A DNA stretch of 64,000 bases. It comes from Streptomyces sp. NBC_01314. GTDB lineage: Bacteria; Actinomycetota; Actinomycetes; Streptomycetales; Streptomycetaceae. The DNA lies in contig NZ_CP108394.1 in the NCBI RefSeq assembly GCF_041435215.1, positions 3,782,001-3,846,000 of the forward strand. The letters are read 5' to 3'. Position numbers and translations under genes: made by a program. Of the stretch, positions 1 through 64,000 are shown one piece after another (the stretch's first letter is position 1; every line of letters starts with the position of its first letter). The notes beneath the pieces are model-generated. The model was not told the origin of the DNA. It did not search any database and saw nothing but the letters and a program-made list of their open reading frames with translations.

Positions 1-1
1 C

Positions 2-610
2 GCCACGGGCGGCCGCCCGCGCAGCGCCGCCGCGGACGCCGCGATCCTGGCGGCGACCCGGGAGGCGCTGGTCGACCTGGGCTGGTCGAAGCTGACACTG
101 GGCGACGTGGCCACGCGGGCCGGCGTCGCGAAAACGACCCTCTACCGCCGCTGGGCCGGCAAGAACGAACTCGTCGTGGACGCGGTCGCGGAACTCTTCG
201 ACGAACTCCGCCTGCCCGACCGGGGCAGCCTGGCGGCCGACATCGAAGGCGTGGTGCTCCAGTTCGCGGCGATCCTCGCCCGCCCGGAGGCCAGGAACGG
301 TCTCATGGCGGTGATAGCCGAGTCGACCCGCGACGACGCCCTGCGCGAACGCATCCGCGCGTCCATCGTCGACCGCCAGAAACGCCTGGTCCTGGAGGGC
401 CGCGCCCGCGCCCTGACCCGCGGTGAACTCCCCCCGGAGCCCGACCCCGCCGCCGCCTCCCGCACCGTCGACCTCATCTTCGACGTCGTGGCCGGCGCGG
501 TGGTCCACCGCACCCTGGTCAGCGCGGGCTCCGTGGACGAGCAGTGGGCCCGGGACTTCACGACTCTGCTGCTGCAAGGCCTACGGGGGCCGGCGCAGCC
601 GCCCCTTTGA
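2..610 (+). CDS. TetR/AcrR family transcriptional regulator, 5' truncated by window edge
   Basis: The reading frame is open from base 2, so the true start lies outside the window. The visible N-terminus has the TetR helix-turn-helix: a helix around LTLGDVATRAGVAKTTLYRR followed by the typical W-x-x-K-x-x-L segment. The C-terminal part is an all-helical ligand domain of the TetR_C type. Such proteins are usually dimeric repressors of a nearby gene, but the neighbour that would show the target is cut off. The last codons run into a dispersed GC-rich repeat that supplies the TGA stop. An internal GTG at 107 would remove half the DNA-binding domain and is not the start. Confidence 0.9.
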   Translation, partial: ATGGRPRSAAADAAILAATREALVDLGWSKLTLGDVATRAGVAKTTLYRRWAGKNELVVDAVAELFDELRLPDRGSLAADIEGVVLQFAAILARPEARNGLMAVIAESTRDDALRERIRASIVDRQKRLVLEGRARALTRGELPPEPDPAAASRTVDLIFDVVAGAVVHRTLVSAGSVDEQWARDFTTLLLQGLRGPAQPPL

Positions 611-632
611 GGGGCGCGGGGAACTGCGCGAA
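605..632 (+). repeat. GC-rich interspersed repeat, copy 1, overlapping a stop codon
   Basis: Core GGGGCGCGGGGAACTGCGCG preceded by TTTGA, in which TGA is the stop of the TetR gene. Four further copies or variants lie at 14333, 18891, 27239 and 62276. A short GC-rich inverted repeat (GGGGC...GCCCC) follows, as it does next to copy 3. Confidence 0.8.
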
Positions 633-788
633 CGGGGTCCGGGGCGGAGCCCCGAATCTTTGACGGGGGGGGTGGAAGGGGCACAGCCCCTGGACCCCTG
701 GATGAGGGAGGGACGGGTAGGGGCGGCGGCGAAAATCCCTGCGCCGTCCTGGCGGTGACATCGGCACCCAGAAACCCGCCGGCCCTCG

Positions 789-2489
789 TCAGAACCCCGG
801 CGGCTCCGTGTACACCCCCCACTCCTCCCGCAGCACCCCGCAGATCTCCCCCAACGTCGCCTCGGCCCGCACCGCGTCGAGCATCGGCCCGATCATGTTG
901 GACCCGTCGCGCGCGGCAGCGAGCATGGCACCGAGGGCGGCGCTCACGGAGGCGTCGTCCCGGCCCGCCTTCCTCCCTCCCAGCGCCCGGACCTGCTCCC
1001 TCTCCACCTCATGGCTGACCCGCAGAATCTCCAGGTCCCCGGTCACGGACCCATGGTGGACGTTGACACCGACGACCCGCTTCTCGCCCTTCTCCAGGGC
1101 CTGCTGGTACCGGAACGCCGACTCCGCGATCTCCCCGGTGAACCACCCGTCCTCGATCCCCCGCAGAATGCCGGACGTCATCGGCCCGATGGGATGCAGC
1201 CCGTCCGGATGCGCCCGCAGCCCCCGTTCCCTGATCCGGTCGAAGATCCTCTCCGCGTCGGCCTCGATCCGGTCCGTCAGCTGCTCGACGTACCACGAAC
1301 CGCCCAGCGGATCGGCCACGTTGGCGACCCCGGTCTCCTCCATCAGCACCTGCTGGGTCCTGAGCGCGATCTCCGCCGCCTGCTCGCTCGGGAGAGCCAG
1401 TGTCTCGTCGAGGGCGTTGGTGTGCAGGGAGTTGGTGCCGCCGAGGACCGCCGACAGCGCCTCCACCGCCGTACGCACCACGTTGTTGTACGGCTGCTGC
1501 GCGGTCAGCGAGACCCCGGCGGTCTGCGTGTGGAACCGCAGCCACTGCGCCTTGTCGGTCCGCGCCCCGTACACGTCGCGCATCCACCGCGCCCAGATCC
1601 TCCTGGCCGCACGGAACTTGGCGATCTCCTCGAAGAAGTCGAGATGCGCGTCGAAGAAGAAGGACAGCCCCGGCGCGAACACCTCCACGTCCAGGCCGCG
1701 GCTGAGCCCCAGCTCCACGTACCCGAACCCGTCCGCGAGCGTGTACGCCAGCTCCTGCGCGGCCGTGGCCCCGGCCTCGCGGATGTGGTAGCCGGAGACG
1801 GACAGCGGCTTGTAGGCGGGGATCTCGGCCGCGCAGTGCTCCATGAGGTCACCGATGAGGCGGAGATGCGGCTCGGGCTGGAAGAGCCACTCCTTCTGCG
1901 CGATGTACTCCTTGAAGATGTCGGTCTGGAGCGTGCCGTTGAGCACGCCCGGGGCGACGCCCTGCCGCTCGGCGGCGACGAGATACATGCAGAAGACCGG
2001 AACGGCGGGCCCGCTGATCGTCATGGACGTGGTGACATCCCCCAGCGGAATGCCCTGGAACAGCACCTCCATGTCGGCGGCGGAGTCGATGGCGACCCCG
2101 CAGTGCCCGACCTCACCGAGCGACCGCGGATCGTCGGAATCCCGCCCCATGAGCGTCGGCATGTCGAACGCGACGGACAGCCCCCCGCCCCCGTTGGCGA
2201 GGATCATCTTGTACCGCTCGTTCGTCTGCTCCGCGTTCCCGAACCCCGCGAACTGCCGGATCGTCCACGTCCGCCCCCGGTACCCCGTCGGATACAGCCC
2301 GCGCGTGAACGGATACTCCCCCGGCCACCCGATCCGTTCGAAGCCCTCATACGCGTCCCCGGCCCTGGGCCCGTACACAGGCTCCACCGCGTCCCCGGAA
2401 AGGGTCGTGAAGTCCCCCTCCCGCTTCCGGGCGGAGTCATAGCGATCCTGCCAGCGTCGGCGTCCCTCTTCGATGGCGTCAGCGTCCAT
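789..2489 (-). CDS. icmA: Isobutyryl-CoA mutase large (substrate-binding) subunit IcmA
   Basis: Coenzyme-B12-dependent mutase subunit that interconverts isobutyryl-CoA and n-butyryl-CoA, linking valine catabolism to butyryl-CoA and polyketide precursors. The 566 residues are the length expected of IcmA and contain only the TIM-barrel domain. The C-terminal B12-binding domain of methylmalonyl-CoA mutase is missing, so a small subunit (IcmB) must be encoded elsewhere. The two residues that separate IcmA from methylmalonyl-CoA mutase are visible: Phe80 in WTIRQFAGF (Tyr in MCM) and Gln198 in EYIAQKEW (Arg in MCM). The start is the ATG at 2489, eight bases from a perfect palindrome that probably is its operator. 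It is divergent from the DUF3817 gene. meaB and an adenosyltransferase gene lie further along the window. Confidence 0.93.
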   Translation of the reverse strand: MDADAIEEGRRRWQDRYDSARKREGDFTTLSGDAVEPVYGPRAGDAYEGFERIGWPGEYPFTRGLYPTGYRGRTWTIRQFAGFGNAEQTNERYKMILANGGGGLSVAFDMPTLMGRDSDDPRSLGEVGHCGVAIDSAADMEVLFQGIPLGDVTTSMTISGPAVPVFCMYLVAAERQGVAPGVLNGTLQTDIFKEYIAQKEWLFQPEPHLRLIGDLMEHCAAEIPAYKPLSVSGYHIREAGATAAQELAYTLADGFGYVELGLSRGLDVEVFAPGLSFFFDAHLDFFEEIAKFRAARRIWARWMRDVYGARTDKAQWLRFHTQTAGVSLTAQQPYNNVVRTAVEALSAVLGGTNSLHTNALDETLALPSEQAAEIALRTQQVLMEETGVANVADPLGGSWYVEQLTDRIEADAERIFDRIRERGLRAHPDGLHPIGPMTSGILRGIEDGWFTGEIAESAFRYQQALEKGEKRVVGVNVHHGSVTGDLEILRVSHEVEREQVRALGGRKAGRDDASVSAALGAMLAAARDGSNMIGPMLDAVRAEATLGEICGVLREEWGVYTEPPGF

Positions 2490-2496
2490 GACCCCA

Positions 2497-2520
2497 ATTT
2501 ACTAGGACGTCCTAGTAAAT
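2497..2520. promoter_or_regulatory. Perfect 24-bp palindrome upstream of icmA, probable operator
   Basis: Half-site ATTTACTAGGAC followed directly by its exact reverse complement. It sits 7 bp before the icmA start in the icmA-DUF3817 intergenic region and is AT-rich for this genome. The position and symmetry suit a dimeric repressor overlapping the icmA promoter. The regulator is not identifiable from sequence; the TetR gene at 2-610 is one candidate by proximity. Confidence 0.75.
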
Positions 2521-2583
2521 GACAGTGGCGCAGGGCTGGACGCGCGCGCGGAGCGCCGAAAAGCACCCGTTACGCTCGACGCC

Positions 2584-2925
2584 ATGAAGAAGAGCGTCTT
2601 GACCCGCTACCGGGTGATGGCCTACGTCACCGCCGTACTGCTGATCCTGCTGACGGCGGGCGTGATCGGGAAGCGTCTGCTGGATCTGGACGGTTTCGAC
2701 GGCTTCGTCACGGTGATCGGTTTCGCGCACGGCTGGCTGTACGTGCTGTACCTGGTCTTCGCCTTCGACCTCGGCAGCAAGGCGAAGATGCCGCTGGGCC
2801 GCCTCGCCTGGGTGCTGCTCGCCGGCACCGTCCCCACGGCCGCCTTCTTCGTCGAACGCAAGGTGAGCCGCGAGGTCGAGCCGCTGATCATCCAGGAAGC
2901 GACCCCGAACCCCGCCGCGGCCTGA
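2584..2925 (+). CDS. DUF3817 family membrane protein
   Basis: Protein of 113 residues with three hydrophobic segments: residues about 9-28, 42-63 and 75-91. It has the conserved HGWLYVLYLVF and LPxGxFFxxRK-like features (here VPTAAFFVERKV) of DUF3817 proteins, an integral-membrane family of unknown role found in actinobacteria. It starts at ATG 2584 and is transcribed away from icmA. A second member of the family lies at 11005-11370 on the other side of the inserted element. No function can be assigned. Confidence 0.85.
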   Translation: MKKSVLTRYRVMAYVTAVLLILLTAGVIGKRLLDLDGFDGFVTVIGFAHGWLYVLYLVFAFDLGSKAKMPLGRLAWVLLAGTVPTAAFFVERKVSREVEPLIIQEATPNPAAA

Positions 2926-2934
2926 CCCGGCCCC

Positions 2935-2988
2935 GAGCCCGGGACCGGCCGCGAGCCCGGGACCGGCCGCGAGCCCGGGACCGGCCGC
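2935..2988. repeat. 18-bp unit repeated three times in tandem
   Basis: GAGCCCGGGACCGGCCGC occurs at 2935, 2953 and 2971 without mismatch, between the convergent DUF3817 and MarR genes. The repeats are internally self-complementary (CCCGGG, CCGG), so a transcript may fold and stop here. The copy number is likely to vary between strains. Confidence 0.9.
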
Positions 2989-2995
2989 GACAGGC

Positions 2996-3505
2996 TCAGC
3001 TCTCTTCGAAATCCCCCGCCGCCACCCGCAGCGGCCGGAGCATCGCGAAGATCTCCGCGCATTCCTCGGTGTCGTAGGCGCCGAGGCCGAAGTCCATGGA
3101 CATGAGGTCGCGGGTCGCGGCGTCGCAGACCTCGCGGCCCTTGTCGGTGATGGAGGCGAGGGTGCCGCGGCCGTCGTTGGGGTTGGGGCGTTTGTCGACG
3201 AGGCCGGACCTCACCAGGCGGTCGACGGTGTTCGTCACGGACGTCGGGTGCACCATGAGCCGTTCGCCGATCTTGGACATCGGCAGCTCACCCTTCTGGG
3301 AGAAGGTGAGCAGCACGAGCGCCTCATAGCGCGCGAACGTCAGCCCGTACGGCTTGACCACCGCGTCGACCTCCGCCAGCAGGATCTGCTGGGCGCGCAT
3401 GATCGATGTGATCGCGGCCATGGACGGGACGTTCCCCCAGCGCTGCTTCCAGTGCTCGTCGGCGCGCGAGATGGGATCGAAGGAGAGGCTGAGCGGCTTC
3501 GGCAC
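2996..3505 (-). CDS. MarR family transcriptional regulator
   Basis: Protein of 169 residues with a winged helix-turn-helix: MSKIGERLMVHPTSVTNTVDRL is the recognition region and the wing carries the family's DGRGTLASITDKGREV element. MarR proteins are dimeric repressors that often respond to small aromatic ligands. The C-terminal region after the wing is short and helical. The start is ATG 3505. The gene is convergent with the DUF3817 gene and lies just beyond the tandem repeat. No adjacent efflux or enzyme gene identifies its target. Confidence 0.9.
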   Translation of the reverse strand: MPKPLSLSFDPISRADEHWKQRWGNVPSMAAITSIMRAQQILLAEVDAVVKPYGLTFARYEALVLLTFSQKGELPMSKIGERLMVHPTSVTNTVDRLVRSGLVDKRPNPNDGRGTLASITDKGREVCDAATRDLMSMDFGLGAYDTEECAEIFAMLRPLRVAAGDFEES

Positions 3506-3515
3506 GGCATCGACC

Positions 3516-3749
3516 TTACCGGCCGGTCATATGCTGGTCAGCCCCGTCTCGCTTTTCGGTACGACCCGGGGCCCTGTGGGTGCCCAGGTGGTCGAGGACG
3601 CGGTCGCCCTTGGGGTCCACCACCCTCTGGGCGTCGAACCGGCGGGACCGGCCGGGCAGGCCGAAGGTACGCGCGAAAGGCTGCGGCCCGCCCTCCGCGC
3701 GCGGGAGGTAACGGATCTCGGTGAAGCGCGGATCCCAGCAGCAGGCCAC
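3516..3749 (-). CDS. Small hypothetical ORF
   Basis: A 77-residue frame with GTG start and high third-position GC, immediately downstream of a terminator hairpin and just upstream of the MarR gene on the same strand. The product is basic, with no membrane segment or domain that I recognise. There is no good ribosome binding site. It could be a genuine small gene or the remnant of a longer one. Confidence is low. Confidence 0.3.
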   Translation of the reverse strand: MACCWDPRFTEIRYLPRAEGGPQPFARTFGLPGRSRRFDAQRVVDPKGDRVLDHLGTHRAPGRTEKRDGADQHMTGR

Positions 3750-3755
3750 GAGAAG

Positions 3756-3779
3756 ACCCCGGCCCAGAGGGACCGGGGT
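3756..3779 (-). terminator. Hairpin downstream of the split thiamine-binding gene
   Basis: GC-rich stem ACCCCGG...CCGGGGT with a three-base loop and one bulged base, 26 bp after the stop codon of the C-terminal gene remnant. It is probably the original terminator of the DUF3817-thiamine-binding operon. Confidence 0.6.
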
Positions 3780-3804
3780 TCTCGAAGTGGAAGTGTGCCC
3801 ACGG

Positions 3805-3967
3805 CTACGCGGACAGGTGGCGCTCCACCCTCTCCACCTTCGACGTGAGGCCGTCGGTGACGCCGGGCCGGATGTCGGCCTTGAGGACCAGGGAGACGCG
3901 GGGGGCGCGCTCCTCGACGGCGGCGACCGCTCGCCGTACGACGTCCATCACCTCGTCCCACTCGCCC
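3805..3967 (-). pseudogene. C-terminal half of an MTH1187/YqgV-type thiamine-binding protein, cut off by the integrative element
   Basis: Reads [20 protein letters not shown] and continues through LKADIRPGV to the stop, which is the second half of the DUF77/thiamine-binding fold (COG0011, about 97 residues). The matching N-terminal half lies 6.9 kb away at 10862-11008 on the same strand. Joining them at the shared GGC codon gives SIEG-EWDEV, the uninterrupted family sequence. The remnant has no start of its own. An open frame extends into the element to 4011 but carries unrelated residues. The wild-type protein is small and cytosolic and is thought to bind thiamine or a derivative. Confidence 0.85.
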
Positions 3968-3990
3968 GAACGTGGGCAGGGTTGAGTACA
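3964..3990. other. Left attachment junction with attP half-site
   Basis: GCCC core, then 16 bp, then GAGTACA at 3984-3990. The outer side (3963 and below) is thiamine-binding gene sequence. Combined with the right junction it rebuilds a symmetric attP. Confidence 0.8.
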
Positions 3991-4246
3991 TAGCGATCTA
4001 CGTCGCTCCACGGACGATCCCTGCCCAGCACAGATACAAACGCGCCTCAGGTCAGGAGACGTGCTAGCCGGTCACCCAGGCGTTCAGCCAAAACGAGGCT
4101 ACGCCGACCGGGGCGGGTCCCTGCCAAGGTTGCACGCAGACCCCGGGGCTCCCGATTTCGCGGGAACGTGTGCGCGCCGGGGGGCCGGGTCCCTGGGACC
4201 TCTTCGCTCAGAGATTGACCCACCCCCCGGTGCCCAGACATGAGAT

Positions 4247-4276
4247 AGGCCGTCCACCATGGCGGGCAGACGGCCT
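4247..4276 (-). terminator. Hairpin after the resolvase gene
   Basis: AGGCCGTC paired with GACGGCCT across a 14-base loop, directly after the stop codon of the resolvase gene on the minus strand. Confidence 0.5.
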
Positions 4277-4277
4277 C

Positions 4278-4877
4278 TCAAGCCGGGCCGGGTCGCTCCG
4301 TGTCGACAAGCGCCCGATACAGCGTCGCGCGGGACACCTTGAGCGCCTTGGCAATGGCCGTCACACTCTCGCCCTTCGCCTTCCGGGCACGAGCGGCAGC
4401 CAACTTGTCAGCGCCCATGACGGACGGCCGCCCACCCGTCCGACCCTGAGCCTTGGCAGCGTCCAGACCCGCCCGGGTGCGCTCAACGATCATGTCTCGC
4501 TCAAGCTCAGCAAAGGCAACCATCATCGTGAAGAAGAACTTGCCCTCACCCTTCGGGGAGTAGCTACCGGCCAGCGTGCCCGTCAGAATCCGCAGCGCGA
4601 TCCCCCGGGCGTGCAGATCCTCGGCGATCGTGAGCACGTCCTTGGTGGAACGACCCAACCGGTCCAGCTTCCACACGGTGAGAGTGTCGCCCTCCCGCAT
4701 GTAGTCGAGAGCAGCGAGCAGCCCGGCACGGTCGGCATTCTTGCCGGACGCCTTGTCCTCGAAGATGCGGGCGCACCTTGCCTCAGCGAGAGCGTCCGCC
4801 TGAAGCTGCGCGTCCTGCGCATTGGTGCTGACTCGCTGGTAGCCGATCAAGGTTCCGGTGCTCTTCGCCGTCGTCAC
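4278..4877 (-). CDS. Small serine recombinase, resolvase/invertase family
   Basis: Protein of 199 residues. The catalytic domain has GYQRVSTNAQD with nucleophile Ser17, the LDRLGRSTKD motif around residue 73 and the FAELERDMIVERTRAGL helix. A Hin-type C-terminal helix-turn-helix follows (SVTAIAKALKVSRATLYRAL). Such enzymes resolve cointegrates or multimers or invert DNA at short dyad sites. An inverted repeat of about 21 bp lies directly upstream and probably is its site and operator. The start is GTG 4877. It is distinct from the large integrase at 9454-10851, so its job may be to resolve multimers of a circular form of the element. Confidence 0.93.
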   Translation of the reverse strand: MTTAKSTGTLIGYQRVSTNAQDAQLQADALAEARCARIFEDKASGKNADRAGLLAALDYMREGDTLTVWKLDRLGRSTKDVLTIAEDLHARGIALRILTGTLAGSYSPKGEGKFFFTMMVAFAELERDMIVERTRAGLDAAKAQGRTGGRPSVMGADKLAAARARKAKGESVTAIAKALKVSRATLYRALVDTERPGPA

Positions 4878-4880
4878 ACC

Positions 4881-4949
4881 GAGACCGTCTCATAACTCGT
4901 CTCAAAACATCAAGCCTTTCGAGCATGTTCTGAGACGGGTTTTGAACAC
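4881..4949. promoter_or_regulatory. Inverted-repeat res-like site upstream of the resolvase
   Basis: Two imperfect copies of a sequence with core TGAGACGnGTTnTGA face each other: minus strand at 4887-4908 and plus strand at 4927-4949, separated by 18 bp. A further palindrome, GAGACcGTCTC, lies at 4881-4891 just before the resolvase start. The arrangement fits paired recombinase-binding subsites that also repress the resolvase gene. Confidence 0.6.
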
Positions 4950-5102
4950 CGAAAGCACCCCTCGGACTGCCTCACATGGCCATCTCAATAACCATCGTTT
5001 GATAGACGGCCCTCTGATGATCACGCACAGCAACACCCACAGAGGCAGTCAGTTTCCCGCCTCACGGGTTCTCGCCTTTCCGGTTGATGACTGGTCGGTT
5101 GG

Positions 5103-5894
5103 TTACCTGATCCGACCCACGAGTGCGGAGACTCGGACATATTCAGTGAAGGGTCGGTCCGTTGGTAGCGACTGCCGGATGTACTCAGCAAATGCCGGTC
5201 GGTCGTCCGGCGCGGGCAGATCATCCTCAGGGATCGCGGAGTAGACCCCGCCGATGAGTTGTTCGAAGCTCAACTCGTCGCTGTATTCGCTCACGATCTC
5301 CCGCACATCTTCGAAACCGGCGGCATCGAGTGCCTGGGCATACCGAATCCGGTCATGCGAGGCGGTTCCGCATGACGCCTCCAGCTTTGTGTGGAAGTGG
5401 TGCTCCAGACAAGCCCGAAGCGACCGTGACCAGGCGCTGTCCTGCAACCACAACGGCGTCCCGTTGCTGACCACGGCAATACCTCCCCCTGCCCGGAACA
5501 GCGGTGACAGGTCGCGGAAGAGGTCATCGTGTTGCATCCAGTGGAGCGCCTGCCCGATGACCGTCATCGCCAGAGACCCCTTTCCGACCAGCGCACCCAG
5601 CCCCGGAATGTCGGTGTCGGAGCCGAGTACCCACGTCGCATTCCGCACGCCGTGGCTCGCGGCTGTTTCCCTGGCCAGCCGAAGCATGTCGGGTTCGGGA
5701 TCCATGCCGATGACCGAGCGGGCCCGGGAGGCGAGCGGAACGGCGAGCTGTCCGGTTCCGCATCCGAGGTCGAGGACGACGTCGTTCGCGGTCACTGCGA
5801 AGGCTGCTTGCAGCGCGTCGAGTACCTCAGGCGGGTAACCACGCCGAAACTTCGCGTAGTACGTGGCAGCGTCACCACTGAATCCCAAAGTCAT
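5103..5894 (-). CDS. Class I SAM-dependent methyltransferase
   Basis: Protein of 263 residues with the Rossmann methyltransferase motif I LDLGCGTGQL at 41-50, an acidic residue at the end of strand 2 (GMDPEPDML) and QALHWM, as in the methyltransferase-11/25 group acting on small molecules. It shows no DNA-methyltransferase motif such as DPPY or NPPF. The ATG at 5894 is preferred over an upstream start 12 codons away because GGTGAGG lies just before it and the conserved GDAATYYAKFRRGYP segment begins at once. The gene is element cargo on the integrase strand. Its substrate is unknown. Confidence 0.85.
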   Translation of the reverse strand: MTLGFSGDAATYYAKFRRGYPPEVLDALQAAFAVTANDVVLDLGCGTGQLAVPLASRARSVIGMDPEPDMLRLARETAASHGVRNATWVLGSDTDIPGLGALVGKGSLAMTVIGQALHWMQHDDLFRDLSPLFRAGGGIAVVSNGTPLWLQDSAWSRSLRACLEHHFHTKLEASCGTASHDRIRYAQALDAAGFEDVREIVSEYSDELSFEQLIGGVYSAIPEDDLPAPDDRPAFAEYIRQSLPTDRPFTEYVRVSALVGRIR

Positions 5895-6202
5895 GGCCTC
5901 ACCCTGCCCAGCGCAGTCCCGGCGAGACACCTCCTTTGTGGACTGATCGCTACCAGCTGAAGTCTGGTCACTTCGAAAGGCCTGTGACAGACCCCATCAA
6001 CTGAGACAGGCATCCGCACTCGCGGGACCATGACCAGGGCGGAACCCCCTTGCGGGACCATGCACACAGACATGCTCTGAACTGCGGCCTTTCCCACCAG
6101 TTCCGGCAATTTCCCGCGCGCACACGCGGCAGGAAGGGCGCGGGTGCCCAGAAGGGGAGTCGGAATGTTTCACACCCCTTCCCCGGCCTGCCAGGAAGAC
6201 CG
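5895..6202. other. Intergenic stretch without a convincing gene
   Basis: Presumed promoter region of the methyltransferase gene. The only structure I see is an 11-bp direct repeat GCGGGACCATG at 6022 and 6052. Confidence 0.5.
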
Positions 6203-6925
6203 TCAGCGCGTCGCCATGTGCGGCGGGGACCACTCGTCCATCAACTGATCCTTCTTCGACGCGTTGCAGAGCACGCAGACCACGCGCATGTTCGCGACCG
6301 CCGAGAGCCCGCCCCGCGATATGGGGACCAGATGATCAACCACACCCCCTTCGGGAAGCGGCGCAGAGCAGTGGAAACATCCGGCGTCCCCGTGCGCCTT
6401 ACGCACGCGACGCTGAAGCGTGACCCGACGTGCCACCATGCGCTGCACCTTCTGACATGAACGGCACACCCCGTCACGGAACTTGAGAACCACGGGCGTG
6501 CCACAGCGCCGACAGGGAACCGGCTCAGGCTTGGTACGGGCACGCTTACGGACGTACTCAGCGGCACGGCGGCATGCGTCAGAGCAGCAGGCGCGATCAC
6601 GGCCACCCGACAGACCTACAGGCTCCGAGCACTTCGGCCCCCGACACAGATTGCGGGCCACCTGCTCCCTCTCGCGCTCCACCCGCTTACGGTGCTCGGC
6701 CCGGCGCAACGCGTCCACCTCCTCAGCGCAGCGCACGCAGTACAGCGCCCAGGAAACCCGGCCATGCGGCTCATCACAGCGGTGGCAACGTTGAGCGCCA
6801 GCGGCAGCACGCGCCGCCTCACGCGCACGACGGGCGGCAATTGCAACCGGGCTGACTCGACACACAGGCTCGCGCCGCACGTCCTGCGATCCGCACGGGG
6901 ACGTGTACCACCACACTCCGAACAC
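6203..6925 (-). CDS. HNH endonuclease domain protein with several zinc-finger CxxC pairs, probably frameshifted at its 5' end
   Basis: The C-terminal 60 residues form an HNH motif: a CFHC pair, VVDHLVPISRGG with the catalytic His, a conserved Asn, then CVLCNASKKDQ. Three further cysteine clusters precede it (CHRC...CVRC, CRGPKC...CSDAC, CRRCG...CRSC), suggesting stacked zinc ribbons. The open frame begins at 6925 without a ribosome binding site. A good AGGTGA site lies 6 bp before a TTG at 6954 in another frame, which encodes a further zinc ribbon (TCSECGG...RTCGASLC). A single-base change near 6850 would join the two. It is probably a nuclease of the element, now damaged or wrongly read there. 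Confidence 0.75.
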   Translation of the reverse strand: MFGVWWYTSPCGSQDVRREPVCRVSPVAIAARRAREAARAAAGAQRCHRCDEPHGRVSWALYCVRCAEEVDALRRAEHRKRVEREREQVARNLCRGPKCSEPVGLSGGRDRACCSDACRRAAEYVRKRARTKPEPVPCRRCGTPVVLKFRDGVCRSCQKVQRMVARRVTLQRRVRKAHGDAGCFHCSAPLPEGGVVDHLVPISRGGLSAVANMRVVCVLCNASKKDQLMDEWSPPHMATR

Positions 6926-7075
6926 GTTGCGCGCGACTCATCAAGGGCAGACAAGCGAGATCACCTTTCCATTTTTGTTGATCATGGAGTGTTCCGCGAG
7001 GGCGCTACAGGCCAGCAGCTGCAACGGTCGAGGTTGGGTTCCGGGCAAGGGGTAAAGAGGCAAAGCAGGGGCTAG

Positions 7076-7091
7076 TACTCCAGCCGTAGAT
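7076..7091 (+). repeat. Left terminal inverted repeat of the IS
   Basis: 16 bp identical to the reverse complement of 9260-9275, next to CTAG at 7072-7075. Confidence 0.9.
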
Positions 7092-7122
7092 TGTGATCTT
7101 GTCCGTGGGGGTCGGTGCGGAC

Positions 7123-8466
7123 ATGGGTACGGCCACCGTTGATCATCGGTGTGTGAAGACAAACGATCATGCGGTGGCCGCAGGTCACAGCGTAGACCCT
7201 GCCCGTTGGCAGGAGGCGTTCGAGGGCCTGATGAGCCAGATTGCAGGCCGGTTCAGTCGGGTCGAACCGCGGCGTCGGGTCCGGCAGTTGGTGCTCGGAA
7301 TGCTCTCGGATCTGCCGCGCAAGAACTGCTGGAGCATGGCCGAGTGGGCCGGGGAATCCACCCCGGACGGCATGCAGCACTTGCTCGGGCGGGCCAAGTG
7401 GGACGCCGACCAGGTCCGCGACGACCTGCGCGGCTATGTCCTGGAGCATCTGGCAGACGACCAAGCGGTTCTGGTGGTCGACGAGACCGGGGACGTGAAG
7501 AAGGGCACCAGCACGGTCGGCGTCCAGCGCCAATACACGGGCACCGCTGGCCGGATCGAGAACGCGCAGGTCGCTGTCTACATGGTCTACGCAGGTCAGC
7601 GCGGGCATGCGGCCGTGGACCGGGAACTCTACATTCCGCGCTCCTGGACCTCGGATCCTGACCGGTGCCGCGCCGCAGGGCTGAGAGAAGAGACGCGCTT
7701 CGCCACCAAGCCGGAGCTCGCGGCCCGCATGGTCACTCGGTTTCTGGACGCCGGCCACCGTGCCACCTGGGTTGCGGGCGACGAGGTCTACGGCGGCGAC
7801 CCGAAACTGCGAACCGCGCTGGAGGTGCGCGGCATCAGCTACGTGCTCGCGGTGGCGTGCTCACACGGCGTCACCACCGGTGCCAGGAAGTTCCGTGCGG
7901 ACAGCCTCGCCAAGAAGGTGCCCAAGCGGGCTTGGCAGAAGCTGTCCGCCGGGGCCGGGGCAAAGGGCCACCGCTTCTACGACTGGGCCGTTATTGATCT
8001 CACCGATGCCGGACCCGGCAGTCGCCAACTCCTGATCCGCCGCAACCGCAGTACCGGCGAAGTCGCCTACTACCGCTGCTACTCGCCCGAACCGGTTCCC
8101 CTGACCACGCTGGTGCAAGTCGCTGGGTCCAGGTGGCGAGTCGAGGAGTTCTTCCAGGCCGGAAAGGGCCTGGCCGCCCTGGACGAGCACCAGGTCCGCC
8201 GCTACGCATCCTGGTCCCGCTGGGTCACCCTCGCCATGCTCGCGCATGCCTTCCTGGCCGTCGTCCGCGCGGACGAACACGCCCGCAGCCCCACACCGGA
8301 CGGCCTCATACAGCTCACCTGCAACGAGATCCAGCGCCTGTTCATTACGCTCGTCGTCCGGCCCGCCCCCGACATCGCCCATCGGCTCAGCTGGTCCGAC
8401 TGGCGCCGCCGCCATCAGGCCCGATCCCGGACCAGCCACTACCAGCGCCGATCCGTTCCGGCATGA
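7123..8466 (+). CDS. IS701 family DDE transposase
   Basis: Protein of 447 residues from ATG 7123; a GTG at 7093 within the terminal repeat region is less likely and a later GTG start is possible. The DDE acidic triad is visible: VVDETGDVKKG, then WVAGDEVYGGDPKLR, then RWRVEEFFQAGKG. The N-terminal RKNCWSMAEWAGESTPDGMQ and QRQYTGTAGRIENAQ segments are those of Streptomyces IS701 transposases. It cuts and pastes the element using the terminal repeats. The frame is intact, so the IS may still be active. Confidence 0.95.
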   Translation: MGTATVDHRCVKTNDHAVAAGHSVDPARWQEAFEGLMSQIAGRFSRVEPRRRVRQLVLGMLSDLPRKNCWSMAEWAGESTPDGMQHLLGRAKWDADQVRDDLRGYVLEHLADDQAVLVVDETGDVKKGTSTVGVQRQYTGTAGRIENAQVAVYMVYAGQRGHAAVDRELYIPRSWTSDPDRCRAAGLREETRFATKPELAARMVTRFLDAGHRATWVAGDEVYGGDPKLRTALEVRGISYVLAVACSHGVTTGARKFRADSLAKKVPKRAWQKLSAGAGAKGHRFYDWAVIDLTDAGPGSRQLLIRRNRSTGEVAYYRCYSPEPVPLTTLVQVAGSRWRVEEFFQAGKGLAALDEHQVRRYASWSRWVTLAMLAHAFLAVVRADEHARSPTPDGLIQLTCNEIQRLFITLVVRPAPDIAHRLSWSDWRRRHQARSRTSHYQRRSVPA

Positions 8467-8535
8467 AGGGCAGGACCTGCGGCAGAGACGCGGCGGGGTT
8501 GGCAGCGATGACTGCCGTTCCTAGGCTCGGCTGCC

Positions 8536-9207
8536 ATGACGGTTCTGATCACCGTGTGGGGAGCATCTCCCGGAGTGGGCAAGTCGACGCTTTGCGCCGG
8601 CCTGTCCCGATGGCTTGCCGATGCGGGACTGCGGGTGGACCACTTCCGCGAGGAAGAGATCTTGACCAGGCCGCAGTTTGCCCCGGTGGCTGAGGAGTTC
8701 AAGGCGACCGGCGCCGTCGACCTGGGGACGTTGATCGCAACAACTGCCGAGTTCGTTGACGCGGTTCTGGCGACCGGCGATGACGTGGTGATCGCGGACG
8801 CCCTGATGCCGTTCGTGCCGACGCTGCTGGCCATGGGGCACGGCGAAGAGACGATCGATGCATTCATGACTGAGCTCACAGAGGTGCTCGCGCCGCTCTG
8901 CCCGGTCATGGTCTTTCTCGATGGGAACGCCGAAGCTGCATTGTCCCGAGCCGCCAGGAGAGAAGGGGAGCAGTGGCTGGACTGGTATGTCGAGAAGCTC
9001 GCCCGCTCCGAGGTAAGCCCTCCAGTGGCTGACGTCGCGTCGGCGGTGAAGTACCTGCTGCGCGAGCGTGCGGTGACGCTCGACACCGTCGGCCGGAAGA
9101 ACTGGGGACTCGTTGTGATCGAACCAGCCGATGGACTGCCGCCTGATGACGTGCTGCGGGTCGCGCAGCGGGGCTTAAGGCCGTGGTTGGGCAGGCCCGC
9201 ACCCTGA
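8536..9207 (+). CDS. P-loop NTPase, passenger gene inside the IS
   Basis: Protein of 223 residues. It begins with a beta strand and Walker A motif, GASPGVGKST (residues 9-18), and later has VVIADALMP as a likely Walker B region and FLDGNAEAAL. The overall layout resembles small nucleoside-kinase or dethiobiotin-synthetase-like P-loop proteins, but I cannot place it in a named family. It lies 69 bp after the transposase on the same strand and inside the right terminal repeat, so it moves with the IS. It could aid target choice or benefit the host; this is conjecture. Confidence 0.8.
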   Translation: MTVLITVWGASPGVGKSTLCAGLSRWLADAGLRVDHFREEEILTRPQFAPVAEEFKATGAVDLGTLIATTAEFVDAVLATGDDVVIADALMPFVPTLLAMGHGEETIDAFMTELTEVLAPLCPVMVFLDGNAEAALSRAARREGEQWLDWYVEKLARSEVSPPVADVASAVKYLLRERAVTLDTVGRKNWGLVVIEPADGLPPDDVLRVAQRGLRPWLGRPAP

Positions 9208-9259
9208 GTAGGACGGGCCTGGCAATGCGTAACTGCCGCACGCCGCCACGCCCGTAACG

Positions 9260-9275
9260 ATCTACGGCTGGAGTA
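9260..9275 (-). repeat. Right terminal inverted repeat of the IS
   Basis: Exact reverse complement of 7076-7091, followed by CTAG at 9276-9279. Confidence 0.9.
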
Positions 9276-9453
9276 CTAGCGGACCCCCCCGGACGACACT
9301 TCGTCACACCGCCGACGAAACCCGAACCGAAGTGCGATACCAAGCTCGCCTCTAGACACAGCCGCCGACGGCACCGCAGGGAGGGGCGCACACCCCCAGG
9401 AGTGCCGAACGGCCCGCCGCCGGGGGTTACCGACAACGGGCCGTGAACGGCGC

Positions 9454-10851
9454 TCACACGGGCGCCTGGTCGAGTAGGCCGCTTTCCACGAGGGCGATGC
9501 CCTGTAGTTCGGCTTCCGCCCAGCCTTCCGGCCCCCACTCGACTCTCAGCCGCTCCGCCTCCTGCTTCGGCCACAGGGTCACCCGCAGGTGTAGGTCAGC
9601 GAGCAAGCGGCTACGCGACTCCGGCGAAGCCTCCCATGCATCCGCCATGGTCCGGCCGGTGGGAACTTGGATCTCCCGCACCTCCGGGTCATGAGCGGCC
9701 CGCAGAGCGGCGTAGGCGGCTTCTAGCTCTGCTTCCATCTCGCTCAGTGTCGCCAGCATCAGCGGCCCGGCGGTGGCCATGCGTTCCCCCAGCCGGCGAG
9801 CTTGCTCCTGAGCAGCGATCATCTCGTCGGAAAGATCGTTCCCACCTTCCAGGCGCACTACGTGCTCAGCGAACTTCCCCCAGGTACGCAGGAATTCGGC
9901 CTCCACCCGCTGATCCAACGTCTCTGCGTAGATCGTCACGTGGCCAGCCTTACAGCGGTACAGCGGGATGCCCTTATCGCTGGTTCCGCCATTGAGCCTG
10001 CCCGCGCAGCGATAGCAGAACGCCAGACCAGCAACCAGGGGAGTCGCCCGGCGTGGTGCACGGTCGGTGCCGGTGGCCAGCGCGAGTAGACGTTCCCGGA
10101 CGGCTTTTGCTTCGGCGGCAGTCAGGATCGGGTCGGCGAACTGAACCGGCGTGACGCCATCGGCAGACAGCACCAGGGCGCCTTTGTGGGCACGGTGGCC
10201 CCGGAGCGTCGGCGACTTCAGGAGTCTGCGCCACTGGGGTTCAGACAAGCCGACCATGCGGGCGGTTCCCGCTACCGTGCCATCGCTGATCAGCTTGGCC
10301 ACTGCAGCGCGGATGAGCTCGGCCTGCGCATCGTCGACGGCGAGATAGGCCGCACCATCCCGCCGGGTGATCTGGTAACCGAACGGCGCTCTCCCGCTGG
10401 ACCACCGCCCCTGTGTCCGGCGCGTCTCGTGCCCTTCGCTGATACGGGCAGCGATCATGCTGCGTTCCCACTCAGCGAGGGCAGCGAGGACGTTCCCCAC
10501 CATGCGGCCAGTCGGTGTGCTGGTGTCGATCGTGTTGTCTGTGGTCGCGATCTTGACCCCATAGGCTTCCGCCCACGCCACCAGCCGCAGGAACTCGCTC
10601 ATGCTGCGGGCGTAACGGTCCAGCTTCCATGCGATCACCACATCAGGCCTTGCCACCATCAGCGCCGACATGCCCCTGCGCTGCTCCAGCGGCTTGGCTC
10701 CGCTGACGCCTGCATCTATGTACTCGATGGCTTCGGCCGGGTCGTGCCCATGGGCGGTAAGCCACTGATGGGCCGCAGCGCGCTGGGTCTCGGTTGAAGC
10801 ACTGTCGTCGCTCTCGCGGGACAGTCGCAGGTAGATCGCCGTGGTGGCCAT
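9454..10851 (-). CDS. int: Large serine recombinase (integrase) of the integrative element
   Basis: Protein of 465 residues from ATG 10851. It has a resolvase-type catalytic domain (AIYLRLSRESDDSAS, nucleophile Ser11; WKLDRYARSMSE), a recombinase domain (PFGYQITRRD), a zinc ribbon (CYRCAGRLNGG...YRCKAGH) and a C-terminal coiled coil. This is the architecture of phiC31-type integrases, which join attP to attB without host factors. A TGGAG site lies 3 bp before the ATG. The start codon touches the attP arm TGTACTC. After integration the gene lies in line behind the DUF3817 gene and the truncated thiamine-binding frame, so the host operon could drive it. An upstream in-frame start at 10971 lies in host DNA and is an artefact of the junction. 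Confidence 0.95.
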   Translation of the reverse strand: MATTAIYLRLSRESDDSASTETQRAAAHQWLTAHGHDPAEAIEYIDAGVSGAKPLEQRRGMSALMVARPDVVIAWKLDRYARSMSEFLRLVAWAEAYGVKIATTDNTIDTSTPTGRMVGNVLAALAEWERSMIAARISEGHETRRTQGRWSSGRAPFGYQITRRDGAAYLAVDDAQAELIRAAVAKLISDGTVAGTARMVGLSEPQWRRLLKSPTLRGHRAHKGALVLSADGVTPVQFADPILTAAEAKAVRERLLALATGTDRAPRRATPLVAGLAFCYRCAGRLNGGTSDKGIPLYRCKAGHVTIYAETLDQRVEAEFLRTWGKFAEHVVRLEGGNDLSDEMIAAQEQARRLGERMATAGPLMLATLSEMEAELEAAYAALRAAHDPEVREIQVPTGRTMADAWEASPESRSRLLADLHLRVTLWPKQEAERLRVEWGPEGWAEAELQGIALVESGLLDQAPV

Positions 10852-10877
10852 GTACTCCAGGCTACCCGCGTTTGCCC
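10851..10877. other. Right attachment junction with attP half-site
   Basis: TGTACTC at 10851-10857, 16 bp, then the GCCC core at 10874-10877, beyond which host gene sequence begins. The arm is the mirror image of that at 3984-3990, with identical 16-bp spacing. Confidence 0.8.
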
Positions 10878-11008
10878 TCGATCGAGGTGAACATGACATC
10901 GGTACGGTTCGGCAGGCCCGATGCGCGGACGACCCGTACGGCGTCGGCGACGTGCTCCGCCACGTCCTCACCGACGCCGAGCGGGGTCACGGAGAAGGCG
11001 ACGATCAC
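10862..11008 (-). pseudogene. N-terminal half of the split MTH1187-type thiamine-binding protein
   Basis: GTG start at 11008 overlaps the TGA of the DUF3817 gene (GTGA), so the two were translationally coupled. It reads [20 protein letters not shown], then [16 protein letters not shown], after which three element-encoded residues and a TAG follow. The 48-residue product lacks the second half of the fold and is unlikely to work. Its other half is at 3805-3967. Confidence 0.85.
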
Positions 11009-11370
11009 GCTTTCACGGCCCCTTCGTCCTCGTCGCGGGCGCGGGAGCGGGACGCGAGCGCCGCCCCGACCGCGTTCTCGGCCTCGCGGCGGAGCTTGCG
11101 GTCGGCGAAGAAGCCGCCGGTGGGCAGGACGGAGAGGGCGAAGTAGAGCGCGGCGGTCTTCGGGGACCACTTCGTGCGGTTCCAGGCGTCGGCCCAGAAG
11201 ACCAGGTACAGGATGAAGAGGGTGGCGTGGACCCAGCCCATCACCGGCACCGCGTTGAAGTCCGTGGTGCGCTTGAGCACCGAGCAGACGAGCAGCAGCA
11301 GGAAGGAGACGGCCTCGGGGGCGGAGACGAGGCGCAGGCGGCGGAGGGCGGAGGCGGTCTTTATGTCCAC
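11005..11370 (-). CDS. DUF3817 family membrane protein
   Basis: Protein of 121 residues with three hydrophobic segments (about 17-35, 43-63 and 72-88), a [15 protein letters not shown] motif and [12 protein letters not shown], as in the DUF3817 gene at 2584. The C-terminal 25 residues are charged. It overlaps the thiamine-binding protein start by 4 bp, which suggests that the pair worked together, perhaps at the membrane. With the downstream partner split, this is now the last intact gene of its operon. Confidence 0.87.
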
Positions 11371-11555
11371 TGGTCACCTTCGGTGAGGTCGGCGGGGAGA
11401 GTCGTCGCGTCGCTTGGCGATCCTTGTGAACGGAAGCACAAGCGACGTCCATTCTGGCATCCGTCAACCTCCCGATGGCCCTAGGGGTCCCTTCGGGGAC
11501 GAGATCCCCCTCAAGTACCTGTCCTGTCCCCCCTTTGGCCGGTTACCGTCACCCC

Positions 11556-12194
11556 GTGGCAATGTTCCGACTTCAAGGCAGCAAAGTGCTGGCCGTCGAC
11601 ATGACCGGGAACGCCGTCAAGGCGAAGAACGGCTCGATGGTCGCCTACGACGGTCAGATGTCGTTCAAGAAGCTGAGCGGCGGCGGTGAGGGTCTGCGCG
11701 GGATGGTGACGCGGCGCCTCACGGGTGAACAGATGACGTTGATGGAGGTGACCGGGCAAGGGACCTGCTGGTTCGCGGACCGGGCGTCCGAGATCAACCT
11801 TGTGAATCTTCAGGGGGACAAGCTGTACGTGGAGTCGAGCAATCTGCTCGCGACGGACTCCGGACTGCGCACGGGCACGAGTTTCACGGGGCTGCGCGGC
11901 GCCTCGCAGGGCAACGGCCTGTTCACCACGACCATCGAGGGCCACGGCCAGGCGGCGATCATGTCCGACGGCCCGGCGGTGGTGCTGAGGGTGAGCCGCC
12001 AGTACCCGCTGACGGTGGACCCGGGGGCGTACATCGCGCACCAGGGCAACCTCCAGCAGTCCTTCCAGTCCGGTGTGACATTCCGCACACTCATGGGCGA
12101 GGGCGGCGGCGAGGCCTTCCAGATCCGCTTCGAGGGCGACGGACTCGTCTATGTCCAGCCCAGCGAGCGCAACACGGTGGCGGGAGACGTGTGA
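11556..12194 (+). CDS. AIM24 family protein, first of three
   Basis: About 212 residues beginning (V)AMFRLQGSKVLAVDMTGN, from GTG 11556 or ATG 11562. No ribosome binding site is evident, so the message may be leaderless. The fold is the all-beta AIM24/TRAP-like domain: SMVAYDGQMSFKK, GTCWFADRASEINLVNLQGD, LYVESSNLLA, GLFTTTIEGHGQ and VDPGAYIAHQGN. AIM24 proteins in bacteria have no settled function; the yeast member acts in mitochondrial inner-membrane organisation. The next gene starts 1 bp after its stop. Confidence 0.88.
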   Translation: MAMFRLQGSKVLAVDMTGNAVKAKNGSMVAYDGQMSFKKLSGGGEGLRGMVTRRLTGEQMTLMEVTGQGTCWFADRASEINLVNLQGDKLYVESSNLLATDSGLRTGTSFTGLRGASQGNGLFTTTIEGHGQAAIMSDGPAVVLRVSRQYPLTVDPGAYIAHQGNLQQSFQSGVTFRTLMGEGGGEAFQIRFEGDGLVYVQPSERNTVAGDV

Positions 12195-12195
12195 C

Positions 12196-12846
12196 ATGGC
12201 CTTCCGTGAGATCAACTCGAAGATGATCGAGGCGACCGTGATGCCGGGCCAGCGGCTGTTCAGCCAGCGCGGCGCGATGCTCGCCTACAAGGGTGAGGTG
12301 TCCTTCACCCCCAACGTGCAGGGCGGTCAGGGCGGTATCGCGTCGATGATCGGCCGCCGGGTGGCGGGCGAGGCGACGCCGCTGATGACGGTCGAGGGCA
12401 GCGGCACGGTGCTGTTCGGGCACGGTGGTCACCACATCCAGGTGATCGGCCTGACCGGCGAGACCCTCTACGTCGAGGCCGACCGCCTGCTGGCCTTCGA
12501 CGGCACCCTTCAGCAGGGCACGATGTTCATGGGCTCGCAGGGCGGCGTCATGGGCATGGTCCGGGGCCAGGTGACCGGCCAGGGCCTGTTCACCACCACC
12601 CTCAAGGGGCACGGGGCGGTCGCGGTCATGGCGCACGGCGGGGTCATCGAGGTCCCGATCACCCCCCAGCGCCCGGTCCACGTGGACCCGCAGGCGTACG
12701 TGGCGCACCACGGCGACGTACGCAACAAGCTGTCCACCGCGCTCGGCTGGCGCGACATGGTGGGCCGGGGCTCCGGTGAGGCGTTCCAGCTGGAGCTGAG
12801 CGGCAGTGGTGCGGTGTACGTCCAGGCCTCGGAGGAGAAGCTGTGA
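12196..12846 (+). CDS. AIM24 family protein, second of three
   Basis: Protein of 216 residues from ATG 12196, with the same block order as its neighbour: GAMLAYKGEVSF, GSGTVLFG, LYVEADRLLAFDG, GLFTTTLKGHG, VHVDPQAYVAHHGD and GEAFQLELSGSGAVYVQ. It shares its last bases with the start of the third gene (GTGA overlap), so the three are cotranslated. They may form a mixed beta-barrel oligomer; this is inference. Confidence 0.88.
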   Translation: MAFREINSKMIEATVMPGQRLFSQRGAMLAYKGEVSFTPNVQGGQGGIASMIGRRVAGEATPLMTVEGSGTVLFGHGGHHIQVIGLTGETLYVEADRLLAFDGTLQQGTMFMGSQGGVMGMVRGQVTGQGLFTTTLKGHGAVAVMAHGGVIEVPITPQRPVHVDPQAYVAHHGDVRNKLSTALGWRDMVGRGSGEAFQLELSGSGAVYVQASEEKL

Positions 12847-13646
12847 GCATGTACGGGGCTCCGGGCGCCGGCCCGACCGTCCACGACCCGATGACGCTGC
12901 CGTCCGACGACAACGTCAACAACTACACCTTCTGCGTGGAGCTCAAGGGGAGCCAGTGGTTCCTGCAGAAGGGCAAGATGATCGCCTACTACGGCCAGAT
13001 GGAGTTCAACGGCATCGGACACGGCCGTTTCGGCGGTCTCGTCCGTACGTCTTTTCATTCGCCTCTGCACGCGAGCGACTGGGTCGTCGCCGAGGGCTCC
13101 GGCAAGATGCTCCTCGCCGACCGGGCCTTCGACGTCAATTCGTACGACCTCGAAGACGGCAACCTGACCATTCGCTCGGGCAACCTCCTCGCTTTTCAGC
13201 CAACTCTCGCGCTGAAGCAGTCGATCGTCCCGGGCTTCCTGACCCTGATCGGCACGGGCAAGTTCGTGGCGGCCTCCAACGGCCCGGTGGTGTTCATGGA
13301 ACCCCCCATCCGGGTCGACCCCCAGGCGCTGGTCGGGTGGGCCGACTGCCCCTCCCCGTGCCACCACTACGACCACGGTTACATGGCGGGCCTCATGGGC
13401 GGCCTACGTGCGATGACGGGCATCGGCGGCGCCTCCGGTGAGGAGCACCAGTTCGAGTTCGTCGGGGCGGGCACGGTCCTGCTCCAGTCGTCCGAAACCC
13501 TGATGGCGGAGCAGGCCACGGGCATGGTCCCGCACGAGCCGGGCGTACCCGGCGGCGGCGGGGTACCCGGTGCGCACGGACAGCCGGCGGGGGCACCGCG
13601 CCTTCCCGGACAGCTGGGGGACCTCCAGCGTCGCTTCGGGCTGTGA
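12843..13646 (+). CDS. AIM24 family protein, third of three, with Gly/Pro-rich tail
   Basis: Protein of 267 residues from GTG 12843. It diverges most of the three. It has a 25-residue N-terminal extension, two conserved blocks (GKMIAYYGQMEFNG, IRSGNLLAFQ) and a motif CPSPCHHYDHGYM rich in Cys and His that the others lack and that might bind metal. The last 45 residues are a Gly/Pro linker ending in a short basic helix. It ends just before a terminator hairpin, closing the operon. Confidence 0.86.
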   Translation: MSMYGAPGAGPTVHDPMTLPSDDNVNNYTFCVELKGSQWFLQKGKMIAYYGQMEFNGIGHGRFGGLVRTSFHSPLHASDWVVAEGSGKMLLADRAFDVNSYDLEDGNLTIRSGNLLAFQPTLALKQSIVPGFLTLIGTGKFVAASNGPVVFMEPPIRVDPQALVGWADCPSPCHHYDHGYMAGLMGGLRAMTGIGGASGEEHQFEFVGAGTVLLQSSETLMAEQATGMVPHEPGVPGGGGVPGAHGQPAGAPRLPGQLGDLQRRFGL

Positions 13647-13657
13647 GCGGTAGTCTG

Positions 13658-13697
13658 CGGAGTGTGACATCGAACGTGTGCGCGTTGTCGCACTCCG
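13658..13697 (+). terminator. Hairpin after the AIM24 operon
   Basis: CGGAGTGTGAC pairs with GTCGCACTCCG (one G-U) over an 18-base loop, 12 bp after the stop codon. Confidence 0.55.
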
Positions 13698-13782
13698 ACC
13701 CGTAACACCCGACCTGTCCTTACGAGCGGCCACACCGAACCCTCACTAGTTCGCCTTTCAACCTTTTAGGTAGACTTCATTC

Positions 13783-14259
13783 ATGGAGACCGAAACGGCC
13801 ACGCGCTGGCTGAACGATGCGGAGCAGTGCGCCTGGCGCACCCATCTGGACGTCAACAGACTGCTGACGCACCAGCTCGAAAGGGACCTGCAGCCATTCG
13901 GCCTGACAATGAACGACTACGAGATCCTGGTGAACCTCTCCGAGTCGGAGGGCCGGCGGATGCGGATGAGCGACCTCGCCGCCGCCACCCTTCAGTCCAA
14001 GAGCCGCCTCTCCCACCAGGTCACGCGTATGGAGAACGCGGACCTGGTGCGCCGGGAGAACTGCGAGTCGGACCGGCGCGGGCTGTTCGCCGTACTGACG
14101 GAGCACGGCATGGAGATGATGCAGCGGGTGGCGCCGCATCATGTCGCCTCCGTGCGGCGGCACTTCATCGATCTGCTGCCGGAGGAGGCGCTGGAGGAGC
14201 TGCACAGGTCGCTGGCGCCGATCGCGGGACACCTCCGGAGCCACCGCGGTAAGCCGTAG
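13783..14259 (+). CDS. absC: MarR family regulator, AbsC-like
   Basis: Protein of 158 residues with a MarR winged helix: MRMSDLAAATLQSKSRLSHQ as helix-turn-helix and CESDRRGLFAVLTEHG as the wing. Its length and position, between the AIM24 genes and a two-component system, match AbsC (SCO5405 as I recall), a zinc-responsive pleiotropic regulator of antibiotic production and zinc uptake in S. coelicolor. The upstream sequence is AT-rich (TTTTAGGTAGACTTCATTC up to the ATG) and lacks a ribosome binding site, so leaderless translation is possible. The name rests on synteny and recall. Confidence 0.85.
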   Translation: METETATRWLNDAEQCAWRTHLDVNRLLTHQLERDLQPFGLTMNDYEILVNLSESEGRRMRMSDLAAATLQSKSRLSHQVTRMENADLVRRENCESDRRGLFAVLTEHGMEMMQRVAPHHVASVRRHFIDLLPEEALEELHRSLAPIAGHLRSHRGKP

Positions 14260-14332
14260 CGCTCCGCTCCGGTTGACCGTTTGAGCGTCGGGGGACTGCA
14301 GGGCGTTTTGTGGCCGCGGGTTGACCGTGGCT

Positions 14333-14360
14333 GGTCGCGCAGTTCCCCGCGCCCCTCAAA
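14333..14360 (-). repeat. GC-rich interspersed repeat, copy 2, overlapping a stop codon
   Basis: Minus-strand copy with TTTGA followed by the GGGGCGCGGGGAACTGCGCG core, as at 605. The TGA is the stop of the sensor kinase gene. Confidence 0.8.
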
Positions 14361-15777
14361 GCGGCAACCGGAGTTCGAAGAGCGCACCTCCGCCGGGGGC
14401 GTCCCCGACTGCCAACGTGCCTCCGTGCCGCACGGCGATGTTTTTGGCTATGGCGAGGCCCAGGCCCGCGCCGCCGTCGTCCCTCGCCCGGGACTCGTCC
14501 AGGCGCACAAAGCGTTCGAAGATGCGTTCGCGGTCGGCGACCGGGACTCCCGCGCCGTCGTCCGTGACCTGGAGGATCGCCAGGTCCGGGGTGGTGCGCA
14601 GGGTGACGGCGACCCGGTCGTGGGCGTGGCGGCGGGCATTGTCCAGGAGGTTGCCGAGGACGCGGCAGATCTGGTTGCGCGAGCCCCGCAGCTCCACGGA
14701 CTCGATGCCTTCCAGGGTCACGCCGTCGCGGGACGCCACCTCGTCCCGTACGACCTTCGCCAGGTCGAACCGGGCATCCGGCGGCGGCCGCTCCCCGGCG
14801 TCCAGTCGCGCGAGCAGCAGCAGGTCGGCGGCGAGGCTCTGCAGTCGCACGGTGTCCTGGACCGCCCCCTCCAGGTCCAGCAGCTCCGGGTGCGCCGCGC
14901 CCACCTCCAGCTGGGTGCGCAGCGACGCGATCGGGCTGCGCAGCTCGTGCGAGGCGTCCGCGACGAACACGCGCTGCCGCTCCACCGAGCTCTCCAGCGC
15001 GGCCAGCGTCTCGTTCGTCGTACGCGCGAGCCGGGCGATCTCGTCGTGCGTGTCCGGCTCGGGGACACGTCGGGAGAGATCCTCGGAGGCGGTGACGGCG
15101 GCCATCTCGGAACGGATGCCCTCGACGGGGCGCAGCGCCCGCCCGGTCACGAAGTACGTCACCCCGCTGACCGTCACCAGCAGGAGCGGCAGCCCGATGA
15201 GCATCGTCGTCGACGCGGTGCCGACGGCGTCCTCCTCGGTGGAGAGCGGGGCGCCCGCGTAGACGGTGAGCGGAACGCCGGCCGGCGTGACCACGTCGAC
15301 CGCGGCGAACCGGTAGTCGGCCGTCACCCCCTCGACCGTCGCGGTGCCCTCGCCGTACCACGTCTCGTCGGCGATCTCGCGGGCATCGAGAGTGCCGTCG
15401 TCCTCCGCGTCCCGGTCGCCCTCCGCCCGGTCGTCGGCGTCGTCGTTGGTCTCGGAGTTCAGCCGGTCCGAGGCCACGGCCGTCACGTTCATGCCCTCGA
15501 CGTCCTCGCCGACGGCGACGGGCTTCTCGTTGCGGTCCAGGACCTCGACGGGGTTCTCGTCACCGTCCGGCAGCCGCAGCTCGTCGTAGGCGAAGCCGTT
15601 CGCCAGCGCCGAAGCGGCGTTACGGGCCACGGAGTCGGCCTCCGCGTCCGCCTTGTCGGTGAGGGTGAACCGCAGCGCGAGCAGGACGGCCGTGCCCGCG
15701 GCGACCAGCGCCACGGCGACGACGACGGTCGCGGCGAGGGTGGCACGCGCCCGCACCGAGCCGAGACGGCGCTTCAC
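14356..15777 (-). CDS. rapA2: Sensor histidine kinase, RapA2-like
   Basis: Protein of 473 residues. A first membrane helix lies at about 13-36, followed by an extracellular domain of about 150 residues with an acidic stretch, a second helix at about 192-214 (MLIGLPLLLVTVSGVTYFVT), a HAMP domain, the phospho-acceptor His in FVADASHELRSPIASLR, and an ATPase domain with NLLDNARRHA and a GLGLAIAKNI box. Its start overlaps the end of the response regulator gene (ATGA). Position and partner match SCO5404/RapA2, reported to influence actinorhodin production. The acidic sensor region and PepSY-protein neighbour suggest an envelope or cation signal; that is inference. Confidence 0.9.
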   Translation of the reverse strand: MKRRLGSVRARATLAATVVVAVALVAAGTAVLLALRFTLTDKADAEADSVARNAASALANGFAYDELRLPDGDENPVEVLDRNEKPVAVGEDVEGMNVTAVASDRLNSETNDDADDRAEGDRDAEDDGTLDAREIADETWYGEGTATVEGVTADYRFAAVDVVTPAGVPLTVYAGAPLSTEEDAVGTASTTMLIGLPLLLVTVSGVTYFVTGRALRPVEGIRSEMAAVTASEDLSRRVPEPDTHDEIARLARTTNETLAALESSVERQRVFVADASHELRSPIASLRTQLEVGAAHPELLDLEGAVQDTVRLQSLAADLLLLARLDAGERPPPDARFDLAKVVRDEVASRDGVTLEGIESVELRGSRNQICRVLGNLLDNARRHAHDRVAVTLRTTPDLAILQVTDDGAGVPVADRERIFERFVRLDESRARDDGGAGLGLAIAKNIAVRHGGTLAVGDAPGGGALFELRLPL

Positions 15778-16442
15778 GGACGGACCTCCAGTCTGTATCC
15801 GGCACCGCGTACGGTCTTGATCAGCGTGGGGCCGAGCTTGCGGCGCAGGGTGCTGATGTAGACCTCGACGATGTTCGGGTCGCCGTCATAGGCGAAGTCC
15901 CAGACATGCTCCAGGATGTCTGCCTTGGACACGACCTCACCGGCTCTCAGCACGAGCTGTTCCAGGACGGAGAACTCCTTGGTGGTGAGGGCTATCTCGT
16001 CCTCGCCGACGAACACCCGCCGGGCGGCGGTGTCGAGCTTCAGGTCGCCGACCTCGTGCACGGGCGAGGCGCCGCCCGACGGGGCGCTCCGCCGCAGCAG
16101 CGCCTTCACGCGGGCGACGAGGACGACGTACGAGAACGGCTTGGTCAGATAGTCGTCGGCGCCCGTGTCGAGGCCCTCGGCCTCGTCGTACTCGCCGTCC
16201 TTGGCGGTGAGCATCAGGATCGGCACGTCGTGTCCGGCGGCGCGCAGGGCGCCGCACACGCGGTAGCCGTTCATGCCTGGCAGCATGATGTCGAGGATCA
16301 CGAGGTCGTACGACCCCTCGCTCGCCCGGTGCAGGCCCTCGACGCCGTCGTGGACGACGTCCACGGCGTAGCCCTCGGCCGTCAGTCCCTTGGCCAGCGA
16401 CACCGCGAGCCGCTTCTCATCTTCCACGATCAACAGACGCAT
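15774..16442 (-). CDS. rapA1: OmpR family response regulator, RapA1-like
   Basis: Protein of 222 residues. The receiver domain has the acidic pair at the N-terminus (VEDEKRL), the phospho-acceptor Asp in LVILDIMLPGMNGY and conserved Lys in LTKPFSY. The C-terminal winged helix (KEFSVLEQLVLRAGEVVSKA...VEVYISTLRRKLG) is of the OmpR type. It is the first gene of the kinase operon and is divergent from a secreted PepSY protein. Three CTTCAG direct repeats in the shared promoter region are the likely binding site. Confidence 0.92.
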   Translation of the reverse strand: MRLLIVEDEKRLAVSLAKGLTAEGYAVDVVHDGVEGLHRASEGSYDLVILDIMLPGMNGYRVCGALRAAGHDVPILMLTAKDGEYDEAEGLDTGADDYLTKPFSYVVLVARVKALLRRSAPSGGASPVHEVGDLKLDTAARRVFVGEDEIALTTKEFSVLEQLVLRAGEVVSKADILEHVWDFAYDGDPNIVEVYISTLRRKLGPTLIKTVRGAGYRLEVRP

Positions 16443-16475
16443 GCGTTCAGCTTGGCAAACCGAACCTGAAACGGT

Positions 16476-16502
16476 CTTCAGGGGGCTTCAGGTCCGCTTC
16501 AG
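16476..16502. promoter_or_regulatory. Three CTTCAG direct repeats, probable response-regulator box
   Basis: CTTCAG at 16476, 16486 and 16497, one helical turn apart (10 and 11 bp), between the response regulator gene (start 16442) and the PepSY gene (start 16615). Direct repeats with this phasing are typical of OmpR-family sites. Confidence 0.7.
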
Positions 16503-16614
16503 CGTCGGTCGGCCAGATTGGTCCTCGTCGAAAGCAGACGAGGCCGACAAGCCGCCTGCAACCGGCGACACCATCCGTTACTGGTTGCAGCCAGTCGCAT
16601 TCTGGAGGAATCCC

Positions 16615-17328
16615 ATGAAGCGCAACATCGTCATCGCCACCATCACGGCCGTAGCGCTGATCGGCGGCGGCACCGCGACCGCCATCGCGGTCGCGGGTGA
16701 CGACGAGGCGCCGGCGAAGAAGACCGTGTCGGTGTCGAACGACGACAACAACCGCGCCGACACCGACACCGACGACACGGCCCAGGACCAGGCCGAGGAC
16801 CAGGCCGAGGACAAGGCCGAGGACAAGGCCGCCCGCGACACGGACCAGGACGCCGAGGACAAGGCCGAGAACGCCGCCGAGGCGAAGGCCGGTCAGGTCA
16901 CGGCCGCCGACGCGATCAGGACGGCGCTGAAGCACAAGTCCGGTACGGCGGTCTCCGCCGACCTCGACGACGAGGGCACGAACCTGGTCTGGGACGTCGA
17001 CGTGCTGACAGGCGGCGGCAAGTGGTTCAGCGTCCAGGTCGACCCCGGCACCGGCAAGGTCCTCGGCGCGCTCGCCGACCGGGACGACGACGGTGACGAC
17101 GCCGCCGAGACCGCGCAGATCCGGGCTGCCCTGCAGGGCAGCTCCGTGACGGCCGCGGAGGCCGCCGAGGCCGCCGCCGCCAAGGGCACGGTGACCTCCG
17201 TCGACCTCGACGAGGAGAGCACGGACCAGGCCTGGGAGGCCGACACCACCGCCGCCGACGGCACCGGCAGCGACTGGAGGGTCGACCTCGGCTCCGGCAA
17301 GCTCACCGCCGACCGCACGGAGGACTGA
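16615..17328 (+). CDS. Secreted protein with two PepSY domains
   Basis: Protein of 237 residues from ATG 16615 after a strong GGAGG. It has a signal peptide or N-terminal anchor (residues 1-26, ATITAVALIGGGTATAIAVA), an acidic low-complexity linker rich in repeated QAED/KAED units (about 40-90), then two PepSY repeats, each with an AIRTAL or IRAAL helix and W-x-V-D...DPGTGKVLG-like strands. PepSY domains occur in protease inhibitors and envelope stress modulators. Divergent placement next to the OmpR-type system suggests that it is the system's target or a feedback sensor input. Confidence 0.88.
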   Translation: MKRNIVIATITAVALIGGGTATAIAVAGDDEAPAKKTVSVSNDDNNRADTDTDDTAQDQAEDQAEDKAEDKAARDTDQDAEDKAENAAEAKAGQVTAADAIRTALKHKSGTAVSADLDDEGTNLVWDVDVLTGGGKWFSVQVDPGTGKVLGALADRDDDGDDAAETAQIRAALQGSSVTAAEAAEAAAAKGTVTSVDLDEESTDQAWEADTTAADGTGSDWRVDLGSGKLTADRTED

Positions 17329-17369
17329 CCTCCTCGCCCCGCGGCTCAGAAGCCTTTCTCTCCCCCCCA

Positions 17370-17408
17370 GGTAGGGGCACCCGGTGCATGGCACCGGGTG
17401 CCCCTACC
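17370..17408. terminator. Bidirectional terminator hairpin with perfect 18-bp stem
   Basis: GGTAGGGGCACCCGGTGC and its exact complement separated by three bases, between the convergent PepSY and MFS genes. Confidence 0.85.
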
Positions 17409-17445
17409 GCCGTCCCAGGGGCCGCCGCGAGCCGTTCGGGCCCGC

Positions 17446-18714
17446 TCACCGCAGTTCAGCGGCCCGCTCCACCGCACCCTCCTCCAGCCCCACGGCACCA
17501 CCCCGCCGCCTCCCCGCCCCGACCGCGGTCCCCACGGCGGTCGCCGCGAGCAGGGCCGCGCCGCCCGCGAGGGCGAAGCCGAGGGCCGGGGAGAAGTGGG
17601 CCACCAAGAGGCCCGAGGTGGCCGCTCCCGCCGAGATGCCGGCGTTGACGGCCGTGTTGACCCAGGCACCGGATCTGGTGCGGGCGGCGGGCGGGGCGGC
17701 GGCGTCGGCGACCAGGTAGGCGGTGGTCAGGGCCGGGGCGACGAAGAGGCCGGCACAGACGATGGCGCCGGTGAGGACGGCGAGGTTCGGGGCGAGCCCG
17801 GCACCGGCGAGAGTGAGGCCGAGGCCCGCTGTCAGCAGCGACAGCCGCACGGGGGCGCCGGAGCGCCACTCGACGGCGCCGTACAGCAGGCCGCCCGCCG
17901 CGCTCCCGGCGGACAGCGCGGCGAAGAACCAGGCCACGACGTCGTCCCCGTGCCCTTGCTGCTCGGCGAAGGCCAGCACGAGCAGGTCGAGCGCGCCGAG
18001 CGACAGCCCGACCCCGCCGGCCGCGACGACGGGCGGCACGGTCCCGGCCGGCCCCCGCGGCTTCCGTTGCCGGGCCCCGTCCTTCGGCGCGGGCCGACGC
18101 CCCGGCATACGCGCCACGGCCGGAGAGGTCACGAACCCGAAGGTCCCCGCCACCACCAGCACCGCTCCCACGGCCACGGCGGCGGCCGGAGCGGCGACCT
18201 GCACCACCCCGCCCACCGCCAACGGTCCCGACACAAACAGCAGTTCCTCCGCGACCCCGTCGAGGCTGTACGCGCGCTGCAACAGCCCCCGGTCCGCCGC
18301 GAGTTCGCTCCACACCGCCCGCATCGTCGGCCCGAGCGGCGGAGTACAGGCTCCCGCCGCCGCCGCGACCGCCCCCAGCACCGGCCCCGACGCCCCCGGC
18401 CGACCACTCGCCACCGCCAGCACCCCGAGCAGTACGGCGTACAGCGAGGCCATCGGCAGCAGCGCCCGGCGTGGGCCGTACCGGTCGACCAGCGCCGCCC
18501 GCACCGGCGACAGAGAGACACTGGTGGCCCCGAACAGGGCCATGACCGTGCCGGCGACGGCGTACGACCCCGTCGCCCGGGTCACGGCGAGCAGCACGGC
18601 GACGGGCACCATGCCGTAGGAGAGCCGGCCGACGAGTACGGCGGCGAAGGTGCGGCGGGCGTACGGGATGCGGAGCACCGCGGCGTACGAAGGCCGCGAA
18701 GAGGTCGCGGACAT
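17446..18714 (-). CDS. MFS transporter
   Basis: Protein of 422 residues with about twelve hydrophobic segments and the loop 2-3 signature region (ALVDRYGPRRALLP), as in major facilitator drug/sugar exporters. A Pro/Arg-rich cytoplasmic loop lies in the middle (MPGRRPAPKDGARQRKPRG), dividing the two six-helix halves. The substrate is unknown. It starts at ATG 18714 and is convergent with the PepSY gene, sharing the terminator. Confidence 0.87.
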   Translation of the reverse strand: MSATSSRPSYAAVLRIPYARRTFAAVLVGRLSYGMVPVAVLLAVTRATGSYAVAGTVMALFGATSVSLSPVRAALVDRYGPRRALLPMASLYAVLLGVLAVASGRPGASGPVLGAVAAAAGACTPPLGPTMRAVWSELAADRGLLQRAYSLDGVAEELLFVSGPLAVGGVVQVAAPAAAVAVGAVLVVAGTFGFVTSPAVARMPGRRPAPKDGARQRKPRGPAGTVPPVVAAGGVGLSLGALDLLVLAFAEQQGHGDDVVAWFFAALSAGSAAGGLLYGAVEWRSGAPVRLSLLTAGLGLTLAGAGLAPNLAVLTGAIVCAGLFVAPALTTAYLVADAAAPPAARTRSGAWVNTAVNAGISAGAATSGLLVAHFSPALGFALAGGAALLAATAVGTAVGAGRRRGGAVGLEEGAVERAAELR

Positions 18715-18890
18715 GCGAAATGTTCCTCACTCGGAGGCGAAGGGGGACACCGGTGTCCCGCGCGGCAACGACACGTCGCCTGCGGGGTGGTCCGCCTCTA
18801 CGCGGAGTGAAGGAACATGCGGCCAAATTAGCAGCCCGCGACAGCGCTCGGGGCAAGAGTTCGTGAGCGGGTGCGGGCGAGTGGGGGCTT

Positions 18891-18918
18891 GTCGCGCGGT
18901 TCCCCGCGCCCCTGAAAG
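18891..18918 (-). repeat. GC-rich interspersed repeat, copy 3
   Basis: Minus-strand variant with CAGGGGCGCGGGGAACCGCG core and an adjacent GGGGC...GCCCC inverted repeat, in the gap between the MFS and meaB genes. Confidence 0.75.
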
Positions 18919-18979
18919 CAGGGGCTGCGCCCCGTGCTGTTGTTTTCAGGGGCGGCGGGGGCGGGAAGGCCTCCGACGC

Positions 18980-19936
18980 TCAGCCCCGCGTCAGCTCCGC
19001 CACCAGTTCGTCCGCCGCCCGGTACGGATCCAGTTCCCCCGCCACGATCCGCTCGGCGAGAGCCGACAGCCGCCGATCGCCGTGCAGGTCCCCGATCCGC
19101 TCCCGCAGAGCGGTCACCGCGATGGTCTCCACCTCACGCGCCGCGCGGGACCGCCGACGCTCCGCCAGAACCCCGCGCTCCTCCATCCACGCCCGGTGCT
19201 TCTCCAGGGCCTCGACGACCTCGTCGATCCCCTCCGCCCGCGCCGCGACCGTCTTGACGATCGGCGGTCGCCAGTCCCCGGGGCCGCGGGACTCGCCGAG
19301 CCCCAGCATGTGGTTCAGTTCGCGCGCGGTCGCGTCGGCGCCGTCCCGGTCCGCCTTGTTGACGACGTAGACGTCCCCGATCTCCAGGATTCCGGCCTTG
19401 GCCGCCTGGATTCCGTCCCCCATGCCGGGCGCCAGCAGCACCACGGACGTGTCCGCCTGGGAGGCGATCTCCACCTCGGACTGGCCCACGCCGACCGTCT
19501 CGACCAGGACCACCTCGCACCCGGCCGCGTCCAGCACCCGGATCGCCTGCGGGGCCGACCACGCCAGACCGCCCAGATGACCGCGCGTCGCCATCGAACG
19601 GATGTACACGCCGGGGTCGGAGGCGTGCTCCGACATCCGGACACGGTCGCCGAGCAGGGCGCCGCCCGAGAAGGGCGACGACGGGTCGACGGCCAGCACG
19701 CCGACCCGCTTGCCGATCCGCCGGTACGCGGTCACCAGCGCCGACGTGGACGTGGACTTGCCCACGCCGGGCGAGCCGGTGAGGCCGACGACGTACGCCC
19801 CGCCCGTGAGCGGGGCCAGCGCCGCCATGACCTCGCGGAGCTGCGGGGACGCCCCCTCCACCAGGGAGATCAGCCGGGCGACGGCCCGGGGCCGCCCTTC
19901 CCTGGCCTGTGCCACCAGCGTGGGGACGTCCTGCAT
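18980..19936 (-). CDS. meaB: Methylmalonyl-CoA mutase-associated GTPase MeaB
   Basis: G3E-family metallochaperone GTPase of 318 residues that gates cofactor loading and protects B12-dependent acyl-CoA mutases. Walker A is GLTGSPGVGKST at 51-62, followed by AVDPSSPFSGGALLGDRVRM with the base/switch I residues, ETVGVGQSE (switch II) and NKAD for guanine specificity. ATG 19936 is preferred over an in-frame start 10 codons upstream because GGAG precedes it and the family N-terminus begins here. It lies 46 bp after the thiolase gene, so the two are probably one operon. Likely clients are the IcmA mutase encoded here and methylmalonyl-CoA mutase encoded elsewhere. Confidence 0.95.
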   Translation of the reverse strand: MQDVPTLVAQAREGRPRAVARLISLVEGASPQLREVMAALAPLTGGAYVVGLTGSPGVGKSTSTSALVTAYRRIGKRVGVLAVDPSSPFSGGALLGDRVRMSEHASDPGVYIRSMATRGHLGGLAWSAPQAIRVLDAAGCEVVLVETVGVGQSEVEIASQADTSVVLLAPGMGDGIQAAKAGILEIGDVYVVNKADRDGADATARELNHMLGLGESRGPGDWRPPIVKTVAARAEGIDEVVEALEKHRAWMEERGVLAERRRSRAAREVETIAVTALRERIGDLHGDRRLSALAERIVAGELDPYRAADELVAELTRG

Positions 19937-19982
19937 CACAGCTCCGTTCCGAACAGCCACGTACACCTGAGAACCGGGGGCC

Positions 19983-21185
19983 TCAGGCCTTGGGTACCCG
20001 CACGATCAGCGCGTCGCCCTGGCCACCGCCACCGCACAGCGCGGCCGCGCCGACGCCGCCTCCGCGCCGCTTCAGTTCCAGGGCGAGGTGGAGGACGAGA
20101 CGGGCGCCGGACATGCCGATGGGGTGCCCGAGAGCGATCGCACCACCGTTGACGTTCACCTTTTCCGGGGACACGCCGAGGTCCTTCATTGACTGCACGG
20201 TGACCGCGGCGAAGGCCTCGTTGATCTCGATCAGGTCGAGATCGGCGACGTCGAGGCCGTCCTTCTTCAGGGCGTGCTGGATCGCGTTCGACGGCTGCGA
20301 CTGCAGGGAGTTGTCCGGGCCCGCGACATTTCCGTGGGCGCCGATCTCGGCCAGCCAGGTGAGGCCCAGCTCCTGCGCCTTCTCCTTGCTCATGACGACC
20401 ACGGCCGCCGCGCCGTCGGAGATCTGCGAGGCGGAACCGGCCGTGATCGTGCCGTCCTTGGTGAAGGCCGGGCGCAGCTTGCCCAGCGACTCGGCGGTGG
20501 TCTCACCGCGAATGCCTTCGTCCTGGCTGAAAACGACCGGTTCGCCCTTGCGCTGCGGGATCTCGACCGGCGTGATCTCGGCCTCGAAGAGGCCGTTCTT
20601 CTGGGCGGCGGCGGCCCGCTGGTGGGACTGGGCGGCGATCTCGTCCTGCTCGGGGCGCAGGATGCCGAGACGGGTGTTGTGCTTCTCGGTGGACTCACCC
20701 ATGGCGATGTTCTCGAAGGCGTCCGTGAGCCCGTCGTACGCCATGGCGTCGAGCATCTGGATCGCCCCGTACTTGTAGCCCTCACGGGACTTCGGGAGCA
20801 GGTGGGGGGCGTTCGTCATGGACTCCTGGCCGCCCGCCACGATCACGTCGAACTCGCCGGCGCGGATCAGCTGGTCGGCCAGGGCGATGGCGTCGAGGCC
20901 CGAGAGACAGACCTTGTTGATCGTGAGCGCGGGCACGTTCATGGGGATGCCCGCCTTGACGGCGGCCTGGCGAGCCGGGATCTGCCCCGCCCCGGCCTGG
21001 AGCACCTGGCCCATGATCACGTACTGCACCTGGTCGCCGCCGATCCCCGCACGGTCCAGGGCGGCCTTGATGGCGAAGCCGCCGAGGTCGGCTCCGGAGA
21101 AGGACTTCAGCGAACCGAGCAACCGTCCCATGGGCGTCCTGGCGCCCGCGACGATCACCGAGGTCGTGCCATTCGTTCCAGTCAT
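19983..21185 (-). CDS. Acetyl-CoA C-acetyltransferase (thiolase)
   Basis: Condenses two acetyl-CoA to acetoacetyl-CoA, or runs in reverse in beta-oxidation. Its 400 residues have the nucleophile Cys93 in INKVCLSG, His354 in [10 protein letters not shown] and the second Cys384 in CGGGGQGDA, so it is catalytically complete. It starts at ATG 21185 and is divergent from the epimerase gene. With meaB downstream, the cluster fits short-chain acyl-CoA and ethylmalonyl/methylmalonyl metabolism. Confidence 0.94.
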
Positions 21186-21336
21186 GAGGTGCGATCCCTT
21201 CCAGCTTGCACAGCCGGGAAGTGAGTGAACGAGGGTTTACTTCGAATGTACTGAGTGGCACTCCGTGCCGTCACCGGGCTGTCGGTGTGATCGCGCGCAC
21301 GTTGCGTAACCGTCGCCGGAGCGTTGCACTGACACC

Positions 21337-21777
21337 ATGCTGACGCGAATCGACCACATCGGGATCGCCTGTTTCGACCTCGACAGGACAGTCGAGTTCT
21401 ACCGGGCCACGTACGGCTTCGAGGTGTACCACTCCGAGGTCAACGAGGAACAGGGCGTGCGCGAGGCCATGCTCAGGATCAACAGCACGGACGACGGCGG
21501 CGCCTCCTACCTGCAGCTCCTGGAGCCCACCCGCGAGGACTCCACCGTCGCGAAGTGGCTGGCCAAGAACGGCGAGGGCGTCCACCACATCGCCTTCGGC
21601 ACAGCGGACGTCGACGGCGAGGCAGCCGCGATCAAGGACAAGGGCGTACGCGTCCTGTACGAGGAGCCGCGAGTCGGTTCCATGGGGTCACGGATCACCT
21701 TTCTGCACCCCAAGGATTGCCACGGCGTACTGACAGAACTGGTCACTTCGGCGCCAGTTGAGTCACCTGAGCACTGA
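21337..21777 (+). CDS. mce: Methylmalonyl-CoA epimerase
   Basis: VOC-fold metalloenzyme of 146 residues that interconverts the 2R and 2S forms of methylmalonyl-CoA. The metal ligands are visible: His in RIDHIGIA near the N-terminus, Gln/Glu in YLQLLEPT, the GVHHIAFGTADVD block and the C-terminal Glu in GVLTELV. The start is ATG 21337. The divergent arrangement with the thiolase-meaB operon allows shared control. It supplies the substrate for methylmalonyl-CoA mutase and the extender unit for polyketides. Confidence 0.93.
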   Translation: MLTRIDHIGIACFDLDRTVEFYRATYGFEVYHSEVNEEQGVREAMLRINSTDDGGASYLQLLEPTREDSTVAKWLAKNGEGVHHIAFGTADVDGEAAAIKDKGVRVLYEEPRVGSMGSRITFLHPKDCHGVLTELVTSAPVESPEH

Positions 21778-22055
21778 CCCCCGTACATATGGGCCGGTAG
21801 GGTTGGGCTCGGCCGTCGCCTTCGAGGGGGACGGCCCGGGTCCTGCCGCCTTCCGAGGAGCGGGATCCAAGGGCACCGCGGAGATCCATCAGCGGTTGTC
21901 CGAGGGCCGGGGTCAAAGGTTTCGGCGGACGAGGGTGAGGGCGGCAGCCCGTGCTCCGCCGTTGATCTGACACCATTCCCCGGGAGCACCGTTCGACGGT
22001 TGGACGGAGCTCGTTTGCCAGAAGGTTGCGACCAGGGGACGGATGGGACCGCGCA

Positions 22056-25000
22056 GTGCGGGGCTACGAACGCCAGGAGCGAGAGCCGGCGGCTGACGTC
22101 GACCACCTCTCTCGGTTCGAGGCCGAGATGGAGCGGCTGAAGACCGAGCGGGAAAAGGCGATCCAGCACGCCGAGGACCTCGGCTACCAGGTCGAGGTGC
22201 TGCGCGCCAAGCTGCACGAGGCGCGCCGCACCCTCATGTCCCGGCCCGCCTACGACAGCGGGGGCGACCTCGGGTACCAGGCCGAGCAGATGCTCCGCCA
22301 GGCCCAGATGCAGGCCGACCAGCTGCGCACGGACGCCGAGCGTGAGCTGAGCCAGGCCCGGGCGCAGACCCAGCGGATCCTGCAGGAGCACGCCGAGCAG
22401 GCCGCGCGGCTCCAGGCGGAGCTGCACCAGGAGGCGGTCACCCGTCGCCAGCAGCTCGACCAGGAACTGTCGGAGCGCCGCCAGACGGTCGAGTCGCACG
22501 TCAACGAGAACGTGGCGTGGGCCGAACAGCTCCGCGCCCGCAGCGAGACCCAGGCCCGCCGGCTCGTCGACGAGTCGCGCGCGGAGGCCGAGCAGGCGCT
22601 GGCCGCCGCCCGCGCCGAGGCCGAGCGGCTCGCCACCGAGGCCCGCCAGCGGCTCCAGAGCGACTCGGAGGCCGCCCGCGGCGAGGCCGACCAGATCCTG
22701 CGCCGGGCCCGCGCCGAGGCCGAGCGGCTGCTGAACGCGGCGTCCACCCAGGCGCAGGAGGCCACCGAGCACGCCGAGCAGCTGCGCTCCTCCACCACCA
22801 CCGAGTCGGACTCCGCCCGCCGCCAGGCCTCGGAACTGAGCCGGACCGCCGAGCAGCGCATGACGGAGGCCGAGTCGGCCCTGCGCGAGGCGCGCGCCGA
22901 GGCCGAGAAGCTGGTCACGGAGGCGAAGGAGAACGCGGCCAAGGCCGTGGCCGGCGCCGAGTCGACCAACGAGCAGCGCACGCGTACGGCGAAGGAACAG
23001 GTCGCCCGGCTGGTCACGGAGGCCACGAAGGAGGCCGAGGCCACCAAGGCGGCCGCCGAGGAAGCCGTCGCGGACGCCAGGGCCGAGGCCGAGAAGATCG
23101 TCGCCGAGGCCTCCGAGAAGGCCCGCTCGATCACCGCGGAGGAGTCCGCCTCCCAGCTCGCCAAGACGGCCAAGACCGCCGAGGACGTACTGAACAAGGC
23201 GTCCGAGGAAGCCAGGAACACCACCAAGTCCGCCGTCGAGGAGGCCGAGCGCATCCGCTCGGAGGCCGAGGCCGAGGCGGACCGGCTGCGCGCCGAGGCG
23301 CACGACCTCGCCGAACAGCTCAAGGGCACGGCGAAGGACGACACCGAGGAGTACCGCGCCAAGACGGTCGAGCTGCAGGAGGAGGCGCGCCGGCTGCGCG
23401 GCGAGGCCGAGCAGCTGCGCTCCGACGCGGTCGCCGAGGGCGAGCGGATCCGGTCCGAGGCCCGGCGGGAGGCCGTCCAGCAGATCGAGGAGGCGGCCAA
23501 GACCGCCGAGGAGCTGCTCGCCAAGGCGCGCACGGACGCCGACGAGCTGCGGCAGACGGCCACCACGGACAGCGAGAAGGTCCGCACCGAGGCCATCGAA
23601 CGTGCTTCGACGCTGCGCCGCCAGGCCGAGGAGACCCTGGAGCGCACCCGCAAGGAGGCCGAGCGCTACCGCGCCGAGGCCGCCGAGCAGACCGAGGAGC
23701 TGAAGGCCGAGGCCGAGCGCGCCGCCCGTGAGCTGCGCGAGGAGACCGAGCGCGGCGTCGAGACCCGCAAGGCCGAGGCCGCCGAGGAGCTGACCCGGCT
23801 GCACACCGAGGCCGAGGCCCGCCTGGTCTCCGCCGAGGAGTCGCTCGCCGACGCCCGCGCCGAGGCCGAACGGATCCGCCGTGAGGCCGGCGAGGAGAGC
23901 GACCGGCTGCGCTCCGAGGCCGCCGAGCGCATCCGCACGCTCCAGGCGCAGGCCGAGGCGGAGGCCGAGCGGCTGCGCGACGAGGCCGCGGGCGACGCGT
24001 CCGCGTCCCGCGCCGAGGGCGAGGCCATCGCCGTACGCCTGCGGTCGGAGGCCGCGGCCGAGGCGGAGCGGCTGAAGTCCGAGGCGCAGGACACCGCCGA
24101 CCGGGTACGGGCGGAGGCGCAGGCCGCGGCCGAGCGGCTCGCCACGGAGGCCTCGCAGGCGCTGGCCGCCGCTCAGGAGGAAGCCACCCGGCGCCGCCGC
24201 GAGGCCGAGGAACTCACCGGCGCGGCCCGCCACGAGGCCGACCAGGAGCGCCGGCGGGCCCGCGAGCAGAGCGAGGAGCTGCTGGCCTCGGCGCGCAACC
24301 GCGTGGAGGAGGCCCAGACCGAGGCCGTACGGCTGGTCGAGGAGTCCGAGCGGCGCGCCGGCGAGATGGTGTCGGCGGCCGAGCTCCACGCCCAGCAGGT
24401 GCGGGAGTCCGTCGCCGGGCTGCACGAGCAGGCCCAGGAGGAGATCGCCGGGCTGCGCAACACGGCCGAGCACGTGGCGGACCGGATGCGCAGGGAGGCC
24501 GAGGAGGAGTCGGACCGGGTCCGCGGCGACGCCTACGCGGAGCGGGAGCGGGCCACCGAGGACGCCAACCGGGTCCGCCGCGAGGCCCGGGACGAGACGG
24601 ACGCCGCGAAGGCGCTCGCCGAGCGCACGGTCGCGGAGGCCATCGGCGACGCGGAGCGGGTGCGTTCGGACGCGTCCGAGCACGCCCAGCGGGTCCGTAC
24701 GGAGGCCTCGGACACCATCGCGCGGGCCGACCAGGACGCCTCGCGCACCCGGGCGGAGGCCCGTGACGACGCCAACCGCATCCGTTCGGACGCGGCCACC
24801 CAGGCCGACACCCTCATCACCGAGGTGACGGCCGAGGCGGAGCGGCTGACGCGGGAGACCAACGAGGAGGCCGAGCGCGTACGGGCCGAGTCCGTCGCCA
24901 AGGCCGACCGGCTGATCGGCGAGGCCACCGACGAGGCCGAGCGGCTGCGGGCCGAGGCCGCCGAGACGGTGGGCTCCGCGCAGCAGCACTCCGAGCGGGT

Positions 25001-25907
25001 CCGGGCCGACGCCCAGCGCGCGCGGTCCGAGGCGGAGGCGGAGGCCGACCGGCTCATGGCGCATGCGCGTGAGGAGGCCGACAACACCCTCGACTCGGCC
25101 CGCAAGGACGCCAACAAGCGGCGCTCCGAGGCGGCCGAGCAGGTCGACACGCTCATCACGGAGACCGCGGCCGAGGCCGACAAGCTGCTCACCGAGGCGC
25201 AGTCGCAGGCCCTGAAGGCCACCGCGGACGCCGAGGGGCAGGCCGACTCCATGGTCGGCGCGGCTCGCAAGGAGGCCGACCGGCTGATCTCCGAGGCGAC
25301 CGTCGAGGGCAACTCCACGGTCGAGAAGGCCCGTACGGACGCCGACGAGCTGCTGGTGGGCGCCCGCCGGGACGCGACCGCCATAAGGGAGCGGGCCGAG
25401 GAGCTGCGGGACCGCATCACCGCCGAGATCGAGTCGCTGCACACGCGGGCCCGCCGTGAGGCCGCCGAGACGATGAAATCGACCGGCGACCGTTGTGACG
25501 CGCTCATCAGGGCCGCCGAGGAGCAGTTGGAGAAGGCGACGTCGAAGGCCAGGGAGATCGTTTCCGAGGCAAATTCCGAGGCCGGCAAGGTCCGTATCGC
25601 CGCGGTGAAGAAGGCGGAGGGTCTCCTGAAGGAGGCCGAGCAGAAGAAGTCCACGCTCGTCCGTGAGGCCGAGGATCTGAAGGCCGAGGCGATCCGTGAG
25701 GCCCGCCGCACGGTCGAGGAGGGCAAGCGCGAGCTGGAGGTGCTGGTCCGGCGCCGCGAGGACATCAATGCGGAGATTTCCCGTGTCCAGGACGTCCTGG
25801 TGGCGTTGGAGTCTTTTGAGGCCCCGTCGAGCGGCAAGGACGGTGGAGTCAAGACGGGTGCCACGGCGGGTGCGACTCGTTCGGGTGGCAAGTCGTCAGA
25901 CGGCTAG
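22056..25907 (+). CDS. scy: Scy, giant coiled-coil scaffold of the hyphal tip
   Basis: About 1283 residues of almost uninterrupted Ala/Glu/Arg-rich coiled coil with repeats of the EAERLRxEA type. The N-terminal 60 residues are different (YERQEREPAADVDHLSRFEA) and DivIVA-like. Scy organises the polarisome with DivIVA and FilP and controls the number and site of tips in Streptomyces. GTG 22056 is chosen because the conserved N-terminus RGYERQEREP follows; a TTG at 22026 would add ten unrelated residues. The C-terminal end (SGKDGGVKTGATAG) is unstructured. Strong codon bias leaves long open frames on the opposite strand; these are artefacts. filP follows after 237 bp. Confidence 0.95.
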   Translation: MRGYERQEREPAADVDHLSRFEAEMERLKTEREKAIQHAEDLGYQVEVLRAKLHEARRTLMSRPAYDSGGDLGYQAEQMLRQAQMQADQLRTDAERELSQARAQTQRILQEHAEQAARLQAELHQEAVTRRQQLDQELSERRQTVESHVNENVAWAEQLRARSETQARRLVDESRAEAEQALAAARAEAERLATEARQRLQSDSEAARGEADQILRRARAEAERLLNAASTQAQEATEHAEQLRSSTTTESDSARRQASELSRTAEQRMTEAESALREARAEAEKLVTEAKENAAKAVAGAESTNEQRTRTAKEQVARLVTEATKEAEATKAAAEEAVADARAEAEKIVAEASEKARSITAEESASQLAKTAKTAEDVLNKASEEARNTTKSAVEEAERIRSEAEAEADRLRAEAHDLAEQLKGTAKDDTEEYRAKTVELQEEARRLRGEAEQLRSDAVAEGERIRSEARREAVQQIEEAAKTAEELLAKARTDADELRQTATTDSEKVRTEAIERASTLRRQAEETLERTRKEAERYRAEAAEQTEELKAEAERAARELREETERGVETRKAEAAEELTRLHTEAEARLVSAEESLADARAEAERIRREAGEESDRLRSEAAERIRTLQAQAEAEAERLRDEAAGDASASRAEGEAIAVRLRSEAAAEAERLKSEAQDTADRVRAEAQAAAERLATEASQALAAAQEEATRRRREAEELTGAARHEADQERRRAREQSEELLASARNRVEEAQTEAVRLVEESERRAGEMVSAAELHAQQVRESVAGLHEQAQEEIAGLRNTAEHVADRMRREAEEESDRVRGDAYAERERATEDANRVRREARDETDAAKALAERTVAEAIGDAERVRSDASEHAQRVRTEASDTIARADQDASRTRAEARDDANRIRSDAATQADTLITEVTAEAERLTRETNEEAERVRAESVAKADRLIGEATDEAERLRAEAAETVGSAQQHSERVRADAQRARSEAEAEADRLMAHAREEADNTLDSARKDANKRRSEAAEQVDTLITETAAEADKLLTEAQSQALKATADAEGQADSMVGAARKEADRLISEATVEGNSTVEKARTDADELLVGARRDATAIRERAEELRDRITAEIESLHTRARREAAETMKSTGDRCDALIRAAEEQLEKATSKAREIVSEANSEAGKVRIAAVKKAEGLLKEAEQKKSTLVREAEDLKAEAIREARRTVEEGKRELEVLVRRREDINAEISRVQDVLVALESFEAPSSGKDGGVKTGATAGATRSGGKSSDG

Positions 25908-26144
25908 CGATGCAGAGGCGTTGCGGGTATGTTCCCGCTCCGCCCGAGTCACTAGTGACACCAATTTGTGTTCGTTCCGTGCTTCCCAAAGCTTTCGTGC
26001 AAAATCTCTGGCAAGCATTCCGATGGTCGGCCACTCAAAAGGGGCGTCATTCTCCAGATCAAACGTGCATCTGCTCGATGACACGCCGCTTCGCCCCCTA
26101 GGATTCCACCTATCACCTCACCGGTCTCATTCGACAGGAACCCC
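25908..26144. promoter_or_regulatory. scy-filP intergenic region, probable filP promoter region
   Basis: This 237-bp stretch is AT-rich for the genome, with no open frame of note. No clear sigma-factor box can be assigned, but its length and composition indicate that filP has its own promoter. Confidence 0.45.
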
Positions 26145-27083
26145 ATGAGCGACACTTCCCCCTACGGCTTCGAGCTTGTGCGGCGTGGATACGACCGCGC
26201 TCAGGTGGACGAACGTATCTCCAAGCTCGTCTCCGACCGTGACTCCGCTCTCGCCCGCATCACTGCTCTGGAAAAGCGCATCGAGGAACTGCACCTCGAG
26301 ACGCAGAACGCCCAGGCCCAGGTCACCGACGCGGAGCCGTCGTACGCGGGTCTCGGCGCACGCGTCGAGAAGATCCTCCGCCTCGCCGAGGAGGAGGCGA
26401 AGGACCTGCGCGAGGAGGCCCGTCGCGCTTCCGAGCAGCACCGCGAGCTCGCCGAGTCGGCGGCCCAGCAGGTGCGCAACGACGCCGAGTCGTTCGCTGC
26501 GGACCGCAAGGCCAAGGCGGAGGACGAGGGCGTCCGGATCGTCGAAAAGGCCAAGAGCGACGCCTCGCAGCTGCGCCAGGAGGCGCAGAAGGACGCGCAG
26601 TCCAAGCGCGAGGAGGCGGACGCCCTCTTCGAGGAGACCCGCGCCAAGGCCGCGCAGGCCGCCGCCGACTTCGAGACGAACCTCGCCAAGCGCCGCGAGC
26701 AGTCCGAGCGGGACCTGGCTTCGCGTCAGCAGAAGGCGGAGAAGCGTCTCGCCGAGATCGAGCACCGCGCGGAGCAGCTTCGCCTGGAGGCCGAGAAGCT
26801 GCGCACCGACGCCGAGCGCCGCGCCCGCCAGACGGTGGAGACCGCGCAGCGTCAGGCCGAGGACATCGTCGCGGACGCGAACGCCAAGGCGGACCGGATC
26901 CGCTCGGAATCCGAGCGCGAGCTGGCGGCTCTGACGAACCGCCGCGACTCGATCAACGCTCAGCTGACGAACGTGCGCGAGATGCTGGCGACCCTCACGG
27001 GTGCGGCCGTCGCCGCGGCCGGCACGCCGGTCGCCGACGACGAGCCGATCTCCCGCGGGGTTCCGGCCCAGCAGTCCCGGTAA
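26145..27083 (+). CDS. filP: FilP, intermediate-filament-like cytoskeletal protein
   Basis: Protein of 312 residues. A short N-terminal DivIVA-like segment (GFELVRRGYDRAQVDERISK) is followed by a long coiled-coil rod from about residue 25 to 270 and a short disordered tail. FilP forms networks at the hyphal tip, gives mechanical rigidity and binds DivIVA and Scy. The length and neighbour match known FilP. The start is ATG 26145 after AGGAA. Confidence 0.95.
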   Translation: MSDTSPYGFELVRRGYDRAQVDERISKLVSDRDSALARITALEKRIEELHLETQNAQAQVTDAEPSYAGLGARVEKILRLAEEEAKDLREEARRASEQHRELAESAAQQVRNDAESFAADRKAKAEDEGVRIVEKAKSDASQLRQEAQKDAQSKREEADALFEETRAKAAQAAADFETNLAKRREQSERDLASRQQKAEKRLAEIEHRAEQLRLEAEKLRTDAERRARQTVETAQRQAEDIVADANAKADRIRSESERELAALTNRRDSINAQLTNVREMLATLTGAAVAAAGTPVADDEPISRGVPAQQSR

Positions 27084-27122
27084 CACCGCCACCTGACGGC
27101 AGCAGCCGGACGAGGCAAGCAG

Positions 27123-27153
27123 GGCCCGCGTCTCCCCTCCGGGGGCGCGGGCC
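27123..27153 (+). terminator. Terminator after filP
   Basis: GGCCCGCG and CGCGGGCC form the stem, with further G-C pairs inside and a TTC after. Confidence 0.75.
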
Positions 27154-27238
27154 TTCGGTGTTCCCCTGTCCCGTCTCGGTGCCGGGTGCCTGATGGGGCG
27201 GGGGTACATGTCGTGTCGCGGCTGCCGCCGGTGCGTGG

Positions 27239-27266
27239 CTGGTCGCGCGGTTCCCCGCGCCCCTTG
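27239..27266 (-). repeat. GC-rich interspersed repeat, copy 4
   Basis: TGGTCGCGCGGTTCCCCGCG followed by CCCCTT, read here on the plus strand; intergenic, between the filP terminator and the first ABC gene. Confidence 0.75.
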
Positions 27267-27320
27267 TGGGGGTTCGCCCCTCCGGTGGCAGGCGCCCGGC
27301 CCTCGTTCTAGCGTGGCCGC

Positions 27321-28295
27321 ATGATCGAGCTCGACGGGCTGACCAAGCGGTACGGCGAGAAGGTGGCGGTCAACCATCTGACCTTTGCCGTGCGGCCCGG
27401 GATCGTGACCGGGTTTCTCGGACCGAACGGCGCCGGGAAGTCGACGACGATGCGGATGATCCTGGGGCTCGACCGTCCCACCGCGGGAGACGTACGGATC
27501 GACGGCACGCACTACGACGGCCTCAGGGACCCGCTCAGGTACATCGGCGCGCTGCTGGACGCCAAGGCCATGCACGGTGGCCGTAGCGCCCTCAACCACC
27601 TCCTCTGTCTCGCGCAGAGCAACGGGATCCCCAGGGCGCGCGTGCACGAGGTGCTGGACACGGTCGGGCTGACGTCGGTCGCCGGAAAGAAGGCGAAGGG
27701 GTTCTCGCTCGGGATGGGGCAGCGGCTCGGGATCGCCGGCGCGCTGCTCGGTGACCCGCGGATCCTGATGTTCGACGAGCCGGTCAACGGCCTCGACCCC
27801 GAGGGCATCCACTGGATCCGGAACCTGATGAAGTCCCTCGCGGCACAGGGGCGGACCGTGTTCGTGTCCTCGCATCTGATGAGCGAGATGGCGCTGACCG
27901 CCGACCACCTCGTCGTCATCGGGCAGGGGCGGCTGCTCGCCGACACCTCGATGGCGGAGTTCATCCGGCAGAACTCACGGTCGTACGTACGGATTCGCAC
28001 ACCGCAGCGGGAACGCCTGCTCGACGTGCTGCACGCGGTCGGTGTCATGGTCGTGGAGACGGGCAACGGGGCGCTGGAGGTGGACGGCGGGAAACCGGAG
28101 CAGATCGGCGAGCTGGCCGCCCAGCACCAGATCGTGCTGCACGAACTGAGCCCCCAGCAGGCGTCGCTGGAGGAGGCGTTCATGCGGCTGACGGCCGAGT
28201 CGGTGGAGTACCACGCGCACGACGGCGCCCCGGCGGCGCGCCCGGCCCCGGTCCCGGTCCATGGCTGGGGCAGCAGCTGGAACCAGGAGGGCTGA
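27321..28295 (+). CDS. ABC transporter ATP-binding protein, first ABC-2 exporter
   Basis: Protein of 324 residues. Walker A is GPNGAGKST near residue 35, the signature FSLGMGQRLG, Walker B ILMFDEPVNGLDPEG and the switch His in FVSSHLMSE. The SLGMGQR signature and the roughly 100-residue C-terminal extension place it with the CcmA/antibiotic-resistance-type ATPases that pair with ABC-2 permeases. The permease gene starts 3 bp after the stop. The substrate is unknown. It is a paralogue of the gene at 29266. Confidence 0.92.
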   Translation: MIELDGLTKRYGEKVAVNHLTFAVRPGIVTGFLGPNGAGKSTTMRMILGLDRPTAGDVRIDGTHYDGLRDPLRYIGALLDAKAMHGGRSALNHLLCLAQSNGIPRARVHEVLDTVGLTSVAGKKAKGFSLGMGQRLGIAGALLGDPRILMFDEPVNGLDPEGIHWIRNLMKSLAAQGRTVFVSSHLMSEMALTADHLVVIGQGRLLADTSMAEFIRQNSRSYVRIRTPQRERLLDVLHAVGVMVVETGNGALEVDGGKPEQIGELAAQHQIVLHELSPQQASLEEAFMRLTAESVEYHAHDGAPAARPAPVPVHGWGSSWNQEG

Positions 28296-28298
28296 CGC

Positions 28299-29069
28299 AT
28301 GGCCGCCACCCAGGTGGTCCGCTCGGAGTGGACCAAGATCCGTTCGGTGGCGTCCACGGTGTGGACGCTGTCGCTGGCCGGGGTCGTCACGATCGCGCTC
28401 GGCGTGCTGATCTCGCTGCTGTCGAAGAACGAGTTCGACAATCTGAGCCGCGAGGACCGGATCTCGTTCGACCCGACGTTCATCAGCTTCGCGGGAATGA
28501 CCCTCGGACAGCTGGCGATGATCGTGTTCGGGGTGCTGGTGGTGTCGAACGAGTACAGCACCGGCATGATCCGGACATCGCTGGCCGCCGTGCCGCAGCG
28601 GGGCACCTTCCTCTTCGGCAAGATCGCGGTGGCCACCGGACTCGCCTTCGTGGTGGGGCTCGCGACCAGCTTCGTGACGTTCTTCCTGGGGCAGGCGATG
28701 CTCGGCTCGCACCGGGCCGAGATCGGTGATCCGGGCGTCCTGCGCGCGGTCTTCGGCGGCGGGCTCTACATGACCCTCATCGCCATGTTCTCGATGGGCG
28801 TCGCGGCGATGCTGCGCAGCCCGATGCTGTCGCTCGGCATCCTGATGCCGTTCTTCTTCCTGATCTCCAACATCCTGGGCAACGTCGGTGCCACCGAGAA
28901 GATCGGCCGGTACCTGCCCGACCAGGCCGGCAGCAAGGTCATGCAGGTGGTCACCCCCGTCGACGACGACACGCCGTACGGGCCCTGGGGCGGGCTCGGC
29001 ATCATGGCGCTGTGGGTGGCCGTGGCCCTGCTCGGTGGGTATCTGATGCTGAAGAAACGTGACGCGTGA
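28299..29069 (+). CDS. ABC-2 type permease, first exporter
   Basis: Protein of 256 residues with an N-terminal SEWTKIRSVASTVWTL motif common to actinobacterial ABC-2 permeases, then six hydrophobic segments. ATG 28299 follows AGGAGG. It forms the membrane part of the exporter with the preceding ATPase. The conserved SNEYSTGMIRTSLAAVP cytoplasmic loop is shared with the permease at 30537. Confidence 0.9.
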   Translation: MAATQVVRSEWTKIRSVASTVWTLSLAGVVTIALGVLISLLSKNEFDNLSREDRISFDPTFISFAGMTLGQLAMIVFGVLVVSNEYSTGMIRTSLAAVPQRGTFLFGKIAVATGLAFVVGLATSFVTFFLGQAMLGSHRAEIGDPGVLRAVFGGGLYMTLIAMFSMGVAAMLRSPMLSLGILMPFFFLISNILGNVGATEKIGRYLPDQAGSKVMQVVTPVDDDTPYGPWGGLGIMALWVAVALLGGYLMLKKRDA

Positions 29070-29265
29070 CCATGCCAGGAGGGCGACACGTGTGATCAGC
29101 GGCCTGACCAGCCGCTACGTACACGCCGAGCCGATGCCCGGGCGACCTGCGGGGTTTTACTTCCCCTTGGGCGGAACCGTCAACGCCCCTATAAGCTCCT
29201 AATCCTTACGGGGGTGTGTGCCCCGACGTCCTCGGACGTCTGGAACCGTTCGATGGGTGCGGAGC

Positions 29266-30540
29266 ATGATCGAGGCAGTCGGCCTGACGAAGCGCTATGG
29301 CGCCAAGACGGCCGTGTACAACCTTTCCTTCCAGGTGCGGCCGGGGGCCGTCACCGGTTTCCTGGGGCCCAACGGCTCGGGCAAGTCGACGACGATGCGC
29401 ATGATCCTCGGCCTGGACAATCCCACGTCGGGGCAGGTGACGATCGGCGGCTATCCCTACCGCAAGCTGCCGAACGCCGCTCGTCAGGTCGGTGCCCTGC
29501 TCGACGCCAAGGCGGTGCACGGCGGCCGGCACGCCCGCAACCACCTGCTGTCCCTGGCGCAGCTGTCGGGCATCCCGGCCCGCCGGGTGGACGAGGTGCT
29601 GGGCGTCGTCGGCCTTCAGGACGTGGCCAAGAAGCGTTCCAAGGGCTTCTCGCTCGGCATGGGCCAGCGGCTCGGCATCGCCGCCGCGCTGCTCGGCGAC
29701 CCGCAGGTGCTGCTCTTCGACGAGCCGGTCAACGGCCTCGACCCCGAGGGCATCCTCTGGGTCCGCAACCTGATGAAGGCGCTCGCCGCCGAGGGCCGTA
29801 CGGTCTTCGTCTCCTCGCACCTCATGAGCGAGATGGCGGTGACCGCCGACCACCTCATCGTGATCGGGCGCGGCCAGCTGCTCTCCGACATGAGCATCAA
29901 GGACTTCATCTCGGCGAACTCCGCCGACTTCGCGCGCGTACGCACGCCGGACACCGACCCGCAGCAGCGCGAGAAGCTGTCGGCCGCGCTGACCGGCGCG
30001 GGCGGCCAGGTGCTGCCCGAGCAGGACGGCGCGCTGCGTGTCATGGGGCTGCCGCTCCCCCAGATCAGCGACCTCGCGCACGGCGCCGACGTACGCCTGT
30101 GGGAGCTGTCGCCGCACCAGGCGTCGCTGGAGGAGGCGTACATGCGGATGACGCAGGGCGCCGTCGACTACCGCTCGACGACCGACCAGAAGGCCGGTCT
30201 CCAGCAGCCCCTGCCGCCCGGCGCGCAGCCGCCGATGCCGGTGCCCGGGCAGGGCCAGCCCGGCTGGTACGCCCCGCCGGCGCCTCAGCAGGGGGGCGGG
30301 CCGTACGCGCCGCAGGGTCAGCCCGTGCCGCACGGACAGCAGCAGGGGCAGCCGCCGGCCGGTCCGTACGGGGCTCCGGCGCCCGCCGCCCCGGCTCCGG
30401 CCCCCGGGCAGCCCCAGCCGAACCCGTACGCCCAGGCCGCGCCCCAGGCCCCCGCGCAGCCCGCCGCCGCGCCGGCGCCCGTGCGGGCCGCCTCCGCCGC
30501 GCCCGCCGCCGACCTGACGAAGTCCGAGGACGCCCGATGA
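29266..30540 (+). CDS. ABC transporter ATP-binding protein with Pro/Gln/Ala-rich tail, second ABC-2 exporter
   Basis: Protein of 424 residues from ATG 29266. The first 305 align closely with the paralogue at 27321 (Walker A GPNGSGKST, signature FSLGMGQRLG, Walker B VLLFDEPVNGLDPEG). The last 120 residues are a disordered Pro-, Gln- and Ala-rich tail that the first copy lacks. Such tails may recruit partners or other membrane proteins. The stop overlaps the start of the permease gene (ATGA). Confidence 0.92.
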   Translation: MIEAVGLTKRYGAKTAVYNLSFQVRPGAVTGFLGPNGSGKSTTMRMILGLDNPTSGQVTIGGYPYRKLPNAARQVGALLDAKAVHGGRHARNHLLSLAQLSGIPARRVDEVLGVVGLQDVAKKRSKGFSLGMGQRLGIAAALLGDPQVLLFDEPVNGLDPEGILWVRNLMKALAAEGRTVFVSSHLMSEMAVTADHLIVIGRGQLLSDMSIKDFISANSADFARVRTPDTDPQQREKLSAALTGAGGQVLPEQDGALRVMGLPLPQISDLAHGADVRLWELSPHQASLEEAYMRMTQGAVDYRSTTDQKAGLQQPLPPGAQPPMPVPGQGQPGWYAPPAPQQGGGPYAPQGQPVPHGQQQGQPPAGPYGAPAPAAPAPAPGQPQPNPYAQAAPQAPAQPAAAPAPVRAASAAPAADLTKSEDAR

Positions 30541-31403
30541 GCACGCCCCAGCCGCCCCTCACCCAGCAGCCGCCCGCCCCCAACTGGCAGGGCGCGCCGG
30601 GCACTTCGTACACTTCGCCGATCCCGGTGGTGCGCACCCACCTCGGGCACGCGATCGCCTCCGAGTGGACGAAGATCAAGTCGGTCCGCTCGACGATCTG
30701 GACGCTGGGCGTCTTCGTCGTCCTGGTGCTCGGCCTCGGTCTGCTCTTCGCCCTGATCGCCGCCTCCACCGACACGAACCTGGAGGGCGAGTCCCCCCTG
30801 GTCCTCGGTCTGTTCGGGCTGATGATCGGCAGCGTCTGCATCATCACGCTCGGGGTGCTGACCACCGCGTCCGAGTACGGCACGGGGATGATCCGGACCA
30901 CGATGGCCGCATGCCCGAGCCGCGGCCGGGTCCTGCTCGCCAAGTCGATCGTGTTCTTCGCGCTCACCTTCACGGTCACCCTGGCCACCACCGCGTTCGT
31001 CGGCTTCGCCCAGGTGGCGATCCTGGAGGGCAACGGCGCCTCCAGCCCCGACGGCGAGGAGTGGCTCAAGGCCACGGTCGGCGTGAGCCTCTTCCTGGCC
31101 CTCTTCGGGCTGCTGGCGCTGCTGATGGGCTCGCTGATCCGGCACTCCGCCGGTGCGATCACCCTCATGCTCGGCGTCTTCCTCGCCCCGCTGGTCATCG
31201 CGATCTTCATGTTCTCGGAGTCGCTGAAGGACGTGCAGGAGTTCCTGCTGGAGTACTCGATCCCGAGCCAGCTCAGCGTCTTCTACGGCTCGGAGCTCAG
31301 CCAGTCCGGCCCGTCCGGCTGGGACCCGCTGTGGATCATGCTCGGGCTGGTGGCGGCGGCGTTCGTCGGCGCGTACGCGCTGCTGGAGCAGCGGGACGTG
31401 TGA
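30537..31403 (+). CDS. ABC-2 type permease, second exporter
   Basis: Protein of 288 residues from ATG 30537. The N-terminal 35 residues are Pro/Gln-rich, echoing the tail of its ATPase partner. Then come ASEWTKIKSVRSTIWTL and six membrane segments with the ASEYGTGMIRTTMAACP loop. The two ABC pairs are clearly a duplication. The shared Pro/Gln-rich extensions on both subunits of the second pair suggest that they arose or act together. Confidence 0.9.
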   Translation: MSTPQPPLTQQPPAPNWQGAPGTSYTSPIPVVRTHLGHAIASEWTKIKSVRSTIWTLGVFVVLVLGLGLLFALIAASTDTNLEGESPLVLGLFGLMIGSVCIITLGVLTTASEYGTGMIRTTMAACPSRGRVLLAKSIVFFALTFTVTLATTAFVGFAQVAILEGNGASSPDGEEWLKATVGVSLFLALFGLLALLMGSLIRHSAGAITLMLGVFLAPLVIAIFMFSESLKDVQEFLLEYSIPSQLSVFYGSELSQSGPSGWDPLWIMLGLVAAAFVGAYALLEQRDV

Positions 31404-31442
31404 CATGTGGAACGCGTGACATGTAAGGGGCGTCCGTGAGGT

Positions 31443-31784
31443 TCAGAACCTCGGCGCGTTACGGGACCGCTGCACCCGCGAGGTGCGGCGGTCCTTCGCG
31501 TTCCAGCAGGCCTTGTGCCAGTGCCGGCGCTCGTCGACGCCCGAGTGCTCGGGCCAGGCAACGACATGCGGCACCCCGGAGGGGATCATCTGGTCGCAGC
31601 CGGGGCAGCGGTAGGTCTTGCCCGCCGCGCTCGCGCCCGCCACATGACGCACGTTCCACTCCTCGCCCCGCCAGGGCTCGCTGGTCTGCCAGCCGCCGTA
31701 GCGGTCCGACCGGTCCTCCTCCGCGCTGCGACCTGACGGACCCGACGAGGCATGGTCCTTGGGGCGGTTGCGACGCGGGGACAC
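31443..31784 (-). CDS. Small protein with zinc-ribbon-like motif
   Basis: Protein of 113 residues from GTG 31784, preceded by GAGGTG. The first half is charged and disordered; the second has YRCPGCDQMI followed by HVVAWPE and RRHWHKACW, a possible Cys2His2-type metal site. It is conserved in Streptomyces and often labelled ATP/GTP-binding without visible support; no P-loop is present. It is convergent with the ABC operon. Confidence 0.75.
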   Translation of the reverse strand: MSPRRNRPKDHASSGPSGRSAEEDRSDRYGGWQTSEPWRGEEWNVRHVAGASAAGKTYRCPGCDQMIPSGVPHVVAWPEHSGVDERRHWHKACWNAKDRRTSRVQRSRNAPRF

Positions 31785-32005
31785 GGGACACCTCACGGGG
31801 CTATACGGGCAGCAGGTTTGGTGTCCAGCCTACGCGGGCCCGGTGGGGGTATGCGTACGTCACCAAACCCCCCAGATCGCCCTCCGCCCGGCCCATTCTG
31901 CAGACAATCCGCAAATCTCGCCGCCAAGCCGTGACTTCGGCACGTGTCACACGGTTATGCCGGTGGGGGAGCTCCCGAGTCGGAGCCGAGGAAGCAGGAA
32001 GAGCG

Positions 32006-33034
32006 ATGCACGTAGGAACATTTGTACTGGGCGCCCAGTTCCCCGGCCAGGGCCAGGGGGAAGCGCTTCACCGGGCGGTACGGACCGCGGAAGTGGCCGA
32101 GGAGGCCGGGCTGGACGCGGTCTGGCTGGCCGAGCACCACTTCGTGCCGTACGGCACCTGCCCGTCGGCGATCACCCTCGCCGCGTTACTGCTGGGCCGC
32201 ACCCGGCGGATCCGGGTCGGCACAGCGGTCAGCGTGCTGCCCACCGTCCATCCCGTGGCCCTGGGCGAACAGGCCGCGCTGCTGCATGTGACGTCCGGCG
32301 GACGCTTCTCGCTGGGCGTCGGACGCGGTGGCCCATGGGTCGATCTGGAAGTGTTCGGCGCCGGACTCGAGGCGTACGAGAAGGGATTCCCGGAGTCACT
32401 CGATCTGTTGGTGCGCTGGCTGCGCGAGCCGTCGGTGTCCGCCTCGGGGGAACGATTCAGCTTCCGTGAGGTCCCCGTCGTACCCAGGCCCGCCGAGGAC
32501 CTGGACGAGACACCCGGACCCGAGGTCGTCGTCGCCTGCACCTCACCGGCGAGCGTACGGCTGGCCGCCGAGCGCGGGCTGTCGATGCTCCTCGGGATGC
32601 ACGTCGGGGACGAGGAGAAGGCCGAGATGGTCGCACTGTGGCGCAGGCACGCCCGGGCGGCGGGCCGTTCGCCGGAGGAGATCTCCGGCGCGGCCCATGT
32701 CTCGGCCGGCGTCTGCCAGATCGCGGACCGTCGCACCGACGCCGTGGAGGCGCTCACCAAGGCGATGCCGGGCTGGCTGAAGCAGGGCCTCGACGCCCAT
32801 GTGACCGTCGACGGCCGCGCCCGCGCCATGCGGGACCCGCTGGCGTACACCGAACTGCTCTGCGGACTGCACCCGGTGGGAACCCCCCGGCTGTGCGCCG
32901 ACCGCCTCGCCGCCACCAGCGAGCGGACGGGCATCTCCCGCTTCGCCCTGCTCGTCGAGGGCTCCGGCGACCTGGCGGCGACGGAGGAGAACGTACGGCG
33001 ACTCGGTGCCGAGGTGCTGCCTCACCTCGGCTGA
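32006..33034 (+). CDS. LLM class flavin-dependent oxidoreductase
   Basis: Protein of 342 residues with a luciferase-like TIM barrel: the AEEAGLDAVWLAEHHF block near residue 35, GTAVSVLPTVHPVALGEQAA, SGGRFSLGVGRGG, and the C-terminal LCADRLAATSERTGISRF typical of the family. These enzymes use FMNH2 or F420H2 for monooxygenation or reduction. The exact substrate and cofactor cannot be read from sequence. ATG 32006 follows AGGAAG. Confidence 0.9.
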   Translation: MHVGTFVLGAQFPGQGQGEALHRAVRTAEVAEEAGLDAVWLAEHHFVPYGTCPSAITLAALLLGRTRRIRVGTAVSVLPTVHPVALGEQAALLHVTSGGRFSLGVGRGGPWVDLEVFGAGLEAYEKGFPESLDLLVRWLREPSVSASGERFSFREVPVVPRPAEDLDETPGPEVVVACTSPASVRLAAERGLSMLLGMHVGDEEKAEMVALWRRHARAAGRSPEEISGAAHVSAGVCQIADRRTDAVEALTKAMPGWLKQGLDAHVTVDGRARAMRDPLAYTELLCGLHPVGTPRLCADRLAATSERTGISRFALLVEGSGDLAATEENVRRLGAEVLPHLG

Positions 33035-33047
33035 GCCACTGCGGGGA

Positions 33048-33096
33048 GCTTGCCGCCCCGGTTACTGAAGCACCTCCCGCGGTCGGAGCGGCAAGC
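33048..33096. terminator. Possible shared terminator between convergent genes
   Basis: GCTTGCCGC and GCGGCAAGC form a perfect 9-bp stem across a 31-base loop, between the LLM gene and the 33114 gene. The long loop makes it a weak candidate. Confidence 0.4.
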
Positions 33097-33113
33097 CGTG
33101 GTGCGTCACGACC

Positions 33114-33506
33114 TCAGCAGTCCCGGAGTTCCGCGGACTGGTTGAGGAGTTGGCCGCGGATCGAGGTGAAGCGGGCCAGCCTGTCGTCCACGGACGGGTC
33201 CAGTGGGAACACCGCCACCCGGTGGCAGTTCTGGAAGGCCAGTCGCACACCGAAGTGCCGCTGCAGCGCGCCGCGAATCGCGTCGCTGGCGAGCGCGCGC
33301 AGCAGTTGTCCGCGTGCCTGCTCGTCCGGCGGGGGCGTCTGGTTGTCGGCGAACTCTCCGCCGTCGACCTTCAGCTGGGCCACCAGAGAGCTGATCATCT
33401 CCCACGCGTAGGGCAGGGAGGTCCGGACGCAGTCGACGAAGGCGGCTTCGTCGACCTCGCCTCGCTCGGCCTGTTCGAGTAGGGCCGGTGAGACGTCGAG
33501 CGACAT
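33114..33506 (-). CDS. SCO5389-like conserved protein
   Basis: Protein of 130 residues from ATG 33506 after GAGGAG. It is all-helical by appearance, acidic at the N-terminus (SPALLEQAERGEVDEAAFVDCVRTSL) and has three Cys residues. I recognise it as the conserved Streptomyces SCO5389 family next to nucS; its function is unknown. It is divergent from nucS across 394 bp. Confidence 0.8.
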   Translation of the reverse strand: MSLDVSPALLEQAERGEVDEAAFVDCVRTSLPYAWEMISSLVAQLKVDGGEFADNQTPPPDEQARGQLLRALASDAIRGALQRHFGVRLAFQNCHRVAVFPLDPSVDDRLARFTSIRGQLLNQSAELRDC

Positions 33507-33900
33507 GGGTTCTCCTCTCGGACCCCCACAACAACGGGGGTTGACGGACAGGTCGGAGTTCGCAATACCGAACACGCAGAGTGCATGGTTCGCGACCTCC
33601 AGTTTCTACGGTAAGCAACCGAACGTGACCGCACCAGGAGATTGCGCGCAACGACAAGGCGCGGGACGCACACAATCAGCCATTGCCGAACACGAGTTGA
33701 CAGAGGCACATGCCGGAGGACGACGGAGGCCCACGTGAGGGGCGGAAGAGCGTGACGGAGGGCGACAGTCACCGAGTGGGATCACCGTGGCAGTCGAACG
33801 GTCCCCGGTGGGATGTGCCGACTGTGACCGGGCCCCGGGCCGAGCCACTTCCGGCGGTCGAATCGCGCGCACCCGTCGGCGTCGAGTAGCGTTGCCGACC
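33507..33900. other. 394-bp intergenic region between divergent genes, no gene seen
   Basis: Presumed promoters of the 33114 gene (minus) and nucS (plus). A TTGACA hexamer lies at about 33697. Open frames here lack ribosome binding sites and codon bias. Confidence 0.5.
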
Positions 33901-34572
33901 ATGCGTCTCGTCATTGCCCGCTGCTCCGTCGACTACGCGGGCCGGCTCACCGCCCATCTCCCCTCGGCTCCCCGCCTGATCCTGGTGAAGGCGGACGGCA
34001 GCGTCTCGATCCACGCGGACGACCGCGCCTACAAGCCCCTCAACTGGATGTCGCCGCCCTGCACGCTGAAGGAGGGGTCGGGGGACGAGAAGGGCGTCTG
34101 GACCGTCATCAACAAGGCGGGCGAGAAGCTCATCATCACGATGGAGGAAGTCCTCCACGACTCCTCGCACGAACTGGGCGTCGACCCCGGCCTGATCAAG
34201 GACGGCGTCGAGGCACACCTCCAGGAACTCCTCGCCGACCGCATCGAGACCCTCGGGGAGGGCTACACGCTCATCCGCCGCGAGTACATGACGGCCATCG
34301 GACCGGTCGACATCCTGTGCCGTGACGCCAACGGCGCGACCGTCGCGGTCGAGATCAAACGGCGCGGCGAGATCGACGGAGTCGAGCAACTCACCCGCTA
34401 CCTGGAGCTGTTGAACCGCGACCCGCACCTCGCGCCGGTCCGCGGCATCTTCGCCGCCCAGGAGATCAAGCCCCAGGCCCGTGTCCTCGCCACCGACCGC
34501 GGCATCGGCTGCACGGTCCTCGACTACAACGCGTTGCGTGGCATCGAGGACGACAAGCTGCGACTGTTCTGA
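33901..34572 (+). CDS. nucS: Mismatch-specific endonuclease NucS/EndoMS
   Basis: Cuts both strands at mismatched bases and provides non-canonical mismatch repair in actinobacteria, which lack MutS/MutL. It has the family's 223 residues. The nuclease residues are visible: Asp137 in [10 protein letters not shown], then Glu151 and Lys153 in VAVEIKRRG. The extreme C-terminus, DDKLRLF, is the beta-clamp-binding peptide. The ATG at 33901 has no evident ribosome binding site and may be leaderless. A strong terminator follows. Confidence 0.96.
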
Positions 34573-34597
34573 GCCTTTTCCAAGAAACACGTGAAGA

Positions 34598-34629
34598 GGG
34601 CCGGGTCCGAGGAACGGACCCGGCCCTTT
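34598..34629 (+). terminator. Rho-independent terminator after nucS
   Basis: GGGCCGGGTCCG and its exact complement around a five-base loop, followed by TTT. Confidence 0.88.
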
Positions 34630-34675
34630 CGCGTCGAACGGAACGTCGAACGGGCTGAACGGGCTGAACGGAAGC

Positions 34676-37249
34676 TCAGGCCGGCGTCCCGCTCGGTGAG
34701 TCGCCGGTGTTCGCCGAGGCGTCGGCCGAGCTGGTGGACTCGGCGGGCCGGCTGTTGGCAGGGGCGCTCATCGTGTTGGTGTCGACCGGCGGAGTCGGCG
34801 CCTGCGACGACGGGTCGGACGGGCTTGGGCTCGCCGACTCCGACTCCGATTCGGAGGCCGACGGGGACGCCGACTCCGACTCGGACTCGGACGGGGTCGG
34901 CTTGGTCGACTTCGTCGGGGACGGGGACGCCGACTTCGTCGGCCCGTCCGTGCCGCTCGGGTCGTCCGACGGCTCCGCGCTGTCCGTGGGCGCCGGGTCG
35001 TCCGACGTGCCGTAGGCGCCGTCGGGGCCCGGGTCGGTCGGCTCGGGCACGGCGGCCGGCGCGTCGTCGTCCTCGCCGGTCTTGGGGCGGTCCGCGCTGA
35101 GCCCGCCGTCGTCGACGCCCTCGCTGGCGGAGGGGTTGACGCCGACCCTCTCGGCCGGGGTGTCGCCGGAGCGGTCGGAGGTCGCGCCCAGGGTCACCAC
35201 GGTGCCCAGGACGGCGGCGAGCAGCGCGCCCGCGCCCGTGGCGACCAGGTTGCGCCGGGCGCCGCCGACGAGGGTCCTGAGACCGCCGAGCCTGTGCGCC
35301 GGCGAGCCGCCACCGGGCCGGTGCGTGACGAGCGTGGTGTCGTTGACCGGAAGAGCCGAGGAGGAGCCACCGCCTCCGATCGCCGCCCCCGCGCCCGTCG
35401 CCCCCGGGCCGACCACGCCGAAGCCCAGGGGCGTGTACGCGGACGGCACGCCCCCGGGTGGCGGGGCCGACTCCTCGTGCCGGGCGTCCGGTACCTCCTC
35501 CCCCGCCGCCGTACGCCCGCCGGGCGGTGTCGCCCCGGAGCGGTCGGCGACCAGGGCGAGGGCCCTGCGGCCGGCGACGGTGCCACGCTTGTCGGCGAGG
35601 ACGTTGCGCAGCCCGATGGAGGCCTCCAGCTCGGCCCGGGCCCGCTCCAACTGCCCGGAGCACAGCGCGAGGACGCCCAGCTCGTGGTGGAAGTAGGCCT
35701 GTTCGCCGGTCTCGGCGGCGAGCCCGGCCGCCTCCGCGCCGGCCCTGAGCGCCCGTTCCCAGGCGCTCCAGCGCTGCCCGGCCGCGAACGCGGGCGCCGC
35801 CTGGCGGGCCAGCACCACGGCGGCACTCTCCTCGCCCTCGCCGGGCGGGGTCGTGACCGGCACGAGGGCGGTGAGGGCGGCCAGCACGGCGTCCGCCTCG
35901 GCCGAGACCCGCTCAGGGGTGACCGAGGGATGCCCGGCCCACCAGGCGTAGTGCTGGGCGGCGGCGTCGGCGCGCGTCTCGGCGTCGTCGGCGTACCCGG
36001 CGGCCTCCAGCTGGGTCCGTGCCCCGGCGGCGAGCCGGTAGCGGGCACCGACAGGTGTCACCAGGGCACAGCCGACCAGTTCGCCGAGCGCCGCGTCGGC
36101 GTGGGTGTCGCCCACGAGGGCGGGCAGGTGCGCCTGGTGCGGGATCTCGCCGCCGAGAGCGACGGCGAACCTGAGGGTCTCGCGGGCCGAGGAGCTCAGC
36201 CGGGACGCGAGCAGCGCGGCGGGCGCGGCTCCCTCGGCGAGCGACGGCAGGGGGAGGTCGTGCTCGTGCGCGGCCGGCCCGAAGGACGCGTCGACCAGTG
36301 ACGGCGCGTCCTGGAAGACCCCGAACTCGTCGACGGCGTCCGCGCCGGCCCGCTGCCGGTCCCGCTGCCGGAGCAGCGCCCCGGCCTGGGTGAAGCGCAG
36401 CGGCAGGCCCTCGGACTCGAACCAGAGGTCACCGGCCCAGTTCGACTCGTCCTCGGTGAGCTCCCGCCCGACGGCACGTTCGAGGAGCTGCTCGGCGGCG
36501 GCGCGGTCGAAGCCGCCGAGCACGATCTCCTCAAGGGGCGCGTCGGCGGACGGCATGGGGATGTCGGGGGTGGCGCCGATGAGGAAGGCGCACTCGGGGG
36601 TCGCGTCGAGCAGCTCGTCGAGCACGATTCCGCCGAACTCCAGGTCGTCCAGGACGACGACCGCGCCGATGTCCCGCACGGTGTCGAGGATCTGCTGGCG
36701 GGCGGGCCGGAACAGGCGTGTGCTGTACACGGCTGCGAACAGTTCGTACAGCAGGTCGTCGACGGTGCGCCGGAAACCGCTCAGCCGGACGACGCCGTCG
36801 GGGGCCAGGTCCGCGCAGTCCTCGGCGACCGCGTCGAGGAGGGTGGTGCGGCCGGAGCCGGGGGCGCCGGTGAGGCGGACGGAGCGGCCGCGCGCGAGGA
36901 GCCGTACGAGCCGGCCTCTCTCGTCGTCCCGGTGGAGCATGGGCAGCCGGGGCAGCGAGGGACCCGGGGGCACCGGCGGCCGGGCGGCGCGGTCGATCGC
37001 GGCACGCTCGGCGGGCGGGTGTTTGACGGGCTGACCAGGCAGTTCGCCCGGCGGGCAGTTCTCTATCTCGCTGCCGTCGACGGGGTTGACGGTGAGCAGG
37101 AAGTCGCCCGAGACGAGCTGGACGGTGCGGGCGAGTACCGGAGCGTGCCGGTCGAAGTCCTGCGTCAGCGCGTCACGTGGTGGACGCTTGCTCTGCGCCT
37201 GTCCGTCGTCATGGCCGTACTCTTCGGGTCCCCGGGTGTTCGGGTCCAT
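34676..37249 (-). CDS. Membrane-anchored STAND/AAA-like ATPase with acidic Ser/Pro-rich tail
   Basis: Protein of 857 residues from ATG 37249. After a disordered 100-residue start comes an ATPase domain: P-loop GAPGSGRTTL at 128-137, in which the usual Lys is Arg134, and Walker B VVVLDDLEF. A winged-helix and helical-repeat region (about 330-560, with EQAYFHHELGVLALCSGQLERARAELE like a TPR) follows. Then come a Gly-rich linker, one membrane helix at about 668-691, and a 166-residue tail rich in Ser, Pro, Asp and Glu with (SE)n repeats. The layout suggests an inside ATPase with a tail crossing the cell wall. No function is known. Shorter starts are possible. Confidence 0.85.
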   Translation of the reverse strand: MDPNTRGPEEYGHDDGQAQSKRPPRDALTQDFDRHAPVLARTVQLVSGDFLLTVNPVDGSEIENCPPGELPGQPVKHPPAERAAIDRAARPPVPPGPSLPRLPMLHRDDERGRLVRLLARGRSVRLTGAPGSGRTTLLDAVAEDCADLAPDGVVRLSGFRRTVDDLLYELFAAVYSTRLFRPARQQILDTVRDIGAVVVLDDLEFGGIVLDELLDATPECAFLIGATPDIPMPSADAPLEEIVLGGFDRAAAEQLLERAVGRELTEDESNWAGDLWFESEGLPLRFTQAGALLRQRDRQRAGADAVDEFGVFQDAPSLVDASFGPAAHEHDLPLPSLAEGAAPAALLASRLSSSARETLRFAVALGGEIPHQAHLPALVGDTHADAALGELVGCALVTPVGARYRLAAGARTQLEAAGYADDAETRADAAAQHYAWWAGHPSVTPERVSAEADAVLAALTALVPVTTPPGEGEESAAVVLARQAAPAFAAGQRWSAWERALRAGAEAAGLAAETGEQAYFHHELGVLALCSGQLERARAELEASIGLRNVLADKRGTVAGRRALALVADRSGATPPGGRTAAGEEVPDARHEESAPPPGGVPSAYTPLGFGVVGPGATGAGAAIGGGGSSSALPVNDTTLVTHRPGGGSPAHRLGGLRTLVGGARRNLVATGAGALLAAVLGTVVTLGATSDRSGDTPAERVGVNPSASEGVDDGGLSADRPKTGEDDDAPAAVPEPTDPGPDGAYGTSDDPAPTDSAEPSDDPSGTDGPTKSASPSPTKSTKPTPSESESESASPSASESESESASPSPSDPSSQAPTPPVDTNTMSAPANSRPAESTSSADASANTGDSPSGTPA

Positions 37250-37602
37250 CGGTTCAAGCCCCCCAAAAGCGTCTCGTGTGCTGGAGCCCCTCCCGGCCTT
37301 GCCGCACATCGCGCTGTCGCTTCTGGTCCGGAACCCGCTCGAGGGTAGCTGGCAGCGGGCAGCCGAACCCTAAACCTTCGCACAGTATCTCCGACAGTCC
37401 GGGGCCCCGCGCCGTCCGAGACATCACAGTCTCGTGAGGATTGCGCGCGTGGTGCGTTCCGCCCCCATGGTCCCCATGTTCCTCATGGCGCCCATGTTCG
37501 TCGTGGCCCCCGTGACGACCGGAGGGGGCATGGCGACCGGAAGGGTCATGCCGACGGGTGTCCCGCACACACCGAGCCATACGTAGAGATCCGCACACGC
37601 GT
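37250..37602. other. 353-bp region between the STAND gene and the STAS gene
   Basis: Upstream region of the STAND gene. It holds one short Met-rich frame on the plus strand (37434-37586) and no clear terminator. Confidence 0.4.
37434..37586 (+). CDS. Possible Met-rich 50-residue protein
   Basis: GTG-started frame with repeated MVPMFLMAPMFVVAPV segments and little charge. There is no good ribosome binding site, and the opposite strand is also open. It may be only a codon-bias artefact. Confidence 0.15.
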   Translation: MRIARVVRSAPMVPMFLMAPMFVVAPVTTGGGMATGRVMPTGVPHTPSHT

Positions 37603-37926
37603 TCAGACTCTGGGCAACGACTCCAGACCGATACCGCCCTCGATCGCCAGGATGCGGTGCAGCCGGGTGGCCACGAGCAGCCGCTGCATCTGCGGTGGCA
37701 CATCGCGCAGCACCAGCCGCCGTCCGCACCGTCCCGCCCGCCGGTGGGCTCCCATGATCACCCCGAGTCCGGTGGCGTCCCAGGAGTCCAGCTCTGACAG
37801 GTCGAGCACCAGGTCGCCGGCTCCGTCGTCGACGGCCGAGTGCAGGACCGTACGGGCGTCCGCCGCGCTGCGTACGTCGAGGCGGCCCCCGACGACCAGC
37901 TCGGCGTGGTCGCCCCTGATGTACAT
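37603..37926 (-). CDS. STAS-domain anti-sigma factor antagonist-like protein
   Basis: Protein of 107 residues from ATG 37926. The fold is SpoIIAA-like: LVLDLSELDSWDATGLGVIM contains the phosphorylation loop, where DSSG is replaced by DATG, putting Thr at the phosphorylatable position. The HRRAGRCGRRLVLRDVPPQMQRLL segment completes the domain. It probably binds and frees an anti-sigma kinase. No kinase or sigma gene is adjacent. Confidence 0.87.
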   Translation of the reverse strand: MYIRGDHAELVVGGRLDVRSAADARTVLHSAVDDGAGDLVLDLSELDSWDATGLGVIMGAHRRAGRCGRRLVLRDVPPQMQRLLVATRLHRILAIEGGIGLESLPRV

Positions 37927-38110
37927 AAGCGCTCCCCGTGAGTGCGTCTCGTACTCCGTGATGTGGGTGATGCAACGTCTGACGGCGTTTGACACCATCA
38001 GGTTGCCGTCTGTGAGCGAACCGATACCGAATTCACCTCAAGGGGTGAGGCCGGAGAGGATCATGCGTTCACATGCGTGGGAAGAGCCGCCCGTGACACG
38101 TGGGTCGGCC

Positions 38111-38959
38111 TCAGTAGGTGTAGAAGCCCTGCCCGCTCTTGCGTCCGATGTCACCGGCGTCAACCATCCGGCGCATCAGCTCCGGAGGAGCGAACTTCTC
38201 GTCCTGGGACTCGGTGTAGATGTTGCTCGTGGCGTGCAGCAGGATGTCGACGCCCGTCAGGTCGGCCGTGGCCAGCGGTCCCATCGCGTGGCCGAAGCCC
38301 AGCTTGCAGGCGAGGTCGATGTCCTCGGCGGTGGCGACGCCCGACTCGTACAGCTTCGCGGCCTCGACGACCAGGGCGGAGATGAGCCGGGTGGTGACGA
38401 AGCCGGCGACGTCGCGGTTGACGACGATGCAGGTCTTGCCGACCGACTCGGCGAACTCCCGCGCGGTGGCGAGCGTCTCGTCGGTGGTCTTGTAGCCACG
38501 CACCAGTTCGCACAGCTGCATCATCGGCACCGGCGAGAAGAAGTGGACGCCGACGACCCGCTCGGGCCGCTCGGTGGCCGCCGCGATCTTGGTGATCGGG
38601 ATGGCGGAGGTGTTCGAGGCGAGCACGGCGTCCTCGCGGACGACCTTGTCGAGAGCCCGGAAGATCTCGTGCTTCACTTCGAGCTTCTCGAAGACGGCCT
38701 CGACGACGATGTCCGCGTCGGCAGCCGCGTCGAGGTCCGTGGTGGCGGTGATCCGCGCCAGTGCCGCCTCGGCGTCCTCGGCAGCCAACTTCCCCTTGCT
38801 CACGAACCTGTCGTACGACGCCGTGATGCCGCCGATGCCACGGTTGAGCGCCTCGTCGGTGACATCGCGCAGGACGACGTCCCAGCCCGCCTGCGCGGAC
38901 ACCTGGGCGATACCGGACCCCATGAGTCCGGCTCCGATGACAGCGAGCTTCCGTGCCAC
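38111..38959 (-). CDS. 3-hydroxybutyryl-CoA dehydrogenase
   Basis: NAD(P)-dependent oxidation of 3-hydroxybutyryl-CoA to acetoacetyl-CoA, or the reverse reduction. The 282 residues have an N-terminal Rossmann motif, GAGLMGSGIAQ (9-19), the catalytic SNTSAIPI region, His in VHFFSPVPMMQL, and a C-terminal HCDH domain with NRDVAGFVTTRL. The start is ATG 38959. Its product is the substrate of the thiolase encoded at 19983, but the genes are not linked in an operon. Confidence 0.94.
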   Translation of the reverse strand: MARKLAVIGAGLMGSGIAQVSAQAGWDVVLRDVTDEALNRGIGGITASYDRFVSKGKLAAEDAEAALARITATTDLDAAADADIVVEAVFEKLEVKHEIFRALDKVVREDAVLASNTSAIPITKIAAATERPERVVGVHFFSPVPMMQLCELVRGYKTTDETLATAREFAESVGKTCIVVNRDVAGFVTTRLISALVVEAAKLYESGVATAEDIDLACKLGFGHAMGPLATADLTGVDILLHATSNIYTESQDEKFAPPELMRRMVDAGDIGRKSGQGFYTY

Positions 38960-39088
38960 TGTGCGACTCCCCTGGTACGCGCTGTTGATGGGTTACCTCT
39001 TCGGCGGACACTAGCGCTCGTGAGGGGCCGTGTGACCGCTTAGTAACGCGAGTCACGTCTCAATGGGCGGACATCACACCGGCAGGAC

Positions 39089-39730
39089 TCACTCGGACGG
39101 GCGTACGGCGTAGTTGAGCACCTTCTCGCTCAACAGACCCTCCATACCGTCCAGGAGGAGAAGCACCTCTCGTGACACTTCGTCCGGATTACGACCGGCG
39201 AGCATCTCGCGCCCGATGACGGCCATCACCGTCTGGTGGACCCAGTTGATCTGACCCGCGATCAGGGTGGGCAGGGAGTCGTCGGCGGCGGCGCCGGTCT
39301 CCTCCCGCAGGGCCGCCTCCAGCTTGTCCTGGATCTCCTGCTGGATGCTCCACAGCCGGGAACGCAGGGCGGGCGCCTCGTGGATGGCCTTCATGAAGCG
39401 GTCGTAGCCCTCCATCAGGCCGACGTGCGGCGAGACGGCCTCGACCTCGGCGCGCAGTTCACGCAGGACGGCGGCGACGGCCGACTCGCCCCGGTCGCGG
39501 GCGCGCACCCAGCGGGCGAGCCGTTCGACGATGCCCGCACTGCGGTCGAAGAAGAGGTCCTCCTTGGCGGGGAAGTAGTTGTAGACCGTGTTCACGGAGA
39601 CGTCGGCCGCGTCGGCGACCTCCGCGATGGTGACGGTCACGAAGCCGTGCTCCAGGAACAGCCCGGTGGCGATGTCCGAGATCCGCTGCCGCGTCTCACG
39701 CTTCTTGCGCTCCCTGAGCCCCTCTGCCAT
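39089..39730 (-). CDS. TetR/AcrR family regulator, probable controller of the adjacent ABC exporter
   Basis: Protein of 213 residues from ATG 39730; a GTG two codons upstream is possible. The helix-turn-helix lies in TVTIAEVADAADVSVNTVYN with YFPAKEDLF after it. The ligand domain is helical. The gene is divergent from the exporter genes at 39832-41383 across an AT-rich 100 bp, the classic layout for a repressor of drug efflux. Confidence 0.92.
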   Translation of the reverse strand: MAEGLRERKKRETRQRISDIATGLFLEHGFVTVTIAEVADAADVSVNTVYNYFPAKEDLFFDRSAGIVERLARWVRARDRGESAVAAVLRELRAEVEAVSPHVGLMEGYDRFMKAIHEAPALRSRLWSIQQEIQDKLEAALREETGAAADDSLPTLIAGQINWVHQTVMAVIGREMLAGRNPDEVSREVLLLLDGMEGLLSEKVLNYAVRPSE

Positions 39731-39791
39731 GGCCACATCGTAGGTCGCCCGGGCGAGCCACGAAGATTTGTTGGGTCTGCTAAAAACTTGG

Positions 39792-39813
39792 TGTCATTGC
39801 AAAATTTAAGTGA
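39792..39813. promoter_or_regulatory. Possible operator in the TetR-ABC intergenic region
   Basis: GTCATT...AAGTGAC half-sites form an imperfect dyad about 20 bp before the ABC start, within unusually AT-rich sequence. The match is weak. Confidence 0.35.
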
Positions 39814-39831
39814 CTCTGTTTTTCTGGGGTC

Positions 39832-40614
39832 ATGCCCATCATCAGTACGGCCGGTCTGGCCCGTACCTTCCAGACGAAGCGCGGCCCCGTGGAGGCCGTG
39901 CGCGGAATCGACCTCACCGTCCGCCCCGGCGAGATCCTCGGGTTCCTCGGCCCGAACGGCGCCGGGAAGACGACGACCCTGCGGATGCTCACGACCCTGC
40001 TGCCCCCCACCGGCGGCGCGGCCACGGTCGCGGGCCACGACCTGGCGACCGACCCCGCCGGGGTGCGCCGGGCCTGCGGCTATGTGGCGCAGTCGGGCGG
40101 AGTGGATCCACAGATCACCGTGCGGGAGGAGCTGGTCACCCAGGGCCGGCTCTACCGCCTGACGAAGAACCAGGCCGTCGAGCGCGCCGCCGAGTTGGCC
40201 CGCGACCTGGACCTCACCGAGCTGCTGGACCGCAAGTGCGCCGCGCTCTCCGGCGGCCAGCGGCGCCGCCTCGACATCGCCATGGCGCTCACCCACCGAC
40301 CCCGGGTCCTCTTCCTCGACGAGCCGACGACGGGACTCGACCCCGGCAGCCGCGCCGATCTGTGGGAGCTGGTCCGGCGGCTGCGCGACGAGCACGGCAC
40401 GACGGTCTTCCTGACCACGCACTACCTCGACGAGGCGGACGCCCTCGCCGACCGGATCGTCGTCGTCGACCAGGGCCTGGTCGTGGCGGACGACACCCCG
40501 AGCGCGCTCAAGCTGCGGCACGGCGGCTCGGTCGACGCCACGCTCCAGGACACCTTCCTGGCCATCACCGGGCGCGGGCCCTCCCCCGCCGACACCACCC
40601 CCGTAGCCGTCTAG
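39832..40614 (+). CDS. Daunorubicin-resistance-type ABC ATPase
   Basis: Protein of 260 residues. Walker A is GPNGAGKTTT, the signature LSGGQRRRLDIA, Walker B VLFLDEPTTGLDPGSR and switch His TTHYLDEADALADR. The last features and the spacing are those of the DrrA group, which pair with ABC-2 permeases to export drugs or lipids. The permease gene follows after 19 bp. It is likely controlled by the divergent TetR gene. Confidence 0.93.
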   Translation: MPIISTAGLARTFQTKRGPVEAVRGIDLTVRPGEILGFLGPNGAGKTTTLRMLTTLLPPTGGAATVAGHDLATDPAGVRRACGYVAQSGGVDPQITVREELVTQGRLYRLTKNQAVERAAELARDLDLTELLDRKCAALSGGQRRRLDIAMALTHRPRVLFLDEPTTGLDPGSRADLWELVRRLRDEHGTTVFLTTHYLDEADALADRIVVVDQGLVVADDTPSALKLRHGGSVDATLQDTFLAITGRGPSPADTTPVAV

Positions 40615-40633
40615 ACCCGGTCCGAGGACTCCG

Positions 40634-41383
40634 ATGCTTCTTCACGACACCGCGCTGATCTTCGGGCGCTATGCCCGCCAGACCCTGCGCTCCCGCTTCG
40701 CGATGCTGTTCGGCGTGCTGATGCCGCTGCTGTATCTGCTCTTCTTCGGCCCGCTGCTCACCGGCGTCCCGCTCGGCACGCGGGGCAGTTCCTGGCAGGT
40801 GCTGGTGCCGGGCCTGCTGCTCCAACTCAGCCTGTTCGGGGCCTCGTTCGCGGGCTTCATGGTCATCCTCGAAAAGCAGACGGGGGTGATCGAGCGGATG
40901 CGGGTCACCCCCGTGAGCCGGCTCGCCCTGCTGCTGGGCCGGGTGCTGCGCGACGCGGCGGTCTTCGTCTTCCAGGCGGTACTGCTCGTCCTCGCGGCCC
41001 TGCTCATGGGCCTGCGCGCGCCGCTCGCCGGCATCCTGATCGGCTTCGCCTTCGTGGCCCTGCTGACGGTGTCGCTCGCCTCGCTGTCGTACGCGCTCGC
41101 CATGAAGGCACGCTCCCAGCACGAGTTCGGCCCGGCGGTGAACGCCCTCACCATGCCGTCGATGCTCCTGTCGGGTCTGATGCTGCCCATGTCACTGGCC
41201 CCGGACTGGCTGGACACCCTGTCCCATCTCGTCCCGTTCCGCTATCTGGTGGACGCGACGCGCGACGCGTACGTCGGCGCGTACGCCACCCCGGCCATGT
41301 TGTACGGCGTCCTGGTCGCCGTCGGGCTCACGGCGCTCGCCGTGACGGTGGGCACACGTGTCTTCCGGACGGCCGGAGCGTAA
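40634..41383 (+). CDS. ABC-2 type permease (DrrB-like)
   Basis: Protein of 249 residues with six membrane segments, starting with the amphipathic RYARQTLRSRFAMLFG helix and carrying the conserved MPSMLLSGLMLPMSLAPDWL segment of ABC-2 permeases. It pairs with the preceding ATPase. The adenosyltransferase start lies 13 bp after its stop, but the two functions seem unrelated. Confidence 0.92.
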   Translation: MLLHDTALIFGRYARQTLRSRFAMLFGVLMPLLYLLFFGPLLTGVPLGTRGSSWQVLVPGLLLQLSLFGASFAGFMVILEKQTGVIERMRVTPVSRLALLLGRVLRDAAVFVFQAVLLVLAALLMGLRAPLAGILIGFAFVALLTVSLASLSYALAMKARSQHEFGPAVNALTMPSMLLSGLMLPMSLAPDWLDTLSHLVPFRYLVDATRDAYVGAYATPAMLYGVLVAVGLTALAVTVGTRVFRTAGA

Positions 41384-41396
41384 CTACGCTGGTCAC

Positions 41397-41969
41397 ATGG
41401 TCAATCTGACGCGCATCTACACCAGGACCGGCGACAAGGGCACCACCAACCTCGGTGACATGAGCCGGGTGCCCAAGACCGATCCGCGGATCTCGGCGTA
41501 CGCGGACGCCAACGAGGCCAACGCGGCGATCGGGGTCGCGATCGCGCTGGGCGGGCTGGACGAGGAGGTCGTCAAGATCCTGACCCGCGTGCAGAACGAC
41601 CTGTTCGACGTGGGCGCCGACCTCTCCACCCCCGTCGTCGAGAACCCCGAGTTCCCGCCGCTGCGGGTCGAGCAGTTCTACGTCGACAAGCTGGAGGCGG
41701 ACTGCGACCACTTCAACGAGCTGTTGGAGAAGCTCCGCTCCTTCATCCTGCCCGGTGGCACCCCCGGCGCGGCCCTGCTCCACCAGGCCTGCACGGTGGT
41801 CCGGCGGGCCGAGCGTTCGACGTGGGCGGCCCTGGAGGCCCACGTCGAGGAGATGAACCCCCTCACCGCGACCTACCTCAACCGCCTCTCCGACCTCCTG
41901 TTCATCCTCGCCAGGACGGCGAACAAGGAGGTCGGGGATGTGCTGTGGGTGCCGGGCGGGGAGCGCTAG
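41397..41969 (+). CDS. Cob(I)yrinic acid a,c-diamide adenosyltransferase, PduO type
   Basis: Transfers the adenosyl group of ATP to cob(I)alamin to make coenzyme B12. The 190 residues have the PduO ATP-binding motif TRTGDKGTTNLGD at the N-terminus, the VGADLSTP block, and the VVRRAERSTWAA helix with the catalytic Arg. ATG 41397 is preferred to an upstream start, as the family sequence begins at MVNLTRIYTRTGD. It supplies cofactor to IcmA, encoded 39 kb away. Its TAG stop overlaps that of the convergent gene at a CTAG palindrome. Confidence 0.94.
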   Translation: MVNLTRIYTRTGDKGTTNLGDMSRVPKTDPRISAYADANEANAAIGVAIALGGLDEEVVKILTRVQNDLFDVGADLSTPVVENPEFPPLRVEQFYVDKLEADCDHFNELLEKLRSFILPGGTPGAALLHQACTVVRRAERSTWAALEAHVEEMNPLTATYLNRLSDLLFILARTANKEVGDVLWVPGGER

Positions 41970-42187
41970 CGGCCCCCCGTCGTTCCGCGTGCGGCCTGGT
42001 ACAGGCCCGTCGCGACGAGCACGCCGCCGACGCACATCATCACCACGCCGACCTTGGTCAGGGTGACGACCGGGATCTCCACCCCGTCGGTGCAGAACCA
42101 GAGCACCAGGCCGATCACGAAGGTGACGGTGCCTTCCACCAGGTTTCTCGTCGGCTTGCTCACCGTCCTGCCCATCCTGCCGCTCAT
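41966..42187 (-). CDS. Small two-helix membrane protein
   Basis: Protein of 73 residues from ATG 42187, overlapping the upstream gene by 4 bp (ATGA). A second ATG at 42175 is possible. It has two membrane helices (about 20-33 and 45-64) and a short polar tail, and no domain that I recognise. Because of the overlap it is cotranslated with the 195-residue membrane protein upstream. Confidence 0.75.
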   Translation of the reverse strand: MSGRMGRTVSKPTRNLVEGTVTFVIGLVLWFCTDGVEIPVVTLTKVGVVMMCVGGVLVATGLYQAARGTTGGR

Positions 42188-42771
42188 CGTCCGACACTCT
42201 CCTTCGAGTACGTGACCCGGTGCTCGCCCTCCGGGGCGCCCGGGTCCTTCTTCGGCCAGATCAGGTAGGCGAGGGCCACCAGCCCGTGAATACCCGCGGC
42301 CCTGATCGCGGCCCACTGGAACGACCTCAGCGAATCGACGTTCCCGTCGTCGCCGACGTACCAGACGGCACCCTGGAGCAGTACCAGCGCGACGCCCGCC
42401 GCCACCAGCGTCCGCAGCCACAGCCCGCCCTCGTGGCGGGCCCTCGCCAGGCCGTACTTCGGCGGACCCAGCGGCTTGGGTCCGCCGCCCAGGCGATGCG
42501 CCGCGTGGCCGTCGAGCCAGCGGATCGTGTAGTGGCCGTAGCCCACGGTGAAGCCGATGTACAGCGCCGCCAGACCGTGCTCCCAGCTCGGTTCGGCGCC
42601 GTTCTTCAGGTCGATCGCGGTCACGACGAACAGCACCAGCTCCAGCACGGGCTCGCACAGCAGCAGCACGACACTGGTCCGGCGCCTCTTCAGCAGGTAA
42701 CGGACAGCCAGGGCCAGTGCCAGCAGCACCCAGAAGCCGACCTCACAGGCGATGATCAACGCGACGATCAC
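42184..42771 (-). CDS. Integral membrane protein, unknown
   Basis: Protein of 195 residues starting MIVALIIACEVGFWVLLALA, with about five hydrophobic segments and a basic loop KPLGPPKYGLARARHEGG. A conserved look to YGHYTIRWLDGHAAHRLGG suggests a defined family that I cannot name. It is divergent from the chiS sensor kinase gene and cotranslated with the small membrane protein downstream. Confidence 0.75.
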   Translation of the reverse strand: MIVALIIACEVGFWVLLALALAVRYLLKRRRTSVVLLLCEPVLELVLFVVTAIDLKNGAEPSWEHGLAALYIGFTVGYGHYTIRWLDGHAAHRLGGGPKPLGPPKYGLARARHEGGLWLRTLVAAGVALVLLQGAVWYVGDDGNVDSLRSFQWAAIRAAGIHGLVALAYLIWPKKDPGAPEGEHRVTYSKESVGR

Positions 42772-42923
42772 GGCTCGCTCCTCTCGGTCACCCTTCCAGG
42801 CTCCCGGCCGCCGGCCCTTGATACGTCGTCGGCGGTGACGAAGTCGCGGTACATCGAAAGATGCAGTCCAGGACCGTTCGCGGGCATCAGGCGCCGGGCA
42901 CCCGTCCCGTGTTGGATGGAGTC

Positions 42924-44111
42924 ATGGCCGTACGACTGCCCCGCCCGCACCGCTTCGACCTGTACGTCGCCCTCGCCGGACTGCTCGGGGGTCTGCTTCT
43001 GTGGGGGCTCGGTCTCGCCACCCGCCCCGCCGACGAGGAGATCGTGCTGCTCGACGGCCAGGGGTGGATCCTGCTGCCGCTCGTCGTGACCGCGGGCTGC
43101 GAGACACTGCGCCGCACCCTGCCGCGCACGGCCCTGCTGGTCGGGTGGGCCGCGCTGACCGTGGACACCATCACCCAGGGCAACCTGCTCACGGTGCTGA
43201 TGTTCACCGACCTGGTGTACGCGGCGGTGCTGTACGGCCCGCCCGCCACGGCCCGCCGGGTGCCCTGGATCGCCGGGCTGATGACCGTGGCCGCCACGGT
43301 CGTCCCGGTCGCGGTGTGGCGGCGGCCGGAGGCCCTGCTCATCGGTGTGGCCGTCGGGCTGGTCGGCTTCATGCCCGCCGCCACCGGCTGGATCGTCCGC
43401 AACCACCGCGACGCCGCCGAGGCCGCCCGGCTGCGCGCCGAACAGACGGCGCTGCTGGCGGAGATGGACCGCGCCCAGGCTGTCGTCTCCGAACGGGCCC
43501 GCATGGCGCGGGAGTTGCACGACATGGTCGCCAACCACCTCTCGGCGATCGCGATCCACTCCACGGCCGCGCTCTCGATCGACGACCCGGACACCTCCCG
43601 ACAGGCCCTCGGGGTCATCCGCGAGAACAGCGTCGAGGGGCTGGCCGAGATGCGCCGGCTGATCGGCATCCTGCGGAACGCCGGCGACGACACCGAGCCG
43701 TCCGCCGCGCCCACGCTCGACGGGCTCGGCTCGCTCGTCGGCGGAGCCCGCACCAACGGGCTCGACGTCACCCTCGACGCCGACCACGGCGACGCTCTCC
43801 CCGCCCCGGTCGAAATGGCGGCCTACCGCATCGTCCAGGAGTCGCTGACCAACGCGCTCAAACACGCCTGCCCCGGCCGGGTCACCGTCGCGCTGCGACA
43901 GGCGGACGGCTCCCTCGACATCGCCGTGACCAGCCCGTACGGCGACCGGGACCGCCCGAGCGCACCCGGCTCCGGCGCCGGGCTCGTCGGGATGCGGGAG
44001 CGGGTCGCGCTGCTGGGCGGCACCTTCGAGGCGGGCCCGGAGAGCTCGGGGCACGGCAAGATCTGGAGTGTCCGCGCCACCCTGCCCGTCACCGAAGGGG
44101 AGCCCGCGTGA
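42924..44111 (+). CDS. chiS: NarL-type sensor histidine kinase, ChiS-like
   Basis: Protein of 395 residues from ATG 42924 after GGATGGAG. About five membrane helices (residues 14-145) are followed by a HisKA_3 domain with the phospho-acceptor His in ARMARELHDMVANHLS and an ATPase domain with ESLTNALKHA and GLVGMRERVALLGG. It is paired with the response regulator at 44149 and both precede a chitinase gene, as chiS-chiR-chiC do in S. coelicolor. It presumably senses chitin breakdown products; this follows from context. Confidence 0.9.
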   Translation: MAVRLPRPHRFDLYVALAGLLGGLLLWGLGLATRPADEEIVLLDGQGWILLPLVVTAGCETLRRTLPRTALLVGWAALTVDTITQGNLLTVLMFTDLVYAAVLYGPPATARRVPWIAGLMTVAATVVPVAVWRRPEALLIGVAVGLVGFMPAATGWIVRNHRDAAEAARLRAEQTALLAEMDRAQAVVSERARMARELHDMVANHLSAIAIHSTAALSIDDPDTSRQALGVIRENSVEGLAEMRRLIGILRNAGDDTEPSAAPTLDGLGSLVGGARTNGLDVTLDADHGDALPAPVEMAAYRIVQESLTNALKHACPGRVTVALRQADGSLDIAVTSPYGDRDRPSAPGSGAGLVGMRERVALLGGTFEAGPESSGHGKIWSVRATLPVTEGEPA

Positions 44112-44148
44112 CCCCCGCACCCGTCGCCGCAGTCGAAGGAGAACCCGC

Positions 44149-44790
44149 ATGATCCGTGTGCTCGTCGCCGAGGACCAGTCCGCCGTACGGGCCGGCCTGG
44201 TGCTCATCCTGCGCAGCGCGCCGGACATCGAGGTGGTCGGTGAGGCGGCGGACGGGGAGCGGGCGGTGGCACTCGCGCGGGAGCTGCGGCCGGACCTGGT
44301 GCTGATGGATGTGCAGATGCCGCGCCTGGACGGGGTGTCGGCGACCCGCCAGGTCGTCGCCGAGGGCCTGGCCGATGTGCTGGTGCTCACCACCTTCGAC
44401 CTCGACGAGTACGTCTTCGGGGCGCTGCGGGCCGGCGCCGCCGGGTTCCTGTTGAAGAACACGGAGGCGAAGGACCTCATCGAGGCCGTACGGGCGGTGG
44501 GGCGCGGCGAGGGCCTGATCGCCCCGGCCGTCACCCGGCGGCTGATCGCCGAGTTCGCCGCCAAGCCCGTACGCGAGCCCACGGTCGATCCGGCCGTCCT
44601 CGACTCCCTGACCCGGCGCGAACGGGAAGTCCTCTCCTGCCTGGGCGAAGGGCTGTCGAACGCGGAGATCGCCGGGCGGCTGGACATGGCCGAGGCGACG
44701 GTGAAGACGCACGTCAGCCGTCTGCTGGGGAAGCTCGACCTGCGCAGCAGGGTGCAAGCGGCGGTACTCGCACAGGAGTTGGGGGTCTGA
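44149..44790 (+). CDS. chiR: NarL-type response regulator, ChiR-like
   Basis: Protein of 213 residues. The receiver domain has AEDQSAVRAG and the phospho-acceptor Asp in LVLMDVQMPRLDG; the C-terminal LuxR-type helix-turn-helix is LTRREREVLSCLGEGLSNAE followed by ATVKTHVSRLL. ATG 44149 follows AAGGAG and sits 37 bp after chiS. Its likely target is the paired repeat in front of the chitinase gene. Confidence 0.92.
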   Translation: MIRVLVAEDQSAVRAGLVLILRSAPDIEVVGEAADGERAVALARELRPDLVLMDVQMPRLDGVSATRQVVAEGLADVLVLTTFDLDEYVFGALRAGAAGFLLKNTEAKDLIEAVRAVGRGEGLIAPAVTRRLIAEFAAKPVREPTVDPAVLDSLTRREREVLSCLGEGLSNAEIAGRLDMAEATVKTHVSRLLGKLDLRSRVQAAVLAQELGV

Positions 44791-44854
44791 GCCTGTTCCT
44801 GAGCTTGCTTTCGACCCCGTTCTGATCCGCCGGGGGTGTCACGCGTGAGCGCAC

Positions 44855-44896
44855 TGGTCCAGACCCATTGACCTATGGTCCAGACCTTTCTATTCT
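44855..44896 (+). promoter_or_regulatory. Chitinase promoter with paired TGGTCCAGACC repeats
   Basis: TGGTCCAGACC at 44855-44865 and 44876-44886, exactly 21 bp (two turns) apart. They flank and overlap a -35 box TTGACC (44868-44873), which is 17 bp from a -10 box TATTCT (44891-44896). This matches the direct repeats known to mediate chitin induction and glucose repression of Streptomyces chitinases. Confidence 0.9.
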
Positions 44897-44952
44897 CAGC
44901 CGCACCGCGCCACGTCATGCTCATGCTCACGACACCCCACAAGGAGGCGCAC

Positions 44953-46773
<1,821 letters not shown>

Positions 46774-46825
46774 CGACTGGGCGACATTGACGCTCCCCCA
46801 GACTTCGTCCGGGGGGACCCCCACC

Positions 46826-46862
46826 CAGCGAGTGAATGTGGCTACGCCACATTCACTCGCTG
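46826..46862. terminator. Bidirectional terminator with perfect 17-bp stem, containing a stop codon
   Basis: CAGCGAGTGAATGTGGC and its complement around three bases. The DUF2550 stop codon lies at the loop, so the last codons of that gene form one arm. Confidence 0.8.
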
Positions 46863-47300
46863 ACCAGGCGGGGCTGCCTCCAGCCACGCGAGGAAACCGG
46901 TCAGCGCGTCCTCGCTCATCGCCAGTTCGATACGGGTCCCGCGGTGCAGACACGCGAGGATCACGGCGTCGGAGAGAAGCGCCATCTCCTCCTCACCCTC
47001 GGGGGTGCGGCGCCCGGCCACCTCGATCGCCGAGCGCTCCAGGACCCGGCGGGGGCGGGGCGAGTACGAGAAGACGCGATACCACACGATGCGGTCGCCG
47101 TTGTAGCGGGCGACCCCGTAGCCCCAGCCCTTGCCGTTCTCGTCGCTGCCGGGTTTCTCCGGGGCGTCCCAGCGGAGGCTGCAGTCGAAGGTGCCGCCGG
47201 AGCGCTGGATGAGGCGCCGGCGCAGTCCGAAGACGAAGAGCCCCACCACCACGAGCGCGATCACCGACCCGCACACAGTCAGAGCGAGGACCATCGACAC
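46842..47300 (-). CDS. DUF2550 family membrane protein
   Basis: Protein of 152 residues from GTG 47300 after AGGAGG; ATG 47294 is possible. One N-terminal membrane helix (about 4-22) precedes a basic RRRLIQR and a domain with GGTFDCSLRW, GKGWGYGVARYNGDRIVWYRVFS and RRVLERSAIEV, as in DUF2550 proteins next to the ATP synthase operon of actinobacteria. The function is unknown. Its gene is downstream of atpC on the same strand, beyond the atp terminator. Confidence 0.87.
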   Translation of the reverse strand: MSMVLALTVCGSVIALVVVGLFVFGLRRRLIQRSGGTFDCSLRWDAPEKPGSDENGKGWGYGVARYNGDRIVWYRVFSYSPRPRRVLERSAIEVAGRRTPEGEEEMALLSDAVILACLHRGTRIELAMSEDALTGFLAWLEAAPPGQRVNVA

Positions 47301-47365
47301 CGACCTCCTCGTCTCCTAGGTAATGCGACTGCCAGGTAATGGAACGTAAAAAACACCCACATTTG

Positions 47366-47419
47366 CCTCAGCCGCGGCCGGGTCGGGATGAAGACATCCA
47401 GACCCAGCCGCGGCTGAGG
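47366..47419 (-). terminator. Terminator of the atp operon
   Basis: CCTCAGCCGCGGC and GCCGCGGCTGAGG form a 13-bp stem with inner GGGTC/GACCC pairs, 25 bp after the atpC stop. Confidence 0.85.
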
Positions 47420-47443
47420 TACAGCATCACACGACGTGCGGGC

Positions 47444-47818
47444 TCAGCGCGCCGCCGCCGTACGCAGTCGTACATCCGCGCGGCGCTCGGCGGCGGCGTC
47501 GCCCGCCGCCTTCGCACGCTCCAGCTCCCGCTCCGTGCTCTGGACGTCGATCTCGTCGGCCAGCTCGGCGACCTCGGCCAGCAGGGACAGCTTGTTGTCC
47601 GCGAACGAGATGAAACCGCCGTGCACAGCGACGACGACGGTGCCGCCCTCACTCGTACGGATGGTCACCGGGCCCGACTCCAGCACACCGAGCAGCGGCT
47701 GGTGACCGGGCATGACGCCGATGTCGCCGGACGTGGTACGGGCGACGACCAGGGTGGCCTGGCCCGACCAGACCTCTCGGTCGGCCGCGACCAGCGCGAC
47801 GTGCAGCTCAGCAGCCAA
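47444..47818 (-). CDS. atpC: F1Fo ATP synthase epsilon subunit
   Basis: Protein of 124 residues. The N-terminal beta barrel (AAELHVALVAADREVWSG, GDIGVMPGHQPLLGVL) is followed by two helices. The start is TTG 47818: it gives the family N-terminus and has GGAG 5 bp upstream, whereas the GTG farther upstream would add seven residues. It couples rotation in the central stalk and inhibits ATP hydrolysis. It is the last gene of the operon, after a gap with two hairpins that may lower its expression. Confidence 0.95.
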   Translation of the reverse strand: MAAELHVALVAADREVWSGQATLVVARTTSGDIGVMPGHQPLLGVLESGPVTIRTSEGGTVVVAVHGGFISFADNKLSLLAEVAELADEIDVQSTERELERAKAAGDAAAERRADVRLRTAAAR

Positions 47819-47836
47819 GGTGGCTCCTCGGGTCAC

Positions 47837-47926
47837 CACCCGGCGCCTCAGCCGGGTGTTGGGTCAATTCTAGGGGGAGTGCAGAGGGGGGCGGGACGCA
47901 CCCCATGAGGTGTGGCCTCGCCCCCC
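47837..47926 (-). other. Two hairpins between atpD and atpC
   Basis: CACCCGGC/GCCGGGTG at 47837-47858 and GGGGGGCG/CGCCCCCC at 47886-47926. They may stabilise the upstream message or reduce readthrough into atpC. Confidence 0.55.
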
Positions 47927-47948
47927 ACTGTTCACGAGTCGCCGGGCG

Positions 47949-50302
<2,354 letters not shown>

Positions 50303-50323
50303 GAGTCAGGTCCCTTCCTTACG

Positions 50324-51913
50324 TCACTTGGCCGCGGCCGGGGCGTCCTCGCCGAGAAGCTTGCCGTCCGAGGTCTCGAACTGCTTCTTGAACTCGGCGA
50401 TCGCGTCGGCAACAGCGGTGAGGGTGTCGTCCGACATCTTGCCGCCCTCCTTGATGGAGGTCATGAGGCCCTGCTCCTTGCGGTGCAGGTACTCCAGCAG
50501 CTCCTTCTCGAAGCGGCGGACGTCGGAGACCGGAACGTCGTCCATCTTGCCGGTGGTGCCGGCCCACACGGAGACGACCTGGTCCTCGGTCGGCATCGGC
50601 TGGTACTGAGCCTGCTTGAGCAGCTCGACCAGTCGCTGACCGCGCTCCAGCTGCGACTTCGACGCGGCGTCCAGGTCGGAACCGAAGGCGGCGAACGCCT
50701 CCAGCTCACGGTACTGGGCGAGGTCGAGGCGCAGACGGCCGGAAACCTGCTTCATCGCCTTGTGCTGCGCGGAACCACCGACTCGGGAGACGGAGATACC
50801 GACGTTCAGCGCGGGGCGCTGACCGGCGTTGAAGAGGTCCGACTCCAGGAAGCACTGGCCGTCGGTGATGGAGATGACGTTGGTCGGGATGAACGCCGAG
50901 ACGTCGTTGGCCTTCGTCTCGACGATCGGCAGACCGGTCATCGAACCGGCACCCAGGTCGTCGGAGAGCTTCGCGCAGCGCTCCAGCAGACGGGAGTGCA
51001 GGTAGAAGACGTCGCCCGGGTAGGCCTCGCGGCCCGGCGGACGGCGCAGCAGCAGCGACACGGCGCGGTAGGCGTCGGCCTGCTTCGAGAGGTCGTCGAA
51101 GATGATGAGGACGTGCTTGCCCTCGTACATCCACTGCTGACCGATGGCCGAACCGGTGTACGGCGCCAGGTACTTGAAGCCGGCCGGGTCGGACGCCGGG
51201 GCGGCGACGATGGTCGTGTACTCCAGCGCGCCGGCCTCTTCGAGGGCGCCACGCACGGAGGCGATGGTCGAGCCCTTCTGGCCGATGGCGACGTAGACGC
51301 AGCGGACCTGCTTGTTCACGTCGCCGGAGCGCCAGTTGTCGCGCTGGTTGATGATCGTGTCGACGGCCAGGGCGGTCTTGCCGGTCTGGCGGTCACCGAT
51401 GATCAGCTGACGCTGGCCGCGGCCGACCGGGGTCATCGCGTCGACGGCCTTGTAGCCGGTCTCCATCGGCTCGTGCACCGACTTACGGGCCATGACACCC
51501 GGAGCCTGCAGCTCCAGGGCACGGCGGCCGGACGTCTCGATCTCGCCGAGGCCGTCGATCGGGTTGCCGAGCGGGTCGACGACACGGCCGAGGTAGCCCT
51601 CGCCCACGGCGACCGACAGGACCTCGCCGGTACGGGTGACCGGCTGACCCTCCTCGATGCCGCTGAACTCACCGAGGACGATGGCGCCGATCTCGCGCTC
51701 TTCCAGGTTGAGCGCGAGGCCGAGGGTGCCGTCCTCGAACTTCAGCAGTTCGTTGGCCATGGCCGAGGGAAGACCCTCGACCTTCGCGATGCCGTCGCCG
51801 GCAAGGGTGACCGTACCGACCTCCTCGCGCGAGGCCGCGTCCGGCTTGTACGACTGGACGAAGTTCTCCAGCGCGTCCCGGATCTCCTCCGGCCGGATCG
51901 TGAGCTCCGCCAT
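50324..51913 (-). CDS. atpA: F1Fo ATP synthase alpha subunit
   Basis: Protein of 529 residues from ATG 51913. The P-loop is [13 protein letters not shown] and the nucleotide-site region includes [14 protein letters not shown]. Non-catalytic partner of beta in the F1 hexamer. The start gives the standard N-terminus [17 protein letters not shown]; longer frames run into the untranslated gap of 133 bp after atpH. Confidence 0.98.
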
Positions 51914-52046
51914 CTGGGTTCCCTGCTCTCCTTGTTGGGCCCGAAGTTTCACTTGGGGGGATGGGGACTCCCCCCTGAACGAGGTGAATCCTCTGCACGG
52001 CCCAACCGGGCCGCAGACATACGTACGTACTGCTATGAAGCTTGTG

Positions 52047-52862
52047 CTAGCTCGCCAGGCGGCGGCCGGCGTCCTCGAGTCGGTCCGCGATCGAACCGTT
52101 GATGATCTCGTCGCCGACCTGGACCCGGATCCCGCCGAGGACCTCGGGGTCCACGTCGAGGTTGAGGTGCATGGCACGCCCGTAGAGCTTCGCGAGGGCG
52201 GCGCCGAGGCGTCGCTTCTGCGGGTCGCTCAGCGGGACCGCCGAGGTGACGATGGCGACCATGCGGTCCCGGCGCTCGGCGGCGAGCTTGGACAGGGACT
52301 CGAGTCCCGCTTCCAGGCTACGTCCACGCGGCGCGGTCACGAGTCGCGTCACCAGACGCTCGGTGGTGGCCTTGGCGCGGCCGCCGAGCAGGCTGCTCAG
52401 CAGCTCGCCCTTGGCCGAGGCGCCTGCGGCGCGGTCGGTCAGCGCGGACCGGAGCCCGGTGTTCGAGGCGACGATCCGGCCGAACCGGAACAGCTCGTCC
52501 TCTACGTCGTCGAGCGTGCCCGACCGCTGCGCGGCGGTGAGGTCGGCGACGGCGGCCAGCTGCTCCAGCGCGTCCACCAGGTCACGGGGCTGCGACCAGC
52601 GGGAACGCACCAGACCGGACACCATGTCGGCGGTGGTCGTGCCGACCTGGCCGCCGAGGATGCGGCCGGCCAGCTCGGCCTTGGCCTCGCCCGACTGCGC
52701 CGGGTCGGTGAGGACCCGACGCAGCGACACCTCGCGGTCGAGCAGCGCGGTGACGGCGGCCAGCTCGTCGGCGAGCCTCGCCGCGTCCACGGACGTGGAG
52801 TCCGTCAGCGCGTCAAGACGCTCACGTGCGGCTGCCAGGGCCCCGCGGCTCGCTCCGTTCAT
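52047..52862 (-). CDS. atpH: F1Fo ATP synthase delta subunit
   Basis: Protein of 271 residues, the longer actinobacterial form with an extra N-terminal helical domain. The C-terminal part has [20 protein letters not shown], diagnostic of delta. It joins F1 to the peripheral stalk. The start ATG overlaps the atpF stop by 4 bp. Confidence 0.96.
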
Positions 52863-53407
52863 CGCGTGGCCTCGGCCTTCTCCTCGAGGTCGTCGAGGAA
52901 CCGGTCGATCACACGGCTCTGCCGGGCGTGGTCCTCCAGGGACTCACCGACGAGCTTGCCGGCCAGGTCGGTGGCGAGCTTGCCCACGTCCTGACGCAGG
53001 GCCGAAGAGGCGGCCTTGCGGTCGGCCACGAGCTGCGAGTGACCGGCGGCGATGATCTCCTCGCGCTGCCGCTGGCCCTCGGCCCGCATCTCGGCGATGA
53101 GCGTGGCGCCCTGCTCCTGCGCCTCCTGGCGCAGACGCGCGGCCTCGTGCCGGGCCTCGGCGAGCTGAGCCTTGTACTGCTCAAGAACGCTCTGGGCCTC
53201 GACCTTCATGCGGTCGGCCTCTTCGATTCCGCCTTCGATCGCCTCGCGGCGCTCTTCCAGAACCTTGTTGATGTTCGGGAGCGCCTTCTTCCAGAAGAAG
53301 AAGAAGACGATGGCGAAGGCGATGGCGCCCACAAGCAGCTCGGGGCCCGGCGGGATGAGCGGGTTCTGCTCCTCCTCGGCCGCCAGCTGTACCAGGTTGG
53401 CGATCAC
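52859..53407 (-). CDS. atpF: F1Fo ATP synthase b subunit
   Basis: Protein of 182 residues from GTG 53407. One N-terminal membrane helix (about 26-42, GAIAFAIVFFFFWKKALP) precedes a long charged helix that dimerises as the peripheral stalk. It overlaps atpH (ATGA) and follows atpE by 40 bp. Confidence 0.96.
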   Translation of the reverse strand: MIANLVQLAAEEEQNPLIPPGPELLVGAIAFAIVFFFFWKKALPNINKVLEERREAIEGGIEEADRMKVEAQSVLEQYKAQLAEARHEAARLRQEAQEQGATLIAEMRAEGQRQREEIIAAGHSQLVADRKAASSALRQDVGKLATDLAGKLVGESLEDHARQSRVIDRFLDDLEEKAEATR

Positions 53408-53447
53408 ATCAGTGCCTTTCGTTGAAAGGTTTGCTCGTCAGGGTTCG

Positions 53448-53759
<312 letters not shown>

Positions 53760-54578
53760 TCAGTGGTGCTCGGCGAGCGCGCCCTGGATGTACGAGCAGG
53801 CGAGGAGCACGAAGACGTACGCCTGGACGGCCTGCACGAAGAGCTCGAAGAGGATCATGACGATGGTCATGATGAAGGAGACACCGGCCGCCGGGATCAT
53901 CCAGCTGTTCAGCAGGTACCAGGAGGCAACGGTGAACATGACCAGCATCAGGTGACCGGCGAACATGTTGGCGAACAGTCGCACCGCGTGGGTGAACGGG
54001 CGGACCAGCAGGTTCGAGAAGAACTCGATGATCACCACGAGGGGCAGCACCGGGCCGAGCGACTTGTCGTATCCGGTGACGTTCTTGAAGAAGCCGACGA
54101 AGCCGTGCTTCTTGAAGGTCAGCGAGACCCAGACCACGTAGACGATCAGGGCCAGGACCATCGGGTAGGCGATGATCGACGACACCGGGAACTGGGCCAG
54201 CGGAATCACGGACCAGATGTTCATGAGCCAGATGAAGAAGAACAGCGAGACCATCAGCGGGACGTACTTCTCGCCCTCCTTCCTACCGAGGGTCTCGTAG
54301 ACGATGCCGCGACGCACGAAGTCGTAGCCCGCCTCGCCGATCATCTGCAGCTTGCCCGGGACTACCTTCGCCTTGCCGAAGGCGAGGGTGAAGAAGGTGA
54401 TCACCAGGAGAGTGGTGATGAGCGCGAGCAGCATCACCTTGTTGAACTCGAACCCGCCGACCGTGGCGATCGGCTTGAAAAGGAACGAGTGCAGGCCCGG
54501 AGCCGGGAAGCCACAGCCGTTGTCGGACATGATCCGACAGCTCCAGTCAAAGGCGAGCTGGGTCCGGTCAGCACTCAC
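53760..54578 (-). CDS. atpB: F1Fo ATP synthase a subunit
   Basis: Protein of 272 residues with five or six membrane helices. The essential Arg is in RPFTHAVRLFANMFAGH. GTG 54578 is chosen because AAGGAG lies 6 bp upstream; an upstream in-frame start would add 12 residues. It forms the proton half-channels against the c ring. Confidence 0.96.
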   Translation of the reverse strand: MSADRTQLAFDWSCRIMSDNGCGFPAPGLHSFLFKPIATVGGFEFNKVMLLALITTLLVITFFTLAFGKAKVVPGKLQMIGEAGYDFVRRGIVYETLGRKEGEKYVPLMVSLFFFIWLMNIWSVIPLAQFPVSSIIAYPMVLALIVYVVWVSLTFKKHGFVGFFKNVTGYDKSLGPVLPLVVIIEFFSNLLVRPFTHAVRLFANMFAGHLMLVMFTVASWYLLNSWMIPAAGVSFIMTIVMILFELFVQAVQAYVFVLLACSYIQGALAEHH

Positions 54579-54803
54579 CACGGGCTCCTTCGGCGTGACG
54601 CATGGGTACGGCAACCTCGTTGTGTCGGCGCGGCGCGCAGCCGCGGGTCGGCACTGGACTGGTCTTACGGATGTGGGGGCGGCTGGGGGGCATCAAGCCT
54701 CGCGATTGAGCAGGCGTCAGCTCAGATGCCCGCGCCCGCGATGCCGCAGTTGGCACCGGACGATAGCAGGAGTTCGCACACGCCCTTATCCCGGCCCTAC
54801 TCC

Positions 54804-55238
54804 TCACGACGAGTGCCCCGATTTTTCGGGCTTGTTGCCCGTCGACGCATCGGGTTCGACGTAGAGGATCTTGGCCTTCATGTGTGCGCGCGTCTGTGCG
54901 GCGATCCACACGAGCGTGGTCGCGACGAGCGTGAACGCGAAGGCCCTGGGGTGGAACAGAGTGGTGTTCTTGAACGCGGACAGAAAGATGAACAACAGCA
55001 GAATCTGTGCCGCGTAAAGCATCAACCCCATCATCTGGAACAGATGAGGAAGCGATTTGGCAGTGCGCTGCAGAACGTAGAACCCGATTCCCATGAAGAG
55101 GATCGTGATCACCGCCGCCACGACGGCACCGAGAGCCCCCTTGCCTCCGACGACCACACCGCTGATGACAGCGGCGATCGCGCCGGCGGCTGCCGTGGGT
55201 ACGGCGGCCTGAAGGAGGGTCCGGACGTCATTGGGCAT
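54804..55238 (-). CDS. atpI: ATP synthase-associated membrane protein AtpI
   Basis: Protein of 144 residues with four membrane helices, first in the operon and separated from atpB by 225 bp. It corresponds to the AtpI/Unc1-like protein thought to help c-ring assembly. The C-terminal 25 residues are polar. Confidence 0.88.
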   Translation of the reverse strand: MPNDVRTLLQAAVPTAAAGAIAAVISGVVVGGKGALGAVVAAVITILFMGIGFYVLQRTAKSLPHLFQMMGLMLYAAQILLLFIFLSAFKNTTLFHPRAFAFTLVATTLVWIAAQTRAHMKAKILYVEPDASTGNKPEKSGHSS

Positions 55239-55613
55239 GGCGGCAACTCCGCTTGCTGAGGGGGCAGGGTGTCGTCATGGACGAGCGTAGACCCCGGGGG
55301 CGAGGGGAAATCTCGCGCCAACGGACCGTCGTATTGCGGTCCTTCGACTCTGTCCCGGGTTCTCGTGAACCGTATCACAAACTATTTGATGAGGTCTTTA
55401 CCTGAATGCCGCGCAAGGTGTCACACATGAGAGTGAACCCGCCCGCCTGTGCAGAAACAGGGCCGACTTGTCTGGTATAAGGCCGGTTTGCACCGTCACG
55501 CTCTTGCATGGCAACGGCAAAGCGTTAGTCAGATTCTTACCTTGCCGTCAGCCCGATGCACCGCCCTGCGCCCGCACTCGCCCGCCCTCGCCCGCTCTAC
55601 GGACGGCCTCGGC
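55239..55613. promoter_or_regulatory. 375-bp region upstream of atpI, probable atp operon promoter
   Basis: AT-rich for the genome between 55370 and 55400. Features seen are a GGTTC-TCGT-GAACC dyad (about 55358) and, reading toward atpI, TGTGATACGG as a possible extended -10. There is no gene. An exact promoter cannot be fixed from sequence. Confidence 0.45.
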
Positions 55614-56891
55614 TCAGCGGCGCGCGCCCGCCGGGCTGCGTTCCGCTTCCTGTGCCCGGGCGCCGATCGCCGTCGCGCCGTTGAGGGACGGGGTCCAGTC
55701 GGCAACGGGCTCCGCGGCCGCCTGGACGGCTGCGCGACGGCGGTAGCGGGGTGGTACGAAGCGTTCCGCCCAGCGCGGGGCGCGCGGGGTGAAGCGGGGC
55801 AGCAGCAGGAGGAAGAGGCCGACTCCGCTGAGCATGGCGATGGCGAGGACGATCCACATGGACGCCTCGTTCACGGTGTACGCGAGGGTGCCGAAGGCGA
55901 TGACCGCCGACCAGAAGTACATGATCAGCACGGCCCGGCTGTGCGAGTGCCCGACCTCCAGGAGCCGGTGGTGCAGATGGCCCCGGTCCGCGGCGAACGG
56001 CGACTGGCCGCGCCAGGTGCGACGCACGATCGCGAGGACAAGGTCGGCCGCCGGGATCGCGATGATGGTCAGCGGCATCAGCAGCGGGATGTAGACCGGG
56101 ACCATCGAGTAGACCGTGGTCCGCGGGTACAGGTTCATCACGTCCGGGTCGACCTGCCCCGTGATGGAGATCGCCCCGGCCGCCAGCACCAGGCCGATCA
56201 TCATCGACCCGGAGTCGCCCATGAAGATCCGCGCGGGGTGCATGTTGTGCGGCAGGAAGCCCAGGCACATGCCCATCAGGACCGCCGCGAACAGCGTGGC
56301 GGGGGCCGCGGCCTCGATGCCGTAGCTGTACCAGAGGCGGTAGGCGTACATGAAGAACGCGCAGGAGGCGATGCACACCATGCCGGCCGCGAGACCGTCG
56401 AGGCCGTCGACGAAGTTGACCGCGTTGATGGTGATGACGACCAGAGCGACCGTGAGCAGGGTGCCCTGCCACTGGGTCAGCGCGACGATGCCGACACCCG
56501 GGATGGGCAGCCAGAGGATCGTCAGACCCTGCATGACCATCACGCCCGCGGCGATCATCTGCCCGCCGAGCTTGATCAGGGCGTCGATCTCGAACTTGTC
56601 GTCCAGGACGCCGATCAGCCAGATCAGCGCGGCCCCGGAGAGCAGCGCCCGTGGCTCGTTGGACTCGGCGAAGACCTCGCTGAGGTTGGTCAGATGGTCG
56701 GCGACCAGCAGACCGGCGCAGAGGCCGAAGAACATCGCGATGCCACCGAGGCGGGGCGTCGGCTCCCGGTGGACGTCGCGCGCACGGACCGCCGGCATGG
56801 CTCCGGCCACGATCGCGAACTTCCGCACCGGCCCTGTCAGGAGGTACGTCACCGCGGCCGTGATGCAGAGCGTCAGGAGGTATTCACGCAC
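55614..56891 (-). CDS. Undecaprenyl-phosphate sugar-1-phosphate transferase, MraY/WecA family
   Basis: Protein of 425 residues from GTG 56891. About eleven membrane helices; the DD motif region GVLDDKFEIDALIKLGGQ, the family signature NAVNFVDGLDGLAAG and the His loop RGHLHHRLLE place it with WecA/TagO rather than MraY. It transfers GlcNAc-1-phosphate or a related sugar to undecaprenyl phosphate, starting teichoic acid or other wall glycan synthesis. The last 50 residues are a basic Ala/Arg-rich cytoplasmic tail. It lies upstream of the atp operon on the same strand. Confidence 0.92.
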   Translation of the reverse strand: MREYLLTLCITAAVTYLLTGPVRKFAIVAGAMPAVRARDVHREPTPRLGGIAMFFGLCAGLLVADHLTNLSEVFAESNEPRALLSGAALIWLIGVLDDKFEIDALIKLGGQMIAAGVMVMQGLTILWLPIPGVGIVALTQWQGTLLTVALVVITINAVNFVDGLDGLAAGMVCIASCAFFMYAYRLWYSYGIEAAAPATLFAAVLMGMCLGFLPHNMHPARIFMGDSGSMMIGLVLAAGAISITGQVDPDVMNLYPRTTVYSMVPVYIPLLMPLTIIAIPAADLVLAIVRRTWRGQSPFAADRGHLHHRLLEVGHSHSRAVLIMYFWSAVIAFGTLAYTVNEASMWIVLAIAMLSGVGLFLLLLPRFTPRAPRWAERFVPPRYRRRAAVQAAAEPVADWTPSLNGATAIGARAQEAERSPAGARR

Positions 56892-57020
56892 GGGCTTCCC
56901 CACAGGTCTCGCTGGCCATCTCAGCCCCACACCCTAGCGATGCGCGCATATGGTTGGGGACATCCGGGTAGCGACGATGGTTGCACGTGATGCTGTGCCT
57001 GGTGGTCCGTCTACCCCACC

Positions 57021-58259
57021 TCAGCGCGGATACGGCGGAAATCTTTCGGCCAGGTCCCGTACTTCTTCACGCGTCCGCCTGCCGTCCCCGCCGTCCCGCA
57101 GCACTCCCGCGAACAGCACGGCGAGCCGCGCCATCTCCGTCTCACCCATGCCCTGTGTGGTCAGCGCGGCCGTGCCGAGCCGCAGGCCACGGGCGTCGCC
57201 ATGGGGCAGGGCGCAGCAGTCGAGGACCATCCCGGCGGCCGCGAGCCGTCCGCGGGCGGTGCGGCCGTCGACGCCGAGTGGCGCGGGATCGACGGTGAGG
57301 AGGTGGGTGTCGGTGCCGCCGGTGACCACCGCCAGGCCCTCTTCGGCCAGCCCCCGGGCCAGTACGCGGGCGTTCGCGACCACCTGATGGGCGTACGCGC
57401 CGAACCCCGGTGTTGCCGCCTCCCCGAAGGCGACGGCCTTCGCGGCGATGGTGTGCATCTGCGCGCCGCCCTGCGTGAACGGGAAGACCGCCCGGTCCAC
57501 CCGCTCGGCCAGTTCGCCTCCGCACAGCAGCATCCCGCCGCGCGGTCCACGCAGCACCTTGTGCGTGGTGGCACACACGATGTCGGCGTACGGCACCGGG
57601 CTGGGCGCCGCTCCCCCGGCGACCAGCCCGATCGGATGGGCCGCGTCGGCGATGAGATAGGCCCCCACCTCGTCGGCCACCTCGCGGAAGAACGCGTGGT
57701 CGATGTGCCGGGGATACGAGATCGACCCGCACACGATGGCCTTGGGGCGATGTGTACGGGCCAGGGTCCGCACCTGCTCGTGGTCGATGAGCCCGGACTC
57801 CGCCTCGACCCCGTACCCGACGAAGTCGAACCAGCGGCCGGAGAAGTTCGCGGGCGACCCGTGGGTGAGGTGACCGCCGAAGTGCAGGCCCATCGCCAGC
57901 ACGGTGTCGCCGGGGCGCAGCAGGGCGGCGTAGGCGGCCAGCATGGCCGAAGAGCCCGAGTGGGACTGGACGTTGGCGTGCTCGGCGCCGAACAGCGCCT
58001 TCGCCCGCTCCACGGCGAGCCGCTCGGCGGCGTCCACCATCTCGCAGCCACCGTGGTACCGGGCCCCCGGATAGCCCTCCGCGTACTTGTTCGCGAGCGG
58101 CGACCCCAGGGCGGCCAGCACCGCCGGCGAGGTGAAGTTCTCCGCGGCGACGAGCTGCAGCGTCGTCGCCTGCCGATCGAGCTCACCGAGCAGGATGTCG
58201 GCCAGCTCGGGGTCCTGCCGCCGCAGGACATCGGCCTCTAGGACAGGGGTGACCGACAT
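57021..58259 (-). CDS. glyA: Serine hydroxymethyltransferase (glycine/serine conversion)
   Basis: PLP enzyme of 412 residues. The active-site Lys is in CATTHKVLRGPRGG, PLP-binding Asp/His in DAAHPIGL, and the substrate-binding SGSSAM and YAEGYPGARYHGG segments are present. It interconverts serine and glycine with tetrahydrofolate. DAAHPIG differs from the usual DAAHxxGL, and the protein has the shorter C-terminus of the second actinobacterial SHMT group, so a related aldolase role is possible. ATG 58259 is chosen over upstream in-frame starts because the family begins here. Confidence 0.9.
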   Translation of the reverse strand: MSVTPVLEADVLRRQDPELADILLGELDRQATTLQLVAAENFTSPAVLAALGSPLANKYAEGYPGARYHGGCEMVDAAERLAVERAKALFGAEHANVQSHSGSSAMLAAYAALLRPGDTVLAMGLHFGGHLTHGSPANFSGRWFDFVGYGVEAESGLIDHEQVRTLARTHRPKAIVCGSISYPRHIDHAFFREVADEVGAYLIADAAHPIGLVAGGAAPSPVPYADIVCATTHKVLRGPRGGMLLCGGELAERVDRAVFPFTQGGAQMHTIAAKAVAFGEAATPGFGAYAHQVVANARVLARGLAEEGLAVVTGGTDTHLLTVDPAPLGVDGRTARGRLAAAGMVLDCCALPHGDARGLRLGTAALTTQGMGETEMARLAVLFAGVLRDGGDGRRTREEVRDLAERFPPYPR

Positions 58260-58416
58260 GATGGACTCCGGGGCGTCGACGGTGACGTACGACCAATGTA
58301 GGCCGGAGACGCCCGGAGCGCCCGATGTTGTTACCTCCAACCGCCGCGGACATCCACCGCGACGCCGCGCCGCCACAGCCGCTGTTCCCGCTGGGTGACC
58401 AAGGCCGGCGGGGCGG

Positions 58417-59088
58417 CTACGCCCGCGCAGGCACCCCCGTCAACGCCGTCACCACCGGATCCAGCGCCTGATGTATCTCGTCGCCCACCGACTGGAAGAA
58501 CGGCAGGGGCGCCCCGTACGGGTCGTAGACCTCGTCGGCCTCGGCGGTGGGGGCCAGGAGCCACCCGCGTAGAGCGGCGGCAGCACGGACCAGCGCACGC
58601 GCGCGGACGACCATGCCCTCCTCCAGGGGAGGGAGCGTGGTGGGGTCGATGGCGCGGACCAGGCGGGTGAACTCCTTCAGGGTGAAGGTGCGCAGCCCGG
58701 CGGAGTGCCCCATGGAGATGACCTGGGCCCGGTGGTCCCGGGTGGCCGTCAGCACGAGGTCGGCGCGGATGACGTGCTCGTCCAGCAGCTCACGCCCCGT
58801 GAAGCCGGAGGCGTCCGCGCCGAAGTCCGCGAGGACCGCCTCCGCGTTGGCCTCCATGGGCGCCCCCTCGTGCCCCCAGGTTCCCGCGCTCTCGACGACC
58901 AGACCGCCCCACAGCGGGTCCCCGAGCCGGTCCGCCAGGGCATGCCGGGTCAGCCGCTCGGTGATCGGCGAGCGGCACACGTTGCCTGTGCTGACGTGGA
59001 GGATGCGGAAGCTGTCCCGCGGCAGCCCCGTGAAGGTCCGCGTCTCTTCCCCGTCCCATATGCCACGCCCCGCGTCAGGGGCCGTCAA
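58417..59088 (-). CDS. Low-molecular-weight protein-tyrosine-phosphatase-like protein lacking the catalytic cysteine
   Basis: Protein of 223 residues from TTG 59088, which overlaps the stop of sua5 (TTGA), so it is translationally coupled. The loop reads HVSTGNVCRSP. In active enzymes the first position of C-x-G-N-x-C-R-S is the nucleophile Cys; here it is Ser. The second Cys and Arg remain, as does a DPYG motif that could hold the general-acid Asp. It may be a pseudophosphatase that binds phosphotyrosine or arsenate-like ligands. The length exceeds the usual 150-160 residues because of an insert of about 45 residues. Confidence 0.85.
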   Translation of the reverse strand: MTAPDAGRGIWDGEETRTFTGLPRDSFRILHVSTGNVCRSPITERLTRHALADRLGDPLWGGLVVESAGTWGHEGAPMEANAEAVLADFGADASGFTGRELLDEHVIRADLVLTATRDHRAQVISMGHSAGLRTFTLKEFTRLVRAIDPTTLPPLEEGMVVRARALVRAAAALRGWLLAPTAEADEVYDPYGAPLPFFQSVGDEIHQALDPVVTALTGVPARA

Positions 59089-59732
59089 TTCGCCACCTCG
59101 AGGTCGGGTACGACCTTGCGCAGCTCCTCCGCCGACAGGGCGCCCGCGCGCAGCAGCACCGGCACCTTGCCCGTGACGTCGACGATCGACGACGGCACGT
59201 TGCCCGGCGTCTGGCCGCCGTCCAGGTAGACGGAGACGGAGTCGCCGAGCATCGCCTCGGCGGCGTCGCAGTTCTCCGGCGCCGGGTGCCCGGTCAGGTT
59301 CGCGGAGGAGACCGCCATGGGGCCGACCTCGGTCAGCAGCTCGATGGCGACCGGGTGCAGCGGCATGCGTACGGCGACCGTGCCGCGGGTGTCGCCGAGG
59401 TCCCACTGCAGTGACGGCTGGTGCTTGGCGACGAGGGTCAGCGCGCCCGGCCAGAAGGCGTCGACCAGCTCCCAGGCCATCTCGGAGAAGTCCGTGACGA
59501 GGCCGTGCAGGGTGTTCGGGGAGCCGATGAGCACGGGCGTGGGCATGCTGCGGCCCCGGCCCTTGGCCTCCAGGAGGTCGGCCACGGCCTCGGAGGTGAA
59601 GGCGTCCGCGCCGATGCCGTACACGGTGTCCGTCGGCAGTACCACGAGCTCGCCCCGGCGGACGGCGGACGCGGCCTCGCGCAGACCGGTGGCGCGGTCG
59701 GTCGCGTCGTTGGTGTCGTATCGCCGTGCCAT
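59085..59732 (-). CDS. sua5: L-threonylcarbamoyladenylate synthase (Sua5/YrdC/TsaC)
   Basis: Makes threonylcarbamoyl-AMP from threonine, bicarbonate and ATP for the t6A37 tRNA modification. Its 215 residues carry the YrdC fold with GELVVLPTDTVYGIGADA, the basic KGRGRSMPTPVLIG loop and the SSANLTGHPAP block. It is in the prfA-prmC cluster, 59 bp after prmC, a common linkage of translation factors. Confidence 0.94.
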   Translation of the reverse strand: MARRYDTNDATDRATGLREAASAVRRGELVVLPTDTVYGIGADAFTSEAVADLLEAKGRGRSMPTPVLIGSPNTLHGLVTDFSEMAWELVDAFWPGALTLVAKHQPSLQWDLGDTRGTVAVRMPLHPVAIELLTEVGPMAVSSANLTGHPAPENCDAAEAMLGDSVSVYLDGGQTPGNVPSSIVDVTGKVPVLLRAGALSAEELRKVVPDLEVAN

Positions 59733-59791
59733 CTAGCGGGCCTCCTCGTACACGTACTGCTGTTGGGGGGTTGTCGTCGGGCGCGTGCTCA

Positions 59792-60637
59792 TCAGGGCAG
59801 CGCCTTGCGGGCGGTCGCGAACCGCGGCCGGTTGTTGAGGTCCGGGTGGTCGGCCGCGTCGGCCCAGCCCCGCTCCTCGGTGAAGATCCAGGGCACCTGG
59901 CCGCCCTGGGTGTCGGCGTGCTCGACGACGACGACACCGCCGGGACGGAGGAGCCGGTGTGCTGTGCGTTCCAGGCCACGGATGAGTTCGAGGCCGTCCT
60001 CGCCCGAGAACAGGGCGAGTTCGGGATCGTAGTCGCGGGCCTCGGGTGCCACGTACTCCCACTCCGTGAGCGGGATGTACGGCGGGTTGGAGACGACGAG
60101 GTCGACCTGGCCGTCGAGGTCGCGGAAGGCGTCCAGGGCGTTGCCCTGGCGCAGGTCGACGCGCGAGCCCGCCATGTTCTTGCGGGTCCACGTCAGGGCG
60201 TCCTCGGACAGCTCCACGGCGTGCACACGCGAACGCGGCACCTCCTGGGCGAGGGCGAGCGCGATGGCTCCGGAGCCGGTGCACAGATCGACGATGAGCG
60301 GCTCGACGACATCCATCGCGCGGACGGCGTCTATGGCCCACCCGACCACCGACTCGGTCTCCGGCCGGGGCACGAACACCCCTGGCCCGACCTGAAGTTC
60401 GAGGTAGCGGAAGTAGGCGCGCCCGGTGATGTGCTGGAGCGGCTCGCGCTGCTCGCGCCGGGCGATGACCTCCCAGTACCGGGCGTCGAAGTCGGAGTCC
60501 TTGACGCTGTGCAGCCCGCCCCGCTTGACGCCGTGCACGAACGCGGCGAGCTCCTCCGCGTCGTTGCGCGGCGAGGGCACGCCGGCGTCCGCCAGGCGCT
60601 GGGTGGCCTGGGCCACTTCCCCGAGCAGCAGGTTCAC
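59792..60637 (-). CDS. prmC: Release factor glutamine methyltransferase PrmC
   Basis: Methylates the Gln of the GGQ motif in release factors. The 281 residues contain the SAM motif DLCTGSGAIALAL and the catalytic NPPY in VVSNPPYIPLTEW. The start is ATG 60637, 38 bp after the prfA stop, so the two form an operon with RF1 as substrate. Confidence 0.96.
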   Translation of the reverse strand: MNLLLGEVAQATQRLADAGVPSPRNDAEELAAFVHGVKRGGLHSVKDSDFDARYWEVIARREQREPLQHITGRAYFRYLELQVGPGVFVPRPETESVVGWAIDAVRAMDVVEPLIVDLCTGSGAIALALAQEVPRSRVHAVELSEDALTWTRKNMAGSRVDLRQGNALDAFRDLDGQVDLVVSNPPYIPLTEWEYVAPEARDYDPELALFSGEDGLELIRGLERTAHRLLRPGGVVVVEHADTQGGQVPWIFTEERGWADAADHPDLNNRPRFATARKALP

Positions 60638-60675
60638 GCAAGTCCTCCGTCGTACTGGTCGTACTCGTACGTGCC

Positions 60676-61752
60676 TTACGCGGCTGCCAGCTTCGCGGCC
60701 GAGTCCGCGTCGACGCAGGCCTGGATCACCGCGTCGAGTTCACCGTCCAGGACCTGGTCCAGGTTGTAGGACTTGAAGCCGACGCGGTGGTCCGAGATGC
60801 GGTTCTCCGGGAAGTTGTACGTGCGGATCTTCTCGGAGCGGTCGACGGTACGGACCTGGCTGCGGCGGGCGTCGGCGGCATTCTTCTCCGCCTCCTCCTG
60901 AGCCGCGGCGAGCAGCCTGGAGCGCAGGATACGCATCGCCTGCTCCTTGTTCTGCAGCTGGCTCTTCTCGTTCTGGCAGGAGGCGACGACTCCGGTGGGA
61001 AGGTGCGTGATGCGCACGGCGGAGTCGGTGGTGTTGACGGACTGCCCGCCGGGCCCGGAGGAGCGGTAGACGTCGATCCGCAGGTCGTTCGCGTGGATCT
61101 CGACCTCGACCTCCTCGGCCTCGGGGGTGACGAGCACGCCGGCCGCGGAGGTGTGGATACGGCCCTGGGACTCGGTCGACGGCACGCGCTGCACGCGGTG
61201 CACCCCGCCCTCGTACTTCATCCGGGCCCAGACGCCCTGGCCGGGCTCAGTGGCACCCTGGCCGCCCTTGGTCTTCACGGCGACCTGGACGTCCTTGTAG
61301 CCGCCCAGCTCGGACTCGGTGGAGTCGATGATCTCGGTCTTCCAGCCGACGCGCTCGGCGTACCGGAGGTACATGCGCAGGAGGTCACCGGCGAAGAGGG
61401 CGGACTCGTCGCCGCCCGCGCCGGCCTTGATCTCCAGGATGACGTCCTTGTCGTCGCTGGGGTCGCGCGGGACGAGGAGCAGCCGCAGCTTCTCCGTCAG
61501 TTCCTCGCGCTGCTTCTCCAGCTCCTTGACCTCGGCGATGAAGTCCGGGTCGTCCGCCGCGAACTCGCGGGCCGTGTCGATGTCCTCACCGGTCTGCTTC
61601 CAGGAGCGGAACGTGCCGACGATCGGGGTCAGCTCCGCGTAGCGCTTGTTCAGCTTGCGCGCGTTGGCCTGGTCGGCGTGGACCGACGGGTCGGCGAGCT
61701 TCTTCTCCAGGTCGGCGTGTTCCCCGACCAGTTCCTCGACCGCCTCGAACAT
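60676..61752 (-). CDS. prfA: Peptide chain release factor 1
   Basis: Terminates translation at UAA and UAG. The 358 residues include the PxT anticodon-like motif (PST at 191-193), GGQ at 235-237 in [20 protein letters not shown], and the C-terminal helix. ATG 61752 gives the standard MFEAVEELV start. It follows rpmE with a hairpin between. Confidence 0.97.
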
Positions 61753-61836
61753 CTCTCCGGCTCCCTGTACGACGTTGTGAGTGGGCCGCACCCCTGGGCT
61801 GCGCCCGTGGGGCCGCGCCTGTGCGCTGCACCGCAA

Positions 61837-61881
61837 AGCGCCGGTCCCGACGCCCCCGGAGGGGCACCGCGGACCGGCGCT
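61837..61881 (-). terminator. Terminator or attenuator between rpmE and prfA
   Basis: AGCGCCGGTCC and its exact complement with a 23-base GC-rich loop that can fold further, 10 bp after the rpmE stop. Confidence 0.7.
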
Positions 61882-61890
61882 GGGGGCTCG

Positions 61891-62112
61891 CTACTTGTTG
61901 GCAGCGGCGGCCTTGCCGAAGCGGGCCTCGAAGCGGGCCACGCGGCCACCGGTGTCGAGGATCTTCTGCTTGCCCGTGTAGAACGGGTGGCACTCGGAGC
62001 AGACCTCGGCACGGATGGTGCCGCTCTCGATCGTGCTACGGGTGATGAACGACGCGCCACAGGTGCAGCTGACCTGCGTGTCGACGTACTCGGGGTGGAT
62101 GTCGCGCTTCAA
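61891..62112 (-). CDS. rpmE: Ribosomal protein bL31, zinc-binding type
   Basis: Protein of 73 residues with CTCG near 16-19 and CSECH near 37-41, i.e. the four-Cys zinc-binding C+ form. Typical [15 protein letters not shown] start. It is constitutive in contrast to the zinc-independent paralogue. The start is ATG 62112. Confidence 0.97.
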
Positions 62113-62275
62113 GGTGTCTCCTAGTTTCGGGAGGGCGCCGGGTCGCTGTCGCGGGCTGCGAGAGCGTGAACCGGAGCCGACTTACCAGTCTGCCAGCACT
62201 GGTGCCATCTGCCCAAACCAGGGGGTGGGCTCAGGTATTCCCGGCGCCCTGTCAGCGCCGCGTACCTACGGGGCC

Positions 62276-62303
62276 GGTCGCGCGGTTCCCCGCGCTGCTT
62301 CAG
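62276..62303 (-). repeat. GC-rich interspersed repeat, copy 5, variant next to a stop codon
   Basis: Minus-strand TGA (stop of the LCP gene, 62302-62300) followed by AGCAGCGCGGGGAACCGCGC. The first bases differ from the other copies. Confidence 0.65.
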
Positions 62304-63442
62304 GTGCCGGCGGTCACGACGCCCCCGGCGGTGCCCGTCGCCGTGCCCTTCGTCGCCGACTTCGGGATCGTCCTGTCGGCCTTCAGGGCGGCCCAGACCT
62401 GCTTCGCCTTCGCCTCGTCCACCAGCACACGGTTCGGGTCGGCGGGGTCGTACTGGACGGGCATGGTGACCATGGTCATGTTCTTGGAACCGATGCCCTT
62501 GAGTCCGCCGGCGAAGGACGCGAGGGCCTTGACGGAGTCGAGGTCGGAGTCGGTGGTGACGGCGTCGGTGGCGGTCTCGGCGAGGTCGTAGAGCTTCGTC
62601 GGGCTGCTGAAGAGGCCGACGTCCTTGACCTGCTCGATGAGGGCCTTGATGAACGCCTGCTGGAGCTGGATGCGCCCGAGGTCGGACCCGTCGCCCACCC
62701 CGTGACGGGTCCGGACGAGGCCCAGCGCCTGCTTGCCCGTGAGGGTGTGCTCCCCGGCCTTCAGGTTCAGATGGCTGTCGGGGTCCTTGATGTCCTTGGC
62801 CGTGGTGATGTCGACCCCGCCGAGCACGTTGATCAGCTTCTCGAAGCCCGAGAAGTCGACCTCGATGTAGTGGTCCATGCGGATACCGGTCATGGATTCG
62901 ACGGTCTTCACCGCACACGCCGCGCCCCCCGTCGAGTACGCGGAGTTGAACATCGCGTACGAGGCGGCCGGGTACGTCTTGCCGTTCGCGTCGGTGCACT
63001 CCGGCCGCTCGACCAGGGTGTCCCGGGGTATGGAGACCACGCCGGCCCGCTTGTGGCCCTCGTAGACGTGCACGACCATCGCCGTGTCGGAGCGGGCGCT
63101 GCCGTCGTCCGTGCCGCCGCCGAGCTTCTTGTTGCTGCCCGAGCGGGTGTCGGAACCGAGGACGAGGATGTCCTGCGAGCCGTTGTCGACGTCGAGGGGC
63201 CGGTCGGTGCCGAGGGCCTGGTTGATGTCGACGCTCTTGATGTTCTCGTTGAGCTTGAAGTACAGGAAGCCGATTCCGGTGCCGCCGAATACCAGGACGC
63301 CCGCGGCGGTCCATACGACGGCGAGTGCCGCCCTGCTGTGCCCGTCGCGTGACGTGCGGCGGCCCTTGGCCGCGCGGTGGCGCGGGGCGGTGGTGCCGAT
63401 CTTCCCTGATATGCCGGGCTCCGGCGTGCTCTCGGCGGACAT
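62300..63442 (-). CDS. LytR-CpsA-Psr (LCP) family cell-wall glycopolymer transferase
   Basis: Protein of 380 residues. A basic cytoplasmic start (RHRAAKGRRTSRDGH) precedes one membrane helix (about 38-60) and an extracellular LCP domain with ILVLGSDTRSG, RSDTAMVVHVYEG, VVSIPRDTLV and GLVRTRHGVGDGSDLGR, in which the Arg and Asp residues bind the polyprenyl pyrophosphate and metal. It attaches teichoic acid or similar polymers to peptidoglycan. ATG 63442. The WecA-type enzyme at 55614 would supply its lipid-linked substrate. Confidence 0.93.
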   Translation of the reverse strand: MSAESTPEPGISGKIGTTAPRHRAAKGRRTSRDGHSRAALAVVWTAAGVLVFGGTGIGFLYFKLNENIKSVDINQALGTDRPLDVDNGSQDILVLGSDTRSGSNKKLGGGTDDGSARSDTAMVVHVYEGHKRAGVVSIPRDTLVERPECTDANGKTYPAASYAMFNSAYSTGGAACAVKTVESMTGIRMDHYIEVDFSGFEKLINVLGGVDITTAKDIKDPDSHLNLKAGEHTLTGKQALGLVRTRHGVGDGSDLGRIQLQQAFIKALIEQVKDVGLFSSPTKLYDLAETATDAVTTDSDLDSVKALASFAGGLKGIGSKNMTMVTMPVQYDPADPNRVLVDEAKAKQVWAALKADRTIPKSATKGTATGTAGGVVTAGT

Positions 63443-63577
63443 CTGCTCCTCGTTCTCTTTCCGGTCGGTTACCCCCTGCGCTCAGGCCCAGGCCTGTCGG
63501 GTCGGACGCGGCCATGACGCTCCATGGTCGCTCCGTCCGGTCAGACGGGATAATCCGGGAAAGGGTTGCACAACGAA

Positions 63578-63609
63578 CGGTGCCCATCGCCTGGGAGCGA
63601 TGGGCACCG
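63578..63609. terminator. Hairpin with 13-bp perfect stem
   Basis: CGGTGCCCATCGC and its complement around six bases, upstream of the LCP gene and downstream of the FG-GAP gene on the minus strand. Confidence 0.7.
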
Positions 63610-63618
63610 TGTGTGACG

Positions 63619-63645
63619 GATGAGCCCGGCGGGGCCGGGCTCATC
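63619..63645 (-). terminator. Terminator after the FG-GAP gene
   Basis: GATGAGCCCGGC and GCCGGGCTCATC around three bases, 8 bp after the stop codon at 63653. Confidence 0.8.
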
Positions 63646-63652
63646 CGGTGTT

Positions 63653-64000
63653 TCAGCCGAGCAGGTCGTACTGGGCGTAGCTCGTGCCGACCGAGACCCG
63701 TGTGCTGAAGATCTCGCTCGTGGCCTTGCCGGTGCCCTTGTAGAGGTACAGCGTGCCGGCCGGCGTGCGGGCCAGGAGGTCCGCCTTGCCGTCGCCGCTC
63801 ACGTCACCGGGAGTGATGAGCGTGTTGTAGGCGCTCCAGTCCGAGCGGACCTTCACACGGGCGGCGAAGGCGCCCGTGCCGGACTTGCCGGCGCCCTTGT
63901 AGAGGTAGACGTTCGAGCCGGTCTTGGTGCGCGCGATCAGGTCGGCCTTGCCGTCGCCGGTGAAGTCGCCGTGACCGAGCACCGCGTTGTAGCTGTTCCA
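63653..64000 (-). CDS. FG-GAP/VCBS repeat protein, C-terminal part only
   Basis: The frame is open to the window edge, so the N-terminus, probably with a signal peptide and enzyme domain, is outside. The visible 115 residues hold two FG-GAP beta-propeller blades: GDFTGDGKADLIARTKTG...LYKGAG and GDVSGDGKADLLARTPAG...LYKGTG, with DxTGDGKxD-type calcium-binding motifs. Such repeats occur at the C-terminus of secreted Streptomyces proteins. In S. coelicolor, rho would be expected near here, so this gene may be a strain-specific insertion between rho and the LCP gene. Confidence 0.88.
   Translation of the reverse strand, partial: WNSYNAVLGHGDFTGDGKADLIARTKTGSNVYLYKGAGKSGTGAFAARVKVRSDWSAYNTLITPGDVSGDGKADLLARTPAGTLYLYKGTGKATSEIFSTRVSVGTSYAQYDLLG

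Follow-up and report, generated by a model that had tools for sequence, protein, structure and literature searches.

A 6.9-kb serine-integrase element in the thiamine-binding protein gene of a Streptomyces genome

The split host gene and its empty site

Analysis of a 64,000-nucleotide stretch of the genome of Streptomyces sp. NBC_01314 (the whole of which is termed here the window) indicates that a single attP x attB crossover almost certainly placed a 6,910-bp element with a phage-type large serine integrase in the gene for a thiamine-binding protein. As the original prediction held, two halves of the gene lie 6.9 kb apart on the minus strand, and they are complementary. The N-terminal half with the GG core (10875..11008, minus strand) belongs to an ORF (10862-11008) that matches positions 1-45 of the PF01910 profile with 44.0 bits (cut-off 24.9), reads 'KRG' past the core and ends with a TAG codon at 10862-10864. 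The C-terminal half, without the native start (3805..3966, minus strand), belongs to an ORF (3805-4011) that matches positions 44-92 with 42.9 bits against the same cut-off. At E 0.001 the genome contains no PF01910 match besides these two, hence this is the sole copy of the gene. A reading frame common to both sides across a GGC codon joins them into SIEG + EWDEV, which agrees with the predicted in-frame rejoining.

In related genomes the gene is joined in all 30 loci that were fetched, which are the best-scoring PF01910 matches and were hence selected for wholeness; no separate short genes were seen, and the empty-site check proposed at the outset came out in favor of an attB within a conserved host coding gene. 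A DUF3817 gene precedes the joined gene in each of the 30 loci, as it does directly upstream of the split gene here (11005..11370, minus strand, PF12823). Among 199 sampled genomes of the genus, 189 contain a PF01910 match above the cut-off, and in 183 it reaches E 4.3e-20 or better, a level of which separate halves fall short. That we deal with an artefact, or with two naturally separate short genes, can practically be discarded in view of the 30/30 joined loci, the independent presence of a free attP in phage contigs, and six genomes occupied at the same place. The window contains no tRNA genes, so the integration site is not a tRNA site. One candidate for a further occupied site (G154) was rejected, as it exhibits a net 38-bp insertion a few codons beyond the core and no integrase element.

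Junctions, attP and the crossover

Comparison with the 30 joined loci and with rebuilt and free attP sites places the crossover at two GG dinucleotides, 3965-3966 and 10875-10876; excision would release a circle of 6,910 bp, in line with the size initially proposed. Both junctions proved readable, each with a GG core and a 24-bp attP arm: the integrase-side arm (10851-10874) adjoins the core at the N-terminal half (together 10851..10876, minus strand), and the far arm (3967-3990) adjoins the core at the C-terminal half (together 3965..3990, minus strand). The crossover almost certainly took place at the GG within the SIEG|EWDEV codons, and integration would have fused each half-gene to a 24-bp attP arm, disrupting the gene.

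The attP rebuilt from the junctions is a 50-bp imperfect palindrome (24-GG-24). A free, unrecombined attP with the GG core adjoins the integrase gene in phage contigs G392, G393 and G394, and the integrase-side arm of the element matches the arm of the G392 site at 23/24 positions. The arms are symmetric at 18/24, 19/24 and 17/24 positions in the free sites of G392, G393 and G394, respectively, and at 18/24, 15/24 and 15/24 positions in the sites rebuilt for this genome (G000), G057 and G256; the baseline for random GC-rich sequence is 6.2 of 24 (standard deviation 2.2). The attP of about 50 bp with its imperfect palindrome, the different attB and the identical central dinucleotide are those of large serine recombinase att sites. 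The abutment of the integrase gene on the right junction, also part of the original prediction, is exact to the nucleotide, since the right attP arm ends in the A of its ATG codon (10851). A distance of 10 bp separates the stop of the truncated host ORF from the integrase start, hence the integrase might be expressed from the transcript of the host gene.

The integrase family and core polarity

The integrase (465 aa, 9454-10851, minus strand) has an N-terminal resolvase catalytic domain (PF00239, 5.4e-31, residues 5-150) with the sequence YLRLS, which we take to be the YxRxS serine motif. PF07508 (the recombinase domain) is absent from its matches even at E 10, where HMMER filters drop most matches above 0.1, and the zinc ribbon PF13408 is matched weakly (E 0.022, under the cut-off); the match to the integrase profile phrog_95 (1.5e-66) still spans residues 4-434. 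All six integrases at 69-100% identity, from this and five other genomes, flank a half of the thiamine-binding protein gene (five were found in 392 genomes of the genus and one more in 197 genomes of the order, the samples overlapping), and the integrase very probably belongs to a family for which this is the one target site. The integrases of phage contigs G392-G394 are 64-71% identical to that of the element; in phage contig G395 the integrase is 63% identical and the core is TG, so the whole integrase family need not use this site. A relative with 43% identity in G205 was discarded as a case of an occupied site, because the thiamine-binding protein gene is whole in that genome. Integrase relatives remain below 60% identity in named phages (in all 853 cases; in the 20 listed records, identities are about 31% at most) and in plasmids (in all 1,784 cases), and a scan of genome contigs returned only one relative, of 30%.

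As earlier work has established (Ghosh 2003 and Smith 2004, in the summary given within PMC3783163), it is the central dinucleotide that determines the orientation. According to these known rules, GG on the integrase strand would make the integrase and the host gene codirectional, and CC would place them head-on. The codirectional arrangement with GG is present in this element, G057 and G481, and G256 has the same core in the opposite polarity, with CC on the integrase strand and the two genes head-on; it is the only fully readable element of the CC type. G257 and G276 exhibit the same gene arrangement as G256, and both look eroded: their N-side junctions are deleted, hence they are placed by the C-side only, and on the C-side both are altered in the core or right next to it. 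The C-side core of G481 is AG instead of the expected GG. The number of polarity changes is not fixed by the integrase tree. Little is left beyond the integrase in G057 (~2.2 kb), G481 (~2.5 kb) and G276; integrase-only elements as the norm were rejected, given the missing N-side junctions and eroded look of G257 and G276. The opposite orientations at one natural site make the core-polarity rule checkable in nature.

Contents of the element and the shared backbone

Apart from the integrase, the element is a backbone that combines a resolvase with variable cargo, an HNH nuclease and a cos-like segment. The small serine resolvase/invertase (199 aa, 4278..4877, minus strand; PF00239 4.2e-40, HTH_7) has a 95% counterpart in the element of G124. 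The cargo slot is occupied by a SAM methyltransferase (5103..5930, minus strand; PF13649, 3.5e-14), and by a different ORF in the G124 element. The HNH endonuclease gene (6203..6954, minus strand; HNH profiles) is split over two frames relative to G124, the pieces corresponding to residues 1-40 and 36-248 of the G124 protein. At the 3' end of the integrase gene, a conserved segment (9285..9467, minus strand), 91% identical to G124 and for the most part 74% identical to G057, is common to elements that carry other integrases. The resolvase and HNH backbone recurs with different integrases in G083, G124 and G224 (68-91% nucleotide identity).

Searches run without an RDF profile recognized no directionality factor (RDF) at the far end (3990-4277), only a 64-aa ORF without an assignment; neither a replication gene nor a regulator was recognized in the element, nor any structural (virion) gene in the six element ORFs scanned (Pfam, NCBIfam, PHROGs, PADLOC), and Rfam gave nothing at the gathering score in 3500-11500. 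To describe the element as complete goes further than the data, given the internal IS701, the frameshifted HNH gene and the lack of a recognized directionality factor.

A candidate packaging site and the mode of transfer

Between cells the element would most likely travel inside phage particles, a step of which we are less sure. The segment 4180..4227 (minus strand) is a candidate cos site, judged from alignments to the gap between the HNH and TerS genes of phage contigs: it is 86% identical over 49 columns to the gap of G394 (z 17.3, 0/500 shuffles as high), and it shares 21 exact bp with that of the distant L146 (z 10.5, 0/500 shuffles as high), the terminases of these two contigs being 29% identical. 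Of 392 genus genomes, two contain the pattern, each within an element of this backbone (G000 and G124; the reversed control gave 0), and it recurs nearly identically in two viral contigs, both times in the HNH-TerS gap. G000 and G124 are homologous DNA and therefore count once, and because the pattern was built with G394 in view, L146 is the sole independent viral match.

The short motif GGGTCAATCTCTGAG is present in 50 viral contigs, with a terminase large subunit match downstream in L146 only (L155 has a weak match elsewhere, and L181, which is the G394 contig and was added to this test, also showed a downstream match), and GGGGTCAAWYTCTGAG is present in 28 viral contigs, with a terminase large subunit downstream in none; on its own, a short motif is hence of little weight. 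Another type of packaging site, derived from G083 and G256 (AGGGACCGYAMCGTGATG), was found in 0 viral contigs and dropped.

These alignments are consistent with a phage satellite, which would excise on infection by a cos-phage, be copied or concatenated, and be packaged by the phage terminase via its cos-like site, with the HNH nuclease possibly assisting in cos cleavage and the resolvase in the resolution of multimers. We consider this plausible, though at somewhat under an even chance. It fits a small integrated element with an integrase and with no virion gene recognized among the six ORFs scanned, of ~4.7 kb without the IS (PICMI115 is 6,110 bp, PMC10803314), and G394 has an integrase of the same type together with an attP with a GG core. 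Besides the reduction to one independent case on each side, it is weakened by the failure to find a cos-like match in the backbone-sharing G083, G224 and G256 (the best, G083 vs L146, was equaled by 12/500 shuffles), in the stretch taken as the terminase-side gap of G395, and in named phages at E 0.01. At E 5 the sole match of the segment was a 30-bp stretch (87%) within one gene of Microbacterium phage Arroyo (E 0.6), and the G394 gap likewise gave a single match, of 30 bp, to Synechococcus phage S-PM2 (E 0.2). The frameshift in the HNH gene of this copy and the lack of a recognized replication gene, regulator or directionality factor also argue against a satellite.

It is only slightly less likely that the element is instead a prophage relic, i.e. 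a temperate phage of ~40 kb reduced to the integrase, HNH and cos region, with the resolvase, methyltransferase and IS as later arrivals. Phage contigs of 34.6-43.0 kb carry the same integrase family with attP, the order attP-int-HNH-cos is as in G394, and both the broken HNH gene and the small remnants in G057, G276 and G481 would agree with such decay. However, independent decay does not predict the recurrence of the backbone beside different integrases; the HNH protein matches phage HNHs over short stretches only (31-38%; 35-47% over 32-51 residues), and both attP arms and cores are intact.

An integrase island without dependence on phages, similar to the SCO2603 elements of S. coelicolor, moving by other routes or by generalized transduction and with an incidental cos-like segment, appears rather unlikely, as it leaves the match to two HNH-TerS gaps unexplained, and searches without an RDF profile recognized no RDF homologue at the far end. 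Elements of the SCO2603 type may consist of no more than recombination genes or reach 40 kb, and their integrase type is also that of phage phiJoe (PMC5311408); the three backbone relatives without the cos-like segment would be compatible with such an island.

Extending the phage-satellite interpretation, we tentatively propose a family of minimal satellites in Streptomyces, of ~4-5 kb, comprising a small resolvase, a cargo slot, HNH and a phage cos site (G000, G124), which would swap their integrase, and hence their chromosomal address, via recombination with temperate phages. The thiamine-binding-protein address might have been borrowed from ~40-kb phages, with G394 as the natural helper candidate (shared integrase type and cos-like site), and the GG and CC cores would mean that polarity switching also takes place in nature. 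Provided that the cos-like segment is functional, the element would rank with the smallest satellites that we know, would come with a testable helper type, and would be the first with such a build that we found in Streptomyces.

Relation to known systems

A coding gene had been regarded in the original prediction as an unusual and previously undescribed attB for this class of enzymes. In general such sites are well known (PMC10083194, PMC5311408, PMC12924846): thousands of large serine recombinases have been grouped by the gene they disrupt, 33 of them targeting one site in a prolyl isomerase gene (PMC10083194), the end of a radical SAM gene is 74 bp away from the phiJoe/SCO2603 elements of Streptomyces (PMC5311408), and phage Samy likewise has a radical SAM gene as its target (PMC12924846). 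As to this particular gene, the claim may stand, and the thiamine-binding protein gene may be new as a serine-integrase site; our literature search found no paper pairing MTH1187 with an integrase or a thiamine-binding protein with a prophage attB, and the titles and opening lines of abstracts on serine integrase, Streptomyces, attB and thiamine contain no such site. It would provide an integrase/attP/attB set that is both new and precisely defined, in a gene that most of the sampled genus genomes possess. The large serine recombinase catalogue likewise groups integrases by the coding gene disrupted; its search, as stated in PMC10083194, used PF07508, which is not listed for our integrase, so that filter would miss this subfamily.

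The phiJoe/SCO2603 elements (PMC5311408) are similar in their small size and variable content, in the phage-type serine integrase beside one junction (here its start overlaps the attP arm), in an attP of <=50 bp that is an imperfect inverted repeat with a central GG, and in the existence of phages with a related integrase. Their attB is near the end of a radical SAM gene, whereas here it is mid-gene in PF01910, and because of this difference we did not file the element as a member of that type. They also have an RDF gene at the other end, where none was recognized here by searches without an RDF profile, and the recurrent resolvase/HNH backbone and cos-like segment distinguish our element further. 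PICMI (PMC10803314) are likewise very small, integrated and without capsid genes, but they belong to Vibrionaceae, lie next to fis and carry alpA and a primase, none of which was recognized among the genes scanned here, the site being in PF01910; the available text identifies no cos or pac site for them. MulchRoom and MiniFlayer (PMC10690885) are also satellites of Streptomyces phages with an HNH gene, but they possess terminase, portal and capsid genes, none of which was recognized here, and MulchRoom has a tyrosine integrase.

The internal IS701-family insertion

The 2.2-kb insertion at 7076..9275 (NF033540), bordered by CTAG at 7072-7075 and 9276-9279, belongs to the IS701 family, as its transposase (7093-8466, plus strand) scores 422 bits against the curated NCBIfam cut-off of 150 for NF033540 and it has terminal inverted repeats (7071-7094 and 9257-9280, 24-nt arms 96% complementary). 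It differs from the family in carrying a passenger gene (8536-9207, plus strand) with weak nucleotide-kinase-like matches (CbiA 1.9e-4, phrog_761 4.7e-4). The insertion is absent from the G124 element and has a 100% identical copy elsewhere in the genome (C1:180694-182902); it is a later, recent insertion into the element. A 97% copy is present on a plasmid of Streptomyces europaeiscabiei, and all plasmid records matching the IS at the megablast level (18/18) are from Streptomyces.

The interrupted gene and its whole counterparts

In a profile search the MTH1187-type thiamine-binding protein gene (3805-11008, minus strand) is matched in two pieces, an N-terminal one covering positions 1-45 of PF01910 and a C-terminal one covering positions 44-92, each above the curated cut-off. 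They are the only PF01910 matches in the whole genome, which bears out the original prediction that a serine-integrase element splits this gene; the element measures 6,910 bp. Among 199 sampled genomes of the genus, 189 have an over-cut-off match, at E 4.3e-20 or better in 183 (our own count of the table); eight have weaker matches only (the source genome G000, and G002, G021, G057, G094, G154, G187 and G197), and eight have none. The empty site expected in relatives was found: the two halves are joined in 30/30 fetched loci, these being the 30 best-scoring matches, a selection biased toward whole genes. A DUF3817 gene lies upstream of the joined gene in all 30, as it does before the split gene in the window (11005-11370), and a MarR gene falls inside the short fetched flank on the other side in three.

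The surroundings offered several minor observations. Past the MarR gene the window holds a second DUF3817-like ORF (2584-2925), a relative of which (57-66%) accompanies the MarR gene near the joined gene in 3/30 loci. Three consecutive plus-strand ORFs (11475-12194, 12151-12846 and 12843-13646) appear by eye to be tandem paralogues, which we take to be AIM24-like. In G154 (locus L130, 3881-4210) the thiamine-binding protein gene has an insertion of net 38 bp, placed a few codons past the attB core, and no integrase element, an independent disruption of the same gene.

Attachment sites and free attP in phage contigs

The attP of G000 rebuilt from the junction halves reads TGTACTCAACCCTGCCCACGTTCG-GG-CAAACGCGGGTAGCCTGGAGTACA, with two 24-bp arms that are symmetric at 18/24 positions; the attP sites rebuilt for the related genomes G057 and G256 are symmetric at 15/24 each (random GC-rich sequence: 6.2, standard deviation 2.2). 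Three IMG/VR phage contigs, G392 (39.4 kb), G393 (34.6 kb) and G394 (41.3 kb), carry an unbroken attP of this geometry, again with a GG core, directly upstream of the integrase; their integrases are 71%, 70% and 64% identical to that of G000. These free sites are symmetric at 18/24, 19/24 and 17/24 positions, respectively, and the integrase-side arms of G392 and G000 differ by one base. A fourth contig, G395 (63% integrase), has a TG core and may use a different site. The phage status of G392, G393 and G395 comes from the collection, the ORFs near the integrase being just unnamed, and that of G394 is supported besides by terminase and portal genes. The free sites are the strongest, and an independent, confirmation of the rebuilt attP, and the integration mechanism is settled to the extent that sequence evidence allows.

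The suggestion that a coding gene is an undescribed attB for this enzyme class was too broad: the portions of three papers that we consulted present such sites as common for serine integrases (PMC10083194, PMC5311408, PMC12924846). What stands is that the thiamine-binding protein gene itself was not reported as an attachment site in the open-access literature searched.

Across attP from the integrase, the phage contigs have a small gene in common (L104 2777-3082, minus strand; L107 14517-14768, plus strand; before attP in L091/L092), 101 and 83 aa long in the two measured. In phiJoe the directionality factor occupies the equivalent position, which makes the small gene a candidate for this function; it has no tblastn match in the G000 element at E 1e-4. 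Just inside the left attP arm (3984-4009) stands GAGTACATAGCGATCTACGTCGC; its TAGCGATCTAC portion also occurs where the integrase genes of G057 and G392 begin (GAGTACATGAC...TAGCGATCTAC). This stretch may be what is left of another integrase, placed head-on at the C-terminal half, in which case the element could be composite.

Occupancy and polarity of the site

Serine recombinase matches at E 1e-3 are found in 265 of 392 genus genomes, and five of the 392 (G000, G057, G276, G256 and G257) have one at least 69% identical, the next-best relative being at 43% (G205). Each of the five integrases sits beside one half of the thiamine-binding protein gene. A further one (70%, G481) came from a second sample, 197 genomes of the order that overlap in part with the first set, and also lies at a split copy; thus, six of six integrases at this level of identity occupy the site. 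The gene is whole in G205, so the 43% relative is not located there.

The integrase comes after the N-terminal half and has the same direction as the host gene in G000, G057 and G481; in G256, G257 and G276 it adjoins the C-terminal half and reads against the host gene. The core of G256 is GG on the host-gene strand too, but with the integrase on the opposite side, so that the centre of the G256 attP is CC when read on the integrase strand. Since the central dinucleotide sets the orientation of serine integration, according to the part of PMC3783163 consulted, G256 is a naturally occurring example of the reversed polarity at a single site. Its gene arrangement recurs in G257 and G276, whose junctions are damaged, the N-side junction and part of the N-terminal half being missing; the N-side of G481 is as expected (GG and an arm of 24 bp), and its C-side core is AG. 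Whether there was a single change of polarity could not be read from a tree of ten integrases.

In G000 the TAG of the truncated host ORF lies 10 bp ahead of the integrase ATG, the A of which is common to the attP arm, and in G057 the truncated ORF stops at a TGA 4 bp before the integrase start. Transcription of both integrases could come from the host promoter in the integrated state and, in the circular form, from the element's far end; this would not hold for elements of the CC type.

Content of the element and its relatives

From the right, the element comprises the integrase, an IS701 with a passenger gene, an HNH nuclease, a SAM methyltransferase and a small serine resolvase, which ends about 290 bp from the left junction. 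The IS701 (7076-9275) has an identical copy elsewhere in the genome, at C1:180694-182902, and is not present in the otherwise contiguous element of G124, and is therefore a recent arrival; without it the element measures about 4.7 kb. The passenger gene (8536-9207) lies inside the inverted repeats and in the identical second copy as well. On a Streptomyces europaeiscabiei plasmid the IS is present in full length at 97% identity, and 18/18 plasmid records with the IS are from Streptomyces.

The G124 element is similar at the nucleotide level in the resolvase region (91%), the HNH region (85%) and an integrase-end segment (91%), with a different integrase and a different ORF in the methyltransferase slot. 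More remote relatives in G083 and G224 (resolvase 68-69%, HNH 76-78%) carry further integrases; PF07508 is found in the integrases of G124, G083 and G224 and not in that of G000. Among 295 genus genomes the near-full-length HNH type is confined to these three and G000, where relative to G124 it is in two frames, and G254 has a fragment. G256, at the thiamine-binding protein site, has a shortened resolvase and a related 3' flank.

A small resolvase 55-95% identical to that of the element (4278-4877) is paired with a large serine integrase on its own strand, their starts ~1.6-6.6 kb apart, in at least 17 cases, collected by eye and without a control (G124, G263, G118, G083, G152, G069, G097, G104, G030, G255, G265, G278, G019, G245, G040, G045 and G022).

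A cos-like segment and the mode of transfer

The stretch from the resolvase to the left junction contains a segment (4180-4227) that is 86% identical over 49 columns to the interval between the HNH and small terminase subunit genes of G394 (score 59, shuffle mean 18.6, 0/500 shuffles as high). The corresponding gap in another phage contig, L146, whose terminase is 29% identical to that of G394, is matched as well (score 42, 0/500), and the G124 element matches both gaps (52 and 37, 0/500 each). The elements of G083, G224 and G256 match neither gap (best: G083 with L146, 12/500 shuffles as high), the presumed pre-terminase stretch of G395 gave nothing convincing with any of these five elements, and the named phages searched yielded no convincing match to the segment or to the G394 gap. 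The pattern GGGYCAAWYTCYGAG-6to20-GGGACC occurs in 2/392 genus genomes, confined there to the elements of G000 and G124 (reversed control 0), and a nearly identical one in two viral contigs, both times in the HNH-terminase gap. The two elements are homologous DNA and the pattern was designed with G394 in view; by a hand estimate the count alone is not beyond chance, and the independent part is the position in L146. We read the segment as a putative cos because in HK97 an HNH nuclease is encoded directly upstream of the terminase and cos and acts with terminase on cos (PMC10448857, consulted in part).

Such a segment points to phage packaging, and we tentatively regard the element as a phage satellite, a reading to which we give somewhat less than an even chance. 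Streptomyces phage satellites are already known, with far more genes according to the part of PMC10690885 consulted; judged by titles and the beginnings of abstracts, we found none in the literature that combines a serine integrase, HNH and cos. That the element is instead a prophage relic is only slightly less probable; the recurrence of one backbone (resolvase, variable cargo slot and HNH nuclease) beside different integrases speaks for a mobile family over a single decayed prophage. An island moving independently of phages is unlikely, given the cos-like segment. With its HNH frameshift and the IS, this copy may no longer be mobile.
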